64,000 nucleotides of DNA from Halanaerobium hydrogeniformans (lineage in GTDB: Bacteria > Bacillota > Halanaerobiia > Halanaerobiales > Halanaerobiaceae). Below, in pieces: positions 1 through 64,000 of this stretch. The DNA lies in the NCBI RefSeq assembly GCF_000166415.1, contig NC_014654.1, positions 806,001 to 870,000 on the forward strand, in the 5' to 3' direction. Numbering within the stretch: position 1 is the first letter of the stretch; the number at the start of each line of letters is the position of its first letter. The translations under genes and the position numbers were made by a program. A model generated the notes under the pieces. It was given only the letters and a program-made list of their open reading frames with translations. It was not told the DNA's origin and searched no databases.

Positions 1-10
1 GGTGAATTTA

Positions 11-280
11 ATGAAAAAAAGAATTGGTGTTGTTGGTATTGTAGTAGAACAGCGAGAAAAGGTAGGGGACAGGATTAATAGTATTTTAAGCAAACATGTT
101 GAAATTATTATTGGTAGGATGGGTATTCCTTCTGCAGAACATAATTTATCGATGATTTCTTTAATTGTAGAAGGTACTCCAGATGAGATCGGTGCTCTTA
201 CCGGTCAATTGGGTAATCTTAAAGGTGTAAATTTAAAATCAGCCTTAACTTCTGTAGAAATAGAAGAGGAAGGAGAATAA
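11..280 (+). CDS. TM1266-type iron-only hydrogenase system regulator
   Basis: A small (89 aa) ACT/NikR-C-like protein of the family found beside hyd maturation genes and named after Thermotoga TM1266. It is thought to be regulatory, but its ligand is unknown. Visible features are the KKRIGVVGIVVE strand at the N-terminus, a hydrophobic middle (SLIVEGTPDEIGALTGQLG) and an acidic tail. An in-frame GTG lies at position 2 and an ATG at 11; I prefer the ATG, but the upstream ribosome binding site falls outside the window. It ends directly before hydG: the stop at 278-280 abuts the hydG ATG, and its last codons supply the AGGAG for hydG. Co-translation with hydG and hydE is therefore likely. Confidence 0.85.
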   Translation: MKKRIGVVGIVVEQREKVGDRINSILSKHVEIIIGRMGIPSAEHNLSMISLIVEGTPDEIGALTGQLGNLKGVNLKSALTSVEIEEEGE

Positions 281-1732
281 ATGAGTAAGCAGATAAATTA
301 TTTTAAAGAGGATTTTGGTGAAGATTATAGAACAGAAGTCTGTGATTATATAACAGACGGTAAAATAGAGTCAATATTAGATTCTGCTAAAAAGCCTGAC
401 AAAAAAGAAATTGAAAGAATTATTGCTAAAGCTTTAAAAATAAATGGAATTACCCCCCAGGAAGCAGCAGCTTTACTGCAGGTTGAAGATGAAGAGATGA
501 TCAATCAATTTTTAAATGCAGCCAAAAAGGTCAAAGAGAAAATTTATGGTAAACGACTTGTTATCTTTGCCCCTTTATATTTTGCCAATCAATGTGTTAA
601 TGACTGTCTTTACTGTGGTTTCAGAAAAGGGAATAAGGATATAGCAAGAAAAAAATTAAGTCAAAAAGAGATTATAAATGAAGTTGAAGCTTTAGAAAGA
701 GAAGGCCATAAAAGGCTTTTGGTTTTAACCGGTGAGGCACCAAATACAGATTTAGACTATGTAGTTGAAAGTATTAAAACTGCCTATTCTGTAAAAACTG
801 AAAATGGAGGAGAAATAAGAAGAATTAATGCTGAAATTGCTCCTTTAAGTACAGAGGACTTCAAAAAATTAAAAGAATCAGAGATTGGAACCTATACCTG
901 TTTTCAGGAAACATATAATAGAAAGGCTTATGCTGAGCTTCATCCATCTGGCCCCAAAAGTAATTTTGAATGGAGGCTTTCAGTGATGGATAGGGCCCAA
1001 GAAGCCGGAATTGATGATCTCGGAATTGGAGCTTTATTTGGTCTCTATGATTATAAATTTGATGTAATCGGCCTGCTCTTACATGCAGAATATCTTGACA
1101 AAAAATATGGAGTTGGTCCCCATACTATTTCGGTTCCCCGCTTAAATCCTGCCAGTGGTAGTCCTTTAACTGAAGTTCCGTATCCGCTTTCTGATGCTGA
1201 TTTTCGCAAACTGGTAGCTGTGTTAAGACTGGCAGTTCCTTATACAGGCATGATTTTAAGCACCAGAGAAAGCACTGAAATGAGAAATGAGCTCTTTGCC
1301 CATGGTGTTTCTCAGATAAGTGCTGGTTCAAGAACAACTCCAGGTGGTTATGAAAAAAAAGAAAAAAACAAAGAAGAACTGGCCCAGTTTTCACTCCATG
1401 ATTTAAGGCCTATTGATGAGATAATTACCGGTATAGCCAAAGATGGTTATATACCTAGTTTTTGTACTGCCTGTTACAGATTAGGAAGAACAGGAAAGGA
1501 CTTTATGGATCTGGCTAAACCTGGTAAAATCCAGGAATTTTGCCGTCCTAATGCAATGTTGACCTTTAAAGAATATCTTGAAGATTATGGAACGGAAAGC
1601 AGCATCAATCATGGAACTCAGTGTATAAGTAATCTAATGGAAGAACTGAAAAAAGATAATTCTAAATTAGCAGCAAATATTGCTCAAAAACTTGAGGCGA
1701 TTGCTGATGGTGAACATGACCTTTACCTATAA
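281..1732 (+). CDS. hydG: [FeFe]-hydrogenase maturase HydG (radical SAM tyrosine lyase)
   Basis: HydG cleaves tyrosine to p-cresol and dehydroglycine and makes the CO and CN ligands of the H-cluster subsite in the cytoplasm. At 483 aa it has the usual family length. The radical SAM CX3CX2C motif is at C105, C109 and C112 (CVNDCLYC). The HydG-specific C-terminal CX2CX22C motif for the second iron-sulfur cluster is at C395, C398 and C421, which separates it from the related ThiH. The start has an AGGAG at 271-275. It lies between the TM1266-type regulator and hydE, a standard maturation cluster; HydF and the hydrogenase itself are not in this window. Confidence 0.97.
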   Translation: MSKQINYFKEDFGEDYRTEVCDYITDGKIESILDSAKKPDKKEIERIIAKALKINGITPQEAAALLQVEDEEMINQFLNAAKKVKEKIYGKRLVIFAPLYFANQCVNDCLYCGFRKGNKDIARKKLSQKEIINEVEALEREGHKRLLVLTGEAPNTDLDYVVESIKTAYSVKTENGGEIRRINAEIAPLSTEDFKKLKESEIGTYTCFQETYNRKAYAELHPSGPKSNFEWRLSVMDRAQEAGIDDLGIGALFGLYDYKFDVIGLLLHAEYLDKKYGVGPHTISVPRLNPASGSPLTEVPYPLSDADFRKLVAVLRLAVPYTGMILSTRESTEMRNELFAHGVSQISAGSRTTPGGYEKKEKNKEELAQFSLHDLRPIDEIITGIAKDGYIPSFCTACYRLGRTGKDFMDLAKPGKIQEFCRPNAMLTFKEYLEDYGTESSINHGTQCISNLMEELKKDNSKLAANIAQKLEAIADGEHDLYL

Positions 1733-1750
1733 TTTTAAAGAGGTGTTGTA

Positions 1751-2803
1751 ATGAAAAATAAAAAAATAAAAGAGCTGGTTGATAAAGCAGCTGCTGAAGC
1801 TAATTTAAGTAAAAAAGAAATAATATATTTATTAGAACAGGATTTTTCTAAACTTGATTATTTAATAAAAAAAGCTGATCAAAAACGCAAAGAATTATTT
1901 GGAGATGAAGTCCATTTAAGAGCTATCATAGAAATTTCTAGTTACTGCAAACAAAACTGCCATTATTGTGGGCTTCGCAAAGACAACAGTGAGTTAGAGC
2001 GCTATCAGCTTGAGAAGGAAGAAATCATAACTGCAGCCAATCAGGCTGCTGAGCTGGGTTATAAGACCATTGTTATTCAGTCAGGAGAAGACGATTATCC
2101 AGCTCAAAAAATAGCGGAAATTATAAGAGAAATAAAACATAATAATGATATTGCTGTAACACTTAGTCTGGGTGAACGTGATTTTGGAGTCTATAAACTC
2201 TGGAAAGAAGCTGGGGCAGATCGCTATCTTTTAAAACATGAAACAGCAGATAAAAAACTTTATCAAAAATATCATCCCGGAATGAGTTTTGAAAATAGAA
2301 TTGAAAGTTTAAAGTATTTAAAATATCTAGGTTATCAAACAGGTAGTGGGGTAATTATTGGTCTGCCGGGCCAAAATGCAGAAACCCTGGCTGAGGATTT
2401 ATCACTATTAAAAGAACTTGATGTTGATATGGTCGGTTCTGGTCCTTTTATCCCTCATCAAAACACACCTTTAAAAAACAGCAGGCAGGGAACTTTAGAA
2501 ATGACCTTAAAATTTAATGCATTAAGCCGCTTATTATTGCAGTTGACCCATATTCCTGCTACAACAGCTTTAGGTACTATAGATGATTTTGGCAGACAAA
2601 AAGCCCTTCAGGCTGGAGCAAATGTTGTGATGCCTAATGTTACAGATAGCAAATACCGTCGTAAATATGAAATCTATCCAGCTAAAATTTGTATTGAAGA
2701 ACAAGCAGCTGACTGCAGACAGTGTATAGGTGGAATTATTAATTCTCTAGGACGTTTTGTAAGTACAGAGCGGGGAGATAGTCGAAAAATTAAAACTGGC
2801 TGA
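1751..2803 (+). CDS. hydE: [FeFe]-hydrogenase maturase HydE (radical SAM)
   Basis: HydE is the second radical SAM maturase of the H-cluster and acts on the HydG product. The 350-aa protein has CX3CX2C at C66, C70 and C73 (CKQNCHYC), followed by the BioB-like TIM-barrel pattern, including GVIIGLPGQN near residue 200 and the GSGPFIPHQNTP segment typical of HydE. The start has an AGAGGTG ribosome site. It is 18 bp downstream of hydG on the same strand. The stop codon lies inside the stem-loop that terminates the operon. Confidence 0.95.
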   Translation: MKNKKIKELVDKAAAEANLSKKEIIYLLEQDFSKLDYLIKKADQKRKELFGDEVHLRAIIEISSYCKQNCHYCGLRKDNSELERYQLEKEEIITAANQAAELGYKTIVIQSGEDDYPAQKIAEIIREIKHNNDIAVTLSLGERDFGVYKLWKEAGADRYLLKHETADKKLYQKYHPGMSFENRIESLKYLKYLGYQTGSGVIIGLPGQNAETLAEDLSLLKELDVDMVGSGPFIPHQNTPLKNSRQGTLEMTLKFNALSRLLLQLTHIPATTALGTIDDFGRQKALQAGANVVMPNVTDSKYRRKYEIYPAKICIEEQAADCRQCIGGIINSLGRFVSTERGDSRKIKTG

Positions 2804-2820
2804 TTAAAGCCAGTTTTTTT
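2792..2820 (+). terminator. Rho-independent terminator after hydE
   Basis: The arms AAAACTGGC (2792-2800) and GCCAGTTTT (2809-2817) are perfect complements around an 8-nt loop, followed by more T residues. The hydE stop codon is the start of the loop. It ends the regulator-hydG-hydE transcript before the convergent SulP gene. Confidence 0.85.
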
Positions 2821-2829
2821 GCTAAATAT

Positions 2830-4563
2830 TTAATTTTTATCACTTTCATTTTTCTCGCTTTCGTCTTCTTCGCTTTCACATTGGCTTGTTTTATCTTTAT
2901 CATTATAGCTTGTACTCATATTTAAGGCTTTATTTGTTGAAGCAAAATATTCTTTTTCGGGTTGGAAGATATTTTCCTCTCCAATTTTTTCTGCAATGCC
3001 TAATCTTCTTAGTATTTTAATGATTGTTTTATTAACTCCGGTTAAGATCACCTCTGAGCCTCCAGCTTGAACTTTATCTATAAATTCTTCTAAGACTCTA
3101 ATGATCGTAATATCTATTCTACAGACATTGCGGAGTCTAATTATATAATCGGTATCTTTAGTATAAAATTCTTCCAGCTGTTTTTTGAGGTCATCAGCAG
3201 CACTAAAATGAACTGCTCCTTTAAGATCAATTACTCTTGCTTGTTTGCTTTCAATTTTTGATTTATCACTATCTTCATGTTCGACATGGTGGAGATGGTA
3301 ACCTTTATCACTCTCTTTTTTATCATAATAGAGCATATCTATATCAGCTTTTTTGGAAATCTGCAGTACTACTACAAGTGAGACAAAAACTCCAAAATAA
3401 ATTGCCTGATCAAGATTTGGCAGGATAACAGTTGCTAAAAAAGTTGACCAAAAGATTATTGCATCTCCCTTTGTTGTTTTCATATTTTTTATTATTTCTT
3501 TAATATCAACAATAGAGATTGCAGCTGCAATAACCAATCCAGCTAGAACAGGAACTGGAACGAATGAGATTAAAGGTCTTAAAAAGACGATAAAGATTAT
3601 TATTGATAGGGCACAGAAAAACTGTGATATCCTATTTTTAGCTCCAGCAGTTAAATTGGCAAAAGTATTTGAAAAAGAAGCAGAAATAGCAAAACCACTG
3701 AAAAAGGAGATTATCATATTGGTAAGTCCCTGGCTTCTAAACTCCCTTTTGAAATTTGCAGTTTCTTCTGTTTTTAAGGAAACTGCCTGTAAAACAGCCA
3801 TGGTCTGAATTAAACCAAGTAAGGCGATAGAAAAAGCAGTTGTATAAACTTCACCTATTATCCCCCAATCAAAATTAACAATATTAAAATCAATAATCCG
3901 ACGGGGTATTTCACCAATCACAGGCACATAATTATTTAAACCACTTAAACTTGTAATAATTGTCATAATGATAACTGATAACAGATATTCAGGCAAATTT
4001 TCTTTTAATTTAGGTAGTATATAGATAAGGGCTATAGTAATAGTGCCAATTATTATGCTTAAATAATTTATTTCTGAGAGATTCGATATAAACTGCCAGC
4101 TTTTTGTCAAAACATTGTTCCCATATACAGTGACACCGGTAAAATTTTCTATCTGACTGAATAGGATTAAAACTGCAGCCCCATGGGTTAAAGCTACTAC
4201 CACCGGATGTGAAACATATTTAACCAGCTCACTTAAATTTAAACTGACAAGCAAAAACTGAAATAAACCGATCAAAAAGGTGGTTAAAAATATTACTTCC
4301 AGATAATTATCTCCCTGAAAATTGCTTAAACTACTGTAAAGTGCTACAGCCATCATATTTGTAGGACCAACGATCATATATTTAGAGACATTAAAGATAG
4401 AAGCACTTAACATCGAAAAAATCGAAGCATATATACCATAAATTGGATTAACACCAACAATTAAAGCATAAGCCATATTTTGTGGAAGTGCAATCGTGGC
4501 CGTTGTTAAACCACTAATCATGTCAGGTTTTAAGCTATCAATTTTTTTTCTTAAATCATCCAT
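2830..4563 (-). CDS. SulP-family anion permease with STAS domain
   Basis: A membrane anion transporter (SLC26/SulP family; sulfate, bicarbonate or dicarboxylate are possible substrates). The N-terminal signature LPQNMAYALIVGVNPIYGIYAS is present. About ten to twelve hydrophobic segments follow up to residue ~400. A cytoplasmic STAS domain (roughly residues 435-545, ARVIDLKGAVHFSAADDL onward) comes next. The tail is strongly charged and repetitive (ESEEDESEKNESDKN). I start at the ATG at 4563, because a GGGAGG sits 8-9 nt upstream; GTG codons lie further out. It diverges from the SLC13-type gene at 4706, and both are predicted anion carriers. Substrate cannot be told from sequence. Confidence 0.9.
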   Translation of the reverse strand: MDDLRKKIDSLKPDMISGLTTATIALPQNMAYALIVGVNPIYGIYASIFSMLSASIFNVSKYMIVGPTNMMAVALYSSLSNFQGDNYLEVIFLTTFLIGLFQFLLVSLNLSELVKYVSHPVVVALTHGAAVLILFSQIENFTGVTVYGNNVLTKSWQFISNLSEINYLSIIIGTITIALIYILPKLKENLPEYLLSVIIMTIITSLSGLNNYVPVIGEIPRRIIDFNIVNFDWGIIGEVYTTAFSIALLGLIQTMAVLQAVSLKTEETANFKREFRSQGLTNMIISFFSGFAISASFSNTFANLTAGAKNRISQFFCALSIIIFIVFLRPLISFVPVPVLAGLVIAAAISIVDIKEIIKNMKTTKGDAIIFWSTFLATVILPNLDQAIYFGVFVSLVVVLQISKKADIDMLYYDKKESDKGYHLHHVEHEDSDKSKIESKQARVIDLKGAVHFSAADDLKKQLEEFYTKDTDYIIRLRNVCRIDITIIRVLEEFIDKVQAGGSEVILTGVNKTIIKILRRLGIAEKIGEENIFQPEKEYFASTNKALNMSTSYNDKDKTSQCESEEDESEKNESDKN

Positions 4564-4705
4564 CACATCCACCTCCCGGCCTTTGAAAAATCTTTGCTTA
4601 TAGTTTAAAAGCTATACTGTTAAGATTCAATAATAATCTAGAAATATCCTCTATTTTTTGTTAAAATATAAATAAATGGTTTTAAGAATTGCTAGGAGGG
4701 AGATA

Positions 4706-6637
4706 ATGTTTAATCTTAAGAATAAGGTGTTATTTGTTTTATTAATAATCTTAATTTTAAGCAGTTTATTTTCTGCTAATATATTGGCCCAGGATATAAA
4801 TTTTGAAAATAATGGAGAACTGGCTGAACCAGAAAGTCAATTAAATGCCAGTATAATTTTTATAATGCTATTAATAGCTGTATTAGTAACTTTATTTATC
4901 TGGGAGCCCATGCCGATAAGTATGCTCGCGGTTTTGGTTCCTATTGCCCTGGCCTTTTTTATCAATTTAAGTAATATGACCGTTGAGGAAGCACTCTCAG
5001 GTTTTGGTAATTCTGCTACAATTACAGTTATGTCGATGTTCGTTTTTAGTGCAGGTATTCAGCGAAGTGGAGCTGTACAGCTTTTAGGTGATAAAATTTC
5101 TAAAATAACGGGTAGTAATCCCAGAAGGCAAATTGCCTTAATTTCTGCTCTGACAGGTTCAACTTCAGGCTTTATCAATAATACCCCGGTGGTTGCTGCC
5201 TTGATTCCCATGGTAAGAGAATTAGGGAGAAAAACTAAAGTTTCTCCTTCAAAATTATTGATTCCTCTTTCCTATACAGCGATGTTAGGTGGAACAGTAA
5301 CTTTAATCGGTACTTCAACCAATCTTCTGGCCAGTGAGGTTTCTGATAGGATTATCGGCCATCCTTTCCATCTTTTTGAGTTTACAGGTCTGGGGATTAT
5401 AGTTTTGTTTATCGGAGTTTTTTATCTTTTAACTATCGGATATAAGTTGATACCAGCTCGCCTTGATGTAGAATCCAACTTAACTGATGAATATGAAATG
5501 CGGGATTATTTAACAGAAGTTTTAATAGGAGAAGATTGTGTTTATGTGGGAAAAAGTGTTGCTGAAATTGAAGCAGATAAAGAACTTGATTATGATATTA
5601 TTAGAATAATTAGAAATGGCAAGCAGTTTATGGAACCTTTAAATGCCAAAACTATTAGACCAGGTGATCATCTAATTATTAGAGCTAAACAGGAAACTCT
5701 GCTCGAACTTGTCAAAAATAAGGGTATGACCACAATGGCTGAGCTTATAGTAAATGGTAAATCTATTGAACAGCCATTAAAAGGTGAGATCTTAGTTGAA
5801 ATAGTTGTCCCTGCTCACTCGCTTATGGTGAATAAAACCATGGAGGAAATCAACCTCCTACAGCGATATGACTGTAATGTTCTGGCTTTAAGACGTGGGG
5901 AAGAAATAACCCATCAAAAAATGACAGATTACCGCTTTAAGGCAGGAGACTTGATTTTAATGCTGGTTACTGAAAATACCTTAGAAAGAATGAGGGCTAA
6001 CAGTAACTTTATAATTGATAGAGAATATGATCCTAACTTTTTTGACCGCAAAAAAATGTATATATCTATTGCTATTTTAGCTTATTTTATAATTACCGTG
6101 GCTTTTAATCTGCTTCCCGTTGCAATTGCAGCTTTAAGTGGAGCTTTTATGATGGTTCTTAGTGGTTGTATAAATAAAAAGGAGTTTTTTAGTGCCATAG
6201 ACTGGGAGGTATATTTTCTATTATCAGGTTTGATCCCGATGGGGCTGGCAATAGAAAAATCAGGTACAGCTTCTTATCTGGCAGCCCAGATCTTAAATCT
6301 ATCTTCATTAATGCCACCAATTTTTATTATGATGTTAATCTATTTAATCACATCATTGATGGCAAATATTATCGGTAATAATGCCAGTGTGCTTTTAATG
6401 TTACCGATTGCGATTGGGACAGCTCAGCAGTTGGGTGTAAATCCTTTCGCTTTTGTTTTAACCACAACCTTTGCTGCCAGTGCTGCCTTTGCAAGTCCTG
6501 TTGGATATCAGACAAATCTGATGGTTTACAGTTCAGGAGGTTTCAAATTTAAAGATTTTATTGTTGTCGGGGCACCATTACAGTTGATTTTGACTGTAGT
6601 TGTCCCTTTATTGATAAGATTGTTTTGGGGATTCTAA
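4706..6637 (+). CDS. SLC13/DASS-type permease with two RCK_C (TrkA-C) domains
   Basis: A predicted ion-coupled anion transporter of about 643 aa. An N-terminal hydrophobic segment is followed by two membrane halves: residues ~45-260, with GSTSGFINNTPVVAALIPMV and GGTVTLIGTSTNLL, and ~455-640, with NIIGNNASVLLMLPIAIG. Two TrkA-C-like regulatory domains lie between them (about 265-440; each contains the pattern of an acidic strand followed by PGDHLIIRA or AGDLILMLV). The NTPV and GTSTN motifs are typical of this family. The ATG at 4706 has AGGAGGG at 4694-4700; an earlier in-frame ATG at 4676 has no ribosome site. Sulfate or another anion is the likely substrate. Confidence 0.88.
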   Translation: MFNLKNKVLFVLLIILILSSLFSANILAQDINFENNGELAEPESQLNASIIFIMLLIAVLVTLFIWEPMPISMLAVLVPIALAFFINLSNMTVEEALSGFGNSATITVMSMFVFSAGIQRSGAVQLLGDKISKITGSNPRRQIALISALTGSTSGFINNTPVVAALIPMVRELGRKTKVSPSKLLIPLSYTAMLGGTVTLIGTSTNLLASEVSDRIIGHPFHLFEFTGLGIIVLFIGVFYLLTIGYKLIPARLDVESNLTDEYEMRDYLTEVLIGEDCVYVGKSVAEIEADKELDYDIIRIIRNGKQFMEPLNAKTIRPGDHLIIRAKQETLLELVKNKGMTTMAELIVNGKSIEQPLKGEILVEIVVPAHSLMVNKTMEEINLLQRYDCNVLALRRGEEITHQKMTDYRFKAGDLILMLVTENTLERMRANSNFIIDREYDPNFFDRKKMYISIAILAYFIITVAFNLLPVAIAALSGAFMMVLSGCINKKEFFSAIDWEVYFLLSGLIPMGLAIEKSGTASYLAAQILNLSSLMPPIFIMMLIYLITSLMANIIGNNASVLLMLPIAIGTAQQLGVNPFAFVLTTTFAASAAFASPVGYQTNLMVYSSGGFKFKDFIVVGAPLQLILTVVVPLLIRLFWGF

Positions 6638-6663
6638 ATCAAAAAAATATCTAAAGAATATTC

Positions 6664-6704
6664 AACCTGGAATGGTATTAAAATTAATATTATTCCAGGT
6701 TTTT
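6664..6704 (+). terminator. Rho-independent terminator after the SLC13-type gene
   Basis: ACCTGGAAT (6665-6673) pairs with ATTCCAGGT (6692-6700), followed by TTTT. The loop is 18 nt and AT-rich. Confidence 0.8.
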
Positions 6705-6765
6705 AAGTTATTAAATAAATATATTTAATTTTTTTATTAAATTAATCAATTTTATTAAAAATATA

Positions 6766-6794
6766 TTTACAAATATTAATTTTTAGTTTATAAT
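6766..6794 (+). promoter_or_regulatory. Sigma-A-type promoter for the DUF2089 gene
   Basis: TTTACA (6766-6771), a 17-nt spacer and TATAAT (6789-6794), 27 bp before the ATG of the next gene. The surrounding 80 bp is almost pure A/T. Confidence 0.65.
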
Positions 6795-6820
6795 ATTAAA
6801 TATAGAGAGGGGTGAAAGAG

Positions 6821-7195
6821 ATGAGTTATCCAATTCCTGATCAATGCCCTAGCTGTGAAGCTAAATTATCTGTAAGAGAATTAAAATGTCAAAGCTGTCA
6901 GACCAGAATAATCGGTGATTTTTATCTTGACGAAATTTTTCAGTTAAATTATGAACAACAGCAATTTTTGAAAATTTTTATTAAAACCAGGGGCAATATT
7001 AAAAGTATGGAAAAAGAGCTGGAGATGTCTTATCCTACTGTTAGAAATAAACTTAATGAGCTTATCAAAAGTCTTGGCTATGAAGATGAACTGTTAGAAG
7101 AAGACCAGGAAGAAAAAAGAAAAGAAATTTTGGATATGTTAGAAGCTGGTGAAATTGAAGCTGCAGAGGCAGCCCAAAAATTAAAAGAACTTTAA
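6821..7195 (+). CDS. DUF2089 family protein (zinc ribbon plus helix-turn-helix)
   Basis: A 124-aa protein with an N-terminal zinc ribbon: CPSC at residues ~9-12 and CQSC at ~24-27, so four cysteines. A helix-turn-helix-like region follows (FLKIFIKTRGNIKSMEKELEMSYPTVRNKLNELI, ~45-80), then a short SHOCT-like tail (EILDMLEAGEIEAAEAAQKLKEL). The fold suggests a DNA-binding regulator; its target is unknown. The GAGGGG ribosome site at 6808-6812 favours the ATG at 6821 over the GTG at 6812. The gene downstream begins with the same SHOCT-like helix pair, and the two probably form an operon. Confidence 0.85.
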   Translation: MSYPIPDQCPSCEAKLSVRELKCQSCQTRIIGDFYLDEIFQLNYEQQQFLKIFIKTRGNIKSMEKELEMSYPTVRNKLNELIKSLGYEDELLEEDQEEKRKEILDMLEAGEIEAAEAAQKLKEL

Positions 7196-7230
7196 AGAGC
7201 TAAGAAATTAAAACTAAGGGGATGAATTAA

Positions 7231-7620
7231 ATGAATCAAGAAAGAATGAGAATTTTAAAAATGCTGCAGGAAGGCCAAATTAATGCTGAAGAAGCAGAAG
7301 AACTGTTAAGTGCTTTAGCTGATGTTGATTCAACTTCTCAAATCGAAAAAAAAGGCAGTAAAACTGAAGCTCAAAAGAAAAATAAAAAACATCTGAGAAT
7401 TATTGTTAATGAAAAAGGAAAAGAAAAGGTCAATATTGCGCTACCACTGGGGATAGCAAAAACTATGCTGAACTTTGTTCCAGGATCAGCTAAAGCAAAA
7501 CTGGCTGAAAATGAGATCAATTTAGATGCTTTAAGTCAAAGTTTTGAAGATCTCTCAGAGGAGAAAGAAATATTAAGGGTTGATGATGACGATGAAACCG
7601 TAATCATCAGAGTTGAGTAA
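7231..7620 (+). CDS. SHOCT-like domain protein of unknown function
   Basis: A 129-aa protein. Residues 1-30 (RMRILKMLQEGQINAEEAEELLSAL) are the helix pair seen at the N-terminus of YvlB/LiaX-type proteins and at the end of the preceding DUF2089 protein. A lysine-rich linker follows, then a small beta-rich domain (residues ~50-129) ending in DDDDETVIIRVE. No signal peptide or membrane segment is visible. Ribosome site AAGGGG precedes the ATG. It is 35 bp behind the DUF2089 gene; in related genomes such pairs often accompany envelope-stress genes, but nothing here proves that role. Confidence 0.7.
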   Translation: MNQERMRILKMLQEGQINAEEAEELLSALADVDSTSQIEKKGSKTEAQKKNKKHLRIIVNEKGKEKVNIALPLGIAKTMLNFVPGSAKAKLAENEINLDALSQSFEDLSEEKEILRVDDDDETVIIRVE

Positions 7621-7638
7621 AATTGTTAAATGTTTTAT

Positions 7639-7667
7639 TTGATTTACGAAATTTTATGTTATATAAT
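7639..7667 (+). promoter_or_regulatory. Promoter of the thiamin operon
   Basis: TTGATT (7639-7644), a 17-nt spacer and TATAAT (7662-7667). Transcription would start near 7674, about 35 nt ahead of the first TPP riboswitch. Confidence 0.65.
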
Positions 7668-7707
7668 ACAGGTAGAAAGAAATTAATAATAATTACTAAA
7701 AAATAAA

Positions 7708-7796
7708 AACTGGGGAGTCCGAACTGGAGGCTGAGAGGATGAATTTATTCATCGACCCATTGACCTGATCCTGGTAATGCAGGCGTAGGCATTAAT
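7708..7796 (+). promoter_or_regulatory. TPP riboswitch (THI element), first copy
   Basis: Conserved TPP aptamer blocks are present in order: GGGGAGTCC (7712-7720), GGCTGAGAGGA (7729-7739), ACCTGATC (7763-7770) and TGGTAATGCAGGCGTAGG (7772-7789). It lies between the operon promoter and thiT. The stem-loop at 7813-7850 is the likely expression platform, so thiamin pyrophosphate should shut the operon off. Confidence 0.96.
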
Positions 7797-7812
7797 AATT
7801 TTTAAAATCCTT

Positions 7813-7850
7813 AAACCCTCCGGTTCGTAATCCACACCAGGAGGGTTTTT
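7813..7850 (+). terminator. Riboswitch-controlled terminator that also hides the thiT ribosome site
   Basis: AAACCCTCC (7813-7821) pairs with GGAGGGTTT (7840-7848), followed by T residues. The 3' arm contains the AGGAGG-like ribosome binding site for the thiT ATG at 7854. The same hairpin could therefore stop transcription or block translation initiation when TPP is bound. Confidence 0.85.
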
Positions 7851-7853
7851 ACT

Positions 7854-8390
7854 ATGGAAAGCAAATTTTCTACTCGGATGTTAGCAGAAATTGGAGTTGC
7901 CGTCGCCTTAGCTGTAGTGTTGAATTTTTTTAAACTCTGGAGAATGCCCCAGGGTGGTTCGATTAGTTTAGAAATGCTGCCGATTTTAGTTGTTGCTTTT
8001 CGCTGGGGTTTTGGTGCAGGTGCTTTTAGTGGTCTTAGCTATGGTTTATTACAGTTGATGTTTGGAGCCTATATTATTCATCCCGTGCAGCTGATAATGG
8101 ATTATCCGCTGCCATATATGTTACTGGGTATTGCTGGCTATTTTACAATCAGAAAAGATGGAGTAATTAAGCCGCTTAATGTTCTGGTAGCTGTTGTTGT
8201 TGCCGGGGGAGCAAGGTTGATAACTCACATTTTATCAGGAGTTATTTTCTTTTCACAATATGCTCCAGAAGGTCAAAATGTCTGGGCATATTCTACAATC
8301 TATAATGCAAGCTTTTTAATTCCAACTTTAATTATTAACTATATTGTTATTTTGATCTTGTTGAAAAGTTTAAACACATTAGACACTTAA
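7854..8390 (+). CDS. thiT: Thiamin ECF transporter substrate-binding subunit ThiT
   Basis: The S component of an energy-coupling-factor importer for thiamin; the shared ATPase and T subunits are not in this window. The 178-aa protein has five to six membrane segments. It carries the ThiT signature MPQGGSISLEMLPI (residues ~31-44) and PVQLIMDYPLPYMLLG (~77-92), which contribute to thiamin binding in this family. It is the first gene after the first TPP riboswitch, and its ribosome site lies in the switch hairpin, which fits a vitamin uptake role. Confidence 0.93.
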   Translation: MESKFSTRMLAEIGVAVALAVVLNFFKLWRMPQGGSISLEMLPILVVAFRWGFGAGAFSGLSYGLLQLMFGAYIIHPVQLIMDYPLPYMLLGIAGYFTIRKDGVIKPLNVLVAVVVAGGARLITHILSGVIFFSQYAPEGQNVWAYSTIYNASFLIPTLIINYIVILILLKSLNTLDT

Positions 8391-8411
8391 AAAATTAAAA
8401 ACAAATATTCA

Positions 8412-8500
8412 CTAACACAGGGGAGCCATCTGGCTGAGAAAAGTTCTTACTTTAACCCTTTGAACCTGATCTGGATAATACCAGCGGAGGGAGATGTGCA
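8412..8500 (+). promoter_or_regulatory. TPP riboswitch, second copy in the same operon
   Basis: Aptamer blocks GGGGAGCC (8420-8427), TGGCTGAGAA (8431-8440), ACCTGATCTGG (8464-8474), ATAATACCAGCGGAGGGA (8475-8492). It lies between thiT and thiW, so thiW to tenA are gated a second time, independently of thiT. No clear separate promoter was seen in the short gap after thiT. Confidence 0.96.
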
Positions 8501-8540
8501 TTTTAAAAGTATCTAAAATATTTTGATATTTTTATAAAAG

Positions 8541-8573
8541 GCACAGTTCCTGACTCTGGGGCTGTGTTTTTTT
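8541..8573 (+). terminator. Terminator expression platform of the second TPP riboswitch
   Basis: CACAGTTCC (8542-8550) pairs with GGGGCTGTG (8558-8566; two G-U pairs), followed by seven T residues. It stands ahead of thiW and, unlike the first switch, does not overlap a ribosome binding site, so it should act on transcription only. Confidence 0.85.
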
Positions 8574-8614
8574 GTTTATTAATTAATATTTTTAGAAAAG
8601 AAAGGATGATGGAA

Positions 8615-9115
8615 ATGAAAAATAGAAATTTAACTTTTTCAGCATTGTTGATTGCTTTAGGAACTATTACAGGTCATATAATTTATATACCGGTTGGAGT
8701 TGCCAGAGCTTTTCCGGTTCAACATTTAATCAATGTTTTATCTGCGGTTTTATTGGGACCTGCCTATGCTGTCTGGAATGCCTTTGCTATTTCTCTACTC
8801 AGAAATCTTTTAGGAACGGGTTCACTACTTGCTTTTCCCGGTAGTATTGTTGGAGCCTTTTTAGCCGCTTTATTTTTCAAACTGAGAAAAAGTAATTTCT
8901 CAGCAGTGTTGGGAGAAGTAATTGGCACAGGGATTTTAGGTGCCCTGGCAGCTTATCCGATCGCAAATTATTTAATGGGAAGTGGTTCAGCAGTATTTTT
9001 CTTTGTTATCCCATTTTCAGTTAGCTCTATCGGAGGTGCACTTATAGCCTATTTCTTTTTAGAGATTGTTGCAGAAACAGAATTGTTTACCGGTTTAATA
9101 GATAGTGATTTTTAG
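8615..9115 (+). CDS. thiW: ECF transporter substrate-binding subunit ThiW (thiazole-type)
   Basis: A predicted S component for the thiamin thiazole precursor. The 166-aa protein has about five membrane segments. It matches the ThiW pattern: GHIIYIPVGVARAFPVQHLINVLSAVLLGP at residues ~18-47, then SLLRNLLGTGSLLAFPGSIVGAFLA. I use the ATG at 8615, which lies 8 nt after AAAGGA; ATGs at 8606 and 8609 are alternatives, and the upstream in-frame stretch overlaps the terminator. Its position just ahead of thiD, thiE and the thiazole kinase thiM fits salvage of hydroxyethylthiazole. Confidence 0.9.
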   Translation: MKNRNLTFSALLIALGTITGHIIYIPVGVARAFPVQHLINVLSAVLLGPAYAVWNAFAISLLRNLLGTGSLLAFPGSIVGAFLAALFFKLRKSNFSAVLGEVIGTGILGALAAYPIANYLMGSGSAVFFFVIPFSVSSIGGALIAYFFLEIVAETELFTGLIDSDF

Positions 9116-9166
9116 ATAAACGAAAAATTAAATTGAAATCAAAATATTTCTCAAGGAGCGATAAAA

Positions 9167-9991
9167 ATGAAAAAAGTTTTAACTATTGCTGGTTCTGATT
9201 CCGGTGGTGGAGCTGGAATACAGGCTGATTTAAAAACAATGACTGCTCATGGAGTTTATGGTGCATCTGTGATTACTGCAGTGACAGCCCAAAATACCCT
9301 GGGTGTACAGGCGGTTGAAACATTAAATAAAGACTTCGTGGCTGCTCAGCTTGATTCTGTGCTGAGTGATATAGATTTTGATGCTCTTAAAACTGGAATG
9401 CTGGCTACAAAAGAGCTGGTAGAAATTACAGCTCAAAAAATTGAAGAATATGAGCTAAAAAATCTGGTTGTTGATCCGGTTATGGTTGCTACCAGTGGTG
9501 ATTTGCTGCTGGCAGAAAATGCTGTAGAAAGTTATAAAGAGCTGCTTTTTCCTCTAGCTGATTTGATAACCCCTAATTTAATGGAGGCTAAGGTTTTAGC
9601 AGGAATAGACAAAGAAGCTGAGGTTGAAGCGGAATTTCTAGCGAAAAAGCTCCATAGTTTTGGCAGTAAATATGTTTTAATTAAAGGTGGTCACTTTAGT
9701 AATACTGTTCAGCAAAGCAAAAAAGCTGTTGATCTGCTTTATGATGGCAGCAGCTTTGTAAAATTTGAGGCTGATTATATTGAGACCAATGATACCCATG
9801 GTACAGGCTGTACATTATCTGCAGCTATAGCGAGCAATCTGGCCCTTGGTTATAGCATGGAAAAAGCGGTAGAAAAAGCCAAAATATATTTAACTAAAGC
9901 CATAGCTGAAGGAGAAAAAATTGGTATGGGTAACAGTCCTCTCAATCATATCTATCAGCTCGATCTTAAAAGAGAATCAATACGAGGCTAG
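9167..9991 (+). CDS. thiD: Hydroxymethylpyrimidine (phosphate) kinase ThiD
   Basis: Phosphorylates HMP and HMP-P to HMP-PP for thiamin synthesis. The 274-aa ribokinase-fold protein starts with the family signature [20 protein letters not shown] and carries [15 protein letters not shown] near residues 207-221, with the anion-hole glycines and catalytic Cys. Ribosome site AAGGAG precedes the ATG. No thiC is seen here, so this operon is a salvage set: pyrimidine from TenA, thiazole from ThiW and ThiM. Confidence 0.95.
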
Positions 9992-10007
9992 TTTAAAGGA
10001 GGAAAAA

Positions 10008-10661
10008 ATGAAGGATACAAACTGGAGCTTATATTTAATAACTGAAGAAAACCTTTCTCAGGGAAGAACGAGCCTTGAAGTTGTAAAAAAGGCTGTAGCA
10101 GGTGGAGTTGATGCTGTACAACTTCGTGATAAGTCATTATCGGTCAGGGAGAGGTATTCGCTGGGTTTAAAATTAAAAGAGTTTACCGCTTCTAGAGGGG
10201 TAAAACTAATCATAAATGATAGGGTGGATCTGGCCCAGGCCTTAGATGCAGATGGTGTTCATTTAGGTCAGGATGATCTACCTTTAAAGGAAGCAAGGGC
10301 CATCCTGGGACCAGACAAAATTATTGGGATCACTGCCACAGAATTAAAAGCAGCCCAAAAAGCAGAAAAAGAGGGAGCAGATTATCTGGGGGTGGGCTCA
10401 GTTTTTAAAAGCAATTCTAAAAAAGTAGCCGCTTTTAAAGCTGGAATAGGAACTGCAGGTATCAATAAACTGAGAAAAGAATTGTCTCTGCCAATAACTG
10501 CAATCGGTGGTATTCAAACAGCTAATGCCGCTGAGGTTATTAAAGCTGGTGCTGACAATATTGCTGTCATTTCTGCATTAAGCCAGGCAGAAGATATACA
10601 AAAATCTGCTCAAGAATTCAGAAAGATAATAGTCAAAGCTAAAAAAGAAAGGGAAGTTTAA
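10008..10661 (+). CDS. thiE: Thiamin phosphate synthase ThiE
   Basis: Joins HMP-PP and thiazole phosphate to thiamin phosphate. The 217-aa TIM barrel shows VDAVQLRDKSLS (~residues 37-48), INDRVDLAQALDADGVHLGQDDLP (~72-95), YLGVGSVFKS and IGGI, all typical of ThiE. An AAAGGAGG at 9996-10003 is 5 nt before the ATG at 10008. A longer frame opening at 9921 overlaps thiD and is rejected. Confidence 0.95.
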   Translation: MKDTNWSLYLITEENLSQGRTSLEVVKKAVAGGVDAVQLRDKSLSVRERYSLGLKLKEFTASRGVKLIINDRVDLAQALDADGVHLGQDDLPLKEARAILGPDKIIGITATELKAAQKAEKEGADYLGVGSVFKSNSKKVAAFKAGIGTAGINKLRKELSLPITAIGGIQTANAAEVIKAGADNIAVISALSQAEDIQKSAQEFRKIIVKAKKEREV

Positions 10662-10663
10662 GC

Positions 10664-11467
10664 ATGGAAGTAGAAGCTAATAGTTTAGCAAAAAATATTG
10701 AAGAAAACTGGCAGCAGATAAAAGCAGTAATTAAAAAGGAAAGACCGTTAATTCACCAGATAAGTAATTATGTTAGTGCCAGTGATTCTGCCAATATAAC
10801 TTTAAATTGGGGGGCCTTACCTGTAATGGCATCAGCCCCAGAAGAAGCTGCAGAAATGGTAGAATCAGCATCTGCCCTATTAATAAATTTAGGGACCCTT
10901 AATCAAGAACGATTAAAAGCAATTTTTAAAGCCGGCAAAAGAGCCAATCAGCTAAATATACCAGTAATCCTGGATCCTGTAGGAGTAGGTGCCACGGAGT
11001 TTAGAAAAGAGGCAGCCTTTAAAATTTTAAAAGAATTAGATTTAACTTTAATTAAAGGAAATAGGGCTGAGATTGCTGTGCTGGCTGAAGAAAAAGCAGA
11101 ACTAAAAGGTGTAGAATCGATCGGTGAATATAAGAATATGGCCAAAATTGCTCAAAAACTGGCCCAAAAAGAGAATAGTCTTGTGGCAGTCAGTGCAAAG
11201 GTGGATATTCTGGCCGGAGAGGAAGAAATTTTTTATTCAGACCGGGGAAGCTACTTAATGGGAGAGATCGTTGGAACAGGTTGTATGCTGGGTTCAACCC
11301 TGGCCGTTTTTGCAGCAGTTGAATCAAAGTTGAGCCTATTTGAAAAAATAAAAACTGCTTTAATATATTATGCTTATGCAGGTGAAATAGCAGCTTTAAA
11401 AACTCAAACCCCTGCCAAATTTAAAAGAGAATTTATGGATACGATCTATTTGCTGGCTAACAAATAA
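10664..11467 (+). CDS. thiM: Hydroxyethylthiazole kinase ThiM
   Basis: Phosphorylates 4-methyl-5-hydroxyethylthiazole for salvage into thiamin. The 267-aa ribokinase-fold protein has PLIHQISNYVSASDSANITLNWGALPVMA at residues ~26-54, LDPVGVGAT (~104-112), IKGNRAEI and the catalytic-cysteine segment GEIVGTGCMLGSTLA (~200-214). The start lies 2 nt after the thiE stop, so translation is probably coupled. It complements ThiW upstream. Confidence 0.95.
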   Translation: MEVEANSLAKNIEENWQQIKAVIKKERPLIHQISNYVSASDSANITLNWGALPVMASAPEEAAEMVESASALLINLGTLNQERLKAIFKAGKRANQLNIPVILDPVGVGATEFRKEAAFKILKELDLTLIKGNRAEIAVLAEEKAELKGVESIGEYKNMAKIAQKLAQKENSLVAVSAKVDILAGEEEIFYSDRGSYLMGEIVGTGCMLGSTLAVFAAVESKLSLFEKIKTALIYYAYAGEIAALKTQTPAKFKREFMDTIYLLANK

Positions 11468-11486
11468 AAATCAGGAGGAGATAATA

Positions 11487-12197
11487 ATGACAAAGATAAA
11501 AAGCAAAAAACTTAACAGATTGGAATTAAATCAAGAAAAATTTAATCAGGGTGCAGAAGATTTTGAGATCTGGTTTAAAAATAATGAAAATTTATTTTTG
11601 ACTGAACTTAATGCTCTTGCTAAAATGATAACAAAGCCAGAAAAATGTCTTAGTGTTGGAATTGGGAATGGTCTCTTTGCTGAAAAGCTGGATATTAAAA
11701 AAGGAGTTGAGCCTTCTCAAGCTATGGCTGATCTTGCAAGGGCCAGAGGAATAGAGGTCAAAGCTGGAAAAGCCGAAGCCCTACCCTTTGCCGACCGGAG
11801 TATAGAGCAGATTCTTTTAGGAACAATACTGGCCTATGTAGAAGATAAGCAAAAGGCGGTTTCAGAAGCTTATCGGGTACTTAAAAAGGGTGGTGAGATA
11901 ATAGTCTCTATTCTACCTGCTGAATCATCTTTTGCTCTGCTCTACAGACTGGCCTTTTTGGAAGGCCATTACAGAACTGAACTTTCACCTAAATATCCCT
12001 ATCCAATGGATTTTCTGGCAGGAACCGATTGGCTTTCCACCGAAGAACTAATAGAAATCATGGAAGAAGTTGGCTTTAAAAATTTAGAATTCAGGCAAAC
12101 TTTAACTAAACACCCCAAATATGTTAATGATGAGGTAGAAAAATCAATTCCAGGCTACAAAAAGGGAGATTATGTTGTTGTGAGGGGGGAAAAATAA
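11487..12197 (+). CDS. Class I SAM-dependent methyltransferase in the thiamin operon
   Basis: A 236-aa Methyltransf_11-type protein. Motif I is SVGIGNGLFAEKL (~residues 57-69), with a G-x-G core, then the acidic end of strand 2 (GVEPSQ), AGKAEALPFADRSIEQILLG and RVLKKGGEIIVSI. Ribosome site AGGAGGAG. It sits between thiM and tenA with tight spacing (19 bp, then 0 bp), so it is co-transcribed under TPP control. Methylation is not part of known thiamin salvage, so the substrate is open; processing of a thiamin degradation product is one guess. Confidence 0.85.
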   Translation: MTKIKSKKLNRLELNQEKFNQGAEDFEIWFKNNENLFLTELNALAKMITKPEKCLSVGIGNGLFAEKLDIKKGVEPSQAMADLARARGIEVKAGKAEALPFADRSIEQILLGTILAYVEDKQKAVSEAYRVLKKGGEIIVSILPAESSFALLYRLAFLEGHYRTELSPKYPYPMDFLAGTDWLSTEELIEIMEEVGFKNLEFRQTLTKHPKYVNDEVEKSIPGYKKGDYVVVRGEK

Positions 12198-12854
12198 TTG
12201 CAGTTTAAAGATTTAGTAAGCGAAAACAAAAAAGACTGGCTTAAGGTTGTTAAGCATCCTTTTGTAGATGAAATTTACCGAGGCAAATTAGCTGAAGAAA
12301 CATTTAAATTTTATTTAATTCAGGATCATTATTACCTAAATCAATCGATGCGTAATATGGCCATTTTAATCTCTAAAGCGGAAAATTTAAAGCAAAAACA
12401 GCAGTTGATAGACATTTTAAATATTGAAGCAAATGTTGAATTTGCTAAATATCAGGAGCTTTTAGAATATTATAGTCTTGAAGTTAAAAGTGCTGAAGAA
12501 ATGAAAATGACTTATTCAAATATCGCCTATTCAAATTATTTGCTGGCGGTAAGTTCTCAAGCAGGTTTTGCCGAAGGAATGGCAGCTTTGATACCCTGTT
12601 ACTGGATATATTTAAAAATGGCTGAATATCATCATCACAAATTAAAAGAGAATGATAATCAAATATATCAGGACTGGGCCACCGTTTTTAAAAGTTCAGA
12701 TTACAAAGAGTTGGTTGAAAATATGGTCGAGATTTTAGAAAAAGAAATAGAAACAAAGAACTTCAAAAAGCTTAACTATCATTTCAAAAATTCTATCAAA
12801 TTTGAATATCAATTTTTTTCTGATGTTTACCAGAGAAAAATTTGGGAAATATGA
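12198..12854 (+). CDS. tenA: TenA-family thiaminase II / aminopyrimidine aminohydrolase
   Basis: Releases HMP from degraded thiamin (amino-HMP hydrolysis) or cleaves thiamin. The 218-aa helical protein keeps the residues expected for the active site: D43 in IQDHYYL, the nucleophile-type C134 in ALIPCYWIY, and E203 in FEYQFFS. It starts with a TTG immediately after the methyltransferase stop, with GAGGGGGGA upstream, so translation is coupled. It is the last gene of the thiamin operon and supplies the pyrimidine half to ThiD. Confidence 0.9.
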   Translation: MQFKDLVSENKKDWLKVVKHPFVDEIYRGKLAEETFKFYLIQDHYYLNQSMRNMAILISKAENLKQKQQLIDILNIEANVEFAKYQELLEYYSLEVKSAEEMKMTYSNIAYSNYLLAVSSQAGFAEGMAALIPCYWIYLKMAEYHHHKLKENDNQIYQDWATVFKSSDYKELVENMVEILEKEIETKNFKKLNYHFKNSIKFEYQFFSDVYQRKIWEI

Positions 12855-12883
12855 TTGAAAAAAGTTGACAGAAGTTGTATGAT
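12855..12883 (+). promoter_or_regulatory. Promoter of the AOR-cofactor radical SAM gene
   Basis: TTGAAA (12855-12860), a 17-nt spacer and TATGAT (12878-12883), directly after the tenA stop. A TTGACA inside the spacer has no suitably placed -10. Confidence 0.45.
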
Positions 12884-12966
12884 ATAATTACTTAATCTTA
12901 AGTTTTTTATTATTAAGCTTAAAGTTCAGAAAAATATGACTTTAAAAAGAGAAAGGGGTAAAAATA

Positions 12967-14268
12967 TTGCAGTTTTTAGTCAACAATCCTCAATTTTGGA
13001 GAAGTGATGGTTTAAATGAAAAGCCACCAGAAAGTCTGGAGGTTAAGCTTGAAGATGGTAAATTAAAAATCCCATCTGAAGTTAAAGATAGACTGGGTAT
13101 AGAAGAAAATACAGAATTAAAGTTAAAGCTTGGCTCAAGGGGTTTTTATTTAGAAAGAATGGATCCTCTTTTAACTAAAGTTTATATTGAACCAACCAGT
13201 GACTGTAACCTTGACTGTATAACCTGTGTCCGCCATTCCTGGGATGAAGAGATGGGGCATTTAGATCTTGATGTTTATAATAAATTAATTGAAGATTTAA
13301 AAGAATTCAAAGGGGTAGAAAAGATTTCTTTTTGGGGGATAGGTGAACCACTCTATAATCCCAATATTGTTGAAATGGTTGAAAAAGCATCTGAGCTTGA
13401 TGTTCAAACCCAGATGATTACAAATGCACTGCTGCTCGACAAAGAGAAGGCAGAAGGTCTTTTAAAAGCTGGTCTTGACAGTATTGTGGTTTCAGTTGAT
13501 GGAACTTCACCTGAAACAATGGCAAATATTCGCTCTGGAGCTGATTTAAATCAGGTTGTTTCCAATGTGCAGGAATTTAAAAAAATCAGGGACAAATTAG
13601 GTTTTGAAACAGAAATTGGAGTTCAGTATGTTATTATGAAATCAAATGTAGATGAGCTTAAAGATCTACGCCGTTTGGCTTTTAAAATGGGAGCATCATT
13701 TATCTTTTTAACCAATCTACTTCCCTATACAGAGAGCATGACCGATGAAATTCTCTATTCTTTTTCAATCAGCCGCTCCAGACCTGAGATAAGAACAGAG
13801 CACCGACCAGAAATATATTTACCACCGACAGATTTGAGAGAAAATATTGTTAAAGATATAGCTGCAGTGGGAGGTAAATCTAGTTCTATCAGTACAACCC
13901 AGGTGCCATTTAATCCCCATAAGGGTTACTGCAAATTTGTAGAAGAAGGCTCAATCGCTGTTAACTGGCGGGGAGAAATCGCCCCGTGTATTGCTCTAAT
14001 GCACAGCTATGACCTTTATATCAGGGAGAGAGAAAAACACATCAAAAAATATTCACTGGGTAATGTTAAAGAGCAGCCATTAAATGAAATCTGGAACAGT
14101 TTGGAATTTAAAGACTTCCGTAAAGAAGTTAAAGAATTTCCTTATTCAGATTGTACTCAATGCTCGGGTTGTGATATGTCAGAAACAAATGAAGAAGACT
14201 GCCATGGAAATCAGTTTCCAGTATGTGGTGACTGCCTCTGGGCCAGAGGTGTAATCCAGTGTCCTTAA
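12967..14268 (+). CDS. Radical SAM/SPASM protein, tungsten AOR cofactor-modifying type
   Basis: A 433-aa protein of the group annotated as tungsten-containing AOR cofactor-modifying proteins (Cmo-like). Residues ~27-60 (LEDGKLKIPSEVKDRLGIEENTELKLKL) look like an AbrB/SpoVT swapped hairpin. The radical SAM CX3CX2C follows at C80, C84 and C87 (CNLDCITC). The C-terminal SPASM-like region is rich in cysteines (CTQCSGCDMSETNEEDC, then CGDC and a final CP). It starts with TTG after AGAAAGGGG. In other genomes it is adjacent to an AOR; here the AOR lies 11 kb downstream, separated by the IS1182-bounded unit. Confidence 0.87.
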   Translation: MQFLVNNPQFWRSDGLNEKPPESLEVKLEDGKLKIPSEVKDRLGIEENTELKLKLGSRGFYLERMDPLLTKVYIEPTSDCNLDCITCVRHSWDEEMGHLDLDVYNKLIEDLKEFKGVEKISFWGIGEPLYNPNIVEMVEKASELDVQTQMITNALLLDKEKAEGLLKAGLDSIVVSVDGTSPETMANIRSGADLNQVVSNVQEFKKIRDKLGFETEIGVQYVIMKSNVDELKDLRRLAFKMGASFIFLTNLLPYTESMTDEILYSFSISRSRPEIRTEHRPEIYLPPTDLRENIVKDIAAVGGKSSSISTTQVPFNPHKGYCKFVEEGSIAVNWRGEIAPCIALMHSYDLYIREREKHIKKYSLGNVKEQPLNEIWNSLEFKDFRKEVKEFPYSDCTQCSGCDMSETNEEDCHGNQFPVCGDCLWARGVIQCP

Positions 14269-14305
14269 TCCAGTAAATACTTCTTTAAATTGATAATTGC
14301 TATTT

Positions 14306-16225
14306 GGTTTGCCCCCAAAAAGCCTAAATAAATTTCATCAATAACCAAATAATAACAATTAATTTTTCTTTTATCATCCTAAAATTAATTAGATTAATCC
14401 GCCATAATCCTTTATATGACAGGCTTTCTTTGATATAATTAACTTAATAAATCATAGAAAGGATGATAGAATGTTTGTTCCCAACAGTCACCAGCAGTTA
14501 AGTCTTTACGACTCATTTAAGGATTTACCTAAATATCTACAGGAATATCTTTTAAATTCCTGGGCCGATACTTTTCAGGAAATTATCTTCCCTGCAATTG
14601 ATGAAGAACGCTTTGCTGTACTCTACAGTGATAAAGGTTCAAGACCGAATACTCCTGTTAATATAATTATCAGTTCCCTTGTAATTAAAGAACTTTTTGA
14701 TCTCACTGATGAAAGATTAGTTGCCAATATCCATCTAAGTATGGAATATCAGTATGCTCTTAGATTAACCAGTGAAGAAAGACCGCCTGTCTCTAAAAAT
14801 ACATTCAGTAATTTTAGAGAACGGGTTACAGATTACTACAAAGAAACAGGTATAGACTTAATTCAGCAGGAAGTTGAATCCCTGGCTGAATTAATTACAG
14901 ATAATCTGGAAATCGAAGGCGATAGAGCTAGAATTGATTCTTTTATGGTTTCTTCTTCCGCCAGAGAATTATCCAGAATAGAACTTGTTTATACTGTTAA
15001 TGCTAACTTCATCAAAATGCTTTCTCAGTCTTTTGAAGATCTAATTCCTGAAGGACTTGAAGTATATTTAAAAGAGTCCCACAGAAATGAAGTCATCTAT
15101 CGAACCAAAAATGATGAAACCAAAAGCAAACTCAAAAAGCTATTAGAAGATGCTAAAACTCTTTATGATTCAGCAGTTACTGCCGGAGGCAGTGTTACTG
15201 AAACTGAAGAATTTATGCTTCTAAAAAGAATGCTCGGAGAACAGACAGATTATGATGACGATGATTTTGATGATCTTGATCCTGATAATATTGAAGCTAA
15301 GGACGGTACAGAATTGGAATCTGATATTCTGCAGAACCCCAGTGATCCTGATGCAACTTTTAGACAGAAATATGAAGCTAATATCGGCTATACAGCCAAT
15401 GTGCTGGAAGTTTTTGACGACGATAATTCTGTAATTACAACCTATGATTTTAAGCCTAACATATATTCTGATCAGGACTTTAGTGCTGATACTTTAGAAA
15501 AGCTGAACAGTGAGCATGTGCTAAACTTTAATATTGAGAACCCAATAAAAATCTTTATGGATGGTGCTTATTATACTTATGGCCTTGCTAAAAAGGCTTT
15601 AAATCTCGGTATTAAGTTTATGCCCGGTGAATTAACCGGTAAAAAACCTGCTGCTGACAAAATGACCTATTATCAAAACTTTAATCTTGGTTCTGACTAT
15701 GAAAATGTTTTAAGCTGTGCCAATGATGTAGAACCTGATTATCAGGAGAAAGACCCTGATAAGAATTCATTCTATGCCATCTTTGATAAAGAAAAGTGTG
15801 CTGGCTGCAAACTAAAATCAGAGTGCAGAATAAAAAGCAACAAAAAACATAATTCAGTCAGTTTTACTGAACAACGATATGAAACAGGAAAACTAAGAGA
15901 AACAATGGGAGAAAAAGAATACATCCAAGAATGTAACCAGAGAGCAGGCGTAGAAGGAATACCTTCTGTTTTCAGACGCAAATATGATGTCGATGATATG
16001 CCGGTCAGGGGTTAAGTATGTCAAAAAATCTGGTTTGGATTCAAAGTTGCAGCAGCAAACTTCAAAAAGTTGCTGAAAGGACTGGAACCATCCACCTCCT
16101 GAACCAGGTAAGTCTTTTTTACACTATATAATTTTATTTTTACTGATAAATGAGAAATTTATTACTCAAGACCTTAGATAATTTTATTTCTAAGGATATT
16201 TATTTAGTCTTTTTGGGGGCAAACC
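14306..16225 (+). mobile_element. IS1182-family insertion sequence, copy 1
   Basis: Terminal inverted repeats GGTTTGCCCCCAAAAAG (14306-14322) and CTTTTTGGGGGCAAACC (16209-16225) are perfect over 17 bp, or 18 bp with the next T/A. One long transposase frame lies inside. A small stem (CCTTAGA / TCTAAGG, 16172-16195) precedes the right end. Copy 2 differs from it by one deleted T, as far as can be read by eye. Confidence 0.92.
14471..16015 (+). CDS. IS1182-family transposase, copy 1 (ends at an early ochre codon)
   Basis: A 514-aa DDE-type transposase. The N-terminus (LPKYLQEYLLNSWADTFQEIIFP and FSNFRERV) is typical of the family. An acidic linker (DYDDDDFDDLDPDN) lies near residue 265. A cysteine cluster (CAGCKLKSEC) lies near 440, and the C-terminus reads QRAGVEGIPSVFRRKYDVDDMPVRG. 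After the TAA at 16013-16015 the frame stays open for 28 codons (VCQKIWFGFKVAAANFKKLL and onward to TGA at 16100). That stretch resembles the normal family C-terminus, so the protein is probably shortened by one TTA-to-TAA change. The other copy shares this stop. Ribosome site AGAAAGGATG. Confidence 0.88.
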   Translation: MFVPNSHQQLSLYDSFKDLPKYLQEYLLNSWADTFQEIIFPAIDEERFAVLYSDKGSRPNTPVNIIISSLVIKELFDLTDERLVANIHLSMEYQYALRLTSEERPPVSKNTFSNFRERVTDYYKETGIDLIQQEVESLAELITDNLEIEGDRARIDSFMVSSSARELSRIELVYTVNANFIKMLSQSFEDLIPEGLEVYLKESHRNEVIYRTKNDETKSKLKKLLEDAKTLYDSAVTAGGSVTETEEFMLLKRMLGEQTDYDDDDFDDLDPDNIEAKDGTELESDILQNPSDPDATFRQKYEANIGYTANVLEVFDDDNSVITTYDFKPNIYSDQDFSADTLEKLNSEHVLNFNIENPIKIFMDGAYYTYGLAKKALNLGIKFMPGELTGKKPAADKMTYYQNFNLGSDYENVLSCANDVEPDYQEKDPDKNSFYAIFDKEKCAGCKLKSECRIKSNKKHNSVSFTEQRYETGKLRETMGEKEYIQECNQRAGVEGIPSVFRRKYDVDDMPVRG

Positions 16226-16420
16226 ATAATATAGAATTATGGATCTCCAGATTTAAGTGCTTTGTTTTATTAATCATTTCTTGAATTGGATTCGTTATAG
16301 ATTATTTCAGACTTTTTGCAGTGCAAATATTTATTTTTTTAAAATAAAGGAGTTTACAGAATATTCGTGAACATTAACATTATAAGCTGTTATTATTTTA
16401 AATGAGAGGAGGCAAAAAAA
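16226..16420 (+). other. AT-rich leader between IS1182 copy 1 and the sigma-54 activator gene
   Basis: About 195 bp of very AT-rich sequence. I see no gene. GAGAGGAGG at 16402-16410 is the ribosome site for the regulator. No convincing -35/-10 pair with good spacing was found; promoter activity reading out of the IS end is possible. Confidence 0.4.
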
Positions 16421-18058
16421 TTGTTTGTTGAAAATACTTATTATTTAGAAAAAATAAGTGATGCATGGGAAAAATTAGCAATTAGTGGTGATATAGAAGA
16501 ATCTATCAGAGATAATATTAAAGAATCATGGAATAGATGTATTAATGATGATAATAATAAATTAAACCCAATAACTGATAAACCAACTGATGTAATAATA
16601 AGGGGTAATAAATTAAAAGAAATTAAAGAACAAAATAGCAAATTAATTTATTACTGTTTGCCTAAAATGAAAGAGCTATACTCTCTGGTAAAAGGTTCAG
16701 GTTATAATGTAATTCTTGCTGATAACAAAGGTTGTATTTTAAAAGTTATAGGAGATAAAAGTTTGGCTTTTTCTAAAAAATATGATATTATCGAAGGCGC
16801 TAATTGGTCAGAAGAAGTACAGGGAACTAATGCAGTTGGAACTTTAATTAAAAACAAAACACCGGTTACAATATTTTCTAAAGAACATCTTCTTAAAAAA
16901 AACCATGATTTAGTTTGTACAGCAGTACCAATCATAGATAAATTCGGTTATATATGTGGAGTATTATGTATGGCTGCCAATTATAAAAATATTCATCCTC
17001 ATACATCTGCACTTTTAAAAAAAGTATGTGAGGATATTAACAGAGAGCTAATTGTTCAGAGTAAGGATTATAGTTCGTTAAATAACAGCTTAAAAAACAA
17101 GCAAAAAGAAGAAACTGCTGATTATAATTTTTCTGATATAATTTATAAAAGTCTTAAAATGAAAGAATTAATGAAAGCTGCAAAAAAAGTAGCATTTAAT
17201 GATTCTACGGTTTTGATTCATGGCGAAACCGGAACAGGTAAAGAGCTTCTGGCACAATCGATTCATAATTATAGTTTTCGTTCAAACAAACCATTTGTTG
17301 CTGTAAACTGTAGTGCAATACCGGATGATTTGTTTGAAAGTGAATTTTTTGGTTATGAAGAAGGTGCATTTACAGGCGGGAAAAAAGGTGGTAGAGTAGG
17401 AAAACTTGAATATGCAGATGAAGGAACAGTATTTTTAGATGAAATTAATAATTTAACCAAAGTAAATCAGGCCAGATTATTAAGAGTAATTGAAGAGCAG
17501 AAAATCACTTCATTAGGAAGTAATAAGAGTAAAAATATTGATTTAAGATTTATTGCAGCTTCAAACAAATCGCTTGCTAAACTTGTTGAAGAAAATAAAT
17601 TCAGAAAAGATCTTTATTATAGATTAAATGTTGTCAATCTAAATATTCCACCTCTAAAAGAGAGGAAAATTGATATTTTAGTATTGGCAAATTATTTTTT
17701 AAGAAAATTAGGTTATAAATTCAATAAAGGTAGTCTTAAAATTGGAAGGGAAGCAAAACAAATATTCTTAGATTATAACTGGCCGGGAAATGTCCGAGAA
17801 CTGAGGAATGTAATTGAAAGCGCATTAAATTTAATGGACAATTCTATACTTAAATTAGAGCATATACCTAACCACATCAGAAAGATTCTTAATGATAAGG
17901 GAAATAGAATTCTTACTTTTGATGAGTATGAAAAGAAATTTATTAGAGATGCTTTAGTATTTTTTGATGGCAATATCACTTTAACAGCTAAACAGTTAAA
18001 CATTGCGAGAAATACTCTTTATAGGAAGCTTGAAAAATATAATATTAGTGGTTGTTAG
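16421..18058 (+). CDS. Sigma-54-dependent activator (GAF-AAA+-Fis type, AcoR-like)
   Basis: A 545-aa enhancer-binding protein. N-terminal region: IRDNIKESWNRC (the SWxRC segment of AcoR-like activators) and a GAF-type sensor domain to about residue 210. AAA+ domain: Walker A GETGTGKE near 268-275, the sigma-54 contact motif GAFTG at 315-319, Walker B-like GTVFLDEINN, and WPGNVRELRN near 455. A Fis-type helix-turn-helix lies at ~505-545 (NITLTAKQLNIARNTLYRKLEKY). It starts with TTG after GAGAGGAGG. It lies just upstream of, and in line with, a -24/-12 promoter, so it most likely activates the glycyl radical operon in response to the substrate. Confidence 0.93.
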   Translation: MFVENTYYLEKISDAWEKLAISGDIEESIRDNIKESWNRCINDDNNKLNPITDKPTDVIIRGNKLKEIKEQNSKLIYYCLPKMKELYSLVKGSGYNVILADNKGCILKVIGDKSLAFSKKYDIIEGANWSEEVQGTNAVGTLIKNKTPVTIFSKEHLLKKNHDLVCTAVPIIDKFGYICGVLCMAANYKNIHPHTSALLKKVCEDINRELIVQSKDYSSLNNSLKNKQKEETADYNFSDIIYKSLKMKELMKAAKKVAFNDSTVLIHGETGTGKELLAQSIHNYSFRSNKPFVAVNCSAIPDDLFESEFFGYEEGAFTGGKKGGRVGKLEYADEGTVFLDEINNLTKVNQARLLRVIEEQKITSLGSNKSKNIDLRFIAASNKSLAKLVEENKFRKDLYYRLNVVNLNIPPLKERKIDILVLANYFLRKLGYKFNKGSLKIGREAKQIFLDYNWPGNVRELRNVIESALNLMDNSILKLEHIPNHIRKILNDKGNRILTFDEYEKKFIRDALVFFDGNITLTAKQLNIARNTLYRKLEKYNISGC

Positions 18059-18069
18059 AAAATCTAACA
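18053..18069 (+). promoter_or_regulatory. Candidate activator binding site (UAS 1), TGT-N11-ACA
   Basis: TGTTAG-AAAAT-CTAACA is a perfect 6-bp inverted repeat and overlaps the activator stop codon. Its centre is about 209 bp upstream of the centre of the -24/-12 promoter. A similar TGT-N11-ACA site lies 109 bp downstream. Confidence 0.55.
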
Positions 18070-18108
18070 CTAATTGAATAATATATAAAGCCTTACATCT
18101 CAACTTTT

Positions 18109-18143
18109 AATCTCCTTAATTTATTGATTAGGGAGGTTTTTTT
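18109..18143 (+). terminator. Rho-independent terminator after the sigma-54 activator gene
   Basis: CTCCTTAAT (18112-18120) pairs with ATTAGGGAG (18127-18135; one G-U pair), followed by a T-rich run 18137-18143. It separates the activator transcript from the downstream operon. Confidence 0.8.
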
Positions 18144-18161
18144 ATTTTTATATGAAAGATG

Positions 18162-18178
18162 TGTAACTAAACCTAACA
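18162..18178 (+). promoter_or_regulatory. Candidate activator binding site (UAS 2), TGT-N11-ACA
   Basis: TGTAAC-TAAAC-CTAACA keeps the right arm of UAS 1 exactly and its outer TGT/ACA. The centre is about 100 bp upstream of the -24/-12 promoter, a normal enhancer distance. Spacing to UAS 1 is 109 bp, close to whole helical turns. Confidence 0.5.
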
Positions 18179-18261
18179 GTTTTTTAAATTTTGTGAATTT
18201 ATTAACTATATATTTCTTTGGAATTGACACTAATAATAGGAATAATAGCTATTTTTTTTGA

Positions 18262-18279
18262 TTGGCATAATTAATGCAT
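18262..18279 (+). promoter_or_regulatory. Sigma-54 (-24/-12) promoter of the glycyl radical operon
   Basis: TTGGCATAATTAATGCAT has GG at 18264-18265 and GC at 18276-18277, exactly 10 nt apart, as sigma-54 promoters require. Transcription would start near 18289, about 40 nt ahead of the first gene. The adjacent GAFTG activator is the expected partner. Confidence 0.85.
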
Positions 18280-18329
18280 TTAAATATATGTAAATTGAAC
18301 TCCTAACTAATTTGTAAAGGAGAATTAAA

Positions 18330-19016
18330 ATGGATAGTAAAATTCTAAGAATTAATATGTCAGAACTTAAAATTAATGAAGAAGAAGTTTCTAAAGATTA
18401 TTTGCTTTTAAATGGTAGAGAATTAACTACAAAAATTATGAGTGATGAAATTCCTGAAAATTGTAACCCACTAAAAGAAAAAAACAAAGTTGTAATAGCT
18501 CCAAGTATATTAAATAATACTAATTCATCATGTTCAGGAAGACTTTCTATTGGAGCTAAAAGCCCTTTAACTTTAACTATTAAAGAATATAATTCTGAAG
18601 CAGTCTGCAGCCACAAATTAATTAAACTCGCTATTAAAGCAATAATTATAGAAGGCCTTTCAGAAGAAAATAAATTTTATAAAGTAATAATAAAAAACGA
18701 ATCAATTGTACTTGAACTTGCTGAAGAATATGAAGGTATAGGAAGTTATAATTTAATTGACTTAATTAAATCTGAATATGGAAACGAAATTGTTTTAATT
18801 TCTATTGGAGTTGAAGCAGAAAATAAAATGATTGCTGCTGGGATATCCATTAATGATGTGGATAGCCATTTTCATAGATATGCTGCAGGAGGGGGGTTAG
18901 GAGCAGTTTTAGCTGCGAAAGGGGTTAAAGCTTTAATAATTGATAATAATAATTCTGATAAAGCTGAATTGCATAATAAGGCAAAGTCTAATCTATCAGT
19001 AAAAAAGTTTGACTAA
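18330..19016 (+). CDS. Stand-alone AOR N-terminal (AFOR_N) domain protein
   Basis: A 228-aa protein that aligns by eye with only the first ~210 residues of the AOR encoded at 25379. For example, LNGRELTTKIMSDEIPENCNPLKEKNKVVIA matches [30 protein letters not shown], and GGGLGAVLAAKGVKALIID matches the end of the AOR domain. In AOR this domain holds much of the tungstopterin site. An Arg (SGR) and an Asn (YNSE) at the expected pterin-contact places appear kept. The iron-sulfur cysteines, located in the missing C-terminal two thirds, are absent. It has its own AAAGGAG ribosome site and is first in the sigma-54 operon, so it looks like a real gene, not a broken AOR. Its function is unknown. Confidence 0.8.
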   Translation: MDSKILRINMSELKINEEEVSKDYLLLNGRELTTKIMSDEIPENCNPLKEKNKVVIAPSILNNTNSSCSGRLSIGAKSPLTLTIKEYNSEAVCSHKLIKLAIKAIIIEGLSEENKFYKVIIKNESIVLELAEEYEGIGSYNLIDLIKSEYGNEIVLISIGVEAENKMIAAGISINDVDSHFHRYAAGGGLGAVLAAKGVKALIIDNNNSDKAELHNKAKSNLSVKKFD

Positions 19017-19139
19017 AGTTATATTATAAAAAAAGAAGGGAGTTGGTTATTTGAATTGATGGTTCATATTTAGTATTTTAGTTTTGAAGCTGACAGAGTT
19101 ATATTTTTAAAATTCAAATTAATAATAGGAGGTTTCTAA

Positions 19140-21662
19140 ATGGCAATTACAAAAGATAAATTAACTTATGGAATTAAGCCTTATAATGAAGATTGGGGTA
19201 CTGGTGTTTCTGGTATGAATGCGGAGACTGCCTCTCCATTTGAAAGAATTCGCAATTGGAGAAAACAATTTTTAGATACTCCGCTAACTCTTGATGAAGA
19301 AAGGGCAATTCTTTGGACAGAAGCTTTAAAAGGAAATGAAGATAAACCACAGATTATAAGAAATGCAGAGGCATTGGCCTATGTGTTGGAAAACATTCAA
19401 ATTCATATTGGCGATTACGAATTAATTTTAGGTAACATGGCTGCTCCGCCTCGCTGTGCACCTGTGTTTCCAGAGTTTTCTTATGAATGGATGTTAGATG
19501 AATTAGAAAATGCTCCTTTTAACGAAAGAGACGGAGATAGATTTGAATATAATAAGAAAACTAAAAACAATTTAATGAACCTGGCTGAATTTTGGAAAGG
19601 TCAAACTGTTCATGATTTAGCTAAAAATCTAATGAGTGAAGAAGAATTAAAAGGAACGGGCGGGTATGGGAAAGGTCTATATTTACTTGGGAATTATTTT
19701 TATGGTGGAGTTGGTCACTGTTCACCTAGATATGAAAAACTTTTAGATTTAGGCTGGCAGGGGATCAAAGAACAGGTAGAAAAAAATTATGCTAAAATAG
19801 ATATGACAGATCCTGAAGGAATAAAAAAAGCAGCATTTTACAAAGCAGAATTAATTAGTGTAGAAGCAATAATGAATTATATAAAAAGATATGCTCAATA
19901 TGCTAGAGAAAAAGCTGAAGCAGAAAGTGGTGCTCGTAAAGAAGAATTAATGCAAATGGCAGATAACTGTGAATGGATTTCAGAAAATCCACCAAGAAAT
20001 TTCTGGGAAGCAATGCAGATGTGGTGGTTTATTACAGTTACTATAACTATAGAAGGTAATGGACATTCTATAGCATATGGAAGATTTGATCAGTATATGT
20101 ATCCATTTTATAAAAAAGATATTGAGGATGGTACTTTTTCTAAAGAATTTATACAAGAATTAATTGAATGTGGTTGGATAAAAATAAGTGAACTGACCAA
20201 AATTAGAGATGCCGGTTCTACAGCTGCTTTTGGTGGTGTTGAACTTGGTGGAACTTCTTTAACCCTCGGTGGAGTAACACCTGATGGTGATGATGCTACA
20301 AATGATTTATCATTTATGGGAATTGATGCGTTAGCTCATGTAAGATTACATGCACCATGGATAACAACAAGACATCATATCGATGAACCTAAAGAATGGA
20401 TGCTAAAATGTACCAAAGTTGCAAAAATGGGATTTGGTTTACCTTCATTTTTCAATGATGAAGTAATTATTCCTTCTATGTTGAACAGGGGCAGAAAAAT
20501 TGAAGATTGTCGTGACTATAATGCACTTGGTTGTGTTGAGCCAGATGCAGGAGGTCGTGAATATGGCTGGCATGATGCTGCATTCTTTAATATGAACAAA
20601 GTACTTGAGCTTGCTATAAACAATGGAAAATGTATCAACTGTAGTTCTGACTGCCCTATTTATGAAAATTGTGTAGGAGCTGGCTCACAGCTTGGTTTAG
20701 AAACAGGTTCACTTGCTGATTTTGAAACATTTGAAGAAGTAAAAGAAGCATATGAAAAACAGATGGAATACTGGGTTGATCGTTTAACTGCTGCTCTTAA
20801 TTCTTGTGATATAGCTCATATGGAGCGCAAACCACTACCATATTTATCACTACTTATCGAAGATTGCATAGATAAGGGGGTTGATGTTACAAGAGGTGGA
20901 GCTAGATATAACTTTATTGGTCCTCAGGGTGTAGGTGTTGCAAATGTAGCTGATGGGCTTTCCAATATTAAATATCTTGTTTTTAATGAAAAAGAGATAA
21001 GCGGAGAAGAATTATTAGAAGCTTTAGAAAAAAATTGGGAAGGCTATGAACCTATTTATGTTAAAGCAAACAGCAGCAATATACCTCATTACGGAAATGA
21101 TGATGACTATGCAGATACATTAGCTAAATACGGGGCCAATGTATATTGTAAAGAAGTAGAAGAAAGACCGGCTGCTCATGGGGGTATTTTTCAGCCTGGA
21201 TTATATCCTGTTTCTGCTAATGTTCCACATGGTGCTATGCAAGCTGCAACACCTGATGGTAGGAAAGCTGGTGAAGCAGTTGCAGATGGAGTTTCCCCTG
21301 TTCATACAAGTCGGGCTTCACATGATATTTCTGGACCTACAGCATTATTTAAATCTGTATCTAGTCTTGATCATGCAAGAGCATCAAATGGTACACTATT
21401 AAATACAAGATTTGCGCCATCAACACTTGAAGGTGAAACAGGTGATGAAAACTTCATGGCTTCAATGAGAGTATATTTTGAACGCAAGGGTATGCATAAT
21501 CAGATTAATGTAATTAGCAGTGAAGTATTGAAAGATGCTATGGAAAATCCTGGAAATTATAAAGGTCTACTTGTTAGGGTAGCTGGATATAGTGCTTTCT
21601 TCACTGAACTTGATTCTAGTTTACAAAAAGATTTAATTGAAAGAACTGAGATGTCTTATTAA
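19140..21662 (+). CDS. Glycyl radical enzyme of the PFL/dehydratase superfamily, substrate unknown
   Basis: An 840-aa enzyme. The thiyl-radical cysteine is C465 in the loop GCVEP with E467, the Cys-x-Glu pattern of the dehydratase and C-S/C-N lyase branch, not the CC of true pyruvate formate-lyase. The glycyl radical site is G816 in RVAGYSAFF, close to the C-terminus. C498, C501, C505 and C511 (CINCSSDCPIYENC) form an extra cysteine cluster just after the active-site loop. The N-terminus (PFERIRNWRKQFLDTPLTLDEERA) is typical. Ribosome site AGGAGG. It is followed by a GlcG-like gene and its activase. It has no microcompartment genes next to it. The substrate cannot be named from these motifs. 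Confidence 0.93.
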   Translation: MAITKDKLTYGIKPYNEDWGTGVSGMNAETASPFERIRNWRKQFLDTPLTLDEERAILWTEALKGNEDKPQIIRNAEALAYVLENIQIHIGDYELILGNMAAPPRCAPVFPEFSYEWMLDELENAPFNERDGDRFEYNKKTKNNLMNLAEFWKGQTVHDLAKNLMSEEELKGTGGYGKGLYLLGNYFYGGVGHCSPRYEKLLDLGWQGIKEQVEKNYAKIDMTDPEGIKKAAFYKAELISVEAIMNYIKRYAQYAREKAEAESGARKEELMQMADNCEWISENPPRNFWEAMQMWWFITVTITIEGNGHSIAYGRFDQYMYPFYKKDIEDGTFSKEFIQELIECGWIKISELTKIRDAGSTAAFGGVELGGTSLTLGGVTPDGDDATNDLSFMGIDALAHVRLHAPWITTRHHIDEPKEWMLKCTKVAKMGFGLPSFFNDEVIIPSMLNRGRKIEDCRDYNALGCVEPDAGGREYGWHDAAFFNMNKVLELAINNGKCINCSSDCPIYENCVGAGSQLGLETGSLADFETFEEVKEAYEKQMEYWVDRLTAALNSCDIAHMERKPLPYLSLLIEDCIDKGVDVTRGGARYNFIGPQGVGVANVADGLSNIKYLVFNEKEISGEELLEALEKNWEGYEPIYVKANSSNIPHYGNDDDYADTLAKYGANVYCKEVEERPAAHGGIFQPGLYPVSANVPHGAMQAATPDGRKAGEAVADGVSPVHTSRASHDISGPTALFKSVSSLDHARASNGTLLNTRFAPSTLEGETGDENFMASMRVYFERKGMHNQINVISSEVLKDAMENPGNYKGLLVRVAGYSAFFTELDSSLQKDLIERTEMSY

Positions 21663-21683
21663 ATATATGGAGGTTTGACAAAT

Positions 21684-22088
21684 ATGAAACTAAACTTAAA
21701 AACTGCATTAAAAATGATTGAAGCGGCTGAAGCAAAGGCAGAAGAAATTGAGGTGCCAATGGTAATAACTGTTTTAGATGGAGGAGGAAATCTTATTGCT
21801 CAACATCGTATGGACGATGCAATATTTGCAAGTGTAGATATTTCTCTTAATAAGGCATATACTTCAGTTTCTACTAAAATGCCTTCTCATGTTATTGGTG
21901 AAGCTTCTCAGGTTGATCAACCTCTATTTGGTATAAACACCACTAATAATGGCAGACTTGTGATATTCGGTGGAGGCTTTCCAGTTAATGATAATAAAGG
22001 TAATGTAATAGGTGCTATAGGTGTTAGTGGAGGAGAAGTAGAAGATGATATGAGCTGTGCTGAGGCTGGATTAGAAGTTTTAGAATAA
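21684..22088 (+). CDS. GlcG/HbpS (DUF336, PduO-C-like) family protein
   Basis: A 134-aa protein of the Haem_degrading/GlcG family: ALKMIEAAEAKAEEIEVPMVITVLDGGGNLIAQHRMDDA at residues ~8-46 and the glycine-rich end FGGGFPVNDNKGNVIGAIGVSGGEVEDD (~95-122). Members bind haem or corrinoid-like ligands in some cases and often accompany glycyl radical or diol dehydratase loci. The ATG at 21684 lies 10 nt after TGGAGG; an in-frame TTG at 21675 is too close. It is 21 bp after the glycyl radical enzyme gene, clearly co-transcribed. Its job in the locus is not known. Confidence 0.88.
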   Translation: MKLNLKTALKMIEAAEAKAEEIEVPMVITVLDGGGNLIAQHRMDDAIFASVDISLNKAYTSVSTKMPSHVIGEASQVDQPLFGINTTNNGRLVIFGGGFPVNDNKGNVIGAIGVSGGEVEDDMSCAEAGLEVLE

Positions 22089-22101
22089 ATATCAACTATA
22101 T

Positions 22102-22131
22102 AAGTGGTGGGGCTTGAATTCCTCACCACTT
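22102..22131 (+). other. Strong hairpin between the GlcG-like gene and the activase gene
   Basis: AAGTGGTGGGG (22102-22112) pairs with CCTCACCACTT (22121-22131), ten of eleven pairs. No T-run follows, so it is not a classical terminator. It may protect the upstream mRNA end or lower expression of the activase relative to the enzyme. Confidence 0.55.
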
Positions 22132-22160
22132 GTATACTAATTTGTCTAGAGGTGATTATT

Positions 22161-23141
22161 TTGAATGATATAAATGGAAATGTATTTAACATCCAGCGAT
22201 ATACAGTTCATGATGGCCCTGGAATTAGAACTGAAATATTTTTAAAAGGTTGTTCTTTAAAATGTCTCTGGTGTTGTAACCCAGAAAGTTTTAATAAAAA
22301 TCTTGAAATTGGAGTATATCCAGATAAATGTATAGGGATAGATAAGTGTGGTTATTGTCTAGAAGCATGTTCTTTTCCTAAAGAGAAAATATTTGAAATA
22401 AATGAAAATAATGCTGTAGAATCAATTAATAGAGAATTATGCACTAATTGTCTGAGATGTGCTGAAGTTTGTCCAGGCGATGTGATTATTACTTGGGGTG
22501 AAATTAAAAAGGTTAGTGAAGTAATTGAAGAAGTAAGTAAAGATAAAATATATTATGATGAATCAGGTGGTGGAATTACTATTTCTGGAGGTGAGCTTCT
22601 CGTACAGTGGGAGTTTGCGCTAGAATTATTAAAAGAGAGTAAAAGACTAGGTATCAATACTTGTATAGAAACCACTCTTTACGCCAAATGGAATATAATA
22701 GAACAATTATTAGATTATAGTGATCTTTTAATAACAGATATTAAACATATGAATGCAAAAAAACACAAAGAATTTACGGGAGTTTCTAATAAATTAATAT
22801 TAGAAAATATTATTAAAGTTTCAAAAGAAGATATTCCATATCTTATTCGTATACCTATGGTTCCTGATCATGTAGCAACCGAAGAAAATATGAGAGAAAC
22901 TGCAAAATTTATCAAAGAAGAACTAAAAAATATGCCTTTGCAGATACAACTACTTCCTTTTCATGAATATGGCCAAAGCAAATATAATACACTTGGAATG
23001 AGTTATCTTTTAAAAAATTATAATTTTCCTGAAAGAAAAACTCAAAATTATCTAATTGAAAGTCTGCATACAATAATGTTAGATTATCAAATACCAGTTG
23101 TTATCGGAAGTACCAACAAACTTCCTTTGAGTAAAAAATAA
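22161..23141 (+). CDS. Glycyl radical enzyme activase (radical SAM, PflA-like with ferredoxin insert)
   Basis: Generates the glycyl radical on the enzyme at 19140. The 326-aa protein starts with TTG at 22161, 5 nt after AGAGGTGA. Radical SAM CX3CX2C is at C31, C35 and C38 (CSLKCLWC), preceded by YTVHDGPGIRTEIFLKGC. An insert with two four-cysteine clusters follows (CGYCLEAC, and CTNCLRCAEVCPGD), as in activases of dehydratase-type glycyl radical enzymes and unlike PflA itself. GGGITISGGELLVQWEF is the family GGEP-like segment. It is the last gene of the operon. Confidence 0.93.
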   Translation: MNDINGNVFNIQRYTVHDGPGIRTEIFLKGCSLKCLWCCNPESFNKNLEIGVYPDKCIGIDKCGYCLEACSFPKEKIFEINENNAVESINRELCTNCLRCAEVCPGDVIITWGEIKKVSEVIEEVSKDKIYYDESGGGITISGGELLVQWEFALELLKESKRLGINTCIETTLYAKWNIIEQLLDYSDLLITDIKHMNAKKHKEFTGVSNKLILENIIKVSKEDIPYLIRIPMVPDHVATEENMRETAKFIKEELKNMPLQIQLLPFHEYGQSKYNTLGMSYLLKNYNFPERKTQNYLIESLHTIMLDYQIPVVIGSTNKLPLSKK

Positions 23142-23148
23142 GAAATTT

Positions 23149-23219
23149 AAACTTTTTGATAGAGCTCTGTCAGTATGATATTGTTTATTTTCATTCAGTA
23201 AGAAAAACACAAAAAGTTT
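23149..23219 (+). repeat. Inverted repeat after the activase gene
   Basis: AAACTTTTTG (23149-23158) and CAAAAAGTTT (23210-23219) are perfect 10-bp complements separated by 51 bp. The large loop makes terminator activity uncertain. It is the only structure between the activase gene and IS1182 copy 2. Confidence 0.4.
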
Positions 23220-23236
23220 CATTAAAGATAAAATAA

Positions 23237-25155
23237 GGTTTGCCCCCAAAAAGCCTAAATAAATTTCATCAATAACCAAATAATAACAATTAATTTTTCT
23301 TTTATCATCCTAAAATTAATTAGATTAATCCGCCATAATCCTTTATATGACAGGCTTTCTTTGATATAATTAACTTAATAAATCATAGAAAGGATGATAG
23401 AATGTTTGTTCCCAACAGTCACCAGCAGTTAAGTCTTTACGACTCATTTAAGGATTTACCTAAATATCTACAGGAATATCTTTTAAATTCCTGGGCCGAT
23501 ACTTTTCAGGAAATTATCTTCCCTGCAATTGATGAAGAACGCTTTGCTGTACTCTACAGTGATAAAGGTTCAAGACCGAATACTCCTGTTAATATAATTA
23601 TCAGTTCCCTTGTAATTAAAGAACTTTTTGATCTCACTGATGAAAGATTAGTTGCCAATATCCATCTAAGTATGGAATATCAGTATGCTCTTAGATTAAC
23701 CAGTGAAGAAAGACCGCCTGTCTCTAAAAATACATTCAGTAATTTTAGAGAACGGGTTACAGATTACTACAAAGAAACAGGTATAGACTTAATTCAGCAG
23801 GAAGTTGAATCCCTGGCTGAATTAATTACAGATAATCTGGAAATCGAAGGCGATAGAGCTAGAATTGATTCTTTTATGGTTTCTTCTTCCGCCAGAGAAT
23901 TATCCAGAATAGAACTTGTTTATACTGTTAATGCTAACTTCATCAAAATGCTTTCTCAGTCTTTTGAAGATCTAATTCCTGAAGGACTTGAAGTATATTT
24001 AAAAGAGTCCCACAGAAATGAAGTCATCTATCGAACCAAAAATGATGAAACCAAAAGCAAACTCAAAAAGCTATTAGAAGATGCTAAAACTCTTTATGAT
24101 TCAGCAGTTACTGCCGGAGGCAGTGTTACTGAAACTGAAGAATTTATGCTTCTAAAAAGAATGCTCGGAGAACAGACAGATTATGATGACGATGATTTTG
24201 ATGATCTTGATCCTGATAATATTGAAGCTAAGGACGGTACAGAATTGGAATCTGATATTCTGCAGAACCCCAGTGATCCTGATGCAACTTTAGACAGAAA
24301 TATGAAGCTAATATCGGCTATACAGCCAATGTGCTGGAAGTTTTTGACGACGATAATTCTGTAATTACAACCTATGATTTTAAGCCTAACATATATTCTG
24401 ATCAGGACTTTAGTGCTGATACTTTAGAAAAGCTGAACAGTGAGCATGTGCTAAACTTTAATATTGAGAACCCAATAAAAATCTTTATGGATGGTGCTTA
24501 TTATACTTATGGCCTTGCTAAAAAGGCTTTAAATCTCGGTATTAAGTTTATGCCCGGTGAATTAACCGGTAAAAAACCTGCTGCTGACAAAATGACCTAT
24601 TATCAAAACTTTAATCTTGGTTCTGACTATGAAAATGTTTTAAGCTGTGCCAATGATGTAGAACCTGATTATCAGGAGAAAGACCCTGATAAGAATTCAT
24701 TCTATGCCATCTTTGATAAAGAAAAGTGTGCTGGCTGCAAACTAAAATCAGAGTGCAGAATAAAAAGCAACAAAAAACATAATTCAGTCAGTTTTACTGA
24801 ACAACGATATGAAACAGGAAAACTAAGAGAAACAATGGGAGAAAAAGAATACATCCAAGAATGTAACCAGAGAGCAGGCGTAGAAGGAATACCTTCTGTT
24901 TTCAGACGCAAATATGATGTCGATGATATGCCGGTCAGGGGTTAAGTATGTCAAAAAATCTGGTTTGGATTCAAAGTTGCAGCAGCAAACTTCAAAAAGT
25001 TGCTGAAAGGACTGGAACCATCCACCTCCTGAACCAGGTAAGTCTTTTTTACACTATATAATTTTATTTTTACTGATAAATGAGAAATTTATTACTCAAG
25101 ACCTTAGATAATTTTATTTCTAAGGATATTTATTTAGTCTTTTTGGGGGCAAACC
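23237..25155 (+). mobile_element. IS1182-family insertion sequence, copy 2
   Basis: It has the same 17-bp terminal inverted repeats as copy 1 (23237-23253 and 25139-25155), the same orientation and 1919 bp instead of 1920. The only difference noticed is the missing T that breaks the transposase frame. Confidence 0.92.
23402..24945 (+). pseudogene. IS1182-family transposase, copy 2, frameshifted
   Basis: Same gene as in copy 1, but ACTTTTAGAC has become ACTTTAGAC near 24286-24294. The frame of the first 300 residues runs into an unrelated tail that stops at 24364; the rest of the protein continues in the second frame to 24945. The ochre stop before the normal C-terminus is also present here. 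Copy 1 reads straight through this point without any slip, so a programmed frameshift is unlikely, and this copy is probably inactive. Confidence 0.9.
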
Positions 25156-25257
25156 ACTATTTGAGCAATGAATTATTAAAATAATTTTCAAAAAATATAG
25201 AAATTTACAAAAACTAAGCAGGAATTTAGCCTTTTATATTTAATAATATTAGTAATA

Positions 25258-25368
25258 CCTTCGAGTTTTTCTGCCTAAAGAAAATAGCTTTCTAAGGTGG
25301 CTAAACCGATGGGTTGAGAAAGAAATGACTCAGCCTCCCGTGCTTGGAAAGAAGAGTAATCTTAAGGA
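25258..25368 (+). promoter_or_regulatory. Molybdenum/tungsten cofactor (Moco/Tuco) riboswitch
   Basis: The core AGAAATGACTCAGCCTCCCG (25321-25340), followed by TGCTTGGAAAG (25341-25351), matches the conserved 3' half of the Moco RNA motif as I recall it from E. coli moaA (AGAAATGACT, GCCTCCCGT, TGGAAAG). The 5' half (GGTGGCTAAACCGATGGGTT, 25297-25316) is short and lacks a long extra hairpin, as in the tungsten-cofactor variant. It lies just before the AOR ribosome site AAGGAGG (25364-25370). ATACC near 25256 could pair with the GGTAT after that site, a possible way to block translation; that pairing is inference. Confidence 0.85.
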
Positions 25369-25378
25369 GGTATAATTA

Positions 25379-27184
25379 ATGGGAAAAATTTATGAATATC
25401 AGGTATTAAGGGTAAATTTAAGTGATGGAGAAATTTCACGCGAAACAATTGCTGGTGAAAATGTTAAAAAGTTTTTAGGTGGGAGAGGTCTCGCTTCTAA
25501 AATGCTTTATGATGAAATTGATCCAAAGGTTGATCCTTTAAGCCCTGAAAACAAGCTTATTTATGCTTCAGGTCTTCTAACAGGTACTGCAGCTTCTACG
25601 GGAGGACGCTATATGGTAATCACCAAGGGTCCTTTAACAGGTACTATTGCAAGTAGTAACTCAGGTGGATTCTTCGGTGCTGAAATGAGATTTAGCGGTA
25701 ATGATATAATTGTATTTGAAGGTAAAGCAGAAAAACCTGTCTATCTATCTCTAAAAGGAGATAAGGCTGAACTCAAAGATGCTTCACATCTGTGGGGTAA
25801 AGGTGTTTATGATACTACAGATATGTTAATTGAAGAATTTGGTGATGAAAAAGCAAGAGTAAGCTGTATCGGTCCTGGTGGAGAAAAACTGGTTAAATTT
25901 GCTTCAATAATGAATGAAAAAGATAGAGCAGCAGGTAGAACCGGTGTTGGAGCAGTTATGGGTTCTAAAAACTTAAAAGCCATAGTTGTTAAAGCTGATG
26001 AAAAACAGGTAGAGTATTTTAAAGATGAGATGATGGAAGTGGTTAAAAAGCAGACTAAAACATTAAAAGAAGATGGAGTTACAGGAGAAGGTCTTCCTGC
26101 CCTGGGTACTAAGGTGCTTGATAATATTATCAACTCACATGGAGCATATCCAAGAAATAACTTCCAGTATGGTACCTTTGCAGATGTTGAAGAGGTATCA
26201 GGAGAAGCTTTAGTAGAAAAAGGCTATCTACAGGGTAATAAAGGATGTTATGGTTGTCCTATCCGCTGTGGTAGACATACCAAACTTCCAAATGGCCAGG
26301 AAGGTGAAGGTCCTGAATACGAAACTGGTTGGGCTTTTGGTGCTGACTGTGGTGTTAATGATTTAAATGCTATAGTTCAGGCAAACTTCCTCTGTAATGA
26401 TTTAGGTTTGGATACAATATCTGCTGGTGCAACCATTGCAGCTGCAATGGAATTATATGAAAAAGGTTATATAGATAAAGATGAACTGGAAAATGGTCCA
26501 GAACTTAAATTTGGTTCTTCAGAATCAGTTATTTATTATACAAGACAGATGGCTTATCGTGAAGGTTTTGGCGACCAGATGGCTGAAGGTTCATATAGAT
26601 TAGCAGAAGCTAAAGGTAATGCAGAACTTTCTATGAGTGTTAAAAAACAGGAATTACCTGCCTATGATCCTCGCGGAATTCAAGGCCAGGGTTTAAATTA
26701 TGCTACCTCTAATCGTGGTGGATGTCATGTAAGAGGATATATGGTTTCTCCAGAGGTATTAGGAGTACCAGAAAAACTTGATCCGCTTGAATTAAAAGGA
26801 AAGCCAGAGTGGGTTAAAATATTCCAGGATCTAACAGCAGTAATTGATTCACTTGGAATGTGCCTCTTTACTTCTTTTGCCCTTGGTTTAGAAGATTATA
26901 CAGAAATAGCTAATGCCGGAACAGAGTTTGATTTTACACCAGAAGAAATGCTGGAAAATGGAGAAAGAATCTGGAACCTGGAGCGTCAGTTTAACCTTGA
27001 AGCAGGTATTACACCTGATCAGGATAAACTTCCTAAGCGCTTTGATGAACCACTTCCAGATGGAACCTTTAGAGGTTCTGCAGCTAAATATAGAGAAATT
27101 CTGCCCGAGTATTATGAAATTCGCGGCTGGCAGGAAGATGGCTGGATTAGTGACGAAAAATTAAGTGAGATGGGATTGAAATAA
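25379..27184 (+). CDS. Tungsten-dependent aldehyde:ferredoxin oxidoreductase (AOR)
   Basis: Oxidises aldehydes to acids with ferredoxin, using a bis-tungstopterin and one [4Fe-4S] cluster, in the cytoplasm. Full length at 601 aa. The N-terminal pterin domain is ~1-210 (FLGGRGLASKMLYDEI, GPLTGTIASSNSGG, AGRTGVGAVMGSKNLKAIVV). Cluster cysteines are C290, C293 and C297 (CYGCPIRC) and C495 (SLGMC). A Moco/Tuco-type riboswitch precedes it. The MoaD/ThiS-like and ThiF/MoeB-like genes follow without gaps, so it is a self-contained tungstoenzyme operon whose radical SAM partner lies upstream of the IS1182 unit. Confidence 0.95.
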   Translation: MGKIYEYQVLRVNLSDGEISRETIAGENVKKFLGGRGLASKMLYDEIDPKVDPLSPENKLIYASGLLTGTAASTGGRYMVITKGPLTGTIASSNSGGFFGAEMRFSGNDIIVFEGKAEKPVYLSLKGDKAELKDASHLWGKGVYDTTDMLIEEFGDEKARVSCIGPGGEKLVKFASIMNEKDRAAGRTGVGAVMGSKNLKAIVVKADEKQVEYFKDEMMEVVKKQTKTLKEDGVTGEGLPALGTKVLDNIINSHGAYPRNNFQYGTFADVEEVSGEALVEKGYLQGNKGCYGCPIRCGRHTKLPNGQEGEGPEYETGWAFGADCGVNDLNAIVQANFLCNDLGLDTISAGATIAAAMELYEKGYIDKDELENGPELKFGSSESVIYYTRQMAYREGFGDQMAEGSYRLAEAKGNAELSMSVKKQELPAYDPRGIQGQGLNYATSNRGGCHVRGYMVSPEVLGVPEKLDPLELKGKPEWVKIFQDLTAVIDSLGMCLFTSFALGLEDYTEIANAGTEFDFTPEEMLENGERIWNLERQFNLEAGITPDQDKLPKRFDEPLPDGTFRGSAAKYREILPEYYEIRGWQEDGWISDEKLSEMGLK

Positions 27185-27466
27185 ATGTCAGTAGAAGTTA
27201 AGTTTCATTCTTTATTTAGAATTAATTTAAAAAGTCGCGGTCACAAATATCAGATTGAAAATGAAATCAATGTAAGAGAATTGATTGATCTACTTGACAG
27301 CGACTATGATGATTATTTTTCTAAAAAATTGTTGGATGCCGGGAAAATTTCTCCCGGCTCCATCATCTTATTAAATGGAGAAAATGTAATCCATTTAGAT
27401 GGTCTGGATACTAAAATTAAAGATGGGGATAAAGTCACTCTATTTCCTCCCTCAGCAGGTGGTTAG
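27185..27466 (+). CDS. MoaD/ThiS-family sulfur carrier protein
   Basis: A 93-aa ubiquitin-fold protein ending in the required Gly-Gly (FPPSAGG), which is adenylated and thiocarboxylated. Its likely use is the dithiolene sulfur of the tungstopterin for the AOR it follows. The ATG directly follows the AOR stop, and the stop is directly followed by the ThiF-like ATG, so the three are translationally coupled. The N-terminal half contains VEVKFHSLFRINLKSRG. A ThiS role is less likely, given the AOR setting. Confidence 0.88.
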   Translation: MSVEVKFHSLFRINLKSRGHKYQIENEINVRELIDLLDSDYDDYFSKKLLDAGKISPGSIILLNGENVIHLDGLDTKIKDGDKVTLFPPSAGG

Positions 27467-28138
27467 ATGCGAGAATATCTTAAAAGACAGAAAAAACTAT
27501 TTAGCAGTGAGGAAAGAAAAATAATGGCAGGCTTAAATGTAATGCTCGCTGGTACAGGAGGTCTTGGCACAAATCTAGCAGTTCAGCTGCAGAGAATTGG
27601 GGTTAATAAAATCTATCTTTATGATTATGACAAAGTAGAAGTCTCCAACTTAAACCGGCAGATTTGTTATGGCCGTGATGATATTGGTAAAGCCAAGGTA
27701 GACTGTGCTGCAGAATTCTTAAAGAAATTTAAGCTTGATACTGAAATAGTTGCTAAAAATGAAAAAATTAGAGAAGACATGGAACTGCCTGATGATTTAG
27801 ATATAATTTTTGATGCTCTTGATAACTTTAATACCAGATTTATCGTAGATAAGCTGGCTCAAAAGTATGAGCTTCCCTTTATTCATGCCGGGGTTGAAAA
27901 TTTTTTCGCTCAGATAATGCTGATTCTACCCGAGAGTGAAAAGAGACTCAAGGATATCTTTGCCGGAGCAGAAAAAGATGAAGTGCCGGCAGTATTTTCA
28001 CCTGCAGTTACTATAGCCGCTTCTTTTCAGGTGCTTGAAGCATTAAAATATCTATTGGGCAGGGATAATTATTTAAGTGATAGTATTTTGCATCTTGATT
28101 TTATGAATTCAGAAATAGAAAAAATAGAGTTAAAATAA
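27467..28138 (+). CDS. ThiF/MoeB/HesA-family adenylyltransferase
   Basis: A 223-aa E1-like enzyme that should activate the C-terminal glycine of the adjacent MoaD-like carrier. It has the nucleotide-binding loop AGTGGLGTNLA (~residues 28-38), the DYDKVEVSNLNRQ block (~53-65), and DALDNFNTRF (~110-119). No zinc CxxC pairs are seen, so it belongs to a shorter subgroup. It is the last gene of the AOR operon, followed by a terminator. Confidence 0.9.
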   Translation: MREYLKRQKKLFSSEERKIMAGLNVMLAGTGGLGTNLAVQLQRIGVNKIYLYDYDKVEVSNLNRQICYGRDDIGKAKVDCAAEFLKKFKLDTEIVAKNEKIREDMELPDDLDIIFDALDNFNTRFIVDKLAQKYELPFIHAGVENFFAQIMLILPESEKRLKDIFAGAEKDEVPAVFSPAVTIAASFQVLEALKYLLGRDNYLSDSILHLDFMNSEIEKIELK

Positions 28139-28164
28139 CTTGACTTAAATATTTGATCTTAATT

Positions 28165-28200
28165 AAGCCCTGTTTTTAAAAATGGGGCTTTTTGTTTTTT
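28165..28200 (+). terminator. Rho-independent terminator of the AOR operon
   Basis: AAGCCC (28165-28170) pairs with GGGCTT (28185-28190), followed by TTTGTTTTTT. Confidence 0.85.
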
Positions 28201-28217
28201 AAAAAGGAGGTAATTTT

Positions 28218-28967
28218 ATGCAGGCAGAAGTATATCATCTTTATCACAGTGGAACAGCAGTTAAAATTGACAATAAGCTTTTTATCTTCGATTACTATAA
28301 TGACCAGCCAATGAAATCAGAAAAAGGTAGTTCTTTAGAACGAGGAGTTATTAGAGAAGAGAGCTTTTCTAGAATAGAAAAGGCCTATGTTTTTGTTTCT
28401 CATGACCATCATGACCACTATAATAAGGTGATTTTTAAGTGGGAAGATTACTGTGAAAATATCAAATATATACTGGCAGACCAGGTTTCATTAACTAATC
28501 AATTAGCACAGAAAGAAAACTTATTTACAATAGCTAAAGATCAAAGCTTAGAATTAGAAGCAATTAAGGTTAAGGCTCTTGGCAGCACAGATAAGGGAGT
28601 ATCTTTTCTAGTAAAGAGTGATAATATAAATATATTCCATGCCGGTGATCTAAACTGGTGGAAGTGGAAAAAGTTTACCCCCAAAGTACAAAAAAAAGAA
28701 GAGCAGGACTATAAAAGAGAGGTTAATAAGTTAAAAGGCGAAAAAATAGATATTGCCTTTGTGCCTGTTGACCCTCGTTTAGAAGAAAATTATTATCTTG
28801 CCGGTCAATATTTTATTGAAGAAATAAAACCGGAGCTTTTTGTACCTATTCACTTTTCAAATAATTTTGAGGTTACAGCAAATTTTGCCGAAAAAATGCT
28901 GAAAGAAGGGCTCGATTACAGCAAAATTGCAAAAATTAATTCTCGTGGAGAAAAAATTATTTATTAA
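28218..28967 (+). CDS. MBL-fold metallo-hydrolase
   Basis: A 249-aa metallo-beta-lactamase-fold protein. The metal-binding HxHxDH is clear as SHDHHDHYN near residues 61-69. A further ligand region is FHAGDLNWWKWKK (~138-150), and the C-terminal PIHFSNNF holds a histidine. It has no signal peptide, so it is cytoplasmic. Ribosome site AAGGAGG. It is close to the UlaG-like/YycJ-like hydrolase group, but the substrate is unknown. The DUF1028 gene follows after 23 bp. Confidence 0.85.
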   Translation: MQAEVYHLYHSGTAVKIDNKLFIFDYYNDQPMKSEKGSSLERGVIREESFSRIEKAYVFVSHDHHDHYNKVIFKWEDYCENIKYILADQVSLTNQLAQKENLFTIAKDQSLELEAIKVKALGSTDKGVSFLVKSDNINIFHAGDLNWWKWKKFTPKVQKKEEQDYKREVNKLKGEKIDIAFVPVDPRLEENYYLAGQYFIEEIKPELFVPIHFSNNFEVTANFAEKMLKEGLDYSKIAKINSRGEKIIY

Positions 28968-28990
28968 AATAATCTCAAGAGGTGTAAAAA

Positions 28991-29641
28991 ATGGTCCAGA
29001 GAAATTTAATCTCAACTTTTTCCATAATCGCCTATGATCCAGAAAGCAAAGAACATGGAGTTGCTGTACAATCAAAGTTTCTGGCAGTTGGCTCAATGGT
29101 TCCCTGGGCCAGAGCAAAAGTTGGGGCAGTAGCTACTCAGGCCTGGGGAAATCCTTCTTTTGGGCCTAAAGCACTTGATCTGCTTGAAAAAGGGAAGAGC
29201 CCTGAGGAGGTTATTGAAATTCTGAAAGCTTCTGATCCGGGGATCGATTACAGGCAATTTGCAGTAATAGATGCTAAGGGTAGAACAGCAGCTTATACCG
29301 GTTCAGAGTGTTCGGACTGGGCAGGAGAAATAACTGGGAAAAATTATTCGGTGCAGGGAAATGTCTTAGTGAATGAAAAAACCCTGCAGGCTATGGCAGA
29401 TAGTTTTGAAAATAGCAGAGGAGCTTTAGCAGAGCGGCTTGTTAAAAGTTTAAGAGCAGGTCAATTTGCCGGAGGAGATAAAAGAGGCAGACAGGCAGCA
29501 GCCCTTTTTGTTGTAAAAGAGGGTGGAGGGATTGGTGGTTTTGATGACCGCTATATTGATCTGAGAGTAGATGATCATCCTCAACCAATTGAAGAACTTT
29601 CTCGTTTATTAAAGCTTTTTTATGAGCAAAGGGATAATTAA
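28991..29641 (+). CDS. DUF1028 family protein (Ntn-hydrolase-like)
   Basis: A 216-aa protein with the DUF1028 pattern: STFSIIAYDPESKEHGVAVQSKFLAVGSMVPWARAKVGAVATQAW at residues ~8-52, GPKALDLLEKGKSPEEVIEILKASD, and GSECSDWAGEITGKNYSVQGN (~102-122). Members have an Ntn-hydrolase-type fold. Their reaction is not established; links to uric acid or amide hydrolysis have been suggested. Ribosome site AGAGGTG. It probably shares a transcript with the MBL-fold gene. Confidence 0.88.
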   Translation: MVQRNLISTFSIIAYDPESKEHGVAVQSKFLAVGSMVPWARAKVGAVATQAWGNPSFGPKALDLLEKGKSPEEVIEILKASDPGIDYRQFAVIDAKGRTAAYTGSECSDWAGEITGKNYSVQGNVLVNEKTLQAMADSFENSRGALAERLVKSLRAGQFAGGDKRGRQAAALFVVKEGGGIGGFDDRYIDLRVDDHPQPIEELSRLLKLFYEQRDN

Positions 29642-29722
29642 ATATTAAATTTAAAAATTCTTCTAAAGAAAACTAACTGATTAATAATTTAGAGATTATT
29701 ATTTTAATGAAGGAGGATTAAA

Positions 29723-30667
29723 ATGACCGATATTATTACCTTAGGGGAAGCTTTAATAGACTTTACCCCACTTGATAAAGGAAATAGAGATTTCCGCAAA
29801 AATCCAGGTGGTGCTCCAACAAATGTAGCTGTAGCTTTAAGTAGACTGGGAGTAGATGTCAGTTTTATCGGTAAGGTTGGAGACGATGTTCTGGGTAGAT
29901 TTTTAGTAAATAAGTTAAAATCAGAAGCCGTTAACATAGATAATATGCTTTTAACTGATGAAGCCAAAACCGCCATAACTTTTGTTACTCTAAAAGAAGA
30001 TGGAGACCGCAGTTTTGATTTCTACATTGATCCGAGTGCAGATCGTTTTTTAAGGAAAGAGGAAATAGATAGAGAATTGTTTAATGAGGCTGAAATTTTT
30101 CATTTTGGTTCTATATCATTGATCGATGAGCCTGCTAGATCTGCTACTAAAAAGGCTATAGAGCTGGCCCATAAAAATGAAATGCTGGTCTCATATGATC
30201 CAAATTTAAGAGAAATGCTCTGGGATTCTCTTGCTGAAGCAAAAGAAATGATCTTATCAGTTATGGAGAGTATAGATATTTTAAAAGTTTCAGAAGAAGA
30301 ATTAGAGTTTTTAACAGGCAAAAAAGATATAAGTGAAGGCACAGCAGAGATTTATAGAAAATATCAAATTCCCCTGATTTTTATCAGCTGTGGCAGTGAG
30401 GGTTCATATTATCATTATGAAAATGAACTTTTCTTTAGTCCGGCTTTTCAGATAGATGCTGTTGATACTACTGGAGCGGGAGATGCTTTTGTTTCTGCTG
30501 TTTTATATAAGATATTAAAGTCAGAAAAAGATATTTCAGAAATGGAACATTCTTATTTAGAAAAAACTCTTAAACTGGCCAATTATTCCGGATCACTTAC
30601 TGCTTCTGCCAGTGGAGCTATGGCAGCTTTACCTACTTTAAAAGAATTAGAGGCTTTAGAAATTTAA
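29723..30667 (+). CDS. PfkB-family sugar kinase, fructokinase-like
   Basis: A 314-aa ribokinase-fold kinase. LGEALIDFTP and RKNPGGAPTNVAVALSRLG (~residues 28-46) are the first PfkB signature in the form seen in fructokinases. The second signature, VDTTGAGDAFVSAVLY (~246-261), carries the catalytic Asp. Fructose is the most likely substrate, but ketodeoxygluconate kinases look similar. AAGGAGG ribosome site. It stands alone, with no transport genes next to it. Confidence 0.87.
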   Translation: MTDIITLGEALIDFTPLDKGNRDFRKNPGGAPTNVAVALSRLGVDVSFIGKVGDDVLGRFLVNKLKSEAVNIDNMLLTDEAKTAITFVTLKEDGDRSFDFYIDPSADRFLRKEEIDRELFNEAEIFHFGSISLIDEPARSATKKAIELAHKNEMLVSYDPNLREMLWDSLAEAKEMILSVMESIDILKVSEEELEFLTGKKDISEGTAEIYRKYQIPLIFISCGSEGSYYHYENELFFSPAFQIDAVDTTGAGDAFVSAVLYKILKSEKDISEMEHSYLEKTLKLANYSGSLTASASGAMAALPTLKELEALEI

Positions 30668-30684
30668 GAAATATTTTTAATCAC

Positions 30685-30713
30685 TTGCAAAAATTAAAAA
30701 AATACTATATAAT
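30685..30713 (+). promoter_or_regulatory. Promoter of the argG T-box leader
   Basis: TTGCAA (30685-30690), a 17-nt spacer and TATAAT (30708-30713), just before the T-box leader. Confidence 0.65.
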
Positions 30714-30724
30714 ACTTAAAAATA

Positions 30725-30968
30725 AACAATAATAAATCCTGTGACTAGAAATAGTAGGAAAAAAATAAAAGTCAGCGAATCGAGGATGGTGTGAGCTCGA
30801 GTAGAGGTTTTTTCTGAACGCATCTGTGAGGATTTTTCTTGAAATAAGTAGGGAAAAACGTAGAACTGCGTTAAATTAACTTAAAGTGGATAAATTTTAT
30901 TTATCAAGCAGAGTGGTACCACGGAATTAACCTGTCTCTATTAATTGGAGGCGGGTTTTTTAAATTTT
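30725..30968 (+). promoter_or_regulatory. T-box leader upstream of argGH
   Basis: The T-box sequence AGAGTGGTACCACGG (30910-30924) is unmistakable. Stem I features precede it: GGATGGTGTGAGCTC at 30784-30798 and an AGTAGAGG loop element. The specifier loop TGAACGCATC (30815-30824) reads CGC (arginine) at 30819-30821 if the codon follows GAA directly. The leader ends in a terminator (30930-30967; ACCTGTCTC against GGAGGCGGGT, then T residues). Uncharged tRNA-Arg should therefore turn on argG and argH. GCA (alanine) is the alternative reading one base over, but it does not fit the genes. Confidence 0.92.
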
Positions 30969-31033
30969 ATCTGGCTGGAATTATTAAAAGTTTTAAAAAG
31001 CTAGTAATCAAAATTGAGGAGGAAGATATTAAA

Positions 31034-32248
31034 ATGAAGATTGAAAAAGACAAGATCAACAAAATTTTATTGGCCTATTCTGGTGGTTTAGATACCTCAG
31101 TAGCTATTAAATGGCTGCAGGATAAATATGATGCAGAAATCATAACCTATACTGCTGATTTAGGTCAAAAACAGGACTGGGATGAAGTTGAAGCAAAGGC
31201 ACTTAAAACAGGGGCTTCTAAAGCATATATCGATGATATCAGAGAAGAATTTATTACTGATTATGTTTACCCGGCTTTAAAGGTAAATGCCTTATATCAG
31301 GAAAAATATCCCCTTGCCACAGCCTTAGCCAGACCTTTAATTGCTAAAAGAATGGTCGAGGTTGCTAAAAAAGAAAATGTAGATGCACTTGCTCACGGCT
31401 GTACAGGTAAAGGTAATGACCAGGTAAGATTTGAGGTTACCTTTAAAGCACTTGCACCTGAACTTGCAATTTTAGCACCACTTAGAGACTGGGGTTTTAC
31501 CTCTAGAGATGACGAAATAGAGTATGCAGCAGAAAACAATATTGATGTTAAAGCTACCAAAGATAGTCCTTACAGTATTGATCAAAATCTCTGGGGAGTC
31601 AGCATAGAATGCGGTATTTTAGAAGATCCCTGGGCTGAACCACCTTCTGATGCCTATCTCTGGACAAAGGATGTAGATGATACTCCTGAAGAGCCTAAAT
31701 ATATTGAAATCGAATTTGAAAAAGGAGTTCCAACTGCAGTTGATGGAGAAAAATTATCTCCAATCCAAATAGTAAACAAGTTGAATGAAGCTGGTTCTGA
31801 ATATGGAGTTGGCAGGATTGATATGGTAGAAGATAGGCTGGTTGGAATTAAGTCAAGGGAGATCTATGAAGCTCCTGCAGGTGAAATTCTAATCACAGCT
31901 CACAAAGCCTTAGAATCTCTTACCTTAGATAGGGAGAGCAAAAACTATAAAGCAGAAATGGCCGCTAAATATGCAGAACTATGCTATTATGGTCTCTGGT
32001 TTTCACCGCTGAGAGATGCCTTAGATGCTTTTGTAGATAAAACTCAAAGCTATGTAAGTGGAACAGTTAAGGTTAAACTTTATAAAGGTAACTGTACTCT
32101 GGCTGGAAGAAAATCAGATTACTCCTTATATGACCACGGGCTTGCCACTTATGATGAAAGTGATGTTTTTGATCATGAATCAGCAGCTGGCTTTATCAAC
32201 CTCTGGGCATTACCTGTTCAGGTTGCAAATGAAAAAAATAGAAAATAA
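31034..32248 (+). CDS. argG: Argininosuccinate synthase
   Basis: Condenses citrulline and aspartate with ATP. The 404-aa protein has the PP-loop AYSGGLDTSVAIKWL near residues 14-28, AHGCTGKGNDQVRFE (~116-130), SPYSIDQNLWG (~175-185) and the C-terminal YGLWFSPLRDALDAFVD. Ribosome site GAGGAGGA. It is preceded by the T-box leader and followed after 16 bp by argH, so the last two steps of arginine synthesis respond to tRNA-Arg charging. Confidence 0.97.
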   Translation: MKIEKDKINKILLAYSGGLDTSVAIKWLQDKYDAEIITYTADLGQKQDWDEVEAKALKTGASKAYIDDIREEFITDYVYPALKVNALYQEKYPLATALARPLIAKRMVEVAKKENVDALAHGCTGKGNDQVRFEVTFKALAPELAILAPLRDWGFTSRDDEIEYAAENNIDVKATKDSPYSIDQNLWGVSIECGILEDPWAEPPSDAYLWTKDVDDTPEEPKYIEIEFEKGVPTAVDGEKLSPIQIVNKLNEAGSEYGVGRIDMVEDRLVGIKSREIYEAPAGEILITAHKALESLTLDRESKNYKAEMAAKYAELCYYGLWFSPLRDALDAFVDKTQSYVSGTVKVKLYKGNCTLAGRKSDYSLYDHGLATYDESDVFDHESAAGFINLWALPVQVANEKNRK

Positions 32249-32264
32249 TTAAAGGGTGAATAAA

Positions 32265-33659
32265 ATGAAATTATGGGGAGGCCGCTTTGAAGGCGGAATT
32301 TCTGAAAAGATGGATAGATTTAATGCTTCACTGCCCTTTGATATAAATCTTTTGGAATATGATATCGAGGGCAGTCTGGCCCATGTTAAAATGCTGGGTA
32401 GAGAAGGAATTATTTCCGAATCTGAAGCTGAAAAGATAATCTTAGGCCTTAAAGAACTAAAAGCTGAATTATTAGAGGAATTAGAAAAAGACAAATTAGA
32501 TTTAAGCCAGGCGGAAGATATTCACAGTCTGGTTGAGATGAGATTAACAGAAAAAATCGGAGCTGTTGCTGGAAAACTGCATACAGGTAGAAGTAGAAAT
32601 GACCAGGTAGCTCTTGATATGAGGCTTTATCTGCGTGATCAGACTGCTGATATCAAAGCTTTGATCAAAGCTTTTATGAAAGTATTGCTTGAACTTGCCG
32701 GTGAACATACAGAAACTGTTATGCCCGGTTATACTCATTTGCAGAGGGCCCAGGCTTTAACCTTTGGTCACCACCTTCTGGCCTATTACTTTAAATTAAA
32801 ACGTGATTATGAGCGGTTTGAGGATGCTGAAAAAAGAATTAATGTGTCCCCACTTGGTTCTGGAGCACTGGCAGGTAGCTCTTTTAAGCTTGATCGTGAA
32901 TTTACAGCTAAAGAACTAGGGTTTGCTAGAGCCTGTGAAAACTCTTTAGATGGGGTCAGTGATAGAGATTTTGTGCTTGAGTTTTTGGCTGTAGCTTCTA
33001 ATCTAATGTTACATTTAAGCAGGTTAAGTGAAGAAATTATTCTCTGGAATGCAGCAGAATTTTCTTTTATAGAGTTAGCTGATCAATATACAACAGGCAG
33101 TTCTATTATGCCTCAAAAAAAGAATCCTGACCTGGCCGAGTTAGTCAGAGGCAAAAGCGGTAGAGTAATCGGCAGCTTAAATCAATTGATGATTACGATT
33201 AAAGGTCTTCCTTTAGCCTATAACAAGGATTTACAGGAAGATAAAGAAGGACTTTTTGATAGTGTGGCAACAGTTAAGCTGATTTTAGAATTATATCCTG
33301 AAATGCTTAAAACCATGAAGGTAAATAAAGAAAAAATGAAAAAAGCTGCAGAAACAGGTTTTCTCAATGCTACTGAACTGGCCGATTATCTGGCCGCAGA
33401 AGGTATACCTTTCCGTAAAGCTCACCAGATAGTTGGGAAGGCGGTATTATTTGCAGCTGAAAAAGATAAAGAATTAGAACAATTAAATTTAGAAGACTGG
33501 CAGTCATTATTTTCTGGAATTATAGAAGTTGACCAGAAGAAGTTAAAAGAGATCTTAGCTGTAGAAGCTGCTGTCAATTCTCATGCAACAAAAGGTGGAC
33601 CTGCTTTTAAAGAAACAAAGCGGGTTATTGCTGAAGAAAGAAGTTTTTTTGATGATTAA
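32265..33659 (+). CDS. argH: Argininosuccinate lyase
   Basis: Splits argininosuccinate into arginine and fumarate. The 464-aa protein starts KLWGGRFEGGISEKMDRFNASLPFD and carries HTGRSRNDQVALDMRLYLRD (~105-124), TVMPGYTHLQRAQ (~155-167) and the superfamily signature GSSIMPQKKNPD (~280). I choose the ATG at 32265, 6 nt after AAAGGGTG; the GTG at 32256 lies inside that ribosome site. Fumarate made here could feed the fumarase gene at 48744. Confidence 0.96.
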   Translation: MKLWGGRFEGGISEKMDRFNASLPFDINLLEYDIEGSLAHVKMLGREGIISESEAEKIILGLKELKAELLEELEKDKLDLSQAEDIHSLVEMRLTEKIGAVAGKLHTGRSRNDQVALDMRLYLRDQTADIKALIKAFMKVLLELAGEHTETVMPGYTHLQRAQALTFGHHLLAYYFKLKRDYERFEDAEKRINVSPLGSGALAGSSFKLDREFTAKELGFARACENSLDGVSDRDFVLEFLAVASNLMLHLSRLSEEIILWNAAEFSFIELADQYTTGSSIMPQKKNPDLAELVRGKSGRVIGSLNQLMITIKGLPLAYNKDLQEDKEGLFDSVATVKLILELYPEMLKTMKVNKEKMKKAAETGFLNATELADYLAAEGIPFRKAHQIVGKAVLFAAEKDKELEQLNLEDWQSLFSGIIEVDQKKLKEILAVEAAVNSHATKGGPAFKETKRVIAEERSFFDD

Positions 33660-33688
33660 TTATTAAAAATCAATATAGATATTAATTT

Positions 33689-33728
33689 ACCCCCATTAGA
33701 TTTAAATATATTTCTAATTGGGGGTTTT
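33689..33728 (+). terminator. Rho-independent terminator after argH
   Basis: ACCCCCATTAGA (33689-33700) pairs with TCTAATTGGGGGT (33713-33725), a long stem with one G-T position, followed by TTT. Confidence 0.85.
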
Positions 33729-33851
33729 AATTTTAGCTAAAAAGCATTAAAATATACTTAGAAGCTGAAAAAGTTCTTAAATTATTCTGGAAAATTTAGC
33801 CGAGCCGACATTTCAAATTTAAGCTCAATTTGATGAGCAGGAGGAATAAAA

Positions 33852-35156
33852 ATGGCTGCAAAAAACTTATCTTTAAAAAAAGTTAATAATGTTTATAAGG
33901 GATCTTTAAAGTCAAAGTTATTTAAGAGTATTTTAGTCCTAATCACATTGTTCATATTTTTAAGTACTTCTTTTCTTTTGAGTCAGCAGGTTGAGGCGGC
34001 TTTTTCCAGTTATGAAAGATCAACTTCGGAAGCATTGTTAAAGGATTTAAATAGACAGCATGATATGCGTGAATATGGAGAAGATGATAAGGAATATCAA
34101 ATTTTAAAAAGACTTAAGCAAAATATTGACAAAAGAAAATTTAGAGAGGCAGACTTTAAAATATATCATGTTGATGATGAACTTATCAATGCCTATTATA
34201 TTGGTGATGGCAGGATTATTTTATTTGATGGTTTGCTAAAACTATTAGAAACTGATGATCAGCTGGCTGCTTTAATTGCGCATGAGATCGGTCATGGTGT
34301 TGAAGGACATTTAGATAGTAATTTAAAGAGAAATTTAAGTCTTTCTTTAATGAGCATTTTATTTAACAGGTTTACTGACCGGGAATATCAAACCATGACA
34401 AATGTAGCCTATAATTTAATTAATAATGGTTATTCCAGACAGCAGGAAAAAGAGGCAGATATATTTGCTGTTGATCTGATGCTAAGAGCTGATTATGATC
34501 CGCAGGGTTTAATTGAGCTGATGAAAATTTTTAAAGAAAGGTCTCATAATATTAAACTGCTGGAATTCACCCAGACTCACCCAATACCTGACAGTAGAAT
34601 TGAATATATAAGTCAATATATAGCTGAAAAGCAGGGTCCAGAAAGCATAAAAGTAAAAAATGAAATAAAAGAAGAAACACCTTCAGAAAGTCAAACAGAG
34701 CAGTCAGATAAGGAGAAATTTCAAATGAGAAATACTTTTAATGCTGATATAGTTAGTTTTAGATATCCTGCAGAATGGCAGTTGAATAAAGTTGAGTCTG
34801 TAAATAATGAGGAGATTTTCAAATATAATCTTATAGCAGATAATATTGAGGGAGAATTAACCTTTTTTGACTTCAGCAGCAGAGACTTTATGGCAACAGC
34901 GGAAAGGAATTTTGATTATGCCTTAATAATGGCTGATTCAGAAGGTTATAGAGTTAATAGAGCCATTCAAAAAACAGCCGAAAAAGAGGTATACAGGCTT
35001 CAAAAAGAAAAAGATGAAAAAATAACAATAGAATATTTTATTGGGATTGCTGAGACAAAAAAAGTTCTTAATTTAAATTTTTCTTTTGCAACAAAAGATT
35101 ATGAACAAATTATTAAAGTGCTTAATTATTTAATAAATACTTTAAAATTTCAATAA
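33852..35156 (+). CDS. M48-family zinc metalloprotease, membrane-anchored
   Basis: A 434-aa protease. An N-terminal membrane segment or uncleaved signal lies at ~20-45 (LFKSILVLITLFIFLSTSFLL). The zinc site HEIGH is at residues 144-148, with E201 in EKEADIFAVD as third ligand. The C-terminal ~150 residues form a separate domain after a charged linker (~275-295), with NTFNADIVSFRYPAEWQLNK, probably outside the membrane. The family includes BepA/YfgC- and Oma1-like quality-control proteases. In a diderm it could act in the periplasm on outer membrane protein assembly. Ribosome site AGGAGGA. Confidence 0.85.
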   Translation: MAAKNLSLKKVNNVYKGSLKSKLFKSILVLITLFIFLSTSFLLSQQVEAAFSSYERSTSEALLKDLNRQHDMREYGEDDKEYQILKRLKQNIDKRKFREADFKIYHVDDELINAYYIGDGRIILFDGLLKLLETDDQLAALIAHEIGHGVEGHLDSNLKRNLSLSLMSILFNRFTDREYQTMTNVAYNLINNGYSRQQEKEADIFAVDLMLRADYDPQGLIELMKIFKERSHNIKLLEFTQTHPIPDSRIEYISQYIAEKQGPESIKVKNEIKEETPSESQTEQSDKEKFQMRNTFNADIVSFRYPAEWQLNKVESVNNEEIFKYNLIADNIEGELTFFDFSSRDFMATAERNFDYALIMADSEGYRVNRAIQKTAEKEVYRLQKEKDEKITIEYFIGIAETKKVLNLNFSFATKDYEQIIKVLNYLINTLKFQ

Positions 35157-35170
35157 TTGTTTGTTAATAT

Positions 35171-35210
35171 GCAAAGAGAGCCTCGCTGTTTCCAGCAAAG
35201 CTCTCTTTGC
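35171..35210. terminator. Hairpin between convergent genes
   Basis: GCAAAGAGAG (35171-35180) pairs perfectly with CTCTCTTTGC (35201-35210), with an inner GCTG/CAGC stem. It lies between the M48 gene and the ClC gene, which converge. There is no strong T-run on either side, so it could serve both directions only weakly. Confidence 0.5.
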
Positions 35211-35240
35211 GCTAATTTATAGGCAGGGCTAACTATCAAA

Positions 35241-36542
35241 TTATTTTTCATTACCAAAATGGTGTAATACTTTTGCCATCTCAAAACGACTAACATATGA
35301 TTCTCTATATAAAGTATCGCTCCTGGCAATCCAGGCTCCTGCAAAGCAGACTATAGTTCCTGGAATTATTAACTCAATTCCAAACATCTCAGCGATCATA
35401 ATTGAAGTTGTCAAAGGAATATGGGCTGCACTCCCAAGCACACCGGCAGCACTTGCAGTTATGATAGCAAGAGGAAAGTCAAAATTAATCACTCTAGCTA
35501 TAATTGCTCCAGTTATAGCACCAATTGTTAAACTGGGGGCTACAACTCCACCACTACCTCCAGAACCAATAGTAAATGATGTGGCCAATATCTTACCAAT
35601 CAGTAACATAATTAACAGGCCAAGAGAAAATCCTCCCTGAACAGATATCTGTTCCACCAGAGAAATACCTGTACCTAAAATCAATGGAGTAGCAAAAATA
35701 GCCATAAGGCCAGTCAATGCTCCACCTATTGCAGTCTGAACATAAGTCGGTAATTCAATATGTTCATTTAATTCTTCATAACCATATAATGATTTAATAT
35801 ATACAAGGCTTATAAGTCCTACTATAACTCCTATACCGACAAATAACAGAATATCTCTTTCTGGAACAAAAGAGTATTCTGAAGGGATCGGGAATTTAAA
35901 CAAGCTTTCCTGCCCCATAACAATTGAAAATAAGAAAAAAGCAGTAATACTTGATACCAGACTTGGAAAGAGCATATTATATTCTACATCATCCCGATAT
36001 AAAACTTCAGCTCCAAAAATCCCCCCGGCTAAAGGTGACGTGAAAATTGAACCAAAAGAAGCTGCCATACCACAGATAACGATCTTTCTAGTATCTGTCA
36101 GACTCAATTTTAATTTTTTTCCGATCATATAACCAAGACCACCACCCATCTGAACTGTAGGCCCCTCTCTACCTGCAGAGCCGCCAAAAGCAATCGTAAA
36201 AACTGAAGCAATTAATTTAATTGGTACAACAATAAAATTAATTCTACCCCAGTTTTCATTATAAGATTTTATAATTGCGTCTGTACCATGACCGGCTGCT
36301 TCCGGGGCAAAAGTCGATGTTAACCAGCCACTCATAAATAGTCCAAAGACTGGCATAATATAAACCCACGAGGTATCAGATAACCCGGCTAACAAAGCAA
36401 TCCCAAAATTAAGGGCACCTGTAAATACTACAGCAGCAAGCCCAACTATTAGACCAACTAAAACTGCAATCAAAGTCCACTTTATAATATATTGAAGTGA
36501 CTCTTTTGTATCCTTTTTAATCTTATCAATTTTTAAATTCAT
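35241..36542 (-). CDS. ClC-family chloride channel/transporter
   Basis: A 433-aa membrane protein with ten or more hydrophobic segments. ClC selectivity regions: GGSAGREGPTVQMGGGLG (~residues 118-135), with the gating Glu of the GREGP motif, and GGSGGVVAPSLTIGA (~322-336). The usual GSGIP is replaced by AAGHGTD near 84. No CBS domains follow. Encoded on the minus strand 24 bp after the TrkA-like gene, so the two are likely one operon for ion homeostasis, which suits a halophile. Confidence 0.92.
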   Translation of the reverse strand: MNLKIDKIKKDTKESLQYIIKWTLIAVLVGLIVGLAAVVFTGALNFGIALLAGLSDTSWVYIMPVFGLFMSGWLTSTFAPEAAGHGTDAIIKSYNENWGRINFIVVPIKLIASVFTIAFGGSAGREGPTVQMGGGLGYMIGKKLKLSLTDTRKIVICGMAASFGSIFTSPLAGGIFGAEVLYRDDVEYNMLFPSLVSSITAFFLFSIVMGQESLFKFPIPSEYSFVPERDILLFVGIGVIVGLISLVYIKSLYGYEELNEHIELPTYVQTAIGGALTGLMAIFATPLILGTGISLVEQISVQGGFSLGLLIMLLIGKILATSFTIGSGGSGGVVAPSLTIGAITGAIIARVINFDFPLAIITASAAGVLGSAAHIPLTTSIMIAEMFGIELIIPGTIVCFAGAWIARSDTLYRESYVSRFEMAKVLHHFGNEK

Positions 36543-36566
36543 AAATTCGACCTGCCTTTTTATTTA

Positions 36567-37235
36567 TTATCTTAATCCTAAAATTCCGCTAGTTTTTTTC
36601 TTTTGTTTCTTTTTAATAATATAAACAACTGTATCAGATATTTTTAAGTAATCCACCTCATTTGGCATAAAATACTTGTTATCGCGAATCAAAAATATTG
36701 GATAAGCAATATCATCAAAAAGGCTAGGGAAATCACATAATTCTTTTCCCTCAGCTCCTTCTAAATCCTGAACTTTAATCTTATTAAACTCTATATCTAA
36801 GTGGAGATCCTGAATCAAATTAACAAAATCTACTCCCTGCAGCCTGGTTATAATCTCTGCTGAAACTGCCTCGGCCGGGTCCATCACATGATCAAAATCC
36901 ATCAATTCTGCAAGTTCTCTATACTCAGATGCTGTTACTTTAACCATAATATTGTCGATTCCCATCTTTTTAGCTGCCTTGGCTGCCAAAATGTTAGATT
37001 TATCATCTCCAATAACAGCAATAAAAACATCTGCTTTCTCTACTTCAGCAGATTTTAATACATTGGGATAAGTCGCATCTCCCCAGACAATATTAACATC
37101 AGGGTAACCCTCAGAAATCCATTCACACCTTTTAGCATCTGTTTCAATTAATGTGATTTTAAAACGATCTTTTTCAGAAAACAATTTAATTAAATTTTGT
37201 CCAGTTTTATCGCCACCAGCTATAATTATTTTCAT
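36567..37235 (-). CDS. TrkA/RCK-family potassium channel regulatory protein
   Basis: A 222-aa protein. The NAD-binding RCK_N domain is ~1-120 (KIIIAGGDKTGQNLIKLFSE, ETDAKRCE, WGDATYPNVLKSAEVEKADVFIAV); a TrkA-C domain lies at ~130-215. It would gate a K+ uptake channel whose membrane subunit is not next to it. The ATG at 37235 has GAGGGAG upstream; a GTG at 37244 lies within that spacing. It is transcribed leftward ahead of the ClC gene. Confidence 0.9.
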   Translation of the reverse strand: MKIIIAGGDKTGQNLIKLFSEKDRFKITLIETDAKRCEWISEGYPDVNIVWGDATYPNVLKSAEVEKADVFIAVIGDDKSNILAAKAAKKMGIDNIMVKVTASEYRELAELMDFDHVMDPAEAVSAEIITRLQGVDFVNLIQDLHLDIEFNKIKVQDLEGAEGKELCDFPSLFDDIAYPIFLIRDNKYFMPNEVDYLKISDTVVYIIKKKQKKKTSGILGLR

Positions 37236-37440
37236 AAAAAACACTCCCTCTTTAAATTATGTTATATTTACCTCAATTATAGTAATTTTAATAATATATA
37301 TCAAAACCTTTTTGTGTTTATTAAATTAACCCTTAAATGAAATCGAAATTAATTATATATTTGTTTTTTTACTAAGTCAACCAAAATAATTCGAATTAAT
37401 CAAATTCTAATATATGGTTCATTGTAAATATTAAATTCCA
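37236..37440. other. AT-rich gap upstream of the trkA-like gene
   Basis: About 200 bp with very low GC. It must hold the leftward promoter of the TrkA-ClC pair, but I could not fix a single best -35/-10 pair. No gene is seen. Confidence 0.4.
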
Positions 37441-37689
37441 CTCCATCCAAGCTATGCATTGGGTGGAGTTTCAAAGAGGTGAGAGATAATGGATTTGTGG
37501 CCAATCCTTCAAGATTAAGGGTATCCTAAACTATTAGGAGCAAAACTTAAAAGCCAAACATCTTGTAAACTGACCTAGTAATATAGGTTGAACTTTAATC
37601 TATATGAAGCAGTTAGAAGCTCCATCCGACGCGAAGCTAGTATCTCTTTTGATGCAAATCTTGGTTTTGATTTAGGTGGAGAGGTTCAC
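37441..37689 (+). mobile_element. IS200/IS605-derived mini-element without tnpA or tnpB
   Basis: The left-end hairpin (CTCCATCC to GGGTGGAG, 37441-37468) is identical to that of the full element at 38941. It is joined directly to about 220 bp that match the right end of the same element (40783-40975), including the last ~20 codons of tnpB and its 3' untranslated stem-loops. The two right ends differ by only a few substitutions over ~150 bp, plus a small indel region near 37630-37660. Both end in GGTTCAC. The retained 3' region is where TnpB guide RNAs (omega-RNA) are normally made. It abuts the arsR -35 box. Confidence 0.85.
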
Positions 37690-37718
37690 TTGACAGTTTC
37701 TAAAATTACTGCTATTAT
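37690..37718 (+). promoter_or_regulatory. Promoter of the ArsR-family gene
   Basis: TTGACA (37690-37695), a 17-nt spacer and TATTAT (37713-37718). The -35 begins at the base after the mini-element end. Operator A overlaps the -10. Confidence 0.75.
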
Positions 37719-37736
37719 ATAAGTAAAGATTTATAT
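37717..37736 (+). promoter_or_regulatory. ArsR-type operator A
   Basis: ATATAAG-TAAAGA-TTTATAT, a 7-N6-7 palindrome with one mismatch, covering the end of the -10 and the start site of the arsR promoter. It matches operators B and C upstream of the next gene, so autorepression is likely. Confidence 0.65.
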
Positions 37737-37782
37737 TCAAATATAAATCTTCCTGAATTTATTTATGGAAGGAGAGTTTGTA

Positions 37783-38145
37783 ATGGTTCAAGACGATAAA
37801 TTTATCGATGCATTTGCAGAATTCCTTAGTATACTTGGAGAAAAAAGCAGATTGCAGATTTTATTTGCCCTGCATGAAGCCCCAAGATCGGTCAAGGAAA
37901 TTGTTAAGGTAACAGGACTTTCACAACCCCTGGTTTCATTTCATCTAAAAACCCTTAGGGAGAGAGGCTTGGTAGGTACAGAAAGAAAGAAAACCTTTGC
38001 CTACAATTATATAATAGATAAAGAATTAGTGGATGATCTTCTTAAACTGAGCAAGCATCTGGAAAATTACTCTTCACAGGAAGAAGATTTCGATTTTAAA
38101 TGGCCTCCCTGGAGGAATTGTAAATTCTTTAAGGATTTTAGCTAG
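37783..38145 (+). CDS. ArsR-family winged-helix regulator
   Basis: A 120-aa repressor. Helix-turn-helix: FLSILGEKSRLQILFALHEAPRSVKEIVKVTGLSQPLVSFHLKTLRERGLV at about residues 12-62, followed by the wing. The tail is aromatic and charged (WPPWRNCKFFKDFS), with a single Cys and no CxC metal site of the ArsR/SmtB kind, so the signal may not be a metal. The ATG at 37783 is 8 nt after GGAAGGAG; an ATG at 37765 precedes that site. Three matching palindromes lie before this gene and the next. Confidence 0.9.
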   Translation: MVQDDKFIDAFAEFLSILGEKSRLQILFALHEAPRSVKEIVKVTGLSQPLVSFHLKTLRERGLVGTERKKTFAYNYIIDKELVDDLLKLSKHLENYSSQEEDFDFKWPPWRNCKFFKDFS

Positions 38146-38250
38146 AGAGATCTATATGATTAGACTTATTTTAAATATTTTTCTTTTGTAGCTTGACAAA
38201 TATAATATTTTATGTTAATTTATAATTAAGATAAATATAAACAACTACTT

Positions 38251-38270
38251 ATATAAGCAAAAACTTATAG
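38251..38270 (+). promoter_or_regulatory. ArsR-type operator B
   Basis: ATATAAG-CAAAAA-CTTATAG, the same 7-N6-7 palindrome as operator A with one changed end base, in the leader of the small gene at 38353. A TTGACA at 38193-38198 lies upstream. Confidence 0.6.
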
Positions 38271-38300
38271 TTAAATTTGAGGGAAAAAATTTTAATCACT

Positions 38301-38320
38301 ATATAAGTAAATGCTTATAT
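38301..38320 (+). promoter_or_regulatory. ArsR-type operator C
   Basis: ATATAAG-TAAATG-CTTATAT, a perfect 7-N6-7 palindrome 50 bp downstream of operator B (five helical turns). Cooperative binding of both is plausible. Confidence 0.65.
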
Positions 38321-38352
38321 AAGTAATTATTAATAAAAAGGGGGTGAAAAAT

Positions 38353-38496
38353 ATGATGTTTATGAACCTAAAAAATTCTGAACAGGCACAAGAAATAATG
38401 GAAAAACGCAGAGAAATGTGCGAACAGGCTATGGATCTCTGTCAAAAGATGACAGAAGAGATGATATCTGGAGAGGAAGAAAAGCAGAGAGACTAA
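38353..38496 (+). CDS. Small helical protein, function unknown (47 aa)
   Basis: Reads MMFMNLKNSEQAQEIMEKRR at the start and ends EEEKQRD. It is highly charged, with five to six Met and two Cys (EMCEQAMDLCQKM), and probably forms one amphipathic helix pair. A GGGGGTG ribosome site lies at 38340-38346. Start could also be the next ATGs at 38356 or 38362. It sits under ArsR operators B and C. It is followed by the small membrane protein gene, so it is likely part of the ArsR regulon. I do not recognise the family. Confidence 0.6.
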   Translation: MMFMNLKNSEQAQEIMEKRREMCEQAMDLCQKMTEEMISGEEEKQRD

Positions 38497-38580
38497 AAGC
38501 GATATTCTGCCAGTTGTTTTCGGTCGGTCTTTTATATTGCAGAGAAAGATCGTCTGAATTTTCACTAGGAGGTGAAAAAT

Positions 38581-38832
38581 ATGCCATTTTGTTTTGCCTG
38601 GTTATTTCCATTTATGTTTTTTGGGTTTTTCATCTATATGTTCTTTTTCAATAAAAAAGGACCATCTTTTCAACCACCCTGGAATAATCACGAAAAGCCT
38701 TATCGAGAAAAAGCTCCAAAAAAAAATTACTATGAGGATACAAACAAAGAAATAGAACTTCAAAAAAAAGTACAGGAACTTGAACAGGATCTGGAATATC
38801 TTCGCCGCAGATTGAATGAAAGTGAAAATTAA
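38581..38832 (+). CDS. Small membrane protein with C-terminal coiled coil (83 aa)
   Basis: Residues 1-25 (MPFCFAWLFPFMFFGFFIYM) form one membrane segment. A proline-rich basic linker follows (GPSFQPPWNNHEKPYREKAPKK). A heptad-like coiled coil comes last (EIELQKKVQELEQDLEYLRRRLNE). AGGAGGTG at 38567-38574 is 7 nt from the ATG; the in-frame GTG at 38572 lies within that site. It is 84 bp behind the 47-aa gene in the same presumed operon. No homologue is recognised. Confidence 0.65.
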   Translation: MPFCFAWLFPFMFFGFFIYMFFFNKKGPSFQPPWNNHEKPYREKAPKKNYYEDTNKEIELQKKVQELEQDLEYLRRRLNESEN

Positions 38833-38977
38833 GAGAAAAAATATTGTATTTAAATAGAATTATATTTTTAATAACACCTGTTAATTAACTCAAACTTCAC
38901 ACTTGCAAAATAGTTGTTTTATCTAAAACTGCCAAGAAAACTCCATCCAAGCTATGCATTGGGTGGAGATGAATTGG

Positions 38978-39382
38978 CTATTTATTCTGATTTTCAATAT
39001 ACTTTTTAATTGTCTCAATAGTAGCACCACCAGTAGACAAAATGCAGTAGCTTCTAGACCAAAAAGCAGGTTTCCAATAATATTTTTTCAGATGGTGTTC
39101 ATATTGCTTTTTGATAAGTCTTGAAGATACTGTTTTTAATATATTAACTAACTTAGATAATTGTACCTGAGGTGGAGTTTCAAAGAGGATATGCACATGA
39201 TCTTTTTCTCCTCCAAACTCTAGAACATTACAAACTTTGTCCTTGAGTAATCTGGTGAATATTTTTTCTAATTCTTCAAGCATTTCAAAAGTAATACATT
39301 CATGTCTGTATTTTGTAATTACAACTAAATGATATTGTAGACTATAAACAGAATGATAATTGTTATTTAAGTCTCTATCCAT
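38978..39382 (-). CDS. tnpA: IS200/IS605 transposase TnpA (Y1 HUH)
   Basis: A 134-aa single-strand transposase. The HUH metal motif is DHVHILFE (~residues 64-71), and the catalytic tyrosine lies in ETIKKYIENQ near the C-terminus. It starts at the ATG at 39382, with GGAGG upstream on that strand (AATGGAGGTTTGATTTTT); the longer frame up to 39562 overlaps tnpB and is not used. It appears complete and could mobilise both this element and the mini-element at 37441. Confidence 0.93.
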   Translation of the reverse strand: MDRDLNNNYHSVYSLQYHLVVITKYRHECITFEMLEELEKIFTRLLKDKVCNVLEFGGEKDHVHILFETPPQVQLSKLVNILKTVSSRLIKKQYEHHLKKYYWKPAFWSRSYCILSTGGATIETIKKYIENQNK

Positions 39383-39894
39383 AAAAATCAAACCTCCATT
39401 TTTTCTTTTACAAGCAAACATATGTATGATATAATTATAGTAGGATGGAGGTGAAAAGTCAATGCGATTATCATTTAAATTCAAGCCTAAATTAAGCCAT
39501 AAGCAATTAGTAATAATTAATGAATTAGCCTGGCATTGCTCTAAATTATATAATACAGTCAATTATCAGATTAAAAATAATAAAGATGTAAAAGCTGTCT
39601 ATACTGAATTAGAAACTAGATATAAAAATAACTGGCATAATGACTACCTTCACTCCCATAACAGACAACAGGCATTAAAGCAGTTAGCTCAGGACTGGAA
39701 AAGTTTTTTTTATTCTCTCAAAGATTATAAAAAGAATCCTCAAAAATATAAGGGGCAGCCAGGGTCACCTAATTTTAAACATATGAACAGTAATCCCTGT
39801 GAAATAATTTTTACCAATTTAGCTGTTAGAATTAAAGATAACAAATTACTCTTATCCTTATCTAAAAAGATACAATCTAAATATAATGTGAAGG

Positions 39895-39958
39895 TCACTA
39901 AAGCTTTTAATTTATAATACGCAAGGAAAGCTTTAGTATGACCGTATTCGATTTGGCC
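39895..39958. repeat. Small 64-bp mobile-looking insert in tnpB, copy 1
   Basis: The shared 62-bp core is 39897-39958. It begins with a hairpin whose 11-bp arms ACTAAAGCTTT and AAAGCTTTAGT are perfect, and ends ATGACCGTATTCGATTTGGCC-like (last block 39938-39958). The base content just right of it is CTCTT, as for copy 2. The frame before and after requires an insertion of 1 mod 3, which fits 64. Confidence 0.8.
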
Positions 39959-40553
39959 CTCTTAATTTTGAGCTGCCTGAAGCAGTTCAAAGCATTATAG
40001 ATTTAGATGCTGTCCAGCAGATAAAGATAAAGCAAGATCATATCTCTAAAAAATGGTATCTCTTAATTATCTACAAAGTTAAAGAGGCAAAAGAAAGTAA
40101 GAAATCTAACATAATGGCAGTTGATTTAGGCCTTGATAACTTAGCTGTACTAACATTTAAAGATAATTCTGATTGTTATATTATCAATGGTAAAACTATT
40201 AAATCCAAAAATTCTTATTTTAATAAAGAAATTGCCAGACTACAAAGCATTAGAATTAGGCAGTTAGCTACCAGTAAAATTAGAGATACTAAACGAATAA
40301 AATATCTGAGATTAAAGAGAAGAAATTATATTAGAGATTATCTCCATAAAGCTAGTTGCAAAATAGTTGATTTAGCAATTGAAAATCAAGTAGAAACTAT
40401 TGTAATTGGAGATATAAAAAATATTAAACAATGCAGCAAGCTTAAATCTTTTGTCCAAATACCGATCCAGAGATTAAAAAAATTAATTGAATACAAAGTT
40501 AAACTAAAAGGTATCAAAGTTGTTGAAATTGATGAAAGCTATACTTCCGGATG

Positions 40554-40617
40554 TACTAAAGCTTTTAATTTTAATTACGCAAGGAAAGCTTTAGTATGAC
40601 CGTATTCGATTTGGCCG
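40554..40617. repeat. Small 64-bp mobile-looking insert in tnpB, copy 2
   Basis: The 62-bp core 40555-40616 matches copy 1 except for a few bases in the hairpin loop. It splits the codons of TSGC and SSVDLE of TnpB, and again lies directly before CTCTT. Read on the other strand, both copies sit 3' of AAGAG, as expected for target-specific insertion. Confidence 0.8.
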
Positions 40618-40843
40618 CTCTTCAGTAGATCTGGAAAAAATAAATAAAAGTAACTATGATAAATCCAGAAGAATTACCAGAGGTCTCTTTAAAACTAACG
40701 AGGGCCTATTAATTAATGCTGATCAGAATGGTAGTTTTAATATACTTCGTAAATACCATAACGATAAATGTATTCTCAGACCTATCAAAGAGGCGAGAGA
40801 TAATGGATTTGTGGACAATCCTTCAAGATTAAGGGTATCCTAA

Positions 40844-40975
40844 ACTATTAGGAGCAAAACTTAAAAGCCAAACATCTTGTAAACTGACCTAGTAATATAG
40901 GTTGAACTTTAATCTATATGAAGCAGTTAGAAGCTCCCTCTAAATCTTGGTTTTGATTTAGGTGGAGAGGTTCAC
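40844..40975 (+). ncRNA. Probable omega-RNA (TnpB guide RNA scaffold) at the right end
   Basis: The 3' untranslated region of tnpB to the right end contains ordered stems (for example ACCTA-GTAATA-TAGGT near 40885-40901 and the terminal GATTTAG stem) and is kept nearly unchanged in the mini-element, although no protein is encoded there. In IS605-type elements this part makes the guide RNA, whose guide is the flanking DNA. Here that guide would begin GTGTGAAGTTTGAG. Assigned by position and conservation only. Confidence 0.5.
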
Positions 40976-41115
40976 GTGTGAAGTTTGAGTTAAAAATATT
41001 AAAGGCCATATTGTAAATAATTAACTATTATTTTTTAACTAAGAGTATGTTATAATAATATATATGAAAATGATAAAAATATTAAGTAAAGTTCTTTTTT
41101 TAAAGGAGGTCTTTA
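40976..41115 (+). other. Former leader of the PfkB-family gene, now cut off by IS256
   Basis: About 140 bp that once led into the kinase gene at 42454. It contains GTTATAATAATATATATG-like AT-rich promoter sequence near 41047-41064 and the strong ribosome site AAAGGAGG at 41102-41109, which now faces the IS256-family element. No gene is seen in it. Confidence 0.6.
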
Positions 41116-42441
41116 GTAGTGTACAATAAGTTGTGTAAATAGATTTTTTTCAATAAAAAAAGAGGAATCCTTCTTTGAATGGTTGAAATATTTATTAGCG
41201 AAATAAACTCAACCCAAAGGAGGACTCCTCATGAACAGTATACCCGAAAAAAACAGTGATGGTCAAGTTGAATTTCACGATTTAATCATTGAACTCATCA
41301 AAAATTTTCTCGAGAATTTCCTCAAGGCTGAATTAACTGAATTTCTAAACTATGAAAAACATGAATACTCAGGTAGAAACTCTGGCAATAGTCGTAATGG
41401 ATCTTATCTTCGTGATTTCTTAACTCAGTTTGGCAGTATTAAAGGCTTAAATGTTCCTAGAGATAGAAATGGTGAATTCCAAACTGAACTATTCCAACCA
41501 TATAAACGCTATGATAACTGGCTTGAAGAAGCTATAATAAACATGTATGCTAATGGCCTTTCCACCCGCTATGTAGCTGATTGGATAGAGCAGATGTATG
41601 GACAAAAATATAGCCCTACTACTATTAGTAATCTAACTAATGTTGCTCTTGAAGAGGTTAAAAAGTGGAAAGAAAGACCACTTCAAAAACGGTACAGCGT
41701 TATTTTTATTGATGGCATGAGCATAAAAGTCAGACGAGATACTGTTGCAAATGAATCTGTATATATTATCATTGGTATCAATGAAGACGGCTATCGTGAA
41801 ATACTTGATTTCTACATTGGTGCAACTGAATCTGCTGCTTTATGGGAAGAAGTACTAAGTAATTTAAAAGAACGCGGAGTCCAGGAAGTCCTACTAGGTG
41901 TTATAGATGGACTCCCAGGACTTAAAGATTCTTTTCTAAAAGTATTCCCTAAAGCGGATGTGCAGCGTTGTATAGTTCATAAAGTGCGTAATACAATAGT
42001 CAAAGTTAGAAAAAAAGATACTGATGAAATCGTTAAAGATTTAAAAAAGATCTATAGATCTCCCAGCAGAGAGTTTGCAGAAAAAGCTTTAGAAGAATTT
42101 GATTTTAAATGGAGTAAAATCTATCCTAAAGTTACTCAAAGCTGGTACGTAGATAAAGATGAACTATTAACATTTTATAAATATCCAGAAAGCATACATA
42201 AAGCCATATACACAACAAACTGGATTGAAAGAGCCAATAAAGAAATCAAAAAAAGATTAAAGCCTATGAATAGTTTGCCTAATGTACAAGCAGCTGAAAA
42301 AATAATTTATTTAAAGATTATTGAGTACAACTCAAAATGGTCTGATAGAAAGATGAGAGGATTTTTAGCTGCAAAAGATCAGCTCCATCAACTATTTAAA
42401 GAACGATACTGATTTATTTACACAAGATTCTTGACGTTATC
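41116..42441 (+). mobile_element. IS256-family insertion sequence with 9-bp target duplication
   Basis: The 1326-bp element is bounded by the direct repeat AGGTCTTTA at 41107-41115 and 42442-42450. Imperfect inverted ends share the block TTGTGTAAATA (left, near 41131; reversed on the right near 42413-42423). One transposase gene fills it. It landed between the ribosome binding site and the ATG of the PfkB-family gene. Confidence 0.9.
41231..42412 (+). CDS. IS256-family transposase
   Basis: A 393-aa mutator-type transposase. N-terminal LKAELTEFLNYEKHEY and GSYLRDFLTQFGSIKGLNVPRDRNGEFQTELF are family hallmarks. DDE residues are likely in VIFIDGMSIKVR (~160), VLLGVIDGLPGLKDSFLKVFPKADVQRCIVHKVRN (~222-256) and TTNWIERANKEIKKR (~330-344). 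Ribosome site AAAGGAGG. The gene looks intact, and the element has intact ends, so it may be active. Confidence 0.95.
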   Translation: MNSIPEKNSDGQVEFHDLIIELIKNFLENFLKAELTEFLNYEKHEYSGRNSGNSRNGSYLRDFLTQFGSIKGLNVPRDRNGEFQTELFQPYKRYDNWLEEAIINMYANGLSTRYVADWIEQMYGQKYSPTTISNLTNVALEEVKKWKERPLQKRYSVIFIDGMSIKVRRDTVANESVYIIIGINEDGYREILDFYIGATESAALWEEVLSNLKERGVQEVLLGVIDGLPGLKDSFLKVFPKADVQRCIVHKVRNTIVKVRKKDTDEIVKDLKKIYRSPSREFAEKALEEFDFKWSKIYPKVTQSWYVDKDELLTFYKYPESIHKAIYTTNWIERANKEIKKRLKPMNSLPNVQAAEKIIYLKIIEYNSKWSDRKMRGFLAAKDQLHQLFKERY

Positions 42442-42453
42442 AGGTCTTTAACA

Positions 42454-43299
42454 ATGAAATATGATATTTTTGCAGTTGGAGATAATGTAGCAGATTATTA
42501 TCCGGAGCAAAAAAAAATATATGCAGGTGGAGGAGCCTTTAATGTAGCGGTGATTGCCAGAAGGCTGGGAGCAAAAACAGCCTATTATGGAGCCTTTGGC
42601 ACAGACGAAAATGCCAAATTTCTTTATGATACATTAAAAAAAGAAAAGGTAGCTTATCCGGTTAATGATATCCGTAAGGGAAGAAATGCGGTCTCAATTA
42701 TAGAAAAAACCGATGGCATAAGCAGGGTTAAAGGTGTTGACAAAGGTGTATATAAAAATTTAAATCTCAATAAAACTGTCTTAGAAATTATCAAAAATTC
42801 TAAGATAGTTCATACAAATATTTATAGCTATTTTGAAGATTATTTAAAAAAGATCGAAGATAAAGCAATAATTTCTTTTGATTTTTCTCATTTACGGAAT
42901 AAAAGCTATATAAGTGAAATTTCTAAAATGGTTGATATCGCATTTTTCTCTAAACCTAAAACAGATGAAAATCCCAGGGAGTTTATTAACTGGGCCGCTG
43001 AACAGGGAGCAAAAGCAGTAATTTTAACCCTTGGCAGTAAAGGTGTATTGATGAATTATCAGGATCAGTTAATAAAAAAAGAGGCCAAAAATACAAAGCT
43101 TAGAGATACATTAGGAGCAGGAGATGCTTTTATTGCTGGTTTTTTAAATAATTTCAAGGATTCTAAAAATTATGAGGCAGCTTTAGAAAAAGGTTTAGAG
43201 CAGGCTGCCAAAAATTGTCAGATTAATGGTGCTTTAGGAGTTGCTGCCTTGAGAGAAGAAGATATAATTTTAGAGAATGATATTCATCAGGATTTTTAA
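42454..43299 (+). CDS. PfkB-family kinase, fructoselysine-6-kinase (FrlD)-like
   Basis: A 281-aa ribokinase-fold kinase. YAGGGAFNVAVIARRLGAK (~residues 23-41) is the first PfkB signature, and LRDTLGAGDAFIAGFLNNF (~220-238) the second, with the catalytic Asp. Its short length and GDNVADYYPEQKKIYAGGGAFNVAVIA start resemble FrlD. The IS256-family element sits 13 bp before the ATG, so the original AAAGGAGG has been replaced by ATCAGG and translation should be poor. Transcription would have to come from the IS. Confidence 0.82.
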   Translation: MKYDIFAVGDNVADYYPEQKKIYAGGGAFNVAVIARRLGAKTAYYGAFGTDENAKFLYDTLKKEKVAYPVNDIRKGRNAVSIIEKTDGISRVKGVDKGVYKNLNLNKTVLEIIKNSKIVHTNIYSYFEDYLKKIEDKAIISFDFSHLRNKSYISEISKMVDIAFFSKPKTDENPREFINWAAEQGAKAVILTLGSKGVLMNYQDQLIKKEAKNTKLRDTLGAGDAFIAGFLNNFKDSKNYEAALEKGLEQAAKNCQINGALGVAALREEDIILENDIHQDF

Positions 43300-43314
43300 T
43301 GATAATAAATACTC

Positions 43315-43339
43315 AAAGGCCATTTCTGGCCTTTTTATT
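43315..43339 (+). terminator. Rho-independent terminator after the PfkB-family gene
   Basis: AAAGGCC (43315-43321) pairs with GGCCTTT (43328-43334), followed by TTATTT. Confidence 0.85.
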
Positions 43340-43466
43340 TGCTTAAAGATGTTTTTTACTAATTGCTATTTGGAATTTTTTAGAGGTATATAAGCTTTAA
43401 TATAGAATAATATTAGCAGGTTAGATTAAGCAGGTTAGGTTATCAGTTAATTTAGGGGGAAATTAA

Positions 43467-44444
43467 ATGTTTTATCCATTAAAATTTGACCATAAATATA
43501 TTGAAAAAGTCTGGGGAGGTAAAAAATTAAGCAAATACAGAGATGATATGCCAGAAAAGCAGATCGGTGAAAGCTGGGATGTTTCTGCCCAGAAAAAAGC
43601 TGTTAGTGTTGTAAAAAATGGCAAATTGGCTGGAAAAAGCCTCAGTGAGCTGGCTGAAATGTATCCGGTTCAAATTATGGGAGAAGAATTTGAGGATAAA
43701 ACTTTTCCACTTTTATTAAAGATAATTGATACTCAAGAACAGCTGTCTATTCAGGTTCATCCTGATAAAAGATATGCAGCTAAATTTGAAGGTGAAGCCT
43801 CAAAAAATGAAGGCTGGTATATTATTGATGCTGCAGAAGATGCTTATTTAATTATAGGAACTAAAGATTGTACTGAAAGCGAATTTAAGAAAGCGGTACA
43901 AAACAAAGAGATCAATAAATATGTAAATAAGGTCAAAGTAGAAAAAGGTGATGTCTTTTTTATTAAAGCTGGACTTTTACATGCAATTGGACCCGGGATA
44001 TTGATGGCAGAAATTCAGGAAACAAGTGATACTACCTATAGAATTTTTGATTATGACAGGGGTAGAGAACTTCATTTAGCAAAAGCTATGGATGTTATTA
44101 ATTTCAAACTTCAGACCAAAAAAAGAAAAGGGCTTAAAGTTTGTGCTAAAGACTACGATTATACTTATTATTGCCTTACTGAAGAGCTGGCCCTTGACAT
44201 CATAGACCTTAAAGACATTTTACATGCTGAGGGAGATAGGAAACGATTTTATATTTTAACAGCTGTAAAAGGCGAAGGATTTATAAGCTGGGAGGGTGGA
44301 GAACTGGAAATTACCGAAAGTGAAAGTGTTTTAATTCCAGCTTATGCTCAAGAATATAAAATTGAAGGTGATTTAAAGTTAATGAGAAGTTATGTGCCGG
44401 ATTTTGAAAAGCAAAAAGAAGAAATTATCGATATAATAACTTAA
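43467..44444 (+). CDS. manA: Class I mannose-6-phosphate isomerase
   Basis: Interconverts mannose-6-P and fructose-6-P. The 325-aa cupin-type protein is the short bacterial form (YvyI/ManA of Bacillus). It has KVWGGKKLSKYRDDMP (~residues 14-29), GESWDVSAQKKAVS, QEQLSIQVHPDKRYA (~89-103), the zinc ligands HP and E nearby, then KAGLLHAIGPGILMAEIQETSDTTYRIFDYDR (~165-196), the catalytic Arg region. Ribosome site AGGGGGA. It has its own leader of about 125 bp with no clear regulator site. Confidence 0.93.
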   Translation: MFYPLKFDHKYIEKVWGGKKLSKYRDDMPEKQIGESWDVSAQKKAVSVVKNGKLAGKSLSELAEMYPVQIMGEEFEDKTFPLLLKIIDTQEQLSIQVHPDKRYAAKFEGEASKNEGWYIIDAAEDAYLIIGTKDCTESEFKKAVQNKEINKYVNKVKVEKGDVFFIKAGLLHAIGPGILMAEIQETSDTTYRIFDYDRGRELHLAKAMDVINFKLQTKKRKGLKVCAKDYDYTYYCLTEELALDIIDLKDILHAEGDRKRFYILTAVKGEGFISWEGGELEITESESVLIPAYAQEYKIEGDLKLMRSYVPDFEKQKEEIIDIIT

Positions 44445-44565
44445 ATATTTTTTAATAATGTAAATTACTTAATTGCTTTTTTTAGGGTGTTTTATTAAAC
44501 TTTAACAAAATAATCGATACAAAAAGTTATTATAGTGATTACAAATGGTAAAAAAGGAGAAAATG

Positions 44566-45342
44566 ATGAGTAAAAAAGAACCGAATCAGTTAATTAAATC
44601 TCTTGATAGAGCTTTAACTATTCTAGAAAAATTGCTGGAATCGGAAAATGGAATGGGAGTTACTGAGCTCAGTAGAGAACTTGAACTACATAAAAGTACT
44701 GTTTACAGGCTTTTAGATACTTTAAAATACAGGGGTTATCTAGAAAAAAATGAAGATAACCAAAAATATATTGCAGGGATTAAACTTTTTGAATTAAGCA
44801 GCAGGGTTTTAAATGATATCGACAGTCGAATTAGGGTTAGACCCTATTTAGAAGAATTAATGGAAAAAACAAAGGAGACAATCCATCTTGGTATATTAGA
44901 TGATGGTGAAATAATTTACTTAGATAAGGTAGAAAGCAATGCTACAATCAGGATGTATTCACAGATAGGCAGAAGGGTTCCTGTCCACTCTACAAGCCTG
45001 GGAAAGGCTATTTTGGCTCATCTTTCTGAAAAAAAAGTTAGAGAAATAGTTAATGATAAGGGTATGGAAGCTAAAACAGAAAATACTATAACCGATATAA
45101 ATGAACTGCTTAAACATTTAAAAAAGGTAAAAAAACAGGGTTATGCTGTAGATGATGAAGAACAGGAAGAAAATATTCGCTGTATAGCTGCACCGGTTTT
45201 CAACCATAAAGGAGAGGTTATTTCTTCTTTCAGCCTGTCTGCTCCAATCAGCAGGATGGGTGAAGAAAGGATGGAAAAACTTAAAAAGCTGATAGTAGAA
45301 TATTCAAATAAAATGTCAAGATCATTGGGCTATAATATTTGA
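44566..45342 (+). CDS. IclR-family transcriptional regulator
   Basis: A 258-aa regulator. The N-terminal winged helix is at ~10-70 (SLDRALTILEKLLESENGMGVTELSRELELHKSTVYRLLDTLKYRGYLEK). The C-terminal GAF-like effector domain is ~85-255 (TSLGKAILAHLSEKKVREIV, GYAVDDEEQEENIRCIAAPVFNHKGEVISSFSLSAP). AAGGAG at 44554-44559 favours the ATG at 44566; ATGs at 44563 and 44545 are alternatives. It lies 81 bp ahead of the dehydratase-activase-like triad and may control it. The ligand is unknown. Confidence 0.93.
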   Translation: MSKKEPNQLIKSLDRALTILEKLLESENGMGVTELSRELELHKSTVYRLLDTLKYRGYLEKNEDNQKYIAGIKLFELSSRVLNDIDSRIRVRPYLEELMEKTKETIHLGILDDGEIIYLDKVESNATIRMYSQIGRRVPVHSTSLGKAILAHLSEKKVREIVNDKGMEAKTENTITDINELLKHLKKVKKQGYAVDDEEQEENIRCIAAPVFNHKGEVISSFSLSAPISRMGEERMEKLKKLIVEYSNKMSRSLGYNI

Positions 45343-45423
45343 TTTATATATGATTATCATATAAAATACTTATAAACTAAAAATTATTAAGAAAACTAAT
45401 TGAAAATTTTGGAGGCTTAAGAG

Positions 45424-46470
45424 ATGGATAAAATAAAAATAGGTATCCCTCGTGCTTTGATATATTATTATTATTTTCCTTTTTGGCTGAAACTTTTCAG
45501 CTCTTTAGGGATGGAAGTAGTTGTTTCAGACCCAACATCAAGGGAACAACTAGATCAAGGCATTAAAAATTCTTTGTCAGAAATTTGTGTACCAATTAAA
45601 ATAATTGTAGGTCATGTTTTAGATCTCCAGCAAAAAGGTGTAGATTATATATATTTACCTCGTTTTAAAAGTTTGAGGAAAGATGCAGTTTTATGTCCTA
45701 AGTTTTTAGGATTACCGGATTTATTTAGACACTCACTGCCACAGCTTAATGATTTTATAATTTCTGATACTATTGAATCAAAAAGTGATGATATTTCTGA
45801 TTATAGTAATTATAAGCAGCTTGCGGAAGTATTAAATCTTGATAAATCTGAACTTAAAAAAGCTTTAAAAAAGGCTTCAGTTTTATGGCTTAGATTTAGA
45901 AAATTATTATTTGATGGCTATTTAATTGATGAGTTTTTAGCTCTTGATAATATAGGAGCAGTAGAAGCGAAAATAGATAAGCTAGAAAAGGCAACTGATT
46001 TACCACAGAGCAGGGCTGAGGTTGCTTTAGAAGAAGGAATGGAAGAGACTCTTGATATAGCATTAATAGGTTATGTATATAATATTTATGATAATTATGT
46101 AAATATGGATATTATCAATAAATTTAAAGAATTAGGAGTTAGGATCCACACTTTTTCTATGGTAAAAAATAAGATAATAGAAAAAGAATTAAAAGAGCTC
46201 CGGAAGCCAATGTTCTGGGAATTTACTAATAAACTTTATGGTGCCTCACAGCACTTTTTTAAAGATAATAAAATAGATGGATTGATTCATATTACTGCCT
46301 TTGGTTGTGGACCTGATTCAATCTTAGGGCAGATTTTAGAATTGGATGCCAAGAAATACGATAAACCTTTTATGACTTTAAGAATTGATGAGCAAACTGG
46401 AGAAAGTCATATCACTACAAGAATCGAGGCATTTATAGATATGCTGAGATTAAAAAAGGAGAGTAGTTAA
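45424..46470 (+). CDS. DUF2229-type acyl-CoA dehydratase activase-related protein
   Basis: A 348-aa protein of the CoA-substrate-specific activase-related group (DUF2229, HgdB/BcrB-like). The start is KIGIPRALIYYYYFPFWLKLFSSLGMEVVVSD. Cysteines occur in patterns kept across the family: SEICVPIK (~58), AVLCPKF (~93) and TAFGCGPDS (~290), probably iron-sulfur ligands. The end TGESHITTRIEAFIDMLR parallels the neighbour's end TADANILTRIEAFLDMI. First of a tight triad (2-bp and 0-bp gaps). In other Firmicutes the same parts are often fused in one long protein. Function unknown. Confidence 0.85.
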   Translation: MDKIKIGIPRALIYYYYFPFWLKLFSSLGMEVVVSDPTSREQLDQGIKNSLSEICVPIKIIVGHVLDLQQKGVDYIYLPRFKSLRKDAVLCPKFLGLPDLFRHSLPQLNDFIISDTIESKSDDISDYSNYKQLAEVLNLDKSELKKALKKASVLWLRFRKLLFDGYLIDEFLALDNIGAVEAKIDKLEKATDLPQSRAEVALEEGMEETLDIALIGYVYNIYDNYVNMDIINKFKELGVRIHTFSMVKNKIIEKELKELRKPMFWEFTNKLYGASQHFFKDNKIDGLIHITAFGCGPDSILGQILELDAKKYDKPFMTLRIDEQTGESHITTRIEAFIDMLRLKKESS

Positions 46471-46472
46471 TA

Positions 46473-47558
46473 ATGAGATTATCTTTTCCCTATATGGGAC
46501 CAACTATAGTCTATGCTAAGCTTTTAGAACTGCTCGGCCATGAGGTAGTTATGCCTCCTAAACCAAATAAAGAAATTATTGATTTAGGAGTTAAATATAG
46601 CCCTGAATTTGCCTGTTTTCCTTTTAAGGTACTTACAGGTACTTATATAAAATTGATGGAAAAAGATGTGAAATACTTTGTAACCAGTGGAGGCCATGGG
46701 CCCTGTCGTGCCGGTTATTATGGCGAGGTACATCAGAGAATACTTGATGATTTAGGTTATGATGATGTTGAGATTATTGTTATTGATTCTATTCATGATG
46801 ATTACAAATATTTTTATGATGTAGCAAAAAAACTTAAAGGAGATAGTTCCTGGCTGCAGGTATATAAGGCGATTAGAATAGTCTATGATCTAACAAAAGC
46901 CATTGATGAGGTAGAGAAGCAGGTAGAAATTTTAAGAGCCTATCATGAAAATTCAGTTATTAATAAAATCTGGATGGAAGCTGAAGCAGAGTTCTATAAG
47001 ATCGAAGATAGAAATGATGTAGAAAGGGTTAAAAATAAATATTTACAAAAACTGAATCAATATTCAGATAAAATACCTGAAGAAAAAGATCGCTATAGGA
47101 TTGGAATTATTGGTGAAATCTTTGTTATTTTAGAGCATTCAATTAATTATCAGGTTGAAGAAAAGGTAAATAAATTTGGTTTTGAGGTAGAAAGATCACT
47201 CTATTTATCTGATTGGATTAATGAAAATGTTATTCCCTTTGCCGGGAAAGAAATTGAAGAAATTGAAGAACTCGGTGAAGAATTTATCGAAATTCAAATC
47301 GGTGGTCATGCTCAGGAAAATATCGGCCATATCTTAGACTTTAAAAAGAAGGGTTTTGATGGTATCATACACATAAAGCCATTTGCATGTCTGCCTGAGT
47401 TGATCTCACAGAGTGTGATGGATGATTTATCAGAGAAATATGATATTCCGGTTTTAACAGTTTCTGTTGATGAACAAACAGCTGATGCAAATATATTAAC
47501 AAGAATTGAAGCCTTTTTAGATATGATTAGAGAAAAAGACTATGAGGAGGTTGTGTAG
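46473..47558 (+). CDS. 2-hydroxyacyl-CoA dehydratase-like (HgdB/BcrB family) protein
   Basis: A 361-aa homologue of the preceding protein and of the HgdB family. Cysteines are in SPEFACFPFKVLTG (~49), GGHGPCRAGYYGEVH (~80) and HIKPFACLPE (~302). They could hold a [4Fe-4S] or double-cubane cluster reduced by the activase encoded next. The C-terminus DEQTADANILTRIEAFLDMIRE is shared with the upstream gene, suggesting old duplication. No typical large alpha/beta dehydratase substrate pair is present, so a classical hydroxyacyl-CoA dehydratase role is not certain. Confidence 0.82.
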   Translation: MRLSFPYMGPTIVYAKLLELLGHEVVMPPKPNKEIIDLGVKYSPEFACFPFKVLTGTYIKLMEKDVKYFVTSGGHGPCRAGYYGEVHQRILDDLGYDDVEIIVIDSIHDDYKYFYDVAKKLKGDSSWLQVYKAIRIVYDLTKAIDEVEKQVEILRAYHENSVINKIWMEAEAEFYKIEDRNDVERVKNKYLQKLNQYSDKIPEEKDRYRIGIIGEIFVILEHSINYQVEEKVNKFGFEVERSLYLSDWINENVIPFAGKEIEEIEELGEEFIEIQIGGHAQENIGHILDFKKKGFDGIIHIKPFACLPELISQSVMDDLSEKYDIPVLTVSVDEQTADANILTRIEAFLDMIREKDYEEVV

Positions 47559-48725
47559 ATGAAAAATCTTTATCTGGGAGTTGATATTGGCTCAGTAAGT
47601 ATCAATATAGTAGCAATAGATGAAGAAAATGAACTAGTTTTTAAATTATATACCAGGAATTCTGGCAATCCGATTGATCTAGTAAAAAAAGGATTAAGTA
47701 AATTTGAAAAAGAGATAGAATTGGATGACTTTAAGATTAGTGGAGTTGGAGTTACAGGAAGTGGAAGACAGCTGATCGCCTATGTTTTAGGGGCAGATAC
47801 AGTAAAAAATGAGATTACCGCTCATGCCCGTGCTTCAACCTATTATCATCCTGATGCTGGTACTATCTTTGAAATAGGTGGTCAGGATTCTAAGCTAATA
47901 ATTGTAGAAAATGGAATAGCGGTTGATTTTGCTATGAATACCGTTTGTGCTGCTGGTACAGGTTCTTTTTTAGACCATCAGGCAGAAAGACTGGGAATTC
48001 CAATCGAAGATTTTGGTGGTCTGGCCCATGAAGCAGAAAGAGATGTTAGAATTGCAGGCCGCTGTACAGTATTTGCTGAATCAGATATGATTTCTAAACA
48101 GCAGTATGGCTTTACTAAACCAGAAATAATTAAAGGGCTTTCAGAAGCTCTTGTGAGAAACTATATGAATAATCTGGTTAGAAATAGAGCTTTAGAAGGA
48201 GAATTCATTTTCCAGGGTGGTGTTGCTGCAAATGAAGGAATCAAAGCTGCCTTTGAAGAAGAAATCGAATCTGAGGTCACAGTACCTAAACATTATGATG
48301 TAATGGGAGCTATCGGTATTGCTATGCTGGCCAAAAGAGATGTAAAGAGAAAAGGTGTAGAAAGTCAGTTTAGAGGTTTTAATTTAACAGAGCAAGAATT
48401 TGAAACAAGTAGTTTTGAATGTAGTGATTGTGCAAATTGCTGTGAGGTTATCAGGGTGATAGCTGATGATAAGATAATTGCTGTAACCGGTGACCGCTGT
48501 GGTAAACACACTGCTGCCTCAATGACAGTAAACGATAGGAATCCCAAAAAAGATGAAAAAGAAAGCAGTAAAGAAAAAAAGGCTGAAAGAAAAGAAGAGG
48601 AAATAGAAGAGGTTGATCTTTATAAAGTTGATCCTGATAAAGAGAAAAAAGTTATGAAAGAGCTGGAAGAATTAGAAGAACAGGAAAGAGAAAAAGAAGA
48701 AGCAGAAGATAATGTATTATTATGA
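47559..48725 (+). CDS. Acyl-CoA dehydratase activase (ASKHA ATPase, HgdC-like)
   Basis: A 388-aa ATP-dependent reductive activase. Phosphate-1 motif LGVDIGSVSINIVAID (~residues 4-19), phosphate-2-like FEIGGQDSKLIIVE (~104-117), the cluster cysteine in MNTVCAAGTGSFLDHQAERL (~126-145), and GRCTVFAESDMIS with a second Cys. Beyond the usual ~260 residues it has a C-terminal extension with C288, C291, C294 and C295 (CSDCANCC), then RCGKH, and a long highly charged Glu/Lys tail. It should pass electrons at low potential to the cluster proteins upstream. Confidence 0.9.
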   Translation: MKNLYLGVDIGSVSINIVAIDEENELVFKLYTRNSGNPIDLVKKGLSKFEKEIELDDFKISGVGVTGSGRQLIAYVLGADTVKNEITAHARASTYYHPDAGTIFEIGGQDSKLIIVENGIAVDFAMNTVCAAGTGSFLDHQAERLGIPIEDFGGLAHEAERDVRIAGRCTVFAESDMISKQQYGFTKPEIIKGLSEALVRNYMNNLVRNRALEGEFIFQGGVAANEGIKAAFEEEIESEVTVPKHYDVMGAIGIAMLAKRDVKRKGVESQFRGFNLTEQEFETSSFECSDCANCCEVIRVIADDKIIAVTGDRCGKHTAASMTVNDRNPKKDEKESSKEKKAERKEEEIEEVDLYKVDPDKEKKVMKELEELEEQEREKEEAEDNVLL

Positions 48726-48743
48726 TAGATAATGAGGTGGAGT

Positions 48744-50138
48744 ATGGATTATAGATATGAAAGTGATAGTTTAGGTGAGGTTAAGGTGCCCAAAGATAAA
48801 TATTATGGTGCTCAGACTGCTAGAGCTGTTGCCAATTTTCCTATTGGTGAACAAAAAATGCCGGTCGAAATCATTAGAGCCTATGGGATTATAAAAAAGG
48901 CAGCTGTCTTGGCCAACCACGAGCAGGGCTTAATAGATAATGAAAAAAAAGAATATATCATTAAAGCCTGTAATGAACTAATTGCCGGCAAATTAGATGA
49001 ACATTTCCCAATATCTCTCTGGCAGACCGGTTCTGGTACTCAGACAAATATGAATGTTAATGAGGTGCTTGCCAATAGAATATCAGAAATAGCAGGAGAA
49101 AAATTGGGATCAAAAAAACCGGTTCATCCTAATGATCACCTTAATATGTCCCAATCTAGTAATGATACTTTTCCTACTGCTATGGCTGTAGCCGTAGTAA
49201 AAAAGACCAAAGATTATCTAATCCCAATTCTGGAAGAACTTAAAGCAGAATTGAGCAATAAAGCTAAAAAATATAAAGATCTGCCCAAGGTCGGTAGAAC
49301 TCATCTAATGGATGCAACCCCGATAACCCTTGGTCAGGAATTTGATTCTTTTAGGGCCCAGCTTGGTGAAATCCTGGAGATTTTAAAAGATAGTTTAAAG
49401 TATTTAAAAAGACTGCCTATTGGTGGAACAGCTGTAGGTACAGCTTTAAATACCAAAAAGGGTTTTGATAAGCTGGCAGTTAAATATATTAATACAGAAA
49501 CCGAAAAAAAATTTAAGGCTGCCGAAAATAAATCAGCAGGAATTTCTGCCCACAATAATTTTGTTAATTTTAGTGGTGTTTTAAAAACTCTGGCCGCTTT
49601 TTTAATGAAATTAGCAAATGATATTCGCTGGCTGGCTTCTGGCCCTCGCTGTGGAATTGCTGAAATAAAAATACCTAAAAATGAACCAGGTAGTTCAATT
49701 ATGCCGGGCAAGGTTAATCCAACTCAGGCTGAGGCTCTTTTCCAGGCAGCAGCCCAGGTTATGGCCAATGATACGGCGGTTAATATCGGTGGCAGCAGTG
49801 GTAATTTTCAGCTTAATACTGCTAAACCATTAATCATCTATAATATACTGCAGTCTATTAACTTAATCGGTGATAGTGTAAAATCATTTCAACAAAGATG
49901 TTTAAACGGAATAGAGGCTGATGAGGAGAAAATAAAAGAATATCTTGAGCAGTGTTTAATGCTGGTAACTGCTTTAAATCCCATTATCGGTTATGATAAA
50001 GCAGCCGAAATTGCTCAAAAAGCTTATCAAGAAAATATTTCTCTAAAAGAAGCTGCAGTTAAACTGGATTATTTAAGTGCAGAAGAATTTGATAAATACA
50101 TAGACCCTGCTGATATGACAGAGCCAAATCTGGATTAA
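48744..50138 (+). CDS. fumC: Class II fumarate hydratase
   Basis: Interconverts fumarate and malate, with no iron-sulfur cluster. The 464-aa protein shows YRYESDSLGEVKVPKDKYYGAQTARAVANF at the start, LWQTGSGTQTNMNVNEVLANR (~95-115), HPNDHLNMSQSSNDTFPTA (~130-148) and the superfamily signature GSSIMPGKVNPTQ (~316-328). The GSGTQTNMNVNEV form points to fumarase; aspartase (aspA) has a related pattern. The ATG at 48744 follows GAGGTGG; an ATG at 48732 lies ahead of it. It may end the triad's transcript. Confidence 0.93.
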   Translation: MDYRYESDSLGEVKVPKDKYYGAQTARAVANFPIGEQKMPVEIIRAYGIIKKAAVLANHEQGLIDNEKKEYIIKACNELIAGKLDEHFPISLWQTGSGTQTNMNVNEVLANRISEIAGEKLGSKKPVHPNDHLNMSQSSNDTFPTAMAVAVVKKTKDYLIPILEELKAELSNKAKKYKDLPKVGRTHLMDATPITLGQEFDSFRAQLGEILEILKDSLKYLKRLPIGGTAVGTALNTKKGFDKLAVKYINTETEKKFKAAENKSAGISAHNNFVNFSGVLKTLAAFLMKLANDIRWLASGPRCGIAEIKIPKNEPGSSIMPGKVNPTQAEALFQAAAQVMANDTAVNIGGSSGNFQLNTAKPLIIYNILQSINLIGDSVKSFQQRCLNGIEADEEKIKEYLEQCLMLVTALNPIIGYDKAAEIAQKAYQENISLKEAAVKLDYLSAEEFDKYIDPADMTEPNLD

Positions 50139-50181
50139 ATTAATTTTTATTTAAAAAAAGGAATATTGATCTAAATTATTC

Positions 50182-50208
50182 AAAAGAGCAGGTTTCTGCT
50201 CTTTTCGT
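50182..50208 (+). terminator. Terminator hairpin after fumC
   Basis: AAAAGAGCAG (50182-50191) pairs with CTGCTCTTTT (50196-50205) around a 4-nt loop. The T-run is short but part of the stem. Confidence 0.75.
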
Positions 50209-50329
50209 CATTAATTTACATTTTTATAAAAAATGCCACAAAATAAAGGAATTTTCTAATATATATTGAAATATATTAAAGAGTGAATTGACGGCAGAGA
50301 GACTAGCTTAAAAAAAATAGAGCTTAGCT

Positions 50330-50370
50330 TACCTTCGTGTTACGAGCTTAGAAAGATATATGCGAAGGGA
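50330..50370 (+). promoter_or_regulatory. Possible ribosome-site-hiding hairpin before the micropeptide gene
   Basis: CCTTCG (50332-50337) is complementary to CGAAGG (50363-50368), and the second arm is the ribosome site of the micropeptide gene. The leader also repeats GAGCTTAG-like words (near 50320 and 50344), which could form a competing fold. It does not match a riboswitch class I know. Confidence 0.4.
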
Positions 50371-50381
50371 GCTGGATCTTA

Positions 50382-50471
50382 ATGAAAAAGTTTTACGTTG
50401 CCATTACAACAGCATTAATTACTTTTGGTACTGCAATTTCAGTACTGGCAGAATCAAGTAGATGGGGTTAA
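50382..50471 (+). CDS. Secreted micropeptide (29 aa) with signal peptide
   Basis: A short frame starting MKKFYVAITTALITFG. It has a basic start, a hydrophobic core to about residue 20, and a signal-peptidase-like site SVLA followed by ESSRWG and stop. Cleavage would leave a six-residue peptide. Ribosome site GAAGGGAG at 50365-50371 is about 10 nt from the ATG. It lies alone between fumC and the HD-GYP gene, after a structured leader. No family recognised; it could be a signalling peptide, a leader peptide or a tiny membrane protein. Confidence 0.5.
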   Translation: MKKFYVAITTALITFGTAISVLAESSRWG

Positions 50472-50572
50472 AACTTAAGTAATACCTTTAACCTGTCCGT
50501 CATTCACTCACTTATAAATATACTAAAAATATAGTAGTTAATAAAATATTAATTAACAGAGGATGTTTTAAG

Positions 50573-51862
50573 ATGGATAAAAACTTAAAACTATATTTAA
50601 CAACAATTTTTACAGCTGCCTTTTTAGTTTTTTTGCGTCTAGGCAGCAGCTATATATTTGATTTTGCTCTGAATGAGGTGCTTTTTTTTACTGCAGCTCT
50701 TTTGATATTAAGTAATATGAGCATGTTATTTAATAGTATCTCTAAGGTTATAACATCTATGAACCTGCCGATTTTGCTGACGACCTTTGTTGTATTAAAT
50801 CCTTTCTGGGCTGCAGTGGTATCTGCTGTAGGTACTACAGAATTTAAGACTAGAGAAAGTGGTTTTATCTGGTTTAAATTTTTATTTAACAGAGCTGTTT
50901 TTTTCCTGAGCGCAGCTGCCGGTGCTTTAGCTTTTAATTTTACCCAGGCGCGGCTGGGGGAAAGTGGTTTTCCATTTTCAGCCCTTCTGGCAGCCAGTCT
51001 AATTTATTTTCTGGTAGATAATATTTTAGTTTACATAGTTCTATATTTAGCTGAAAATGATATTAAACAAACTTCTTTAATTAATTATTTTTTCGAACTT
51101 TCTAAAAATTTAGTTACATCTTATTTTATCGGTATTATACTATTTGCTTCCTATATTTATTTTGGCAAGGTCTTTTTTGCTCTGGTAATTGTATTATTAT
51201 ATGTGATTAAAGATTTCTTTTATTCGCGTTTACAGCAGATCAACTCCTATACCCAGATCGTGGAGAGCTTTTTAAAGGTTATCGATTCTAAAGATCATTA
51301 TACTGAAGGCCACTGTAAGCGGGTAGCATATTACACCTATCATCTCTGTAAACAGCTTGGATTATCAAAAACAAAGTCAGAAAAAATAATCAATGTGGCT
51401 AAAATTCATGATATAGGTAAAATTTATGTTAATGATGAAGTATTAAAAAGTTCTGATAAATTATCTAATACTCAGTATCAGGAGATAAAAAAACACGCAG
51501 TTTATGGATATCAACTTTTGAAGGATATAGATATTTTAAAAGAAGAACTGGATGTTTTATTACACCATCATGAGCGATGGGATGGGACCGGTTATCCTGA
51601 TGGTCTTTCCGAAAAAGAGATACCAATTGGGGCCAGGATATTAAATATCACGGATTCTTTTGATGTTATGACAACAGGAAGAAGTTATAAAGCACCATTA
51701 ACAAAAATGGAAACAATAGAAGAATTAGAGATCTGTTCTGGCAGTCAATTTGATCCAGAAATTGCTGCAGAAATGATTAAACTGATTGAAGATGGGCATT
51801 TTGACAACAACTTTTTAAGAGAGGATTTAATTAGTGAGTACCAATTTTCTATAGAATATTAA
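50573..51862 (+). CDS. Membrane-bound HD-GYP domain phosphodiesterase
   Basis: A 429-aa protein. About six to seven membrane segments form an MHYT/MASE-like sensor part up to residue ~220. The cytoplasmic HD-GYP domain follows (~230-400): HDIGKI near 278, HHHERWDGTGYPDGLSEKEIPIGARILNITDSFDVMTT near 331-368. The GYP motif is intact (GTGYPDG), so cyclic-di-GMP hydrolysis is likely. Ribosome site AGAGGATG. The next gene is 15 bp downstream, so they are probably co-transcribed. Confidence 0.9.
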   Translation: MDKNLKLYLTTIFTAAFLVFLRLGSSYIFDFALNEVLFFTAALLILSNMSMLFNSISKVITSMNLPILLTTFVVLNPFWAAVVSAVGTTEFKTRESGFIWFKFLFNRAVFFLSAAAGALAFNFTQARLGESGFPFSALLAASLIYFLVDNILVYIVLYLAENDIKQTSLINYFFELSKNLVTSYFIGIILFASYIYFGKVFFALVIVLLYVIKDFFYSRLQQINSYTQIVESFLKVIDSKDHYTEGHCKRVAYYTYHLCKQLGLSKTKSEKIINVAKIHDIGKIYVNDEVLKSSDKLSNTQYQEIKKHAVYGYQLLKDIDILKEELDVLLHHHERWDGTGYPDGLSEKEIPIGARILNITDSFDVMTTGRSYKAPLTKMETIEELEICSGSQFDPEIAAEMIKLIEDGHFDNNFLREDLISEYQFSIEY

Positions 51863-51877
51863 AAATGGGGGTCTGGC

Positions 51878-52498
51878 TTGGCTATGGAGAAGAATATTAA
51901 GAATTTAATTCAGGAGTTAGATGGTGTGGTCTCATGTACTTTAACTGGTGGTAATGAAGTAGACGAAATACATATTATTGCTGATCAAAAAAGAGATCCA
52001 AAAAGGATTGTAAGAGATGTAGAAACAGTATTTTTGGTTCATAATGATCAAAAAATTGATCATAAAAAAATTAGTATTGCAAGAATTAGAAGTGATTTTT
52101 CCCAGGATATAGAGAAAATGGCTTCAAATAGGGTTGAATTAATCTCTGTTTATACTGAAAATAATCGTTCTCGCTGTATGGTGATAATGGAAATTAATGA
52201 AGAGCGAATAGAAGAGAGCTTCGAAGCTCAAGTTGGAGAAAGTATCGAAAAACTAATTGCCAGGTCAGTGATAGAAGTTTTAAATAGATACTTTAAAATT
52301 GAAGGACGTTTGATTGTAGAAGATGTTTTTACGGTAAAAGGAAAAGAAGATTTGGTAATTGCACAAGTATCTAAATTTGAAAGCCAGAGAAATCGACTGG
52401 CAGAAAAGTTGGTTGGAGCAGTTTATCTAGATAATAATATGGCTTTAGCAATTGCAAAAGCCTGTTTGAAGGCGGTCAATCGTCAGTTAACAGCTTAA
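51878..52498 (+). CDS. Conserved protein of unknown function (206 aa)
   Basis: The N-terminal ~75 residues (ELDGVVSCTLTGGNEVDEIHIIADQKRDPKRIVRDVETVFLVHND, then IDHKKISIARI) resemble a small conserved domain found in many Gram-positive hypothetical proteins. The C-terminal part (~80-206) is alpha/beta, with RVELISVYTENNRSRCMVIMEI and a final helix ALAIAKACLKAVNRQL. No membrane segment or catalytic motif is seen. It starts with TTG at 51878, 7 nt after GGGGG; an ATG at 51884 is the alternative. It lies between HD-GYP and TetR genes. Confidence 0.6.
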   Translation: MAMEKNIKNLIQELDGVVSCTLTGGNEVDEIHIIADQKRDPKRIVRDVETVFLVHNDQKIDHKKISIARIRSDFSQDIEKMASNRVELISVYTENNRSRCMVIMEINEERIEESFEAQVGESIEKLIARSVIEVLNRYFKIEGRLIVEDVFTVKGKEDLVIAQVSKFESQRNRLAEKLVGAVYLDNNMALAIAKACLKAVNRQLTA

Positions 52499-52591
52499 TT
52501 AGCTCTGCTTAATCTGGGAATAAAAAATATAAAACTGGGTCCCAGCTTACCGGCTTTTTTATCAGAAATATTGCTGAAACTGCAATTTAAT

Positions 52592-52620
52592 TTGACATAA
52601 TAAATAAACTCTGCTACAAT
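52592..52620 (+). promoter_or_regulatory. Promoter of the TetR-family gene
   Basis: TTGACA (52592-52597), a 17-nt spacer and TACAAT (52615-52620). Operator 1 begins two bases after the -10. Confidence 0.8.
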
Positions 52621-52621
52621 A

Positions 52622-52639
52622 TGAATGAACATTCATTCA
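52622..52639 (+). promoter_or_regulatory. TetR-type operator 1
   Basis: TGAATGAACATTCATTCA, palindromic at 16 of 18 positions, just downstream of the tetR -10 and touching its ribosome site. The identical 18-mer occurs at 53831-53848 before the efflux operon. Confidence 0.8.
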
Positions 52640-52653
52640 AGGAGATGATTAAT

Positions 52654-53226
52654 GTGGGTCAGGAAACTAAATTAAAGATCAGAAATGCTGCAGTTCAGGT
52701 AATATCTAAAAAGGGCTTTTATAATACAAGAATGTCAGATATTGCTGAAGAGGCAGAACTTGCTGTTGGTACCCTCTATAACTATTTTAAGAGCAAAGAT
52801 GAAATCTTAGAATATATTTTCAAAAAAGAAATGGAAAGAAGAATGGAGATAATGGCAGAATTAAGAGAAAAAGATATCTCCACTAAAAAATTTCTTAAAG
52901 AATTTTTAGATAGACATTTTGAAGTATTAATCAGGAATCCTCATTTAGGTAGAGTGGTTGTCAGGGAAAAAGATTTTTCTGGTAGAGAAAAGTCAGGCAA
53001 TATTCAAAAGTTTATAGAAACATTAATCAAAGCTTTAGAAAATATATTTGTTGAGGCTATAGAAAACTCTGAGATTAAAGATCTTGACCCTCATTTGATG
53101 GCAGTTTTCTTTTTTGGGGCGATTCATGGAATTATAGAACATGCTCTAACTAAACCAGAAATAATGATGTTAAAAGATGCTCCGGAATTTATTATGGCGA
53201 GAATAGAGCATATATTTATCAAATAA
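52654..53226 (+). CDS. TetR-family repressor of the efflux/cupin genes
   Basis: A 190-aa regulator. The helix-turn-helix is KLKIRNAAVQVISKKGFYNTRMSDIAEEAELAVGTLYNYFKSKDEILEYIF (~residues 5-55), the standard TetR N-terminus; the rest is a helical ligand-binding domain with a hydrophobic helix near 145-165 (LMAVFFFGAIHGIIEHAL). The GTG at 52654 lies 9 nt after AAGGAG; the ATGs at 52621 and 52645 are inside or before the operator and ribosome site. Matching palindromes at its own promoter, at the cupin promoter and before the efflux operon define its likely regulon. Confidence 0.92.
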   Translation: MGQETKLKIRNAAVQVISKKGFYNTRMSDIAEEAELAVGTLYNYFKSKDEILEYIFKKEMERRMEIMAELREKDISTKKFLKEFLDRHFEVLIRNPHLGRVVVREKDFSGREKSGNIQKFIETLIKALENIFVEAIENSEIKDLDPHLMAVFFFGAIHGIIEHALTKPEIMMLKDAPEFIMARIEHIFIK

Positions 53227-53241
53227 TATTTATTCATCATT

Positions 53242-53259
53242 AATGAATGTATATTCATT
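53242..53259 (+). promoter_or_regulatory. Weaker TetR-type palindrome
   Basis: AATGAATGTATATTCATT, palindromic at 16 of 18 positions and related to operators 1, 3 and 4, 16 bp after the tetR stop. It may be an auxiliary site. Confidence 0.4.
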
Positions 53260-53314
53260 TTCTAATTAAATTTTGATTTCTGGGCCAGAACTATTTTCAA
53301 TGAAAGCAAATTAA

Positions 53315-53330
53315 TGTGAGCTGTATCACG
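53315..53330 (+). promoter_or_regulatory. CRP/FNR-type activator site before the cupin gene
   Basis: TGTGA-GCTGTA-TCACG matches the CRP consensus TGTGA-N6-TCACA in nine of ten positions. A TATACT -10 lies at 53352-53357, so the start would be near 53364. The site centre is then at about -41.5, the class II activator position. The -35 region itself is poor, as expected for an activated promoter. Confidence 0.55.
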
Positions 53331-53365
53331 GAATTAAATAGAGTAAAGCACTATACTTAATGTAC

Positions 53366-53383
53366 TGAATGAATAATCATTCA
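53366..53383 (+). promoter_or_regulatory. TetR-type operator 3, at the cupin promoter
   Basis: TGAATGAATAATCATTCA, palindromic at 16 of 18 positions, directly downstream of the predicted cupin start site. It shares TGAATGA and TCATTCA ends with operators 1 and 4. Confidence 0.75.
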
Positions 53384-53436
53384 TATTTGTAGATGGCGAT
53401 ATAAATTAAAATTAATCAAAGGGAAGGATGATAAAG

Positions 53437-53754
53437 ATGGAAATAATCAAATTAGAAGAACTAGAAGGAAAGAAAAATAAAAGAGGTGTAGTTGCAAAGG
53501 CAGTTTTGAAAAATGATAATGCTCAAGTTATGAATCTAGTTTTAAGTCCAGGTGATGTAGTACCTCCACATCAGGTACCGGTAGATGTATTTTTCTATAT
53601 TGTTGATGGTAAAGGAACTCTAAGTATTGGTGATGATTCAGCTGTTGTAGAAGCAGGTACAGTTATAACCTGTCCAACAAATACCAAGATGAAACTTGAA
53701 GCTGATCAGGGAGAGAAATTTGAAGTTTTAAATGTAAAAACACCTTCACTCTAA
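53437..53754 (+). CDS. Small cupin-domain protein
   Basis: A 105-aa single-domain cupin. LSPGDVVPPHQVPVDVFFYIVDGKGTLSIGD at ~41-71 is the first cupin motif, with one His of the metal site, and the following VEAGTVITCPTNTKMKLEAD is the second. No enzyme activity can be named. The ATG at 53437 is 9 nt after GGGAAGG; an ATG at 53428 touches that site. It has its own promoter with a CRP-like site and a TetR operator, and it is followed by a terminator and then by the efflux operon of the same regulon. Confidence 0.87.
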   Translation: MEIIKLEELEGKKNKRGVVAKAVLKNDNAQVMNLVLSPGDVVPPHQVPVDVFFYIVDGKGTLSIGDDSAVVEAGTVITCPTNTKMKLEADQGEKFEVLNVKTPSL

Positions 53755-53790
53755 ATTATAAAGTGTTTCCCAGGGAAAGTTCCAGAATAA

Positions 53791-53818
53791 GCCGGCTGTT
53801 TCTGGCAGCTGGTTTTTT
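53791..53818 (+). terminator. Terminator after the cupin gene
   Basis: CCGGCTG (53792-53798) pairs with CAGCTGG (53806-53812; one mismatch), followed by six T residues. Confidence 0.75.
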
Positions 53819-53830
53819 AATCTCAATAAG

Positions 53831-53848
53831 TGAATGAACATTCATTCA
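53831..53848 (+). promoter_or_regulatory. TetR-type operator 4, before the efflux operon
   Basis: TGAATGAACATTCATTCA, identical to operator 1. It lies between the cupin terminator and the ribosome site AAAGGGG of the first TolC gene. No clear -35/-10 fits in the 12 bp between terminator and operator, so the promoter may overlap the terminator, or reading through from the cupin gene may be used. Confidence 0.8.
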
Positions 53849-53864
53849 AAGGGGTATTGATAAT

Positions 53865-54944
53865 ATGAAAGCTAAAATAGCCATAATCTTAGTATTTTTC
53901 TTTAGCCTGTTATTTTTAGTGACCGGCCTTCAGGCAGCAGAGCATAATCAGTATAATTTAGAAGAATATCTAAAAGAAGCAGTTGAAAAAAGTAGAGAAC
54001 TTGAAGATTTCAAATTGGCTCTATTAGAAAAAGAAATTAATTTAAAAACGGTTAAGGCAGATCAAGAAGTATCACCTTCACCATTAAATTTAAGACAGGC
54101 AGAGTTGGAATTAGAATTAGCCGAAAAAGAACTAGAAAAGAAAAAAGCAGATTTAATTTATCAATTTCTAAACGACTTTTTTAATTATTATAAAACAGAA
54201 AACTTGATTGCTCTTCATCAAAGATATCTAGAAACTTTTAAAATAGAATTTGCTAATATTCAGCAAAAATACGAAGAGGGTATATTAATAAAATCAGATA
54301 TTTTTCAGGCTGAAGTTGAGTTAAACAGGGTTGAAGCTAATCTAAAAGCTGCCAAAAGAGATCATAATAAGATTAGCTATAAATTAAAAGATAATCTTGG
54401 CTTAAGTTATGATAGAAAATTAAAAATAACTTTTTCTGAAGCTGATTTAAAAGATTTTAGATTGGATAAAAGTTTAGATTCATTATTTGAGCTTGCTTTA
54501 GATAATAGAATAGAAGTTGAGTCTGCTGAAGTTAATAATGAGCTGCAAGAAATAAATTATAGATTAGCTCAGCAGGATTATAATCCCTGGCTGCAGGAAA
54601 AAAGGGCTGAAAATGAATATTTGAAGGCAAAAAATAATCTTGCTTTAACAAAATCAAGGATTAAAATAGATCTCAATAATCACTACCAGGATTATTATAA
54701 AAGTAAAGCTGATATAGAAAGCCAGCTTAAACTTAAAGCAAGTTTTGAAGAAGCACTTAGGGTTAAAAAACTATATTTTACAGAAGATTATATAAGTGGA
54801 ACCGAATTTTTAGAGGCAAAAAATGATTTGTATAATGCGGAAATAAATTATCTTCACACAAGAATTGATAATTACCTGGCATTAGCAGAATTATATTTAA
54901 GTGCCGGTGACTTCAAGGAGCTGTTTAGCTATGTTGAAAAATAA
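53865..54944 (+). CDS. TolC-family outer membrane efflux protein, first copy
   Basis: A 359-aa protein with a signal peptide (MKAKIAIILVFFFSLLFLVTGLQA) followed by long coiled-coil helices rich in Glu, Lys and Leu, as in TolC. It contains QQKYEEGILIKSDIFQAEVELNRVEANLKAAKRD (~residues 130-163), the repeated YxxGxxxxxDxxxAxxxL pattern of the family. It is shorter than usual (TolC ~430-480) and has lost part of one repeat. It overlaps the second TolC gene by 14 bp. It should form the outer membrane exit duct for the RND pump downstream. Confidence 0.87.
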   Translation: MKAKIAIILVFFFSLLFLVTGLQAAEHNQYNLEEYLKEAVEKSRELEDFKLALLEKEINLKTVKADQEVSPSPLNLRQAELELELAEKELEKKKADLIYQFLNDFFNYYKTENLIALHQRYLETFKIEFANIQQKYEEGILIKSDIFQAEVELNRVEANLKAAKRDHNKISYKLKDNLGLSYDRKLKITFSEADLKDFRLDKSLDSLFELALDNRIEVESAEVNNELQEINYRLAQQDYNPWLQEKRAENEYLKAKNNLALTKSRIKIDLNNHYQDYYKSKADIESQLKLKASFEEALRVKKLYFTEDYISGTEFLEAKNDLYNAEINYLHTRIDNYLALAELYLSAGDFKELFSYVEK

Positions 54945-56343
54945 AATAATTACAGCAGCTTTAATACTTTTAATGATCTTTTCTGCCTTATTTGTTAATT
55001 ATGAAAATCTTAAGGCAGCCGAAAGATTGGATTTGAGTACTGCTATAGAGATGGCACTTAAAAATAACCGCAATTTCGAAGCTGCCAGGAATAAACTGCT
55101 TCAGGCAGAAAAGCAGAGTGAAGCTGCAAAAACAATTATGAATTCAAAATTATTTGCTGAAACCGCCTGGCAGAGCGAAGAATTAAATCAATCGGGAGAC
55201 TTCATTGCTTCATTAAATTATCAGAAATTATTGGCCCAATCTAAAGGAACTAAGGCAGTTCTTCAAAAAGCAGAACTTGAACTATTAATAGCTAAGTTAA
55301 ACTTTGACAAAAATAGAGAAGAAGTTCTTCATAATTTAATTAAACAGTACTATGCTATTTTAAGTATTAATGAAAAAATTGAAAGTCAAAAAGTGATAAT
55401 TGAAGAAGCTGAATCATTTTTTGCAGATGCTAAAGCTCGATATGATGATGGTTTGTTAACAGAGGCAGACCTTTTAGAATTAGAAATTAACTTAGATAAA
55501 AGTTTAGATGCTTTAGCTAATTTAAAAAATGAAGAGCAGAGGGCTAAAGAACACCTGGCCAGATTAACTGCCTATCAGGAGACCGATTTTATAGTTCAAG
55601 CTCCAGAAAAAGACTTTGAGGTATATGAAGCTAGAGAAATGCTAATAGAAAAAGCATTAAATAACCGCAGTGATTATTTAACTCAGGAGTTAGAGCTGGA
55701 AATAATAAAAAGTGAAATAGCATATTTAGATAGTGAAAAAAGAGCAGATCTTAATTTGAGAGGCGAATATATATTCGAAGATGGCAGGATTAAAGCAGCT
55801 TTTAATGATGACTATCAGCTCAGCTTAAAAGGATCATTTGATACCATCGATAAAGAGCTTGTTGATAGAGATATGCTGCAAAGTGAAGAAACAATTAAAT
55901 TGATAGATAATTTAACTGAAGAAAGTGAATGGAAAATAACAGCCTCAATTTCCTATGAATTTTCAGATGGAGGCAGAAAAAAAGCAGAAAGCAAAGCCTT
56001 AGAAGCTGGCTATAATGCCCTTCATTTAAACAGGGAAGATTTAGAAGAGGAGCTTAAAATAGAAATTAAGCATTTAGTAAATAAAATTAGAGAGGCAGAA
56101 CAGAAGCTTTTAACTGCTGAAAAGAATCTAGAAAAAAGTAGATTACAGTATCAAAGCTCTAAAAATAGATTTGAACAGGGTGCAATAAATCAAAGTCAAT
56201 TGATAACTTCTCAGCGTCTTTTTAGAGAAGCCGAGGATAATAAGATTAATGCTGATTATAATTTATCACTAACTAAATTAGAACTGCTTGCTTATTTAGA
56301 AATTATTTATCAAGAAATTTTTGTCAGCAGTCTGGAGGTATAA
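54931..56343 (+). CDS. TolC-family outer membrane efflux protein, second copy
   Basis: A 470-aa protein with a signal peptide (KIITAALILLMIFSALFVNYENLKA). Two TolC-type repeats follow: LDLSTAIEMALKNNRNFEAARNKLLQAEKQ and ARYDDGLLTEADLLELEINLDKSLDAL in the first half, LQYQSSKNRFEQGAINQSQLITSQRLFREAEDNKINADYNL near the end. The ATG at 54931 lies inside the end of the first TolC gene after AAGGAG. Two adjacent TolC genes before one pump are unusual; they could form a mixed channel or serve different pumps. Confidence 0.9.
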   Translation: MLKNKIITAALILLMIFSALFVNYENLKAAERLDLSTAIEMALKNNRNFEAARNKLLQAEKQSEAAKTIMNSKLFAETAWQSEELNQSGDFIASLNYQKLLAQSKGTKAVLQKAELELLIAKLNFDKNREEVLHNLIKQYYAILSINEKIESQKVIIEEAESFFADAKARYDDGLLTEADLLELEINLDKSLDALANLKNEEQRAKEHLARLTAYQETDFIVQAPEKDFEVYEAREMLIEKALNNRSDYLTQELELEIIKSEIAYLDSEKRADLNLRGEYIFEDGRIKAAFNDDYQLSLKGSFDTIDKELVDRDMLQSEETIKLIDNLTEESEWKITASISYEFSDGGRKKAESKALEAGYNALHLNREDLEEELKIEIKHLVNKIREAEQKLLTAEKNLEKSRLQYQSSKNRFEQGAINQSQLITSQRLFREAEDNKINADYNLSLTKLELLAYLEIIYQEIFVSSLEV

Positions 56344-56344
56344 G

Positions 56345-57640
56345 ATGAAGAAAAACTTTAAAAAATATTTAATCATAGCTCTGATAATTATAGTAGGTAT
56401 AGCTGCTTTATTGCTTATAATTCAGCTGAGAAATAGAGAAGCAGAAAAAAGAGAAGAATTAGATTTAGGAGTACCTGTAGAAACTTATCAGCTTAGAAAA
56501 GATGATTTAGAAATAATACTAAATTATAGTGGTACGGTTAGTTATTTAAATAAAGCAAGAATTTTTCCGCAAACTCAGGGAGAGATTATTGACATTTATG
56601 TAGAAGAAGGTCAAAATATTGAAGCAGGAGAAGTATTAGCAAAATTAGATGATCGTGAAATCAGAAACAATTTAAGTCAGGCAGAGATGGCAAAACAAGA
56701 AACAGAGCTTGCCTATAAAAAAGCCGAGCTTTCACTTGAAAACTCCAAAAACAACTTAGTACAGAGCAGAGCTGCTTTAAATGAAGCTAAAAGCGATTTA
56801 GAACAATGGCGTAAAGACTATCAAAGGGACAAAAAATTATATGAAGAAGATGTAATTGCCAGAGTGAAATTTGAACAGAAAGAAAATCAATATCTAAAGG
56901 CAAGGTCAAGGGTTGAGAGCCTGGAGGCTGCACTTAATATTGCAAGAACGGCTATAACTATTGCCGAGTCTGATCTAGAGATAAGAGAAAGCCAATTAAA
57001 TCGGGCAGAAAGCGAATTAGAAAATGCCAGAATAAGACTTGATAATACAGAAGTAAAGGCACCTTTTTCAGGTATAATCCTGGATAAAATTTCTGAAAAA
57101 GGAGAAATGGCAGCCAGTTCTCAGCCTATATTTCTGGTATCAAAATCAGTAGAACAAATAGAGGTAGAAAGTCATATAGGAATGAGTGACCTCAATAAAA
57201 TCGCGATTGGCACTGAGGCTGAAATAACTTTTTCTAATTTAAAGGGAGAAAAGTTCAGAACAGAAATTAGTGAAATTTCTCCTATCTCCAATCCTCAAAA
57301 TAGAACACCAAAGATTAAATTTAAAATTGATAATAGGGAGCAAGTATTAAAAGATGGAATGGCAGCATCTTTAAAAATAATTGCAGACAAAATTGAAAAT
57401 GAGCTAATTATTCCCAATCAAGCTATTTTTGAATTTAGAGATCAAGCCCATGTTTATGTAATTAAAGATTCTCAAGCAGAATTAAGAAAAATTGAGCCCG
57501 GGATAAGTGATGGCCATTCTACTGTTGTTGAAGGTGGACTAAATGAAAATGAAATAGTAGCAGTTTCAAATATTAATGAACTTAGAGATGGAGCAGCAGT
57601 ATATTTAAGATCAGAACAGATTGAAAATGGAGATGATTAA
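56345..57640 (+). CDS. RND efflux membrane fusion protein (periplasmic adaptor)
   Basis: A 431-aa protein with an N-terminal membrane anchor (YLIIALIIIVGIAALLLIIQL), a lipoyl-like hairpin (ARIFPQTQGEIIDIYVEEGQNIEAGEVLAKLDDREI, ~residues 70-105), a long coiled coil to ~230, the second lipoyl half (LDNTEVKAPFSGIILDKISEKGEMAASSQPIF) and beta-barrel and membrane-proximal domains. The ATG at 56345 follows GGAGGT; the longer frame from 56321 is inside the TolC gene. It joins the RND pump to TolC. Confidence 0.93.
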   Translation: MKKNFKKYLIIALIIIVGIAALLLIIQLRNREAEKREELDLGVPVETYQLRKDDLEIILNYSGTVSYLNKARIFPQTQGEIIDIYVEEGQNIEAGEVLAKLDDREIRNNLSQAEMAKQETELAYKKAELSLENSKNNLVQSRAALNEAKSDLEQWRKDYQRDKKLYEEDVIARVKFEQKENQYLKARSRVESLEAALNIARTAITIAESDLEIRESQLNRAESELENARIRLDNTEVKAPFSGIILDKISEKGEMAASSQPIFLVSKSVEQIEVESHIGMSDLNKIAIGTEAEITFSNLKGEKFRTEISEISPISNPQNRTPKIKFKIDNREQVLKDGMAASLKIIADKIENELIIPNQAIFEFRDQAHVYVIKDSQAELRKIEPGISDGHSTVVEGGLNENEIVAVSNINELRDGAAVYLRSEQIENGDD

Positions 57641-57643
57641 GCT

Positions 57644-60600
57644 ATGACACTCTCAGACTTTTCGGTAAAAAACAAATATACTACAATTGCTGCTGTAATA
57701 GCGATCATTCTACTTGGGATTGCTGCAGTTTTAGCTTTAAATATTCAGTTGAATCCTGATATAGATCCGGTTATTGTAACGATTCAGACTTCATATCAGG
57801 GGGTTTCAGCTTCTGATATAGCAGAGCAGATAAATGAGCCTTTAGAGGAAGAATTAGGTACTATTGAAGGTATAGATAGTATTAGTTCTGATGCTATGGA
57901 AGGTATCTCGATCATAACAGTTGAATTTGATTATGATCAGGATATAAATGTTGCAGCAGTTGATGTGCAAAATACAGTTAATCAAATAAGAAATCAGCTA
58001 CCTGCAGATATAGATGAACCTCAGGTTAAGAAATTTAGTACTGCAGATAGACCGATTTTAACCTTAGCAGTAAGTGGTCCACGTTCAGAGATTGATTTGA
58101 GAACTCTGGCAGATAATCAGCTCACAAATCGTCTGCAGCTTGTCAGTGGAGTTGCTAATATAGATGTGTATGGAGGTAAGGTAAGAGAAATACAGATCAA
58201 TGTAGACCGGGATAAACTGAACAGCTATAATATTTCAATAGCACAGATTGTAAACAGATTGGACAGTGAGAATGTGAATCTGGCTGGTGGAAGACTGAGC
58301 AGAGATGAAAGTGAATATTCGATTAGAACAATTGGAGAATACAAAAATTTAGAAGAGATGAAAAATTTAATAATTCACTCTCATAATTCCCAGAATATTT
58401 ATTTACGTGATATTGCTGAAGTAAATGACAGTTTTGCAGAACTAAGAAATAAGTTTAGGGTTGATGGAGAAGAAACAGTTGCTATAAGTATTCAAAAACA
58501 GCAGGATGCAAATACTGTGCAGGTTGTAAACAATATTAAAGCTGAACTAACAAATCTTGACAGGGAATTTCCAGATTTAGAATTTCATATTACAGATGAT
58601 CAGTCAGATCTGGTTAGACTGGTAATAAATAATATGGCCAGTACCCTTTTGATTGGTGTTCTTTTAACAATATTAGTTATTTTCCTATTTCTTGATAGCT
58701 GGAGAAGCACCCTGGCAGTAACGATTTCAATCCCGACAACCTTTGTTTTAACCCTTGCTTTAATGAGAGCTTTTAATTTAAGTTTAAATATGGTTACAAT
58801 GACAGGACTAATCTTATCGATCGGGATGCTGGTAGATAATTCTATTGTAATAATTGAAAATGTTACCCGGCATTTTGAAGAGTTAAACAAATCTGCTTTT
58901 GAGGCAGCTATTGATGGAACAAATGAAATGATCCTTGCTGTTATTGCCGGGACCACAACCTCTATGATAGTTTTAACTCCAGTTATGTTTATCGGTGGAT
59001 TTGTCCAGCAGATGTTTAGACCTTTATCAATGACATTATTGTTTGCCTGGACAGGTTCTGTATTAAGTTCATTTACCATCGTTCCCCTTGTCTTATCTTT
59101 AGTTTTAAAAGCTAAAGATATAAAAAAATCTAATTATAGCAAGTTTAACATTTTTAAAAAAATTACATCTGCCTTTTCTGCTGTTTTAGATAAAAGTAGA
59201 GAAATATATTTAAAATTGCTGGAAAAATCCTTAAATAACAGGGCGATTGTAATCACAGCTGCAGTAGTCTTATTAATTATTACCATAAATTTAATTCCCT
59301 TGATTGGTGCTGAGATGACACCCGTAATGGATAGCGGCCAGAGCTATATCTCTATAGAAACAGAGGCTGGCTCATCTTTAGAAAAAACTGAAAGAATTTC
59401 TAAAGAGGTCGAAGCAATTGTAGAGAAAATACCTGAAGTAATTATTTATTCAAATCAAATCGGCTTTGAACCCGGTTCTGGTACTCAGGCAGTTACCGGT
59501 GCTAATGGAGTACAGCAGTCATTTATGTCATTAATTTATGAAGACAGAAATAATAGAGACCGTTCTATCTGGGAAATTCAAAGTGAATTAAGAAATGAAA
59601 TAGCTAAAATTCCTGGAATCAAAGCTTTTGTTGTTGAAGAAGCAGTTTCAACAGCTGTTTCAACTACACAGGCTCCCCTAGTTCTCAGGGTGAGTGGAAG
59701 GGACCCGGCTTTACTTGAAGCTATTGCTAAAGATTTAGCAGAAGAGATTAGAGCTGTTCCTGGAGCAACTAATCTTAATTTACGCTGGTCTTTAGATCAT
59801 CCAGAATACTGGGTTAATATAGATAAAGAAAGAGCTGCTGAAGTTAATTTGAGCAGTAGAGAGATATCTCAACAGATTGCTGCTTCCGCAAGAGGAATAG
59901 AAACTCAAAATGATTTTAAGGTTGAAGGTCAAAAGAATATTAACATTCTGGTTAAGTATAGGGATGAGCAGATCTATTCTCAGGGTGATTTAGAAAACAT
60001 TATAATTATTACTCCTCAGGGAGAAAATATTCCTTTAAGAGAATTAGCAGAGATAGAGATTCAGAGAGGTCCTAATCTTGTCAGTAGAGAAAATATGCAG
60101 TATACTCTTGATATTTTAGGATTTACCGAAGATCGAGCGATGAGCATGGTAACATCTGATATTAACAGTATTTTAGAAGATTATTCTCTACCGGCAGGAT
60201 ATAATGCTGAGATAACTGGTGAACAGGATGATATGGAAGAAGCCATTGGTAGATTGGCAGTAAGTTTAATCTTTGCTATAGCCTTTATCTATTTGCTGTT
60301 AGTTTCTCAGTTTAAATCACTGCTGCATCCTTTAACGATTATGCTTTCTTTACCACTTGAACTGGTTGGAGTAGTTGCAGTACTGTTAATTACAAATACC
60401 TATCTTTCTATGCCTGCTATGATGGGGGTAATACTTCTGTCTGGAATTGCTGTAAATGATGCTATTCATTTGATTGAATTTATTATAGAAAGAGAAAAAG
60501 AAGGGATGTCAACCTTTGCTGCTATATATGAAGGTGCCAGACTTCGTTTTAGACCGATTTTGATGACTACCTTCTCTACTTTAGCTGGTATGACACCACT

Positions 60601-60751
60601 GGCCCTGGAATTAGCAGTTGGTACTGAGCAGTATTCGCCACTGGCAAAAGTGGTAATGGGTGGATTATTTTCTTCAACCATGCTGCTTTTAATTATAGTT
60701 CCAGTTGTTTATTCACTATTTGAAGATCTTAAGCTTAAATTAGCAAAATAA
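57644..60751 (+). CDS. RND-family efflux permease (AcrB/HAE-1 type)
   Basis: A 1035-aa inner membrane pump powered by proton (or ion) flow. An N-terminal membrane helix (YTTIAAVIAIILLGIAAVLAL), a porter domain (SYQGVSASDIAEQINEPLEEELGTIEGIDSISSDA, ~45-80), membrane helices 2-6 near 325-490 with GMLVDNSIVIIENVTRHFEE (the proton-relay Asp of helix 4), a second porter half and helices 7-12 from ~535. Start 3 bp after the MFP stop. Last gene of the TetR-controlled efflux operon. Likely substrates are drugs or amphiphiles, but nothing in the sequence fixes them. Confidence 0.95.
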   Translation: MTLSDFSVKNKYTTIAAVIAIILLGIAAVLALNIQLNPDIDPVIVTIQTSYQGVSASDIAEQINEPLEEELGTIEGIDSISSDAMEGISIITVEFDYDQDINVAAVDVQNTVNQIRNQLPADIDEPQVKKFSTADRPILTLAVSGPRSEIDLRTLADNQLTNRLQLVSGVANIDVYGGKVREIQINVDRDKLNSYNISIAQIVNRLDSENVNLAGGRLSRDESEYSIRTIGEYKNLEEMKNLIIHSHNSQNIYLRDIAEVNDSFAELRNKFRVDGEETVAISIQKQQDANTVQVVNNIKAELTNLDREFPDLEFHITDDQSDLVRLVINNMASTLLIGVLLTILVIFLFLDSWRSTLAVTISIPTTFVLTLALMRAFNLSLNMVTMTGLILSIGMLVDNSIVIIENVTRHFEELNKSAFEAAIDGTNEMILAVIAGTTTSMIVLTPVMFIGGFVQQMFRPLSMTLLFAWTGSVLSSFTIVPLVLSLVLKAKDIKKSNYSKFNIFKKITSAFSAVLDKSREIYLKLLEKSLNNRAIVITAAVVLLIITINLIPLIGAEMTPVMDSGQSYISIETEAGSSLEKTERISKEVEAIVEKIPEVIIYSNQIGFEPGSGTQAVTGANGVQQSFMSLIYEDRNNRDRSIWEIQSELRNEIAKIPGIKAFVVEEAVSTAVSTTQAPLVLRVSGRDPALLEAIAKDLAEEIRAVPGATNLNLRWSLDHPEYWVNIDKERAAEVNLSSREISQQIAASARGIETQNDFKVEGQKNINILVKYRDEQIYSQGDLENIIIITPQGENIPLRELAEIEIQRGPNLVSRENMQYTLDILGFTEDRAMSMVTSDINSILEDYSLPAGYNAEITGEQDDMEEAIGRLAVSLIFAIAFIYLLLVSQFKSLLHPLTIMLSLPLELVGVVAVLLITNTYLSMPAMMGVILLSGIAVNDAIHLIEFIIEREKEGMSTFAAIYEGARLRFRPILMTTFSTLAGMTPLALELAVGTEQYSPLAKVVMGGLFSSTMLLLIIVPVVYSLFEDLKLKLAK

Positions 60752-60764
60752 TAATTTTTAAACT

Positions 60765-60792
60765 AAGAGCCTATTTAAATTAGGCTCTTTTT
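60765..60792 (+). terminator. Rho-independent terminator of the efflux operon
   Basis: AAGAGCCTA (60765-60773) pairs perfectly with TAGGCTCTT (60781-60789) around a 7-nt loop, followed by TTT. Confidence 0.92.
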
Positions 60793-60946
60793 GCTTGCAG
60801 ACTATTTGCTGCTCTTTTGGCAGTTCTAACTGTACTTCTGTCTATGTGAATTTAAAATATTAAAATAAAAAAGAATATTTATTTAAATTTCTGCTAAAAA
60901 AACATATAATGGTCTTAGATTAAATATTTTAAAGGGAGGGCTCAAA

Positions 60947-62557
60947 TTGAAATTTAACTTTCAGGACTATCCATTTAGATCAAAGAGGATGGCATCATTC
61001 TCAAAACGGGGAATGGTTGCCACTTCTCAGGCTTTAGCTTCTCAAGCAGGATTAGAGATCCTCAAAAAAAGTGGGAATGCAGTTGATGCAGCTGTTGCAG
61101 CCGCAGCCTGTTTGACTGTTGTGGAACCATGTTCTAATGGAATTGGCTCAGATGCCTTTGCTATGGTTTGGATTGATAATCAACTTTATGGCTTAAATTC
61201 CAGTGGGCCAGCTCCTAAATCGATTTCCATCCAGGCTTTAAAAGATAGAAATATCACTGCAATGCCTAAATACGGTTTTATTCCAGTAACCGTTTCTGGT
61301 GCACCTGCTGCCTGGGCAGAACTTAACGAGCGTTTTGGCAGCTTATCACTTGCAGAATGTTTAGCTCCAGCAGTTAAATATGCCAGAGAAGGTTTTGCAA
61401 TTACTCCGCTTACAGCAGCAGCCTGGAAAAGAGCATTTGCAGAATACAAAAAAGAATTAAAAGGCGAAGAATTTGAAGAATGGTTTAAAGTATTTGTACC
61501 TGGTACCAATCCACCTGAGGCTGGTGAAGTCTGGCACTCAAAAGATCATGCTGAGACCCTTGAAAAAATTGCTACCACAAATGCCAAAAGTTTTTATCAG
61601 GGAGAGATAGCCCAAAAAATTGTGGATTTTTCAAATAAATATGGTGGCTTTTTGCAATTAGAAGATTATGCAGATTTCAGTCCTGAATGGGTTGAACCAT
61701 TAAGTGTAAATTATCGTGGTTATGATGTCTGGGAGCTTCCTCCCAACGGCCAGGGGCTGGTAGCTTTAATGGCTTTAAATATTCTGAAACACTTTGATAT
61801 TTCAAGTATGTCAGCTGTTGAAAGATATCATAGAGCTATTGAAGCTTTAAAATTAGCTTTTTCAGCTGGTAAAAAATATATTACTGACAGCAGAGATGTT
61901 GATTTTGATTACCAGGATTTTTTAACTGCTGATTATGCTCTGCGGAGAAAAGAGCTGATAACCGATCAGGCAATTTCTCCACCTCCAGGTAATTTGCCTG
62001 CTGGAGGTACCGTTTATCTGGCAGCTGCTGATAGTGAGGGAAATTATGTTTCTTTTATTCAGAGTAATTATATGGGCTTTGGCTCTGGCCTGGTGGTACC
62101 TGGTACCGGTGTTGCACTCCAGAATAGAGGTCATAATTTCAGTCTTGACCCGGAAGCTCATAATGCGCTTAAAGGCGGTAAAAGAAGCTATCATACCATA
62201 ATTCCCGGTTTTTTAACTAAAAACGGGAAGCCGATTGGTCCCTTTGGAGTTATGGGAGGTTTTATGCAGCCTCAAGGTCATCTCCAACTTTTAATTAATA
62301 CAATTGATTTAAATTTAAATCCCCAGGCTGCCCTTGATGCACCTCGCTGGCAGTGGATTGAAGATAAAAAGATAAAATTAGAGGCGGATTTTCCTGAACG
62401 GGAGGCCAAATTACTGGCTGCTAGAGGTCATGAAATAGAACTCAGTCTCGATTCCTCAACATTTGGCAAAGGCCAGATGATCTGGAGAGATCAGAAAGAA
62501 GAAGTACTAATAGGTGGGACAGAGCCCAGAGCAGATGGTGCAGCTGCAGTTTATTAA
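60947..62557 (+). CDS. Gamma-glutamyltransferase-family Ntn hydrolase, cytosolic (YwrD-like)
   Basis: A 536-aa GGT family protein. MVATSQALASQAGLEILKKSGNAVDAAVAAAACLTVVEP (~residues 23-61) and GIGSDAFAMVW are typical. The autoprocessing nucleophile Thr is T355 in AGGTVYLAAADSEGN, then GFGSGLVVPGTGVALQNRGHNFS (the oxyanion glycine region) and PFGVMGGFMQPQGHLQ. There is no signal peptide, so unlike classical GGT it is probably cytoplasmic, like Bacillus YwrD. TTG start with AAAGGGAGGG 6 nt upstream. Hydrolysis of gamma-glutamyl or related amides is likely. Confidence 0.9.
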   Translation: MKFNFQDYPFRSKRMASFSKRGMVATSQALASQAGLEILKKSGNAVDAAVAAAACLTVVEPCSNGIGSDAFAMVWIDNQLYGLNSSGPAPKSISIQALKDRNITAMPKYGFIPVTVSGAPAAWAELNERFGSLSLAECLAPAVKYAREGFAITPLTAAAWKRAFAEYKKELKGEEFEEWFKVFVPGTNPPEAGEVWHSKDHAETLEKIATTNAKSFYQGEIAQKIVDFSNKYGGFLQLEDYADFSPEWVEPLSVNYRGYDVWELPPNGQGLVALMALNILKHFDISSMSAVERYHRAIEALKLAFSAGKKYITDSRDVDFDYQDFLTADYALRRKELITDQAISPPPGNLPAGGTVYLAAADSEGNYVSFIQSNYMGFGSGLVVPGTGVALQNRGHNFSLDPEAHNALKGGKRSYHTIIPGFLTKNGKPIGPFGVMGGFMQPQGHLQLLINTIDLNLNPQAALDAPRWQWIEDKKIKLEADFPEREAKLLAARGHEIELSLDSSTFGKGQMIWRDQKEEVLIGGTEPRADGAAAVY

Positions 62558-62649
62558 AGCTAAATCCTGTGAATAGCTTGATTAGATCACTTTAATGAGA
62601 TAAAATAAGCAAAAGATCAATAAGTAAAAAACAGCTAGGAGATGATAAG

Positions 62650-63717
62650 ATGATCAAGGTCAGTATAGTTGGTGCTACTGGATATGTGGGAATTGAATTA
62701 ATGAGATTACTGCAGCAGCATCCGCAAGTAATAATCAAAGATCTAATTTCAAAAAGCAATGCTAAGAAAAAGCTGGTAGATGTTTATCCTCAATTTAGAG
62801 GCTCTAAACTCGAAAATTATACTTTAATTGCTCTAGAAGATTTTCAGCCGGAAGATAGTGATCTCATATTTAGCGCTCTTCCCCATGGCGTATCACAGGA
62901 CATTAGCTCCCAGTTAATTAAATCCGGGACAAAAATAATAGATATGAGCGGTGATTTTAGATATCATGATATAGAAATATATGAAAAATGGTATGGAGTT
63001 GAACATAAGCATCCTGAACTTGCTAAAAAGGCAGTTTATGGACTGACAGAATTAAATAGAACCCAAATAAAAAACGCGGAGTTTATTGCAAACCCGGGTT
63101 GCTATGTAACAGCATCACTGCTTGGTATTTTACCTTTGATAGACTCTGATTTAGTAAAAACTGAATCGATAATTATTGATGCCAAATCAGGTGTCAGTGG
63201 AGCTGGAAGAAGCTTAAAAAGCAACCTACTTTTTACAGAATGTCATAATACAATGAAAGCATATAGTCCGGCAGTACATAGACACAGTTCAGAGATCGAA
63301 TATATTTTAAATGAGTTTTTGCAAGGAAGTTATGATAGCAGATCTTCTGAACAGAGGGCTGAGATTCTTTTTACACCTCATTTAATTCCTATCAAAAGGG
63401 GAATTCTGACAACTATTTATCTTGACTGCAAAAGAAAAAGTTCTGATAGCGAAATTTTTAGTCTATATGAAGATTTTTATGGACAGGAAAAATTTGTTCA
63501 GGTCTTAAAAGATGAGCTGCCAGAGATTAAAAACATAGCAGGCTCTAATTTTGCTCAGCTTGGCTTTAAATATGATCAAAGAACTGATAGAATAATAGTA
63601 ATTTCAGTTATTGATAATATGCTTAAAGGAGCTGCAGGACAGGCAGTCCAGAATATGAATGTCTTATTTGGTATTGATGAGGATACAGGTCTACAGGCAA
63701 CTGCCCTATTTCCTTAA
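62650..63717 (+). CDS. argC: N-acetyl-gamma-glutamyl-phosphate reductase
   Basis: Third step of ornithine/arginine synthesis. The 355-aa NADPH enzyme begins KVSIVGATGYVGIELMRLL (dinucleotide fold), has SALPHGVSQDISSQL (~75-89), and the active-site Cys in EFIANPGCYVTASLLG (~143-158), with the downstream His region HRHSSEIEYILNE (~214-226). Ribosome site AGGAGATG. It is followed by argB with no argJ between them, unlike the common argCJBD order, so argJ or argE must be elsewhere. No T-box was seen upstream. Confidence 0.96.
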   Translation: MIKVSIVGATGYVGIELMRLLQQHPQVIIKDLISKSNAKKKLVDVYPQFRGSKLENYTLIALEDFQPEDSDLIFSALPHGVSQDISSQLIKSGTKIIDMSGDFRYHDIEIYEKWYGVEHKHPELAKKAVYGLTELNRTQIKNAEFIANPGCYVTASLLGILPLIDSDLVKTESIIIDAKSGVSGAGRSLKSNLLFTECHNTMKAYSPAVHRHSSEIEYILNEFLQGSYDSRSSEQRAEILFTPHLIPIKRGILTTIYLDCKRKSSDSEIFSLYEDFYGQEKFVQVLKDELPEIKNIAGSNFAQLGFKYDQRTDRIIVISVIDNMLKGAAGQAVQNMNVLFGIDEDTGLQATALFP

Positions 63718-63749
63718 AACTATAGTAAATCCAGAAATTTGAGAGCTAA

Positions 63750-64000
<251 letters not shown>

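Follow-up and report, generated by a model that had tools for sequence, protein, structure and literature searches.

What can the N-terminal domain of a tungsten oxidoreductase do when it is encoded alone, at the head of an operon for a glycyl radical enzyme (GRE)? The question is raised by an ORF (18330-19016, + strand) in the window, the 64,000-nucleotide stretch of Halanaerobium hydrogeniformans DNA analysed here. The ORF starts with ATG, is preceded by AAAGGAG and encodes 228 amino acids, of which residues 4-206 match Pfam AFOR_N (PF02730, profile positions 2-198/199) with 165 bits and an E-value of 1.8e-48. No other Pfam domain is detected in this protein, so that the initial annotation, which described a lone AFOR_N protein with a good ribosome site and no iron-sulfur part, is confirmed. 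Domains 2 and 3 of AOR (AFOR_C, PF01314) are absent, along with the [4Fe-4S] cysteines and the catalytic Glu, Tyr and His; what remains is a folded domain (residues 1-205) followed by an unconstrained tail (206-228). The genome encodes AFOR_N twice, in this gene and in a full AOR (25379-27184), and the latter owns the sole AFOR_C copy found genome-wide; thus, no C-domain gene or remnant remains, and the possibility that an orphan AFOR_C is encoded at another locus is rejected.

The operon and its glycyl radical enzyme

The features of the operon region are as follows.

16421-18058, + strand: sigma-54-dependent activator with GAF, AAA and Fis-type HTH domains (Pfam)
18053-18069, + strand: perfect palindrome TGTTAGAAAATCTAACA (TGTTAGA and TCTAACA around AAA), candidate activator binding site, the sole exact match in the window
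18109-18138, + strand: terminator-like hairpin and T run, putative end of the activator transcript (consensus only)
18262-18278, + strand: sigma-54 -24/-12 element TTGGCATAATTAATGCA, predicted promoter of the GRE operon (consensus match)
18330-19016, + strand: stand-alone AFOR_N protein, 228 amino acids (Pfam, AlphaFold, fold match to 1aor, dN/dS)
19140-21662, + strand: GRE of the diol-dehydratase type, with PFL-like and Gly_radical domains (Pfam, NCBIfam)
21675-22088, + strand: HbpS-like/GlcG-type protein (PF03928, 144 bits)
about 22104-23141, + strand: radical-SAM GRE activase (TIGR02494, 322 bits, from residue 27)

The gene order is thus sigma-54 activator, AFOR_N, GRE, HbpS-like protein and activase, and the Pfam and NCBIfam profiles bear out the three downstream neighbors that had been named from the sequence. 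The -24/-12 element has one match in 64 kb versus 0.14 expected, and both this element and the palindrome are kept in the Halanaerobium MAG M55B147, which carries a second copy of the operon. The hairpin 3' of the activator gene suggests that AFOR_N heads a separate transcript. The location of AFOR_N immediately behind the sigma-54 promoter and next to the activator gene would suit a regulatory partner of the activator, or a sensor of an aldehyde or product for the operon; however, the activator carries its own GAF sensor domain and the lone AFOR_N contains neither a DNA-binding nor a kinase part, so that a regulatory function appears improbable. An Rfam search yields no match within the operon, no Mo/W riboswitch is present ahead of it, and a candidate RNA element in the 123-nt gap ahead of the GRE gene was rejected, its fold being no better than those of shuffled sequences. 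A strong 16-pair hairpin (22097-22136) lies between the HbpS-like gene and the activase and overlaps the listed activase start; the true start is probably some 22 codons downstream of the listed one.

The GRE is the product of the sole Gly_radical gene in the genome. It keeps the glycyl radical motif RVAGYSA and the GCVEP, NGHS, GVGH and GWHD dehydratase residues, and its cognate activase is present. The best equivalog model is HpfG (NF048009), but the score of 946.4 bits is under the cut-off of 1000, which does not fit a true HpfG; for comparison, the L085 GRE scores 1435.7 bits and the closest relative of the window GRE (66% identity, genome G147) scores 979, and the operon activase reaches 356 bits against the HpfH model, under the cut-off of 500. 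A canonical glycerol dehydratase does not fit either. The sequence comparisons point to a 1,2-diol dehydratase with a substrate near glycerol or DHPS. The 66% relative lies near genes that read, by sequence, as glycerol-dehydrogenase-like and diol-dehydratase-like, and it has no AFOR_N beside it, which counts against an accessory role of the lone domain in GRE function.

At about 20630-20680, the GRE contains a cysteine-rich insertion (C-x2-C-x4-C-x5-C), a possible metal site, which is common to the relative L078 and, in similar form, L079, is shorter in L080 and has no counterpart in the glycerol dehydratase 1r8w. This dehydratase-type GRE may correspond to Halsa_0723, published as a "pyruvate formate-lyase" (PMC4237134); the formate reported would then have to come from elsewhere.

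Descent and mobility of the lone domain

Every close relative of the lone domain is a full-length AOR, about 580 residues long, and the genes of these AORs are often grouped with those for iron alcohol dehydrogenases, sigma-54 activators, MoaD or ThiF. This subfamily probably oxidises aldehydes of the alcohol dehydrogenases or diol dehydratases found alongside. In the phylogenetic tree, the lone domains from the window and M55B147 form one clade (support 100/100) nested in this full-length subfamily, and we read the lone AFOR_N from this placement as a truncated descendant of the ~580-residue AORs. The sister of the lone pair is a GRE-linked full AOR of G147 (92/89), a placement that is not fully supported given the unstarred node, the long stem branch of the lone pair (0.93) and its odd composition.

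Full AORs are clustered with GREs at four loci, in genomes G069, G239, G287 and G147, where gene names that lack a search result are readings of the sequence. The clusters of G069, G239 and G287 contain an activator, a GRE, an activase, an aquaporin and an AOR (interrupted by the contig end in G287), with MoaD in G069 and G239; that of G147 (L084) consists of a GRE, an activase, an activator, an alcohol dehydrogenase and an AOR, followed by a diol-dehydratase-like gene. The presence of full-length AORs in related GRE operons indicates derivation of the lone domain by truncation, and the ancestral AOR plausibly served a diol-dehydratase pathway. The tested GREs from AOR-linked loci belong to the glycerol-dehydratase group (61-65% identity to 1r8w) and share only about 47-48% identity with the GRE of the window; hence there is no simple synteny and no direct view of the ancestral operon, which again counts against the accessory role. 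In another Halanaerobium, a stretch that resembles an AOR but is interrupted by a stop codon (G001:C18:56820-57197) is possibly a decaying AOR and offers a contrast to the lone AFOR_N.

The whole operon lies within a composite transposon that spans about 10.85 kb (14305-25156), a setting absent from the initial annotation, with the following arms.

14305-16226, + strand: left IS copy (transposase 14471-16015), terminal inverted repeats GGTTTGCCCCCAAAAAG..., left transposon arm
23236-25156, + strand: right IS copy, transposase frameshifted by a 1-nt deletion, right transposon arm

The two IS copies, the only ones in the genome, are identical at 1920 of 1922 positions; a 1-nt indel and no more than one substitution separate them. 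Both outer ends of the transposon are flanked by the 5-bp target duplication CTATT, and the empty site is represented in the close relative G010 (L155), where a radical-SAM gene and the AOR gene are adjacent and free of the insertion. Relative to M55B147, the operon has a synonymous divergence of 0.42-0.52 and the flanking genes one of at least 1.0, which shows that the operon moved between lineages.

A Mo/W cofactor riboswitch (RF01055, 69.7 bits) occupies positions 25247-25370, ahead of the full AOR; the transposon end is about 90 bp upstream of it and may have altered the promoter of this AOR. In this genome, the lone AFOR_N and the full AOR are neighbors, and a subunit of the resident AOR or a partner interfering with it could be envisaged. 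However, given the insertion, the closeness of the operon to this AOR is an accident, the operon of M55B147 sits elsewhere, and the two proteins belong to different AOR subfamilies with 30% identity. The full AOR next door was therefore rejected as the default partner, and an interaction of this kind is very improbable.

Selection, fold and cofactor site

In M55B147, the five genes are in the identical order and AFOR_N is truncated likewise; neither copy is followed by a C-domain gene. The protein identity between the two copies is 88% for the activator, 81% for AFOR_N, 96% for the GRE, and 88% each for the HbpS-like protein and the activase. A truncation present in two species rules out a sequencing or assembly error, and a random truncation was rejected on the same ground. 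The dN/dS of AFOR_N, calculated against M55B147, is 0.18 (95% bootstrap 0.11-0.29), with 0.09-0.22 along the folded part and 0.86 over the last 23 codons; the values for the other genes are 0.13 (activator), 0.05 (GRE), 0.11 (HbpS) and 0.15 (activase), so that the constraint on AFOR_N is close to that on the activator, HbpS and activase. In a neutral simulation at equal length, the open frame survives in 0 of 5000 runs, and about 128 residues change versus 42 observed.

A functionless truncated AOR at the operon head, possibly tolerated as a leader for translation, would account for the eroded cofactor site and the fast stem branch, for a dN/dS above that of the GRE (0.18 vs 0.05) and for the occurrence of AFOR_N in two species only. 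Against such a remnant stand the dN/dS of the folded domain, far below 1, the intact frame, the conserved promoter and ribosome site, and the failure of the neutral simulation ever to yield the observed state. We consider a remnant unlikely: the dN/dS of 0.18 marks AFOR_N as a maintained, working protein rather than debris.

Among 59 genomes of the class, this lone AFOR_N and the GRE orthologue are each restricted to two, both times together. The initial annotation had pointed to a lone AFOR_N protein encoded in one operon with a GRE; the co-occurrence in two species stands, and what it reflects is a single co-inherited unit, one mobile operon found in 2 of the 59 genomes, rather than a recurrent independent association. 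With two AFOR_N sequences only, co-conservation with the GRE amounts to one event, which also counts against the accessory role. In a sample of 398 genomes of the phylum, no further lone AFOR_N gene is found among the best subfamily matches listed, all but one of which lie in frames of at least about 480 amino acids; the exception (301 amino acids, L145 in G273) is a frame that ends at the contig end. A scan of genome contigs for lone AFOR_N returns one match, and a plasmid collection yields distant matches only, all below 60%.

Structure prediction for the lone protein, suggested in the initial annotation, results in a confident fold: an AlphaFold run with the lone sequence and 39 relatives gives a mean pLDDT of 87 and a pTM of 0.85, with low confidence in the tail (210-228). 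The predicted model matches domain 1 of AOR (Foldseek to 1aor, TM-score 0.80, 29% identity; VIA Z 20-25), and the AFOR_N domain is thus predicted to fold independently of the missing domains. Ubiquitin-like and superantigen-like matches in Foldseek and VIA have Z below 5 and are not read as kinship.

The cofactor site does not sustain the "pterin-binding" label that the domain had been given. The lone copies are altered at 11 and 14 of the 47 positions that at least 90% of full AORs conserve, versus a median of 1 in full AORs, the most divergent of which is the AOR of the window itself, a member of another clade (11/47). Substitutions common to both copies at sites conserved to at least 90% are G63N, G82L, G90E, G163A, R187G and G195A, and among these G90E and R187G replace the equivalents of Gly95 and Arg186 of Pyrococcus furiosus AOR. 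Arg76, Gly95 and Arg182 of the latter enzyme presumably contact the cofactor; the equivalents of Asn93 and Arg182 are retained in both lone domains, and Arg76 is represented by Arg or Lys. In the P. furiosus enzyme, the Mg that bridges both metallopterins is held by main-chain groups of Asn93 and Ala183, and the second-shell catalytic residues are Glu313, Tyr427 and His448 (PMC12096430), which by number fall in the region absent from the lone protein. In the WOR5 clade, Tyr199 replaces a conserved Arg of the cofactor region (PMC12096430); mapped by position, this Arg should be Arg186 of P. furiosus AOR.

The changes of cofactor-site residues in both copies make ordinary pterin or tungsten binding unlikely, and the lone AFOR_N appears to have lost its normal cofactor, although another ligand is possible. 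A carrier or sensor that binds a pterin, tungstate or a phosphate ligand through the remaining half-site, and perhaps informs the GRE operon of the cofactor supply, would be in line with the retained Asn93, Arg182 and Arg76 (or Lys) equivalents and with a domain that folds alone in the predicted model. However, both species have lost several loop glycines as well as the Gly95 and Arg186 equivalents, domains 2 and 3, which normally close the bis-pterin site, are absent, and the GRE operon has no Mo/W riboswitch in front; a ligand binder of this kind seems rather unlikely.

Proposed role and comparison with known systems

These observations are compatible with the following scenario, which we put forward tentatively as the likeliest reading and to which we give close to an even chance: the lone AFOR_N would be an exapted, cofactor-less accessory protein of the GRE dehydratase and activase system. 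An ancestor from the ~580-residue AOR subfamily lost the two C-terminal domains. The N-domain was retained; it evolved fast at first, and purifying selection has since maintained it as an independent protein, folded but with its cofactor site eroded. The truncated descent, the predicted fold, the selection, the co-expression signals, the joint mobility with the GRE operon and the loss of cofactor-site residues are shown by the data, whereas the lack of a tungsten cofactor and the accessory role are inferred. Co-expressed from the sigma-54 promoter as the first product of the GRE operon, the lone domain might, for example, bind the GRE, or the aldehyde-handling partner of the latter, and so stabilise or dock it; it would not be expected to be a redox enzyme. 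The remaining weight falls on the inert remnant, the ligand binder, the regulator, the AOR partner and readings not listed here. The more specific claim, that a metal-stripped domain of a tungsten enzyme became a dedicated accessory subunit of a GRE dehydratase, spread by a mobile sigma-54 operon, and is the first selected lone AOR N-domain, is more doubtful, a possibility rather than an expectation.

If the proposal is correct, the pterin-side domain of tungsten oxidoreductases can exist by itself and take on a new use, and a partner without catalytic function may accompany a glycyl radical dehydratase. The case is easily testable, since a cultured, sequenced species is probably a carrier and the five genes together span about 6.7 kb. 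A literature search found no paper on a lone AFOR_N protein. A 2026 classification of 4,064 WorL tungsten oxidoreductases required both domains (PMC13328260), so that lone AFOR_N proteins fall outside it, and surveys with such a requirement would miss them.

With the AOR/WOR large subunit WorL (PDB 1aor, 9g7j, 8c0z), the lone AFOR_N shares the domain-1 fold and descent from the ~580-residue subfamily, whereas domains 2 and 3, the Fe-S cysteines and Glu313, Tyr427 and His448 are missing and the cofactor-site residues are altered. The loci of G069, G239, G287 and G147 (L084) likewise combine an AOR-derived protein with a GRE, an activase and a sigma-54 activator, but there the AOR is complete (apart from the contig-end cut in G287), aquaporin, MoaD or alcohol dehydrogenase genes are included, and the GREs tested belong to the glycerol-dehydratase group. 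The (2S)-3-sulfopropanediol dehydratase HpfG and its activase HpfH are the closest named models for the GRE (946 bits) and activase (356 bits) of the window; both proteins are nevertheless under the curated cut-offs of 1000 and 500, and the operon lacks sulfonate genes. Thus, the AFOR_N domain itself is known, and its selected use as a lone protein together with a GRE is the new part.
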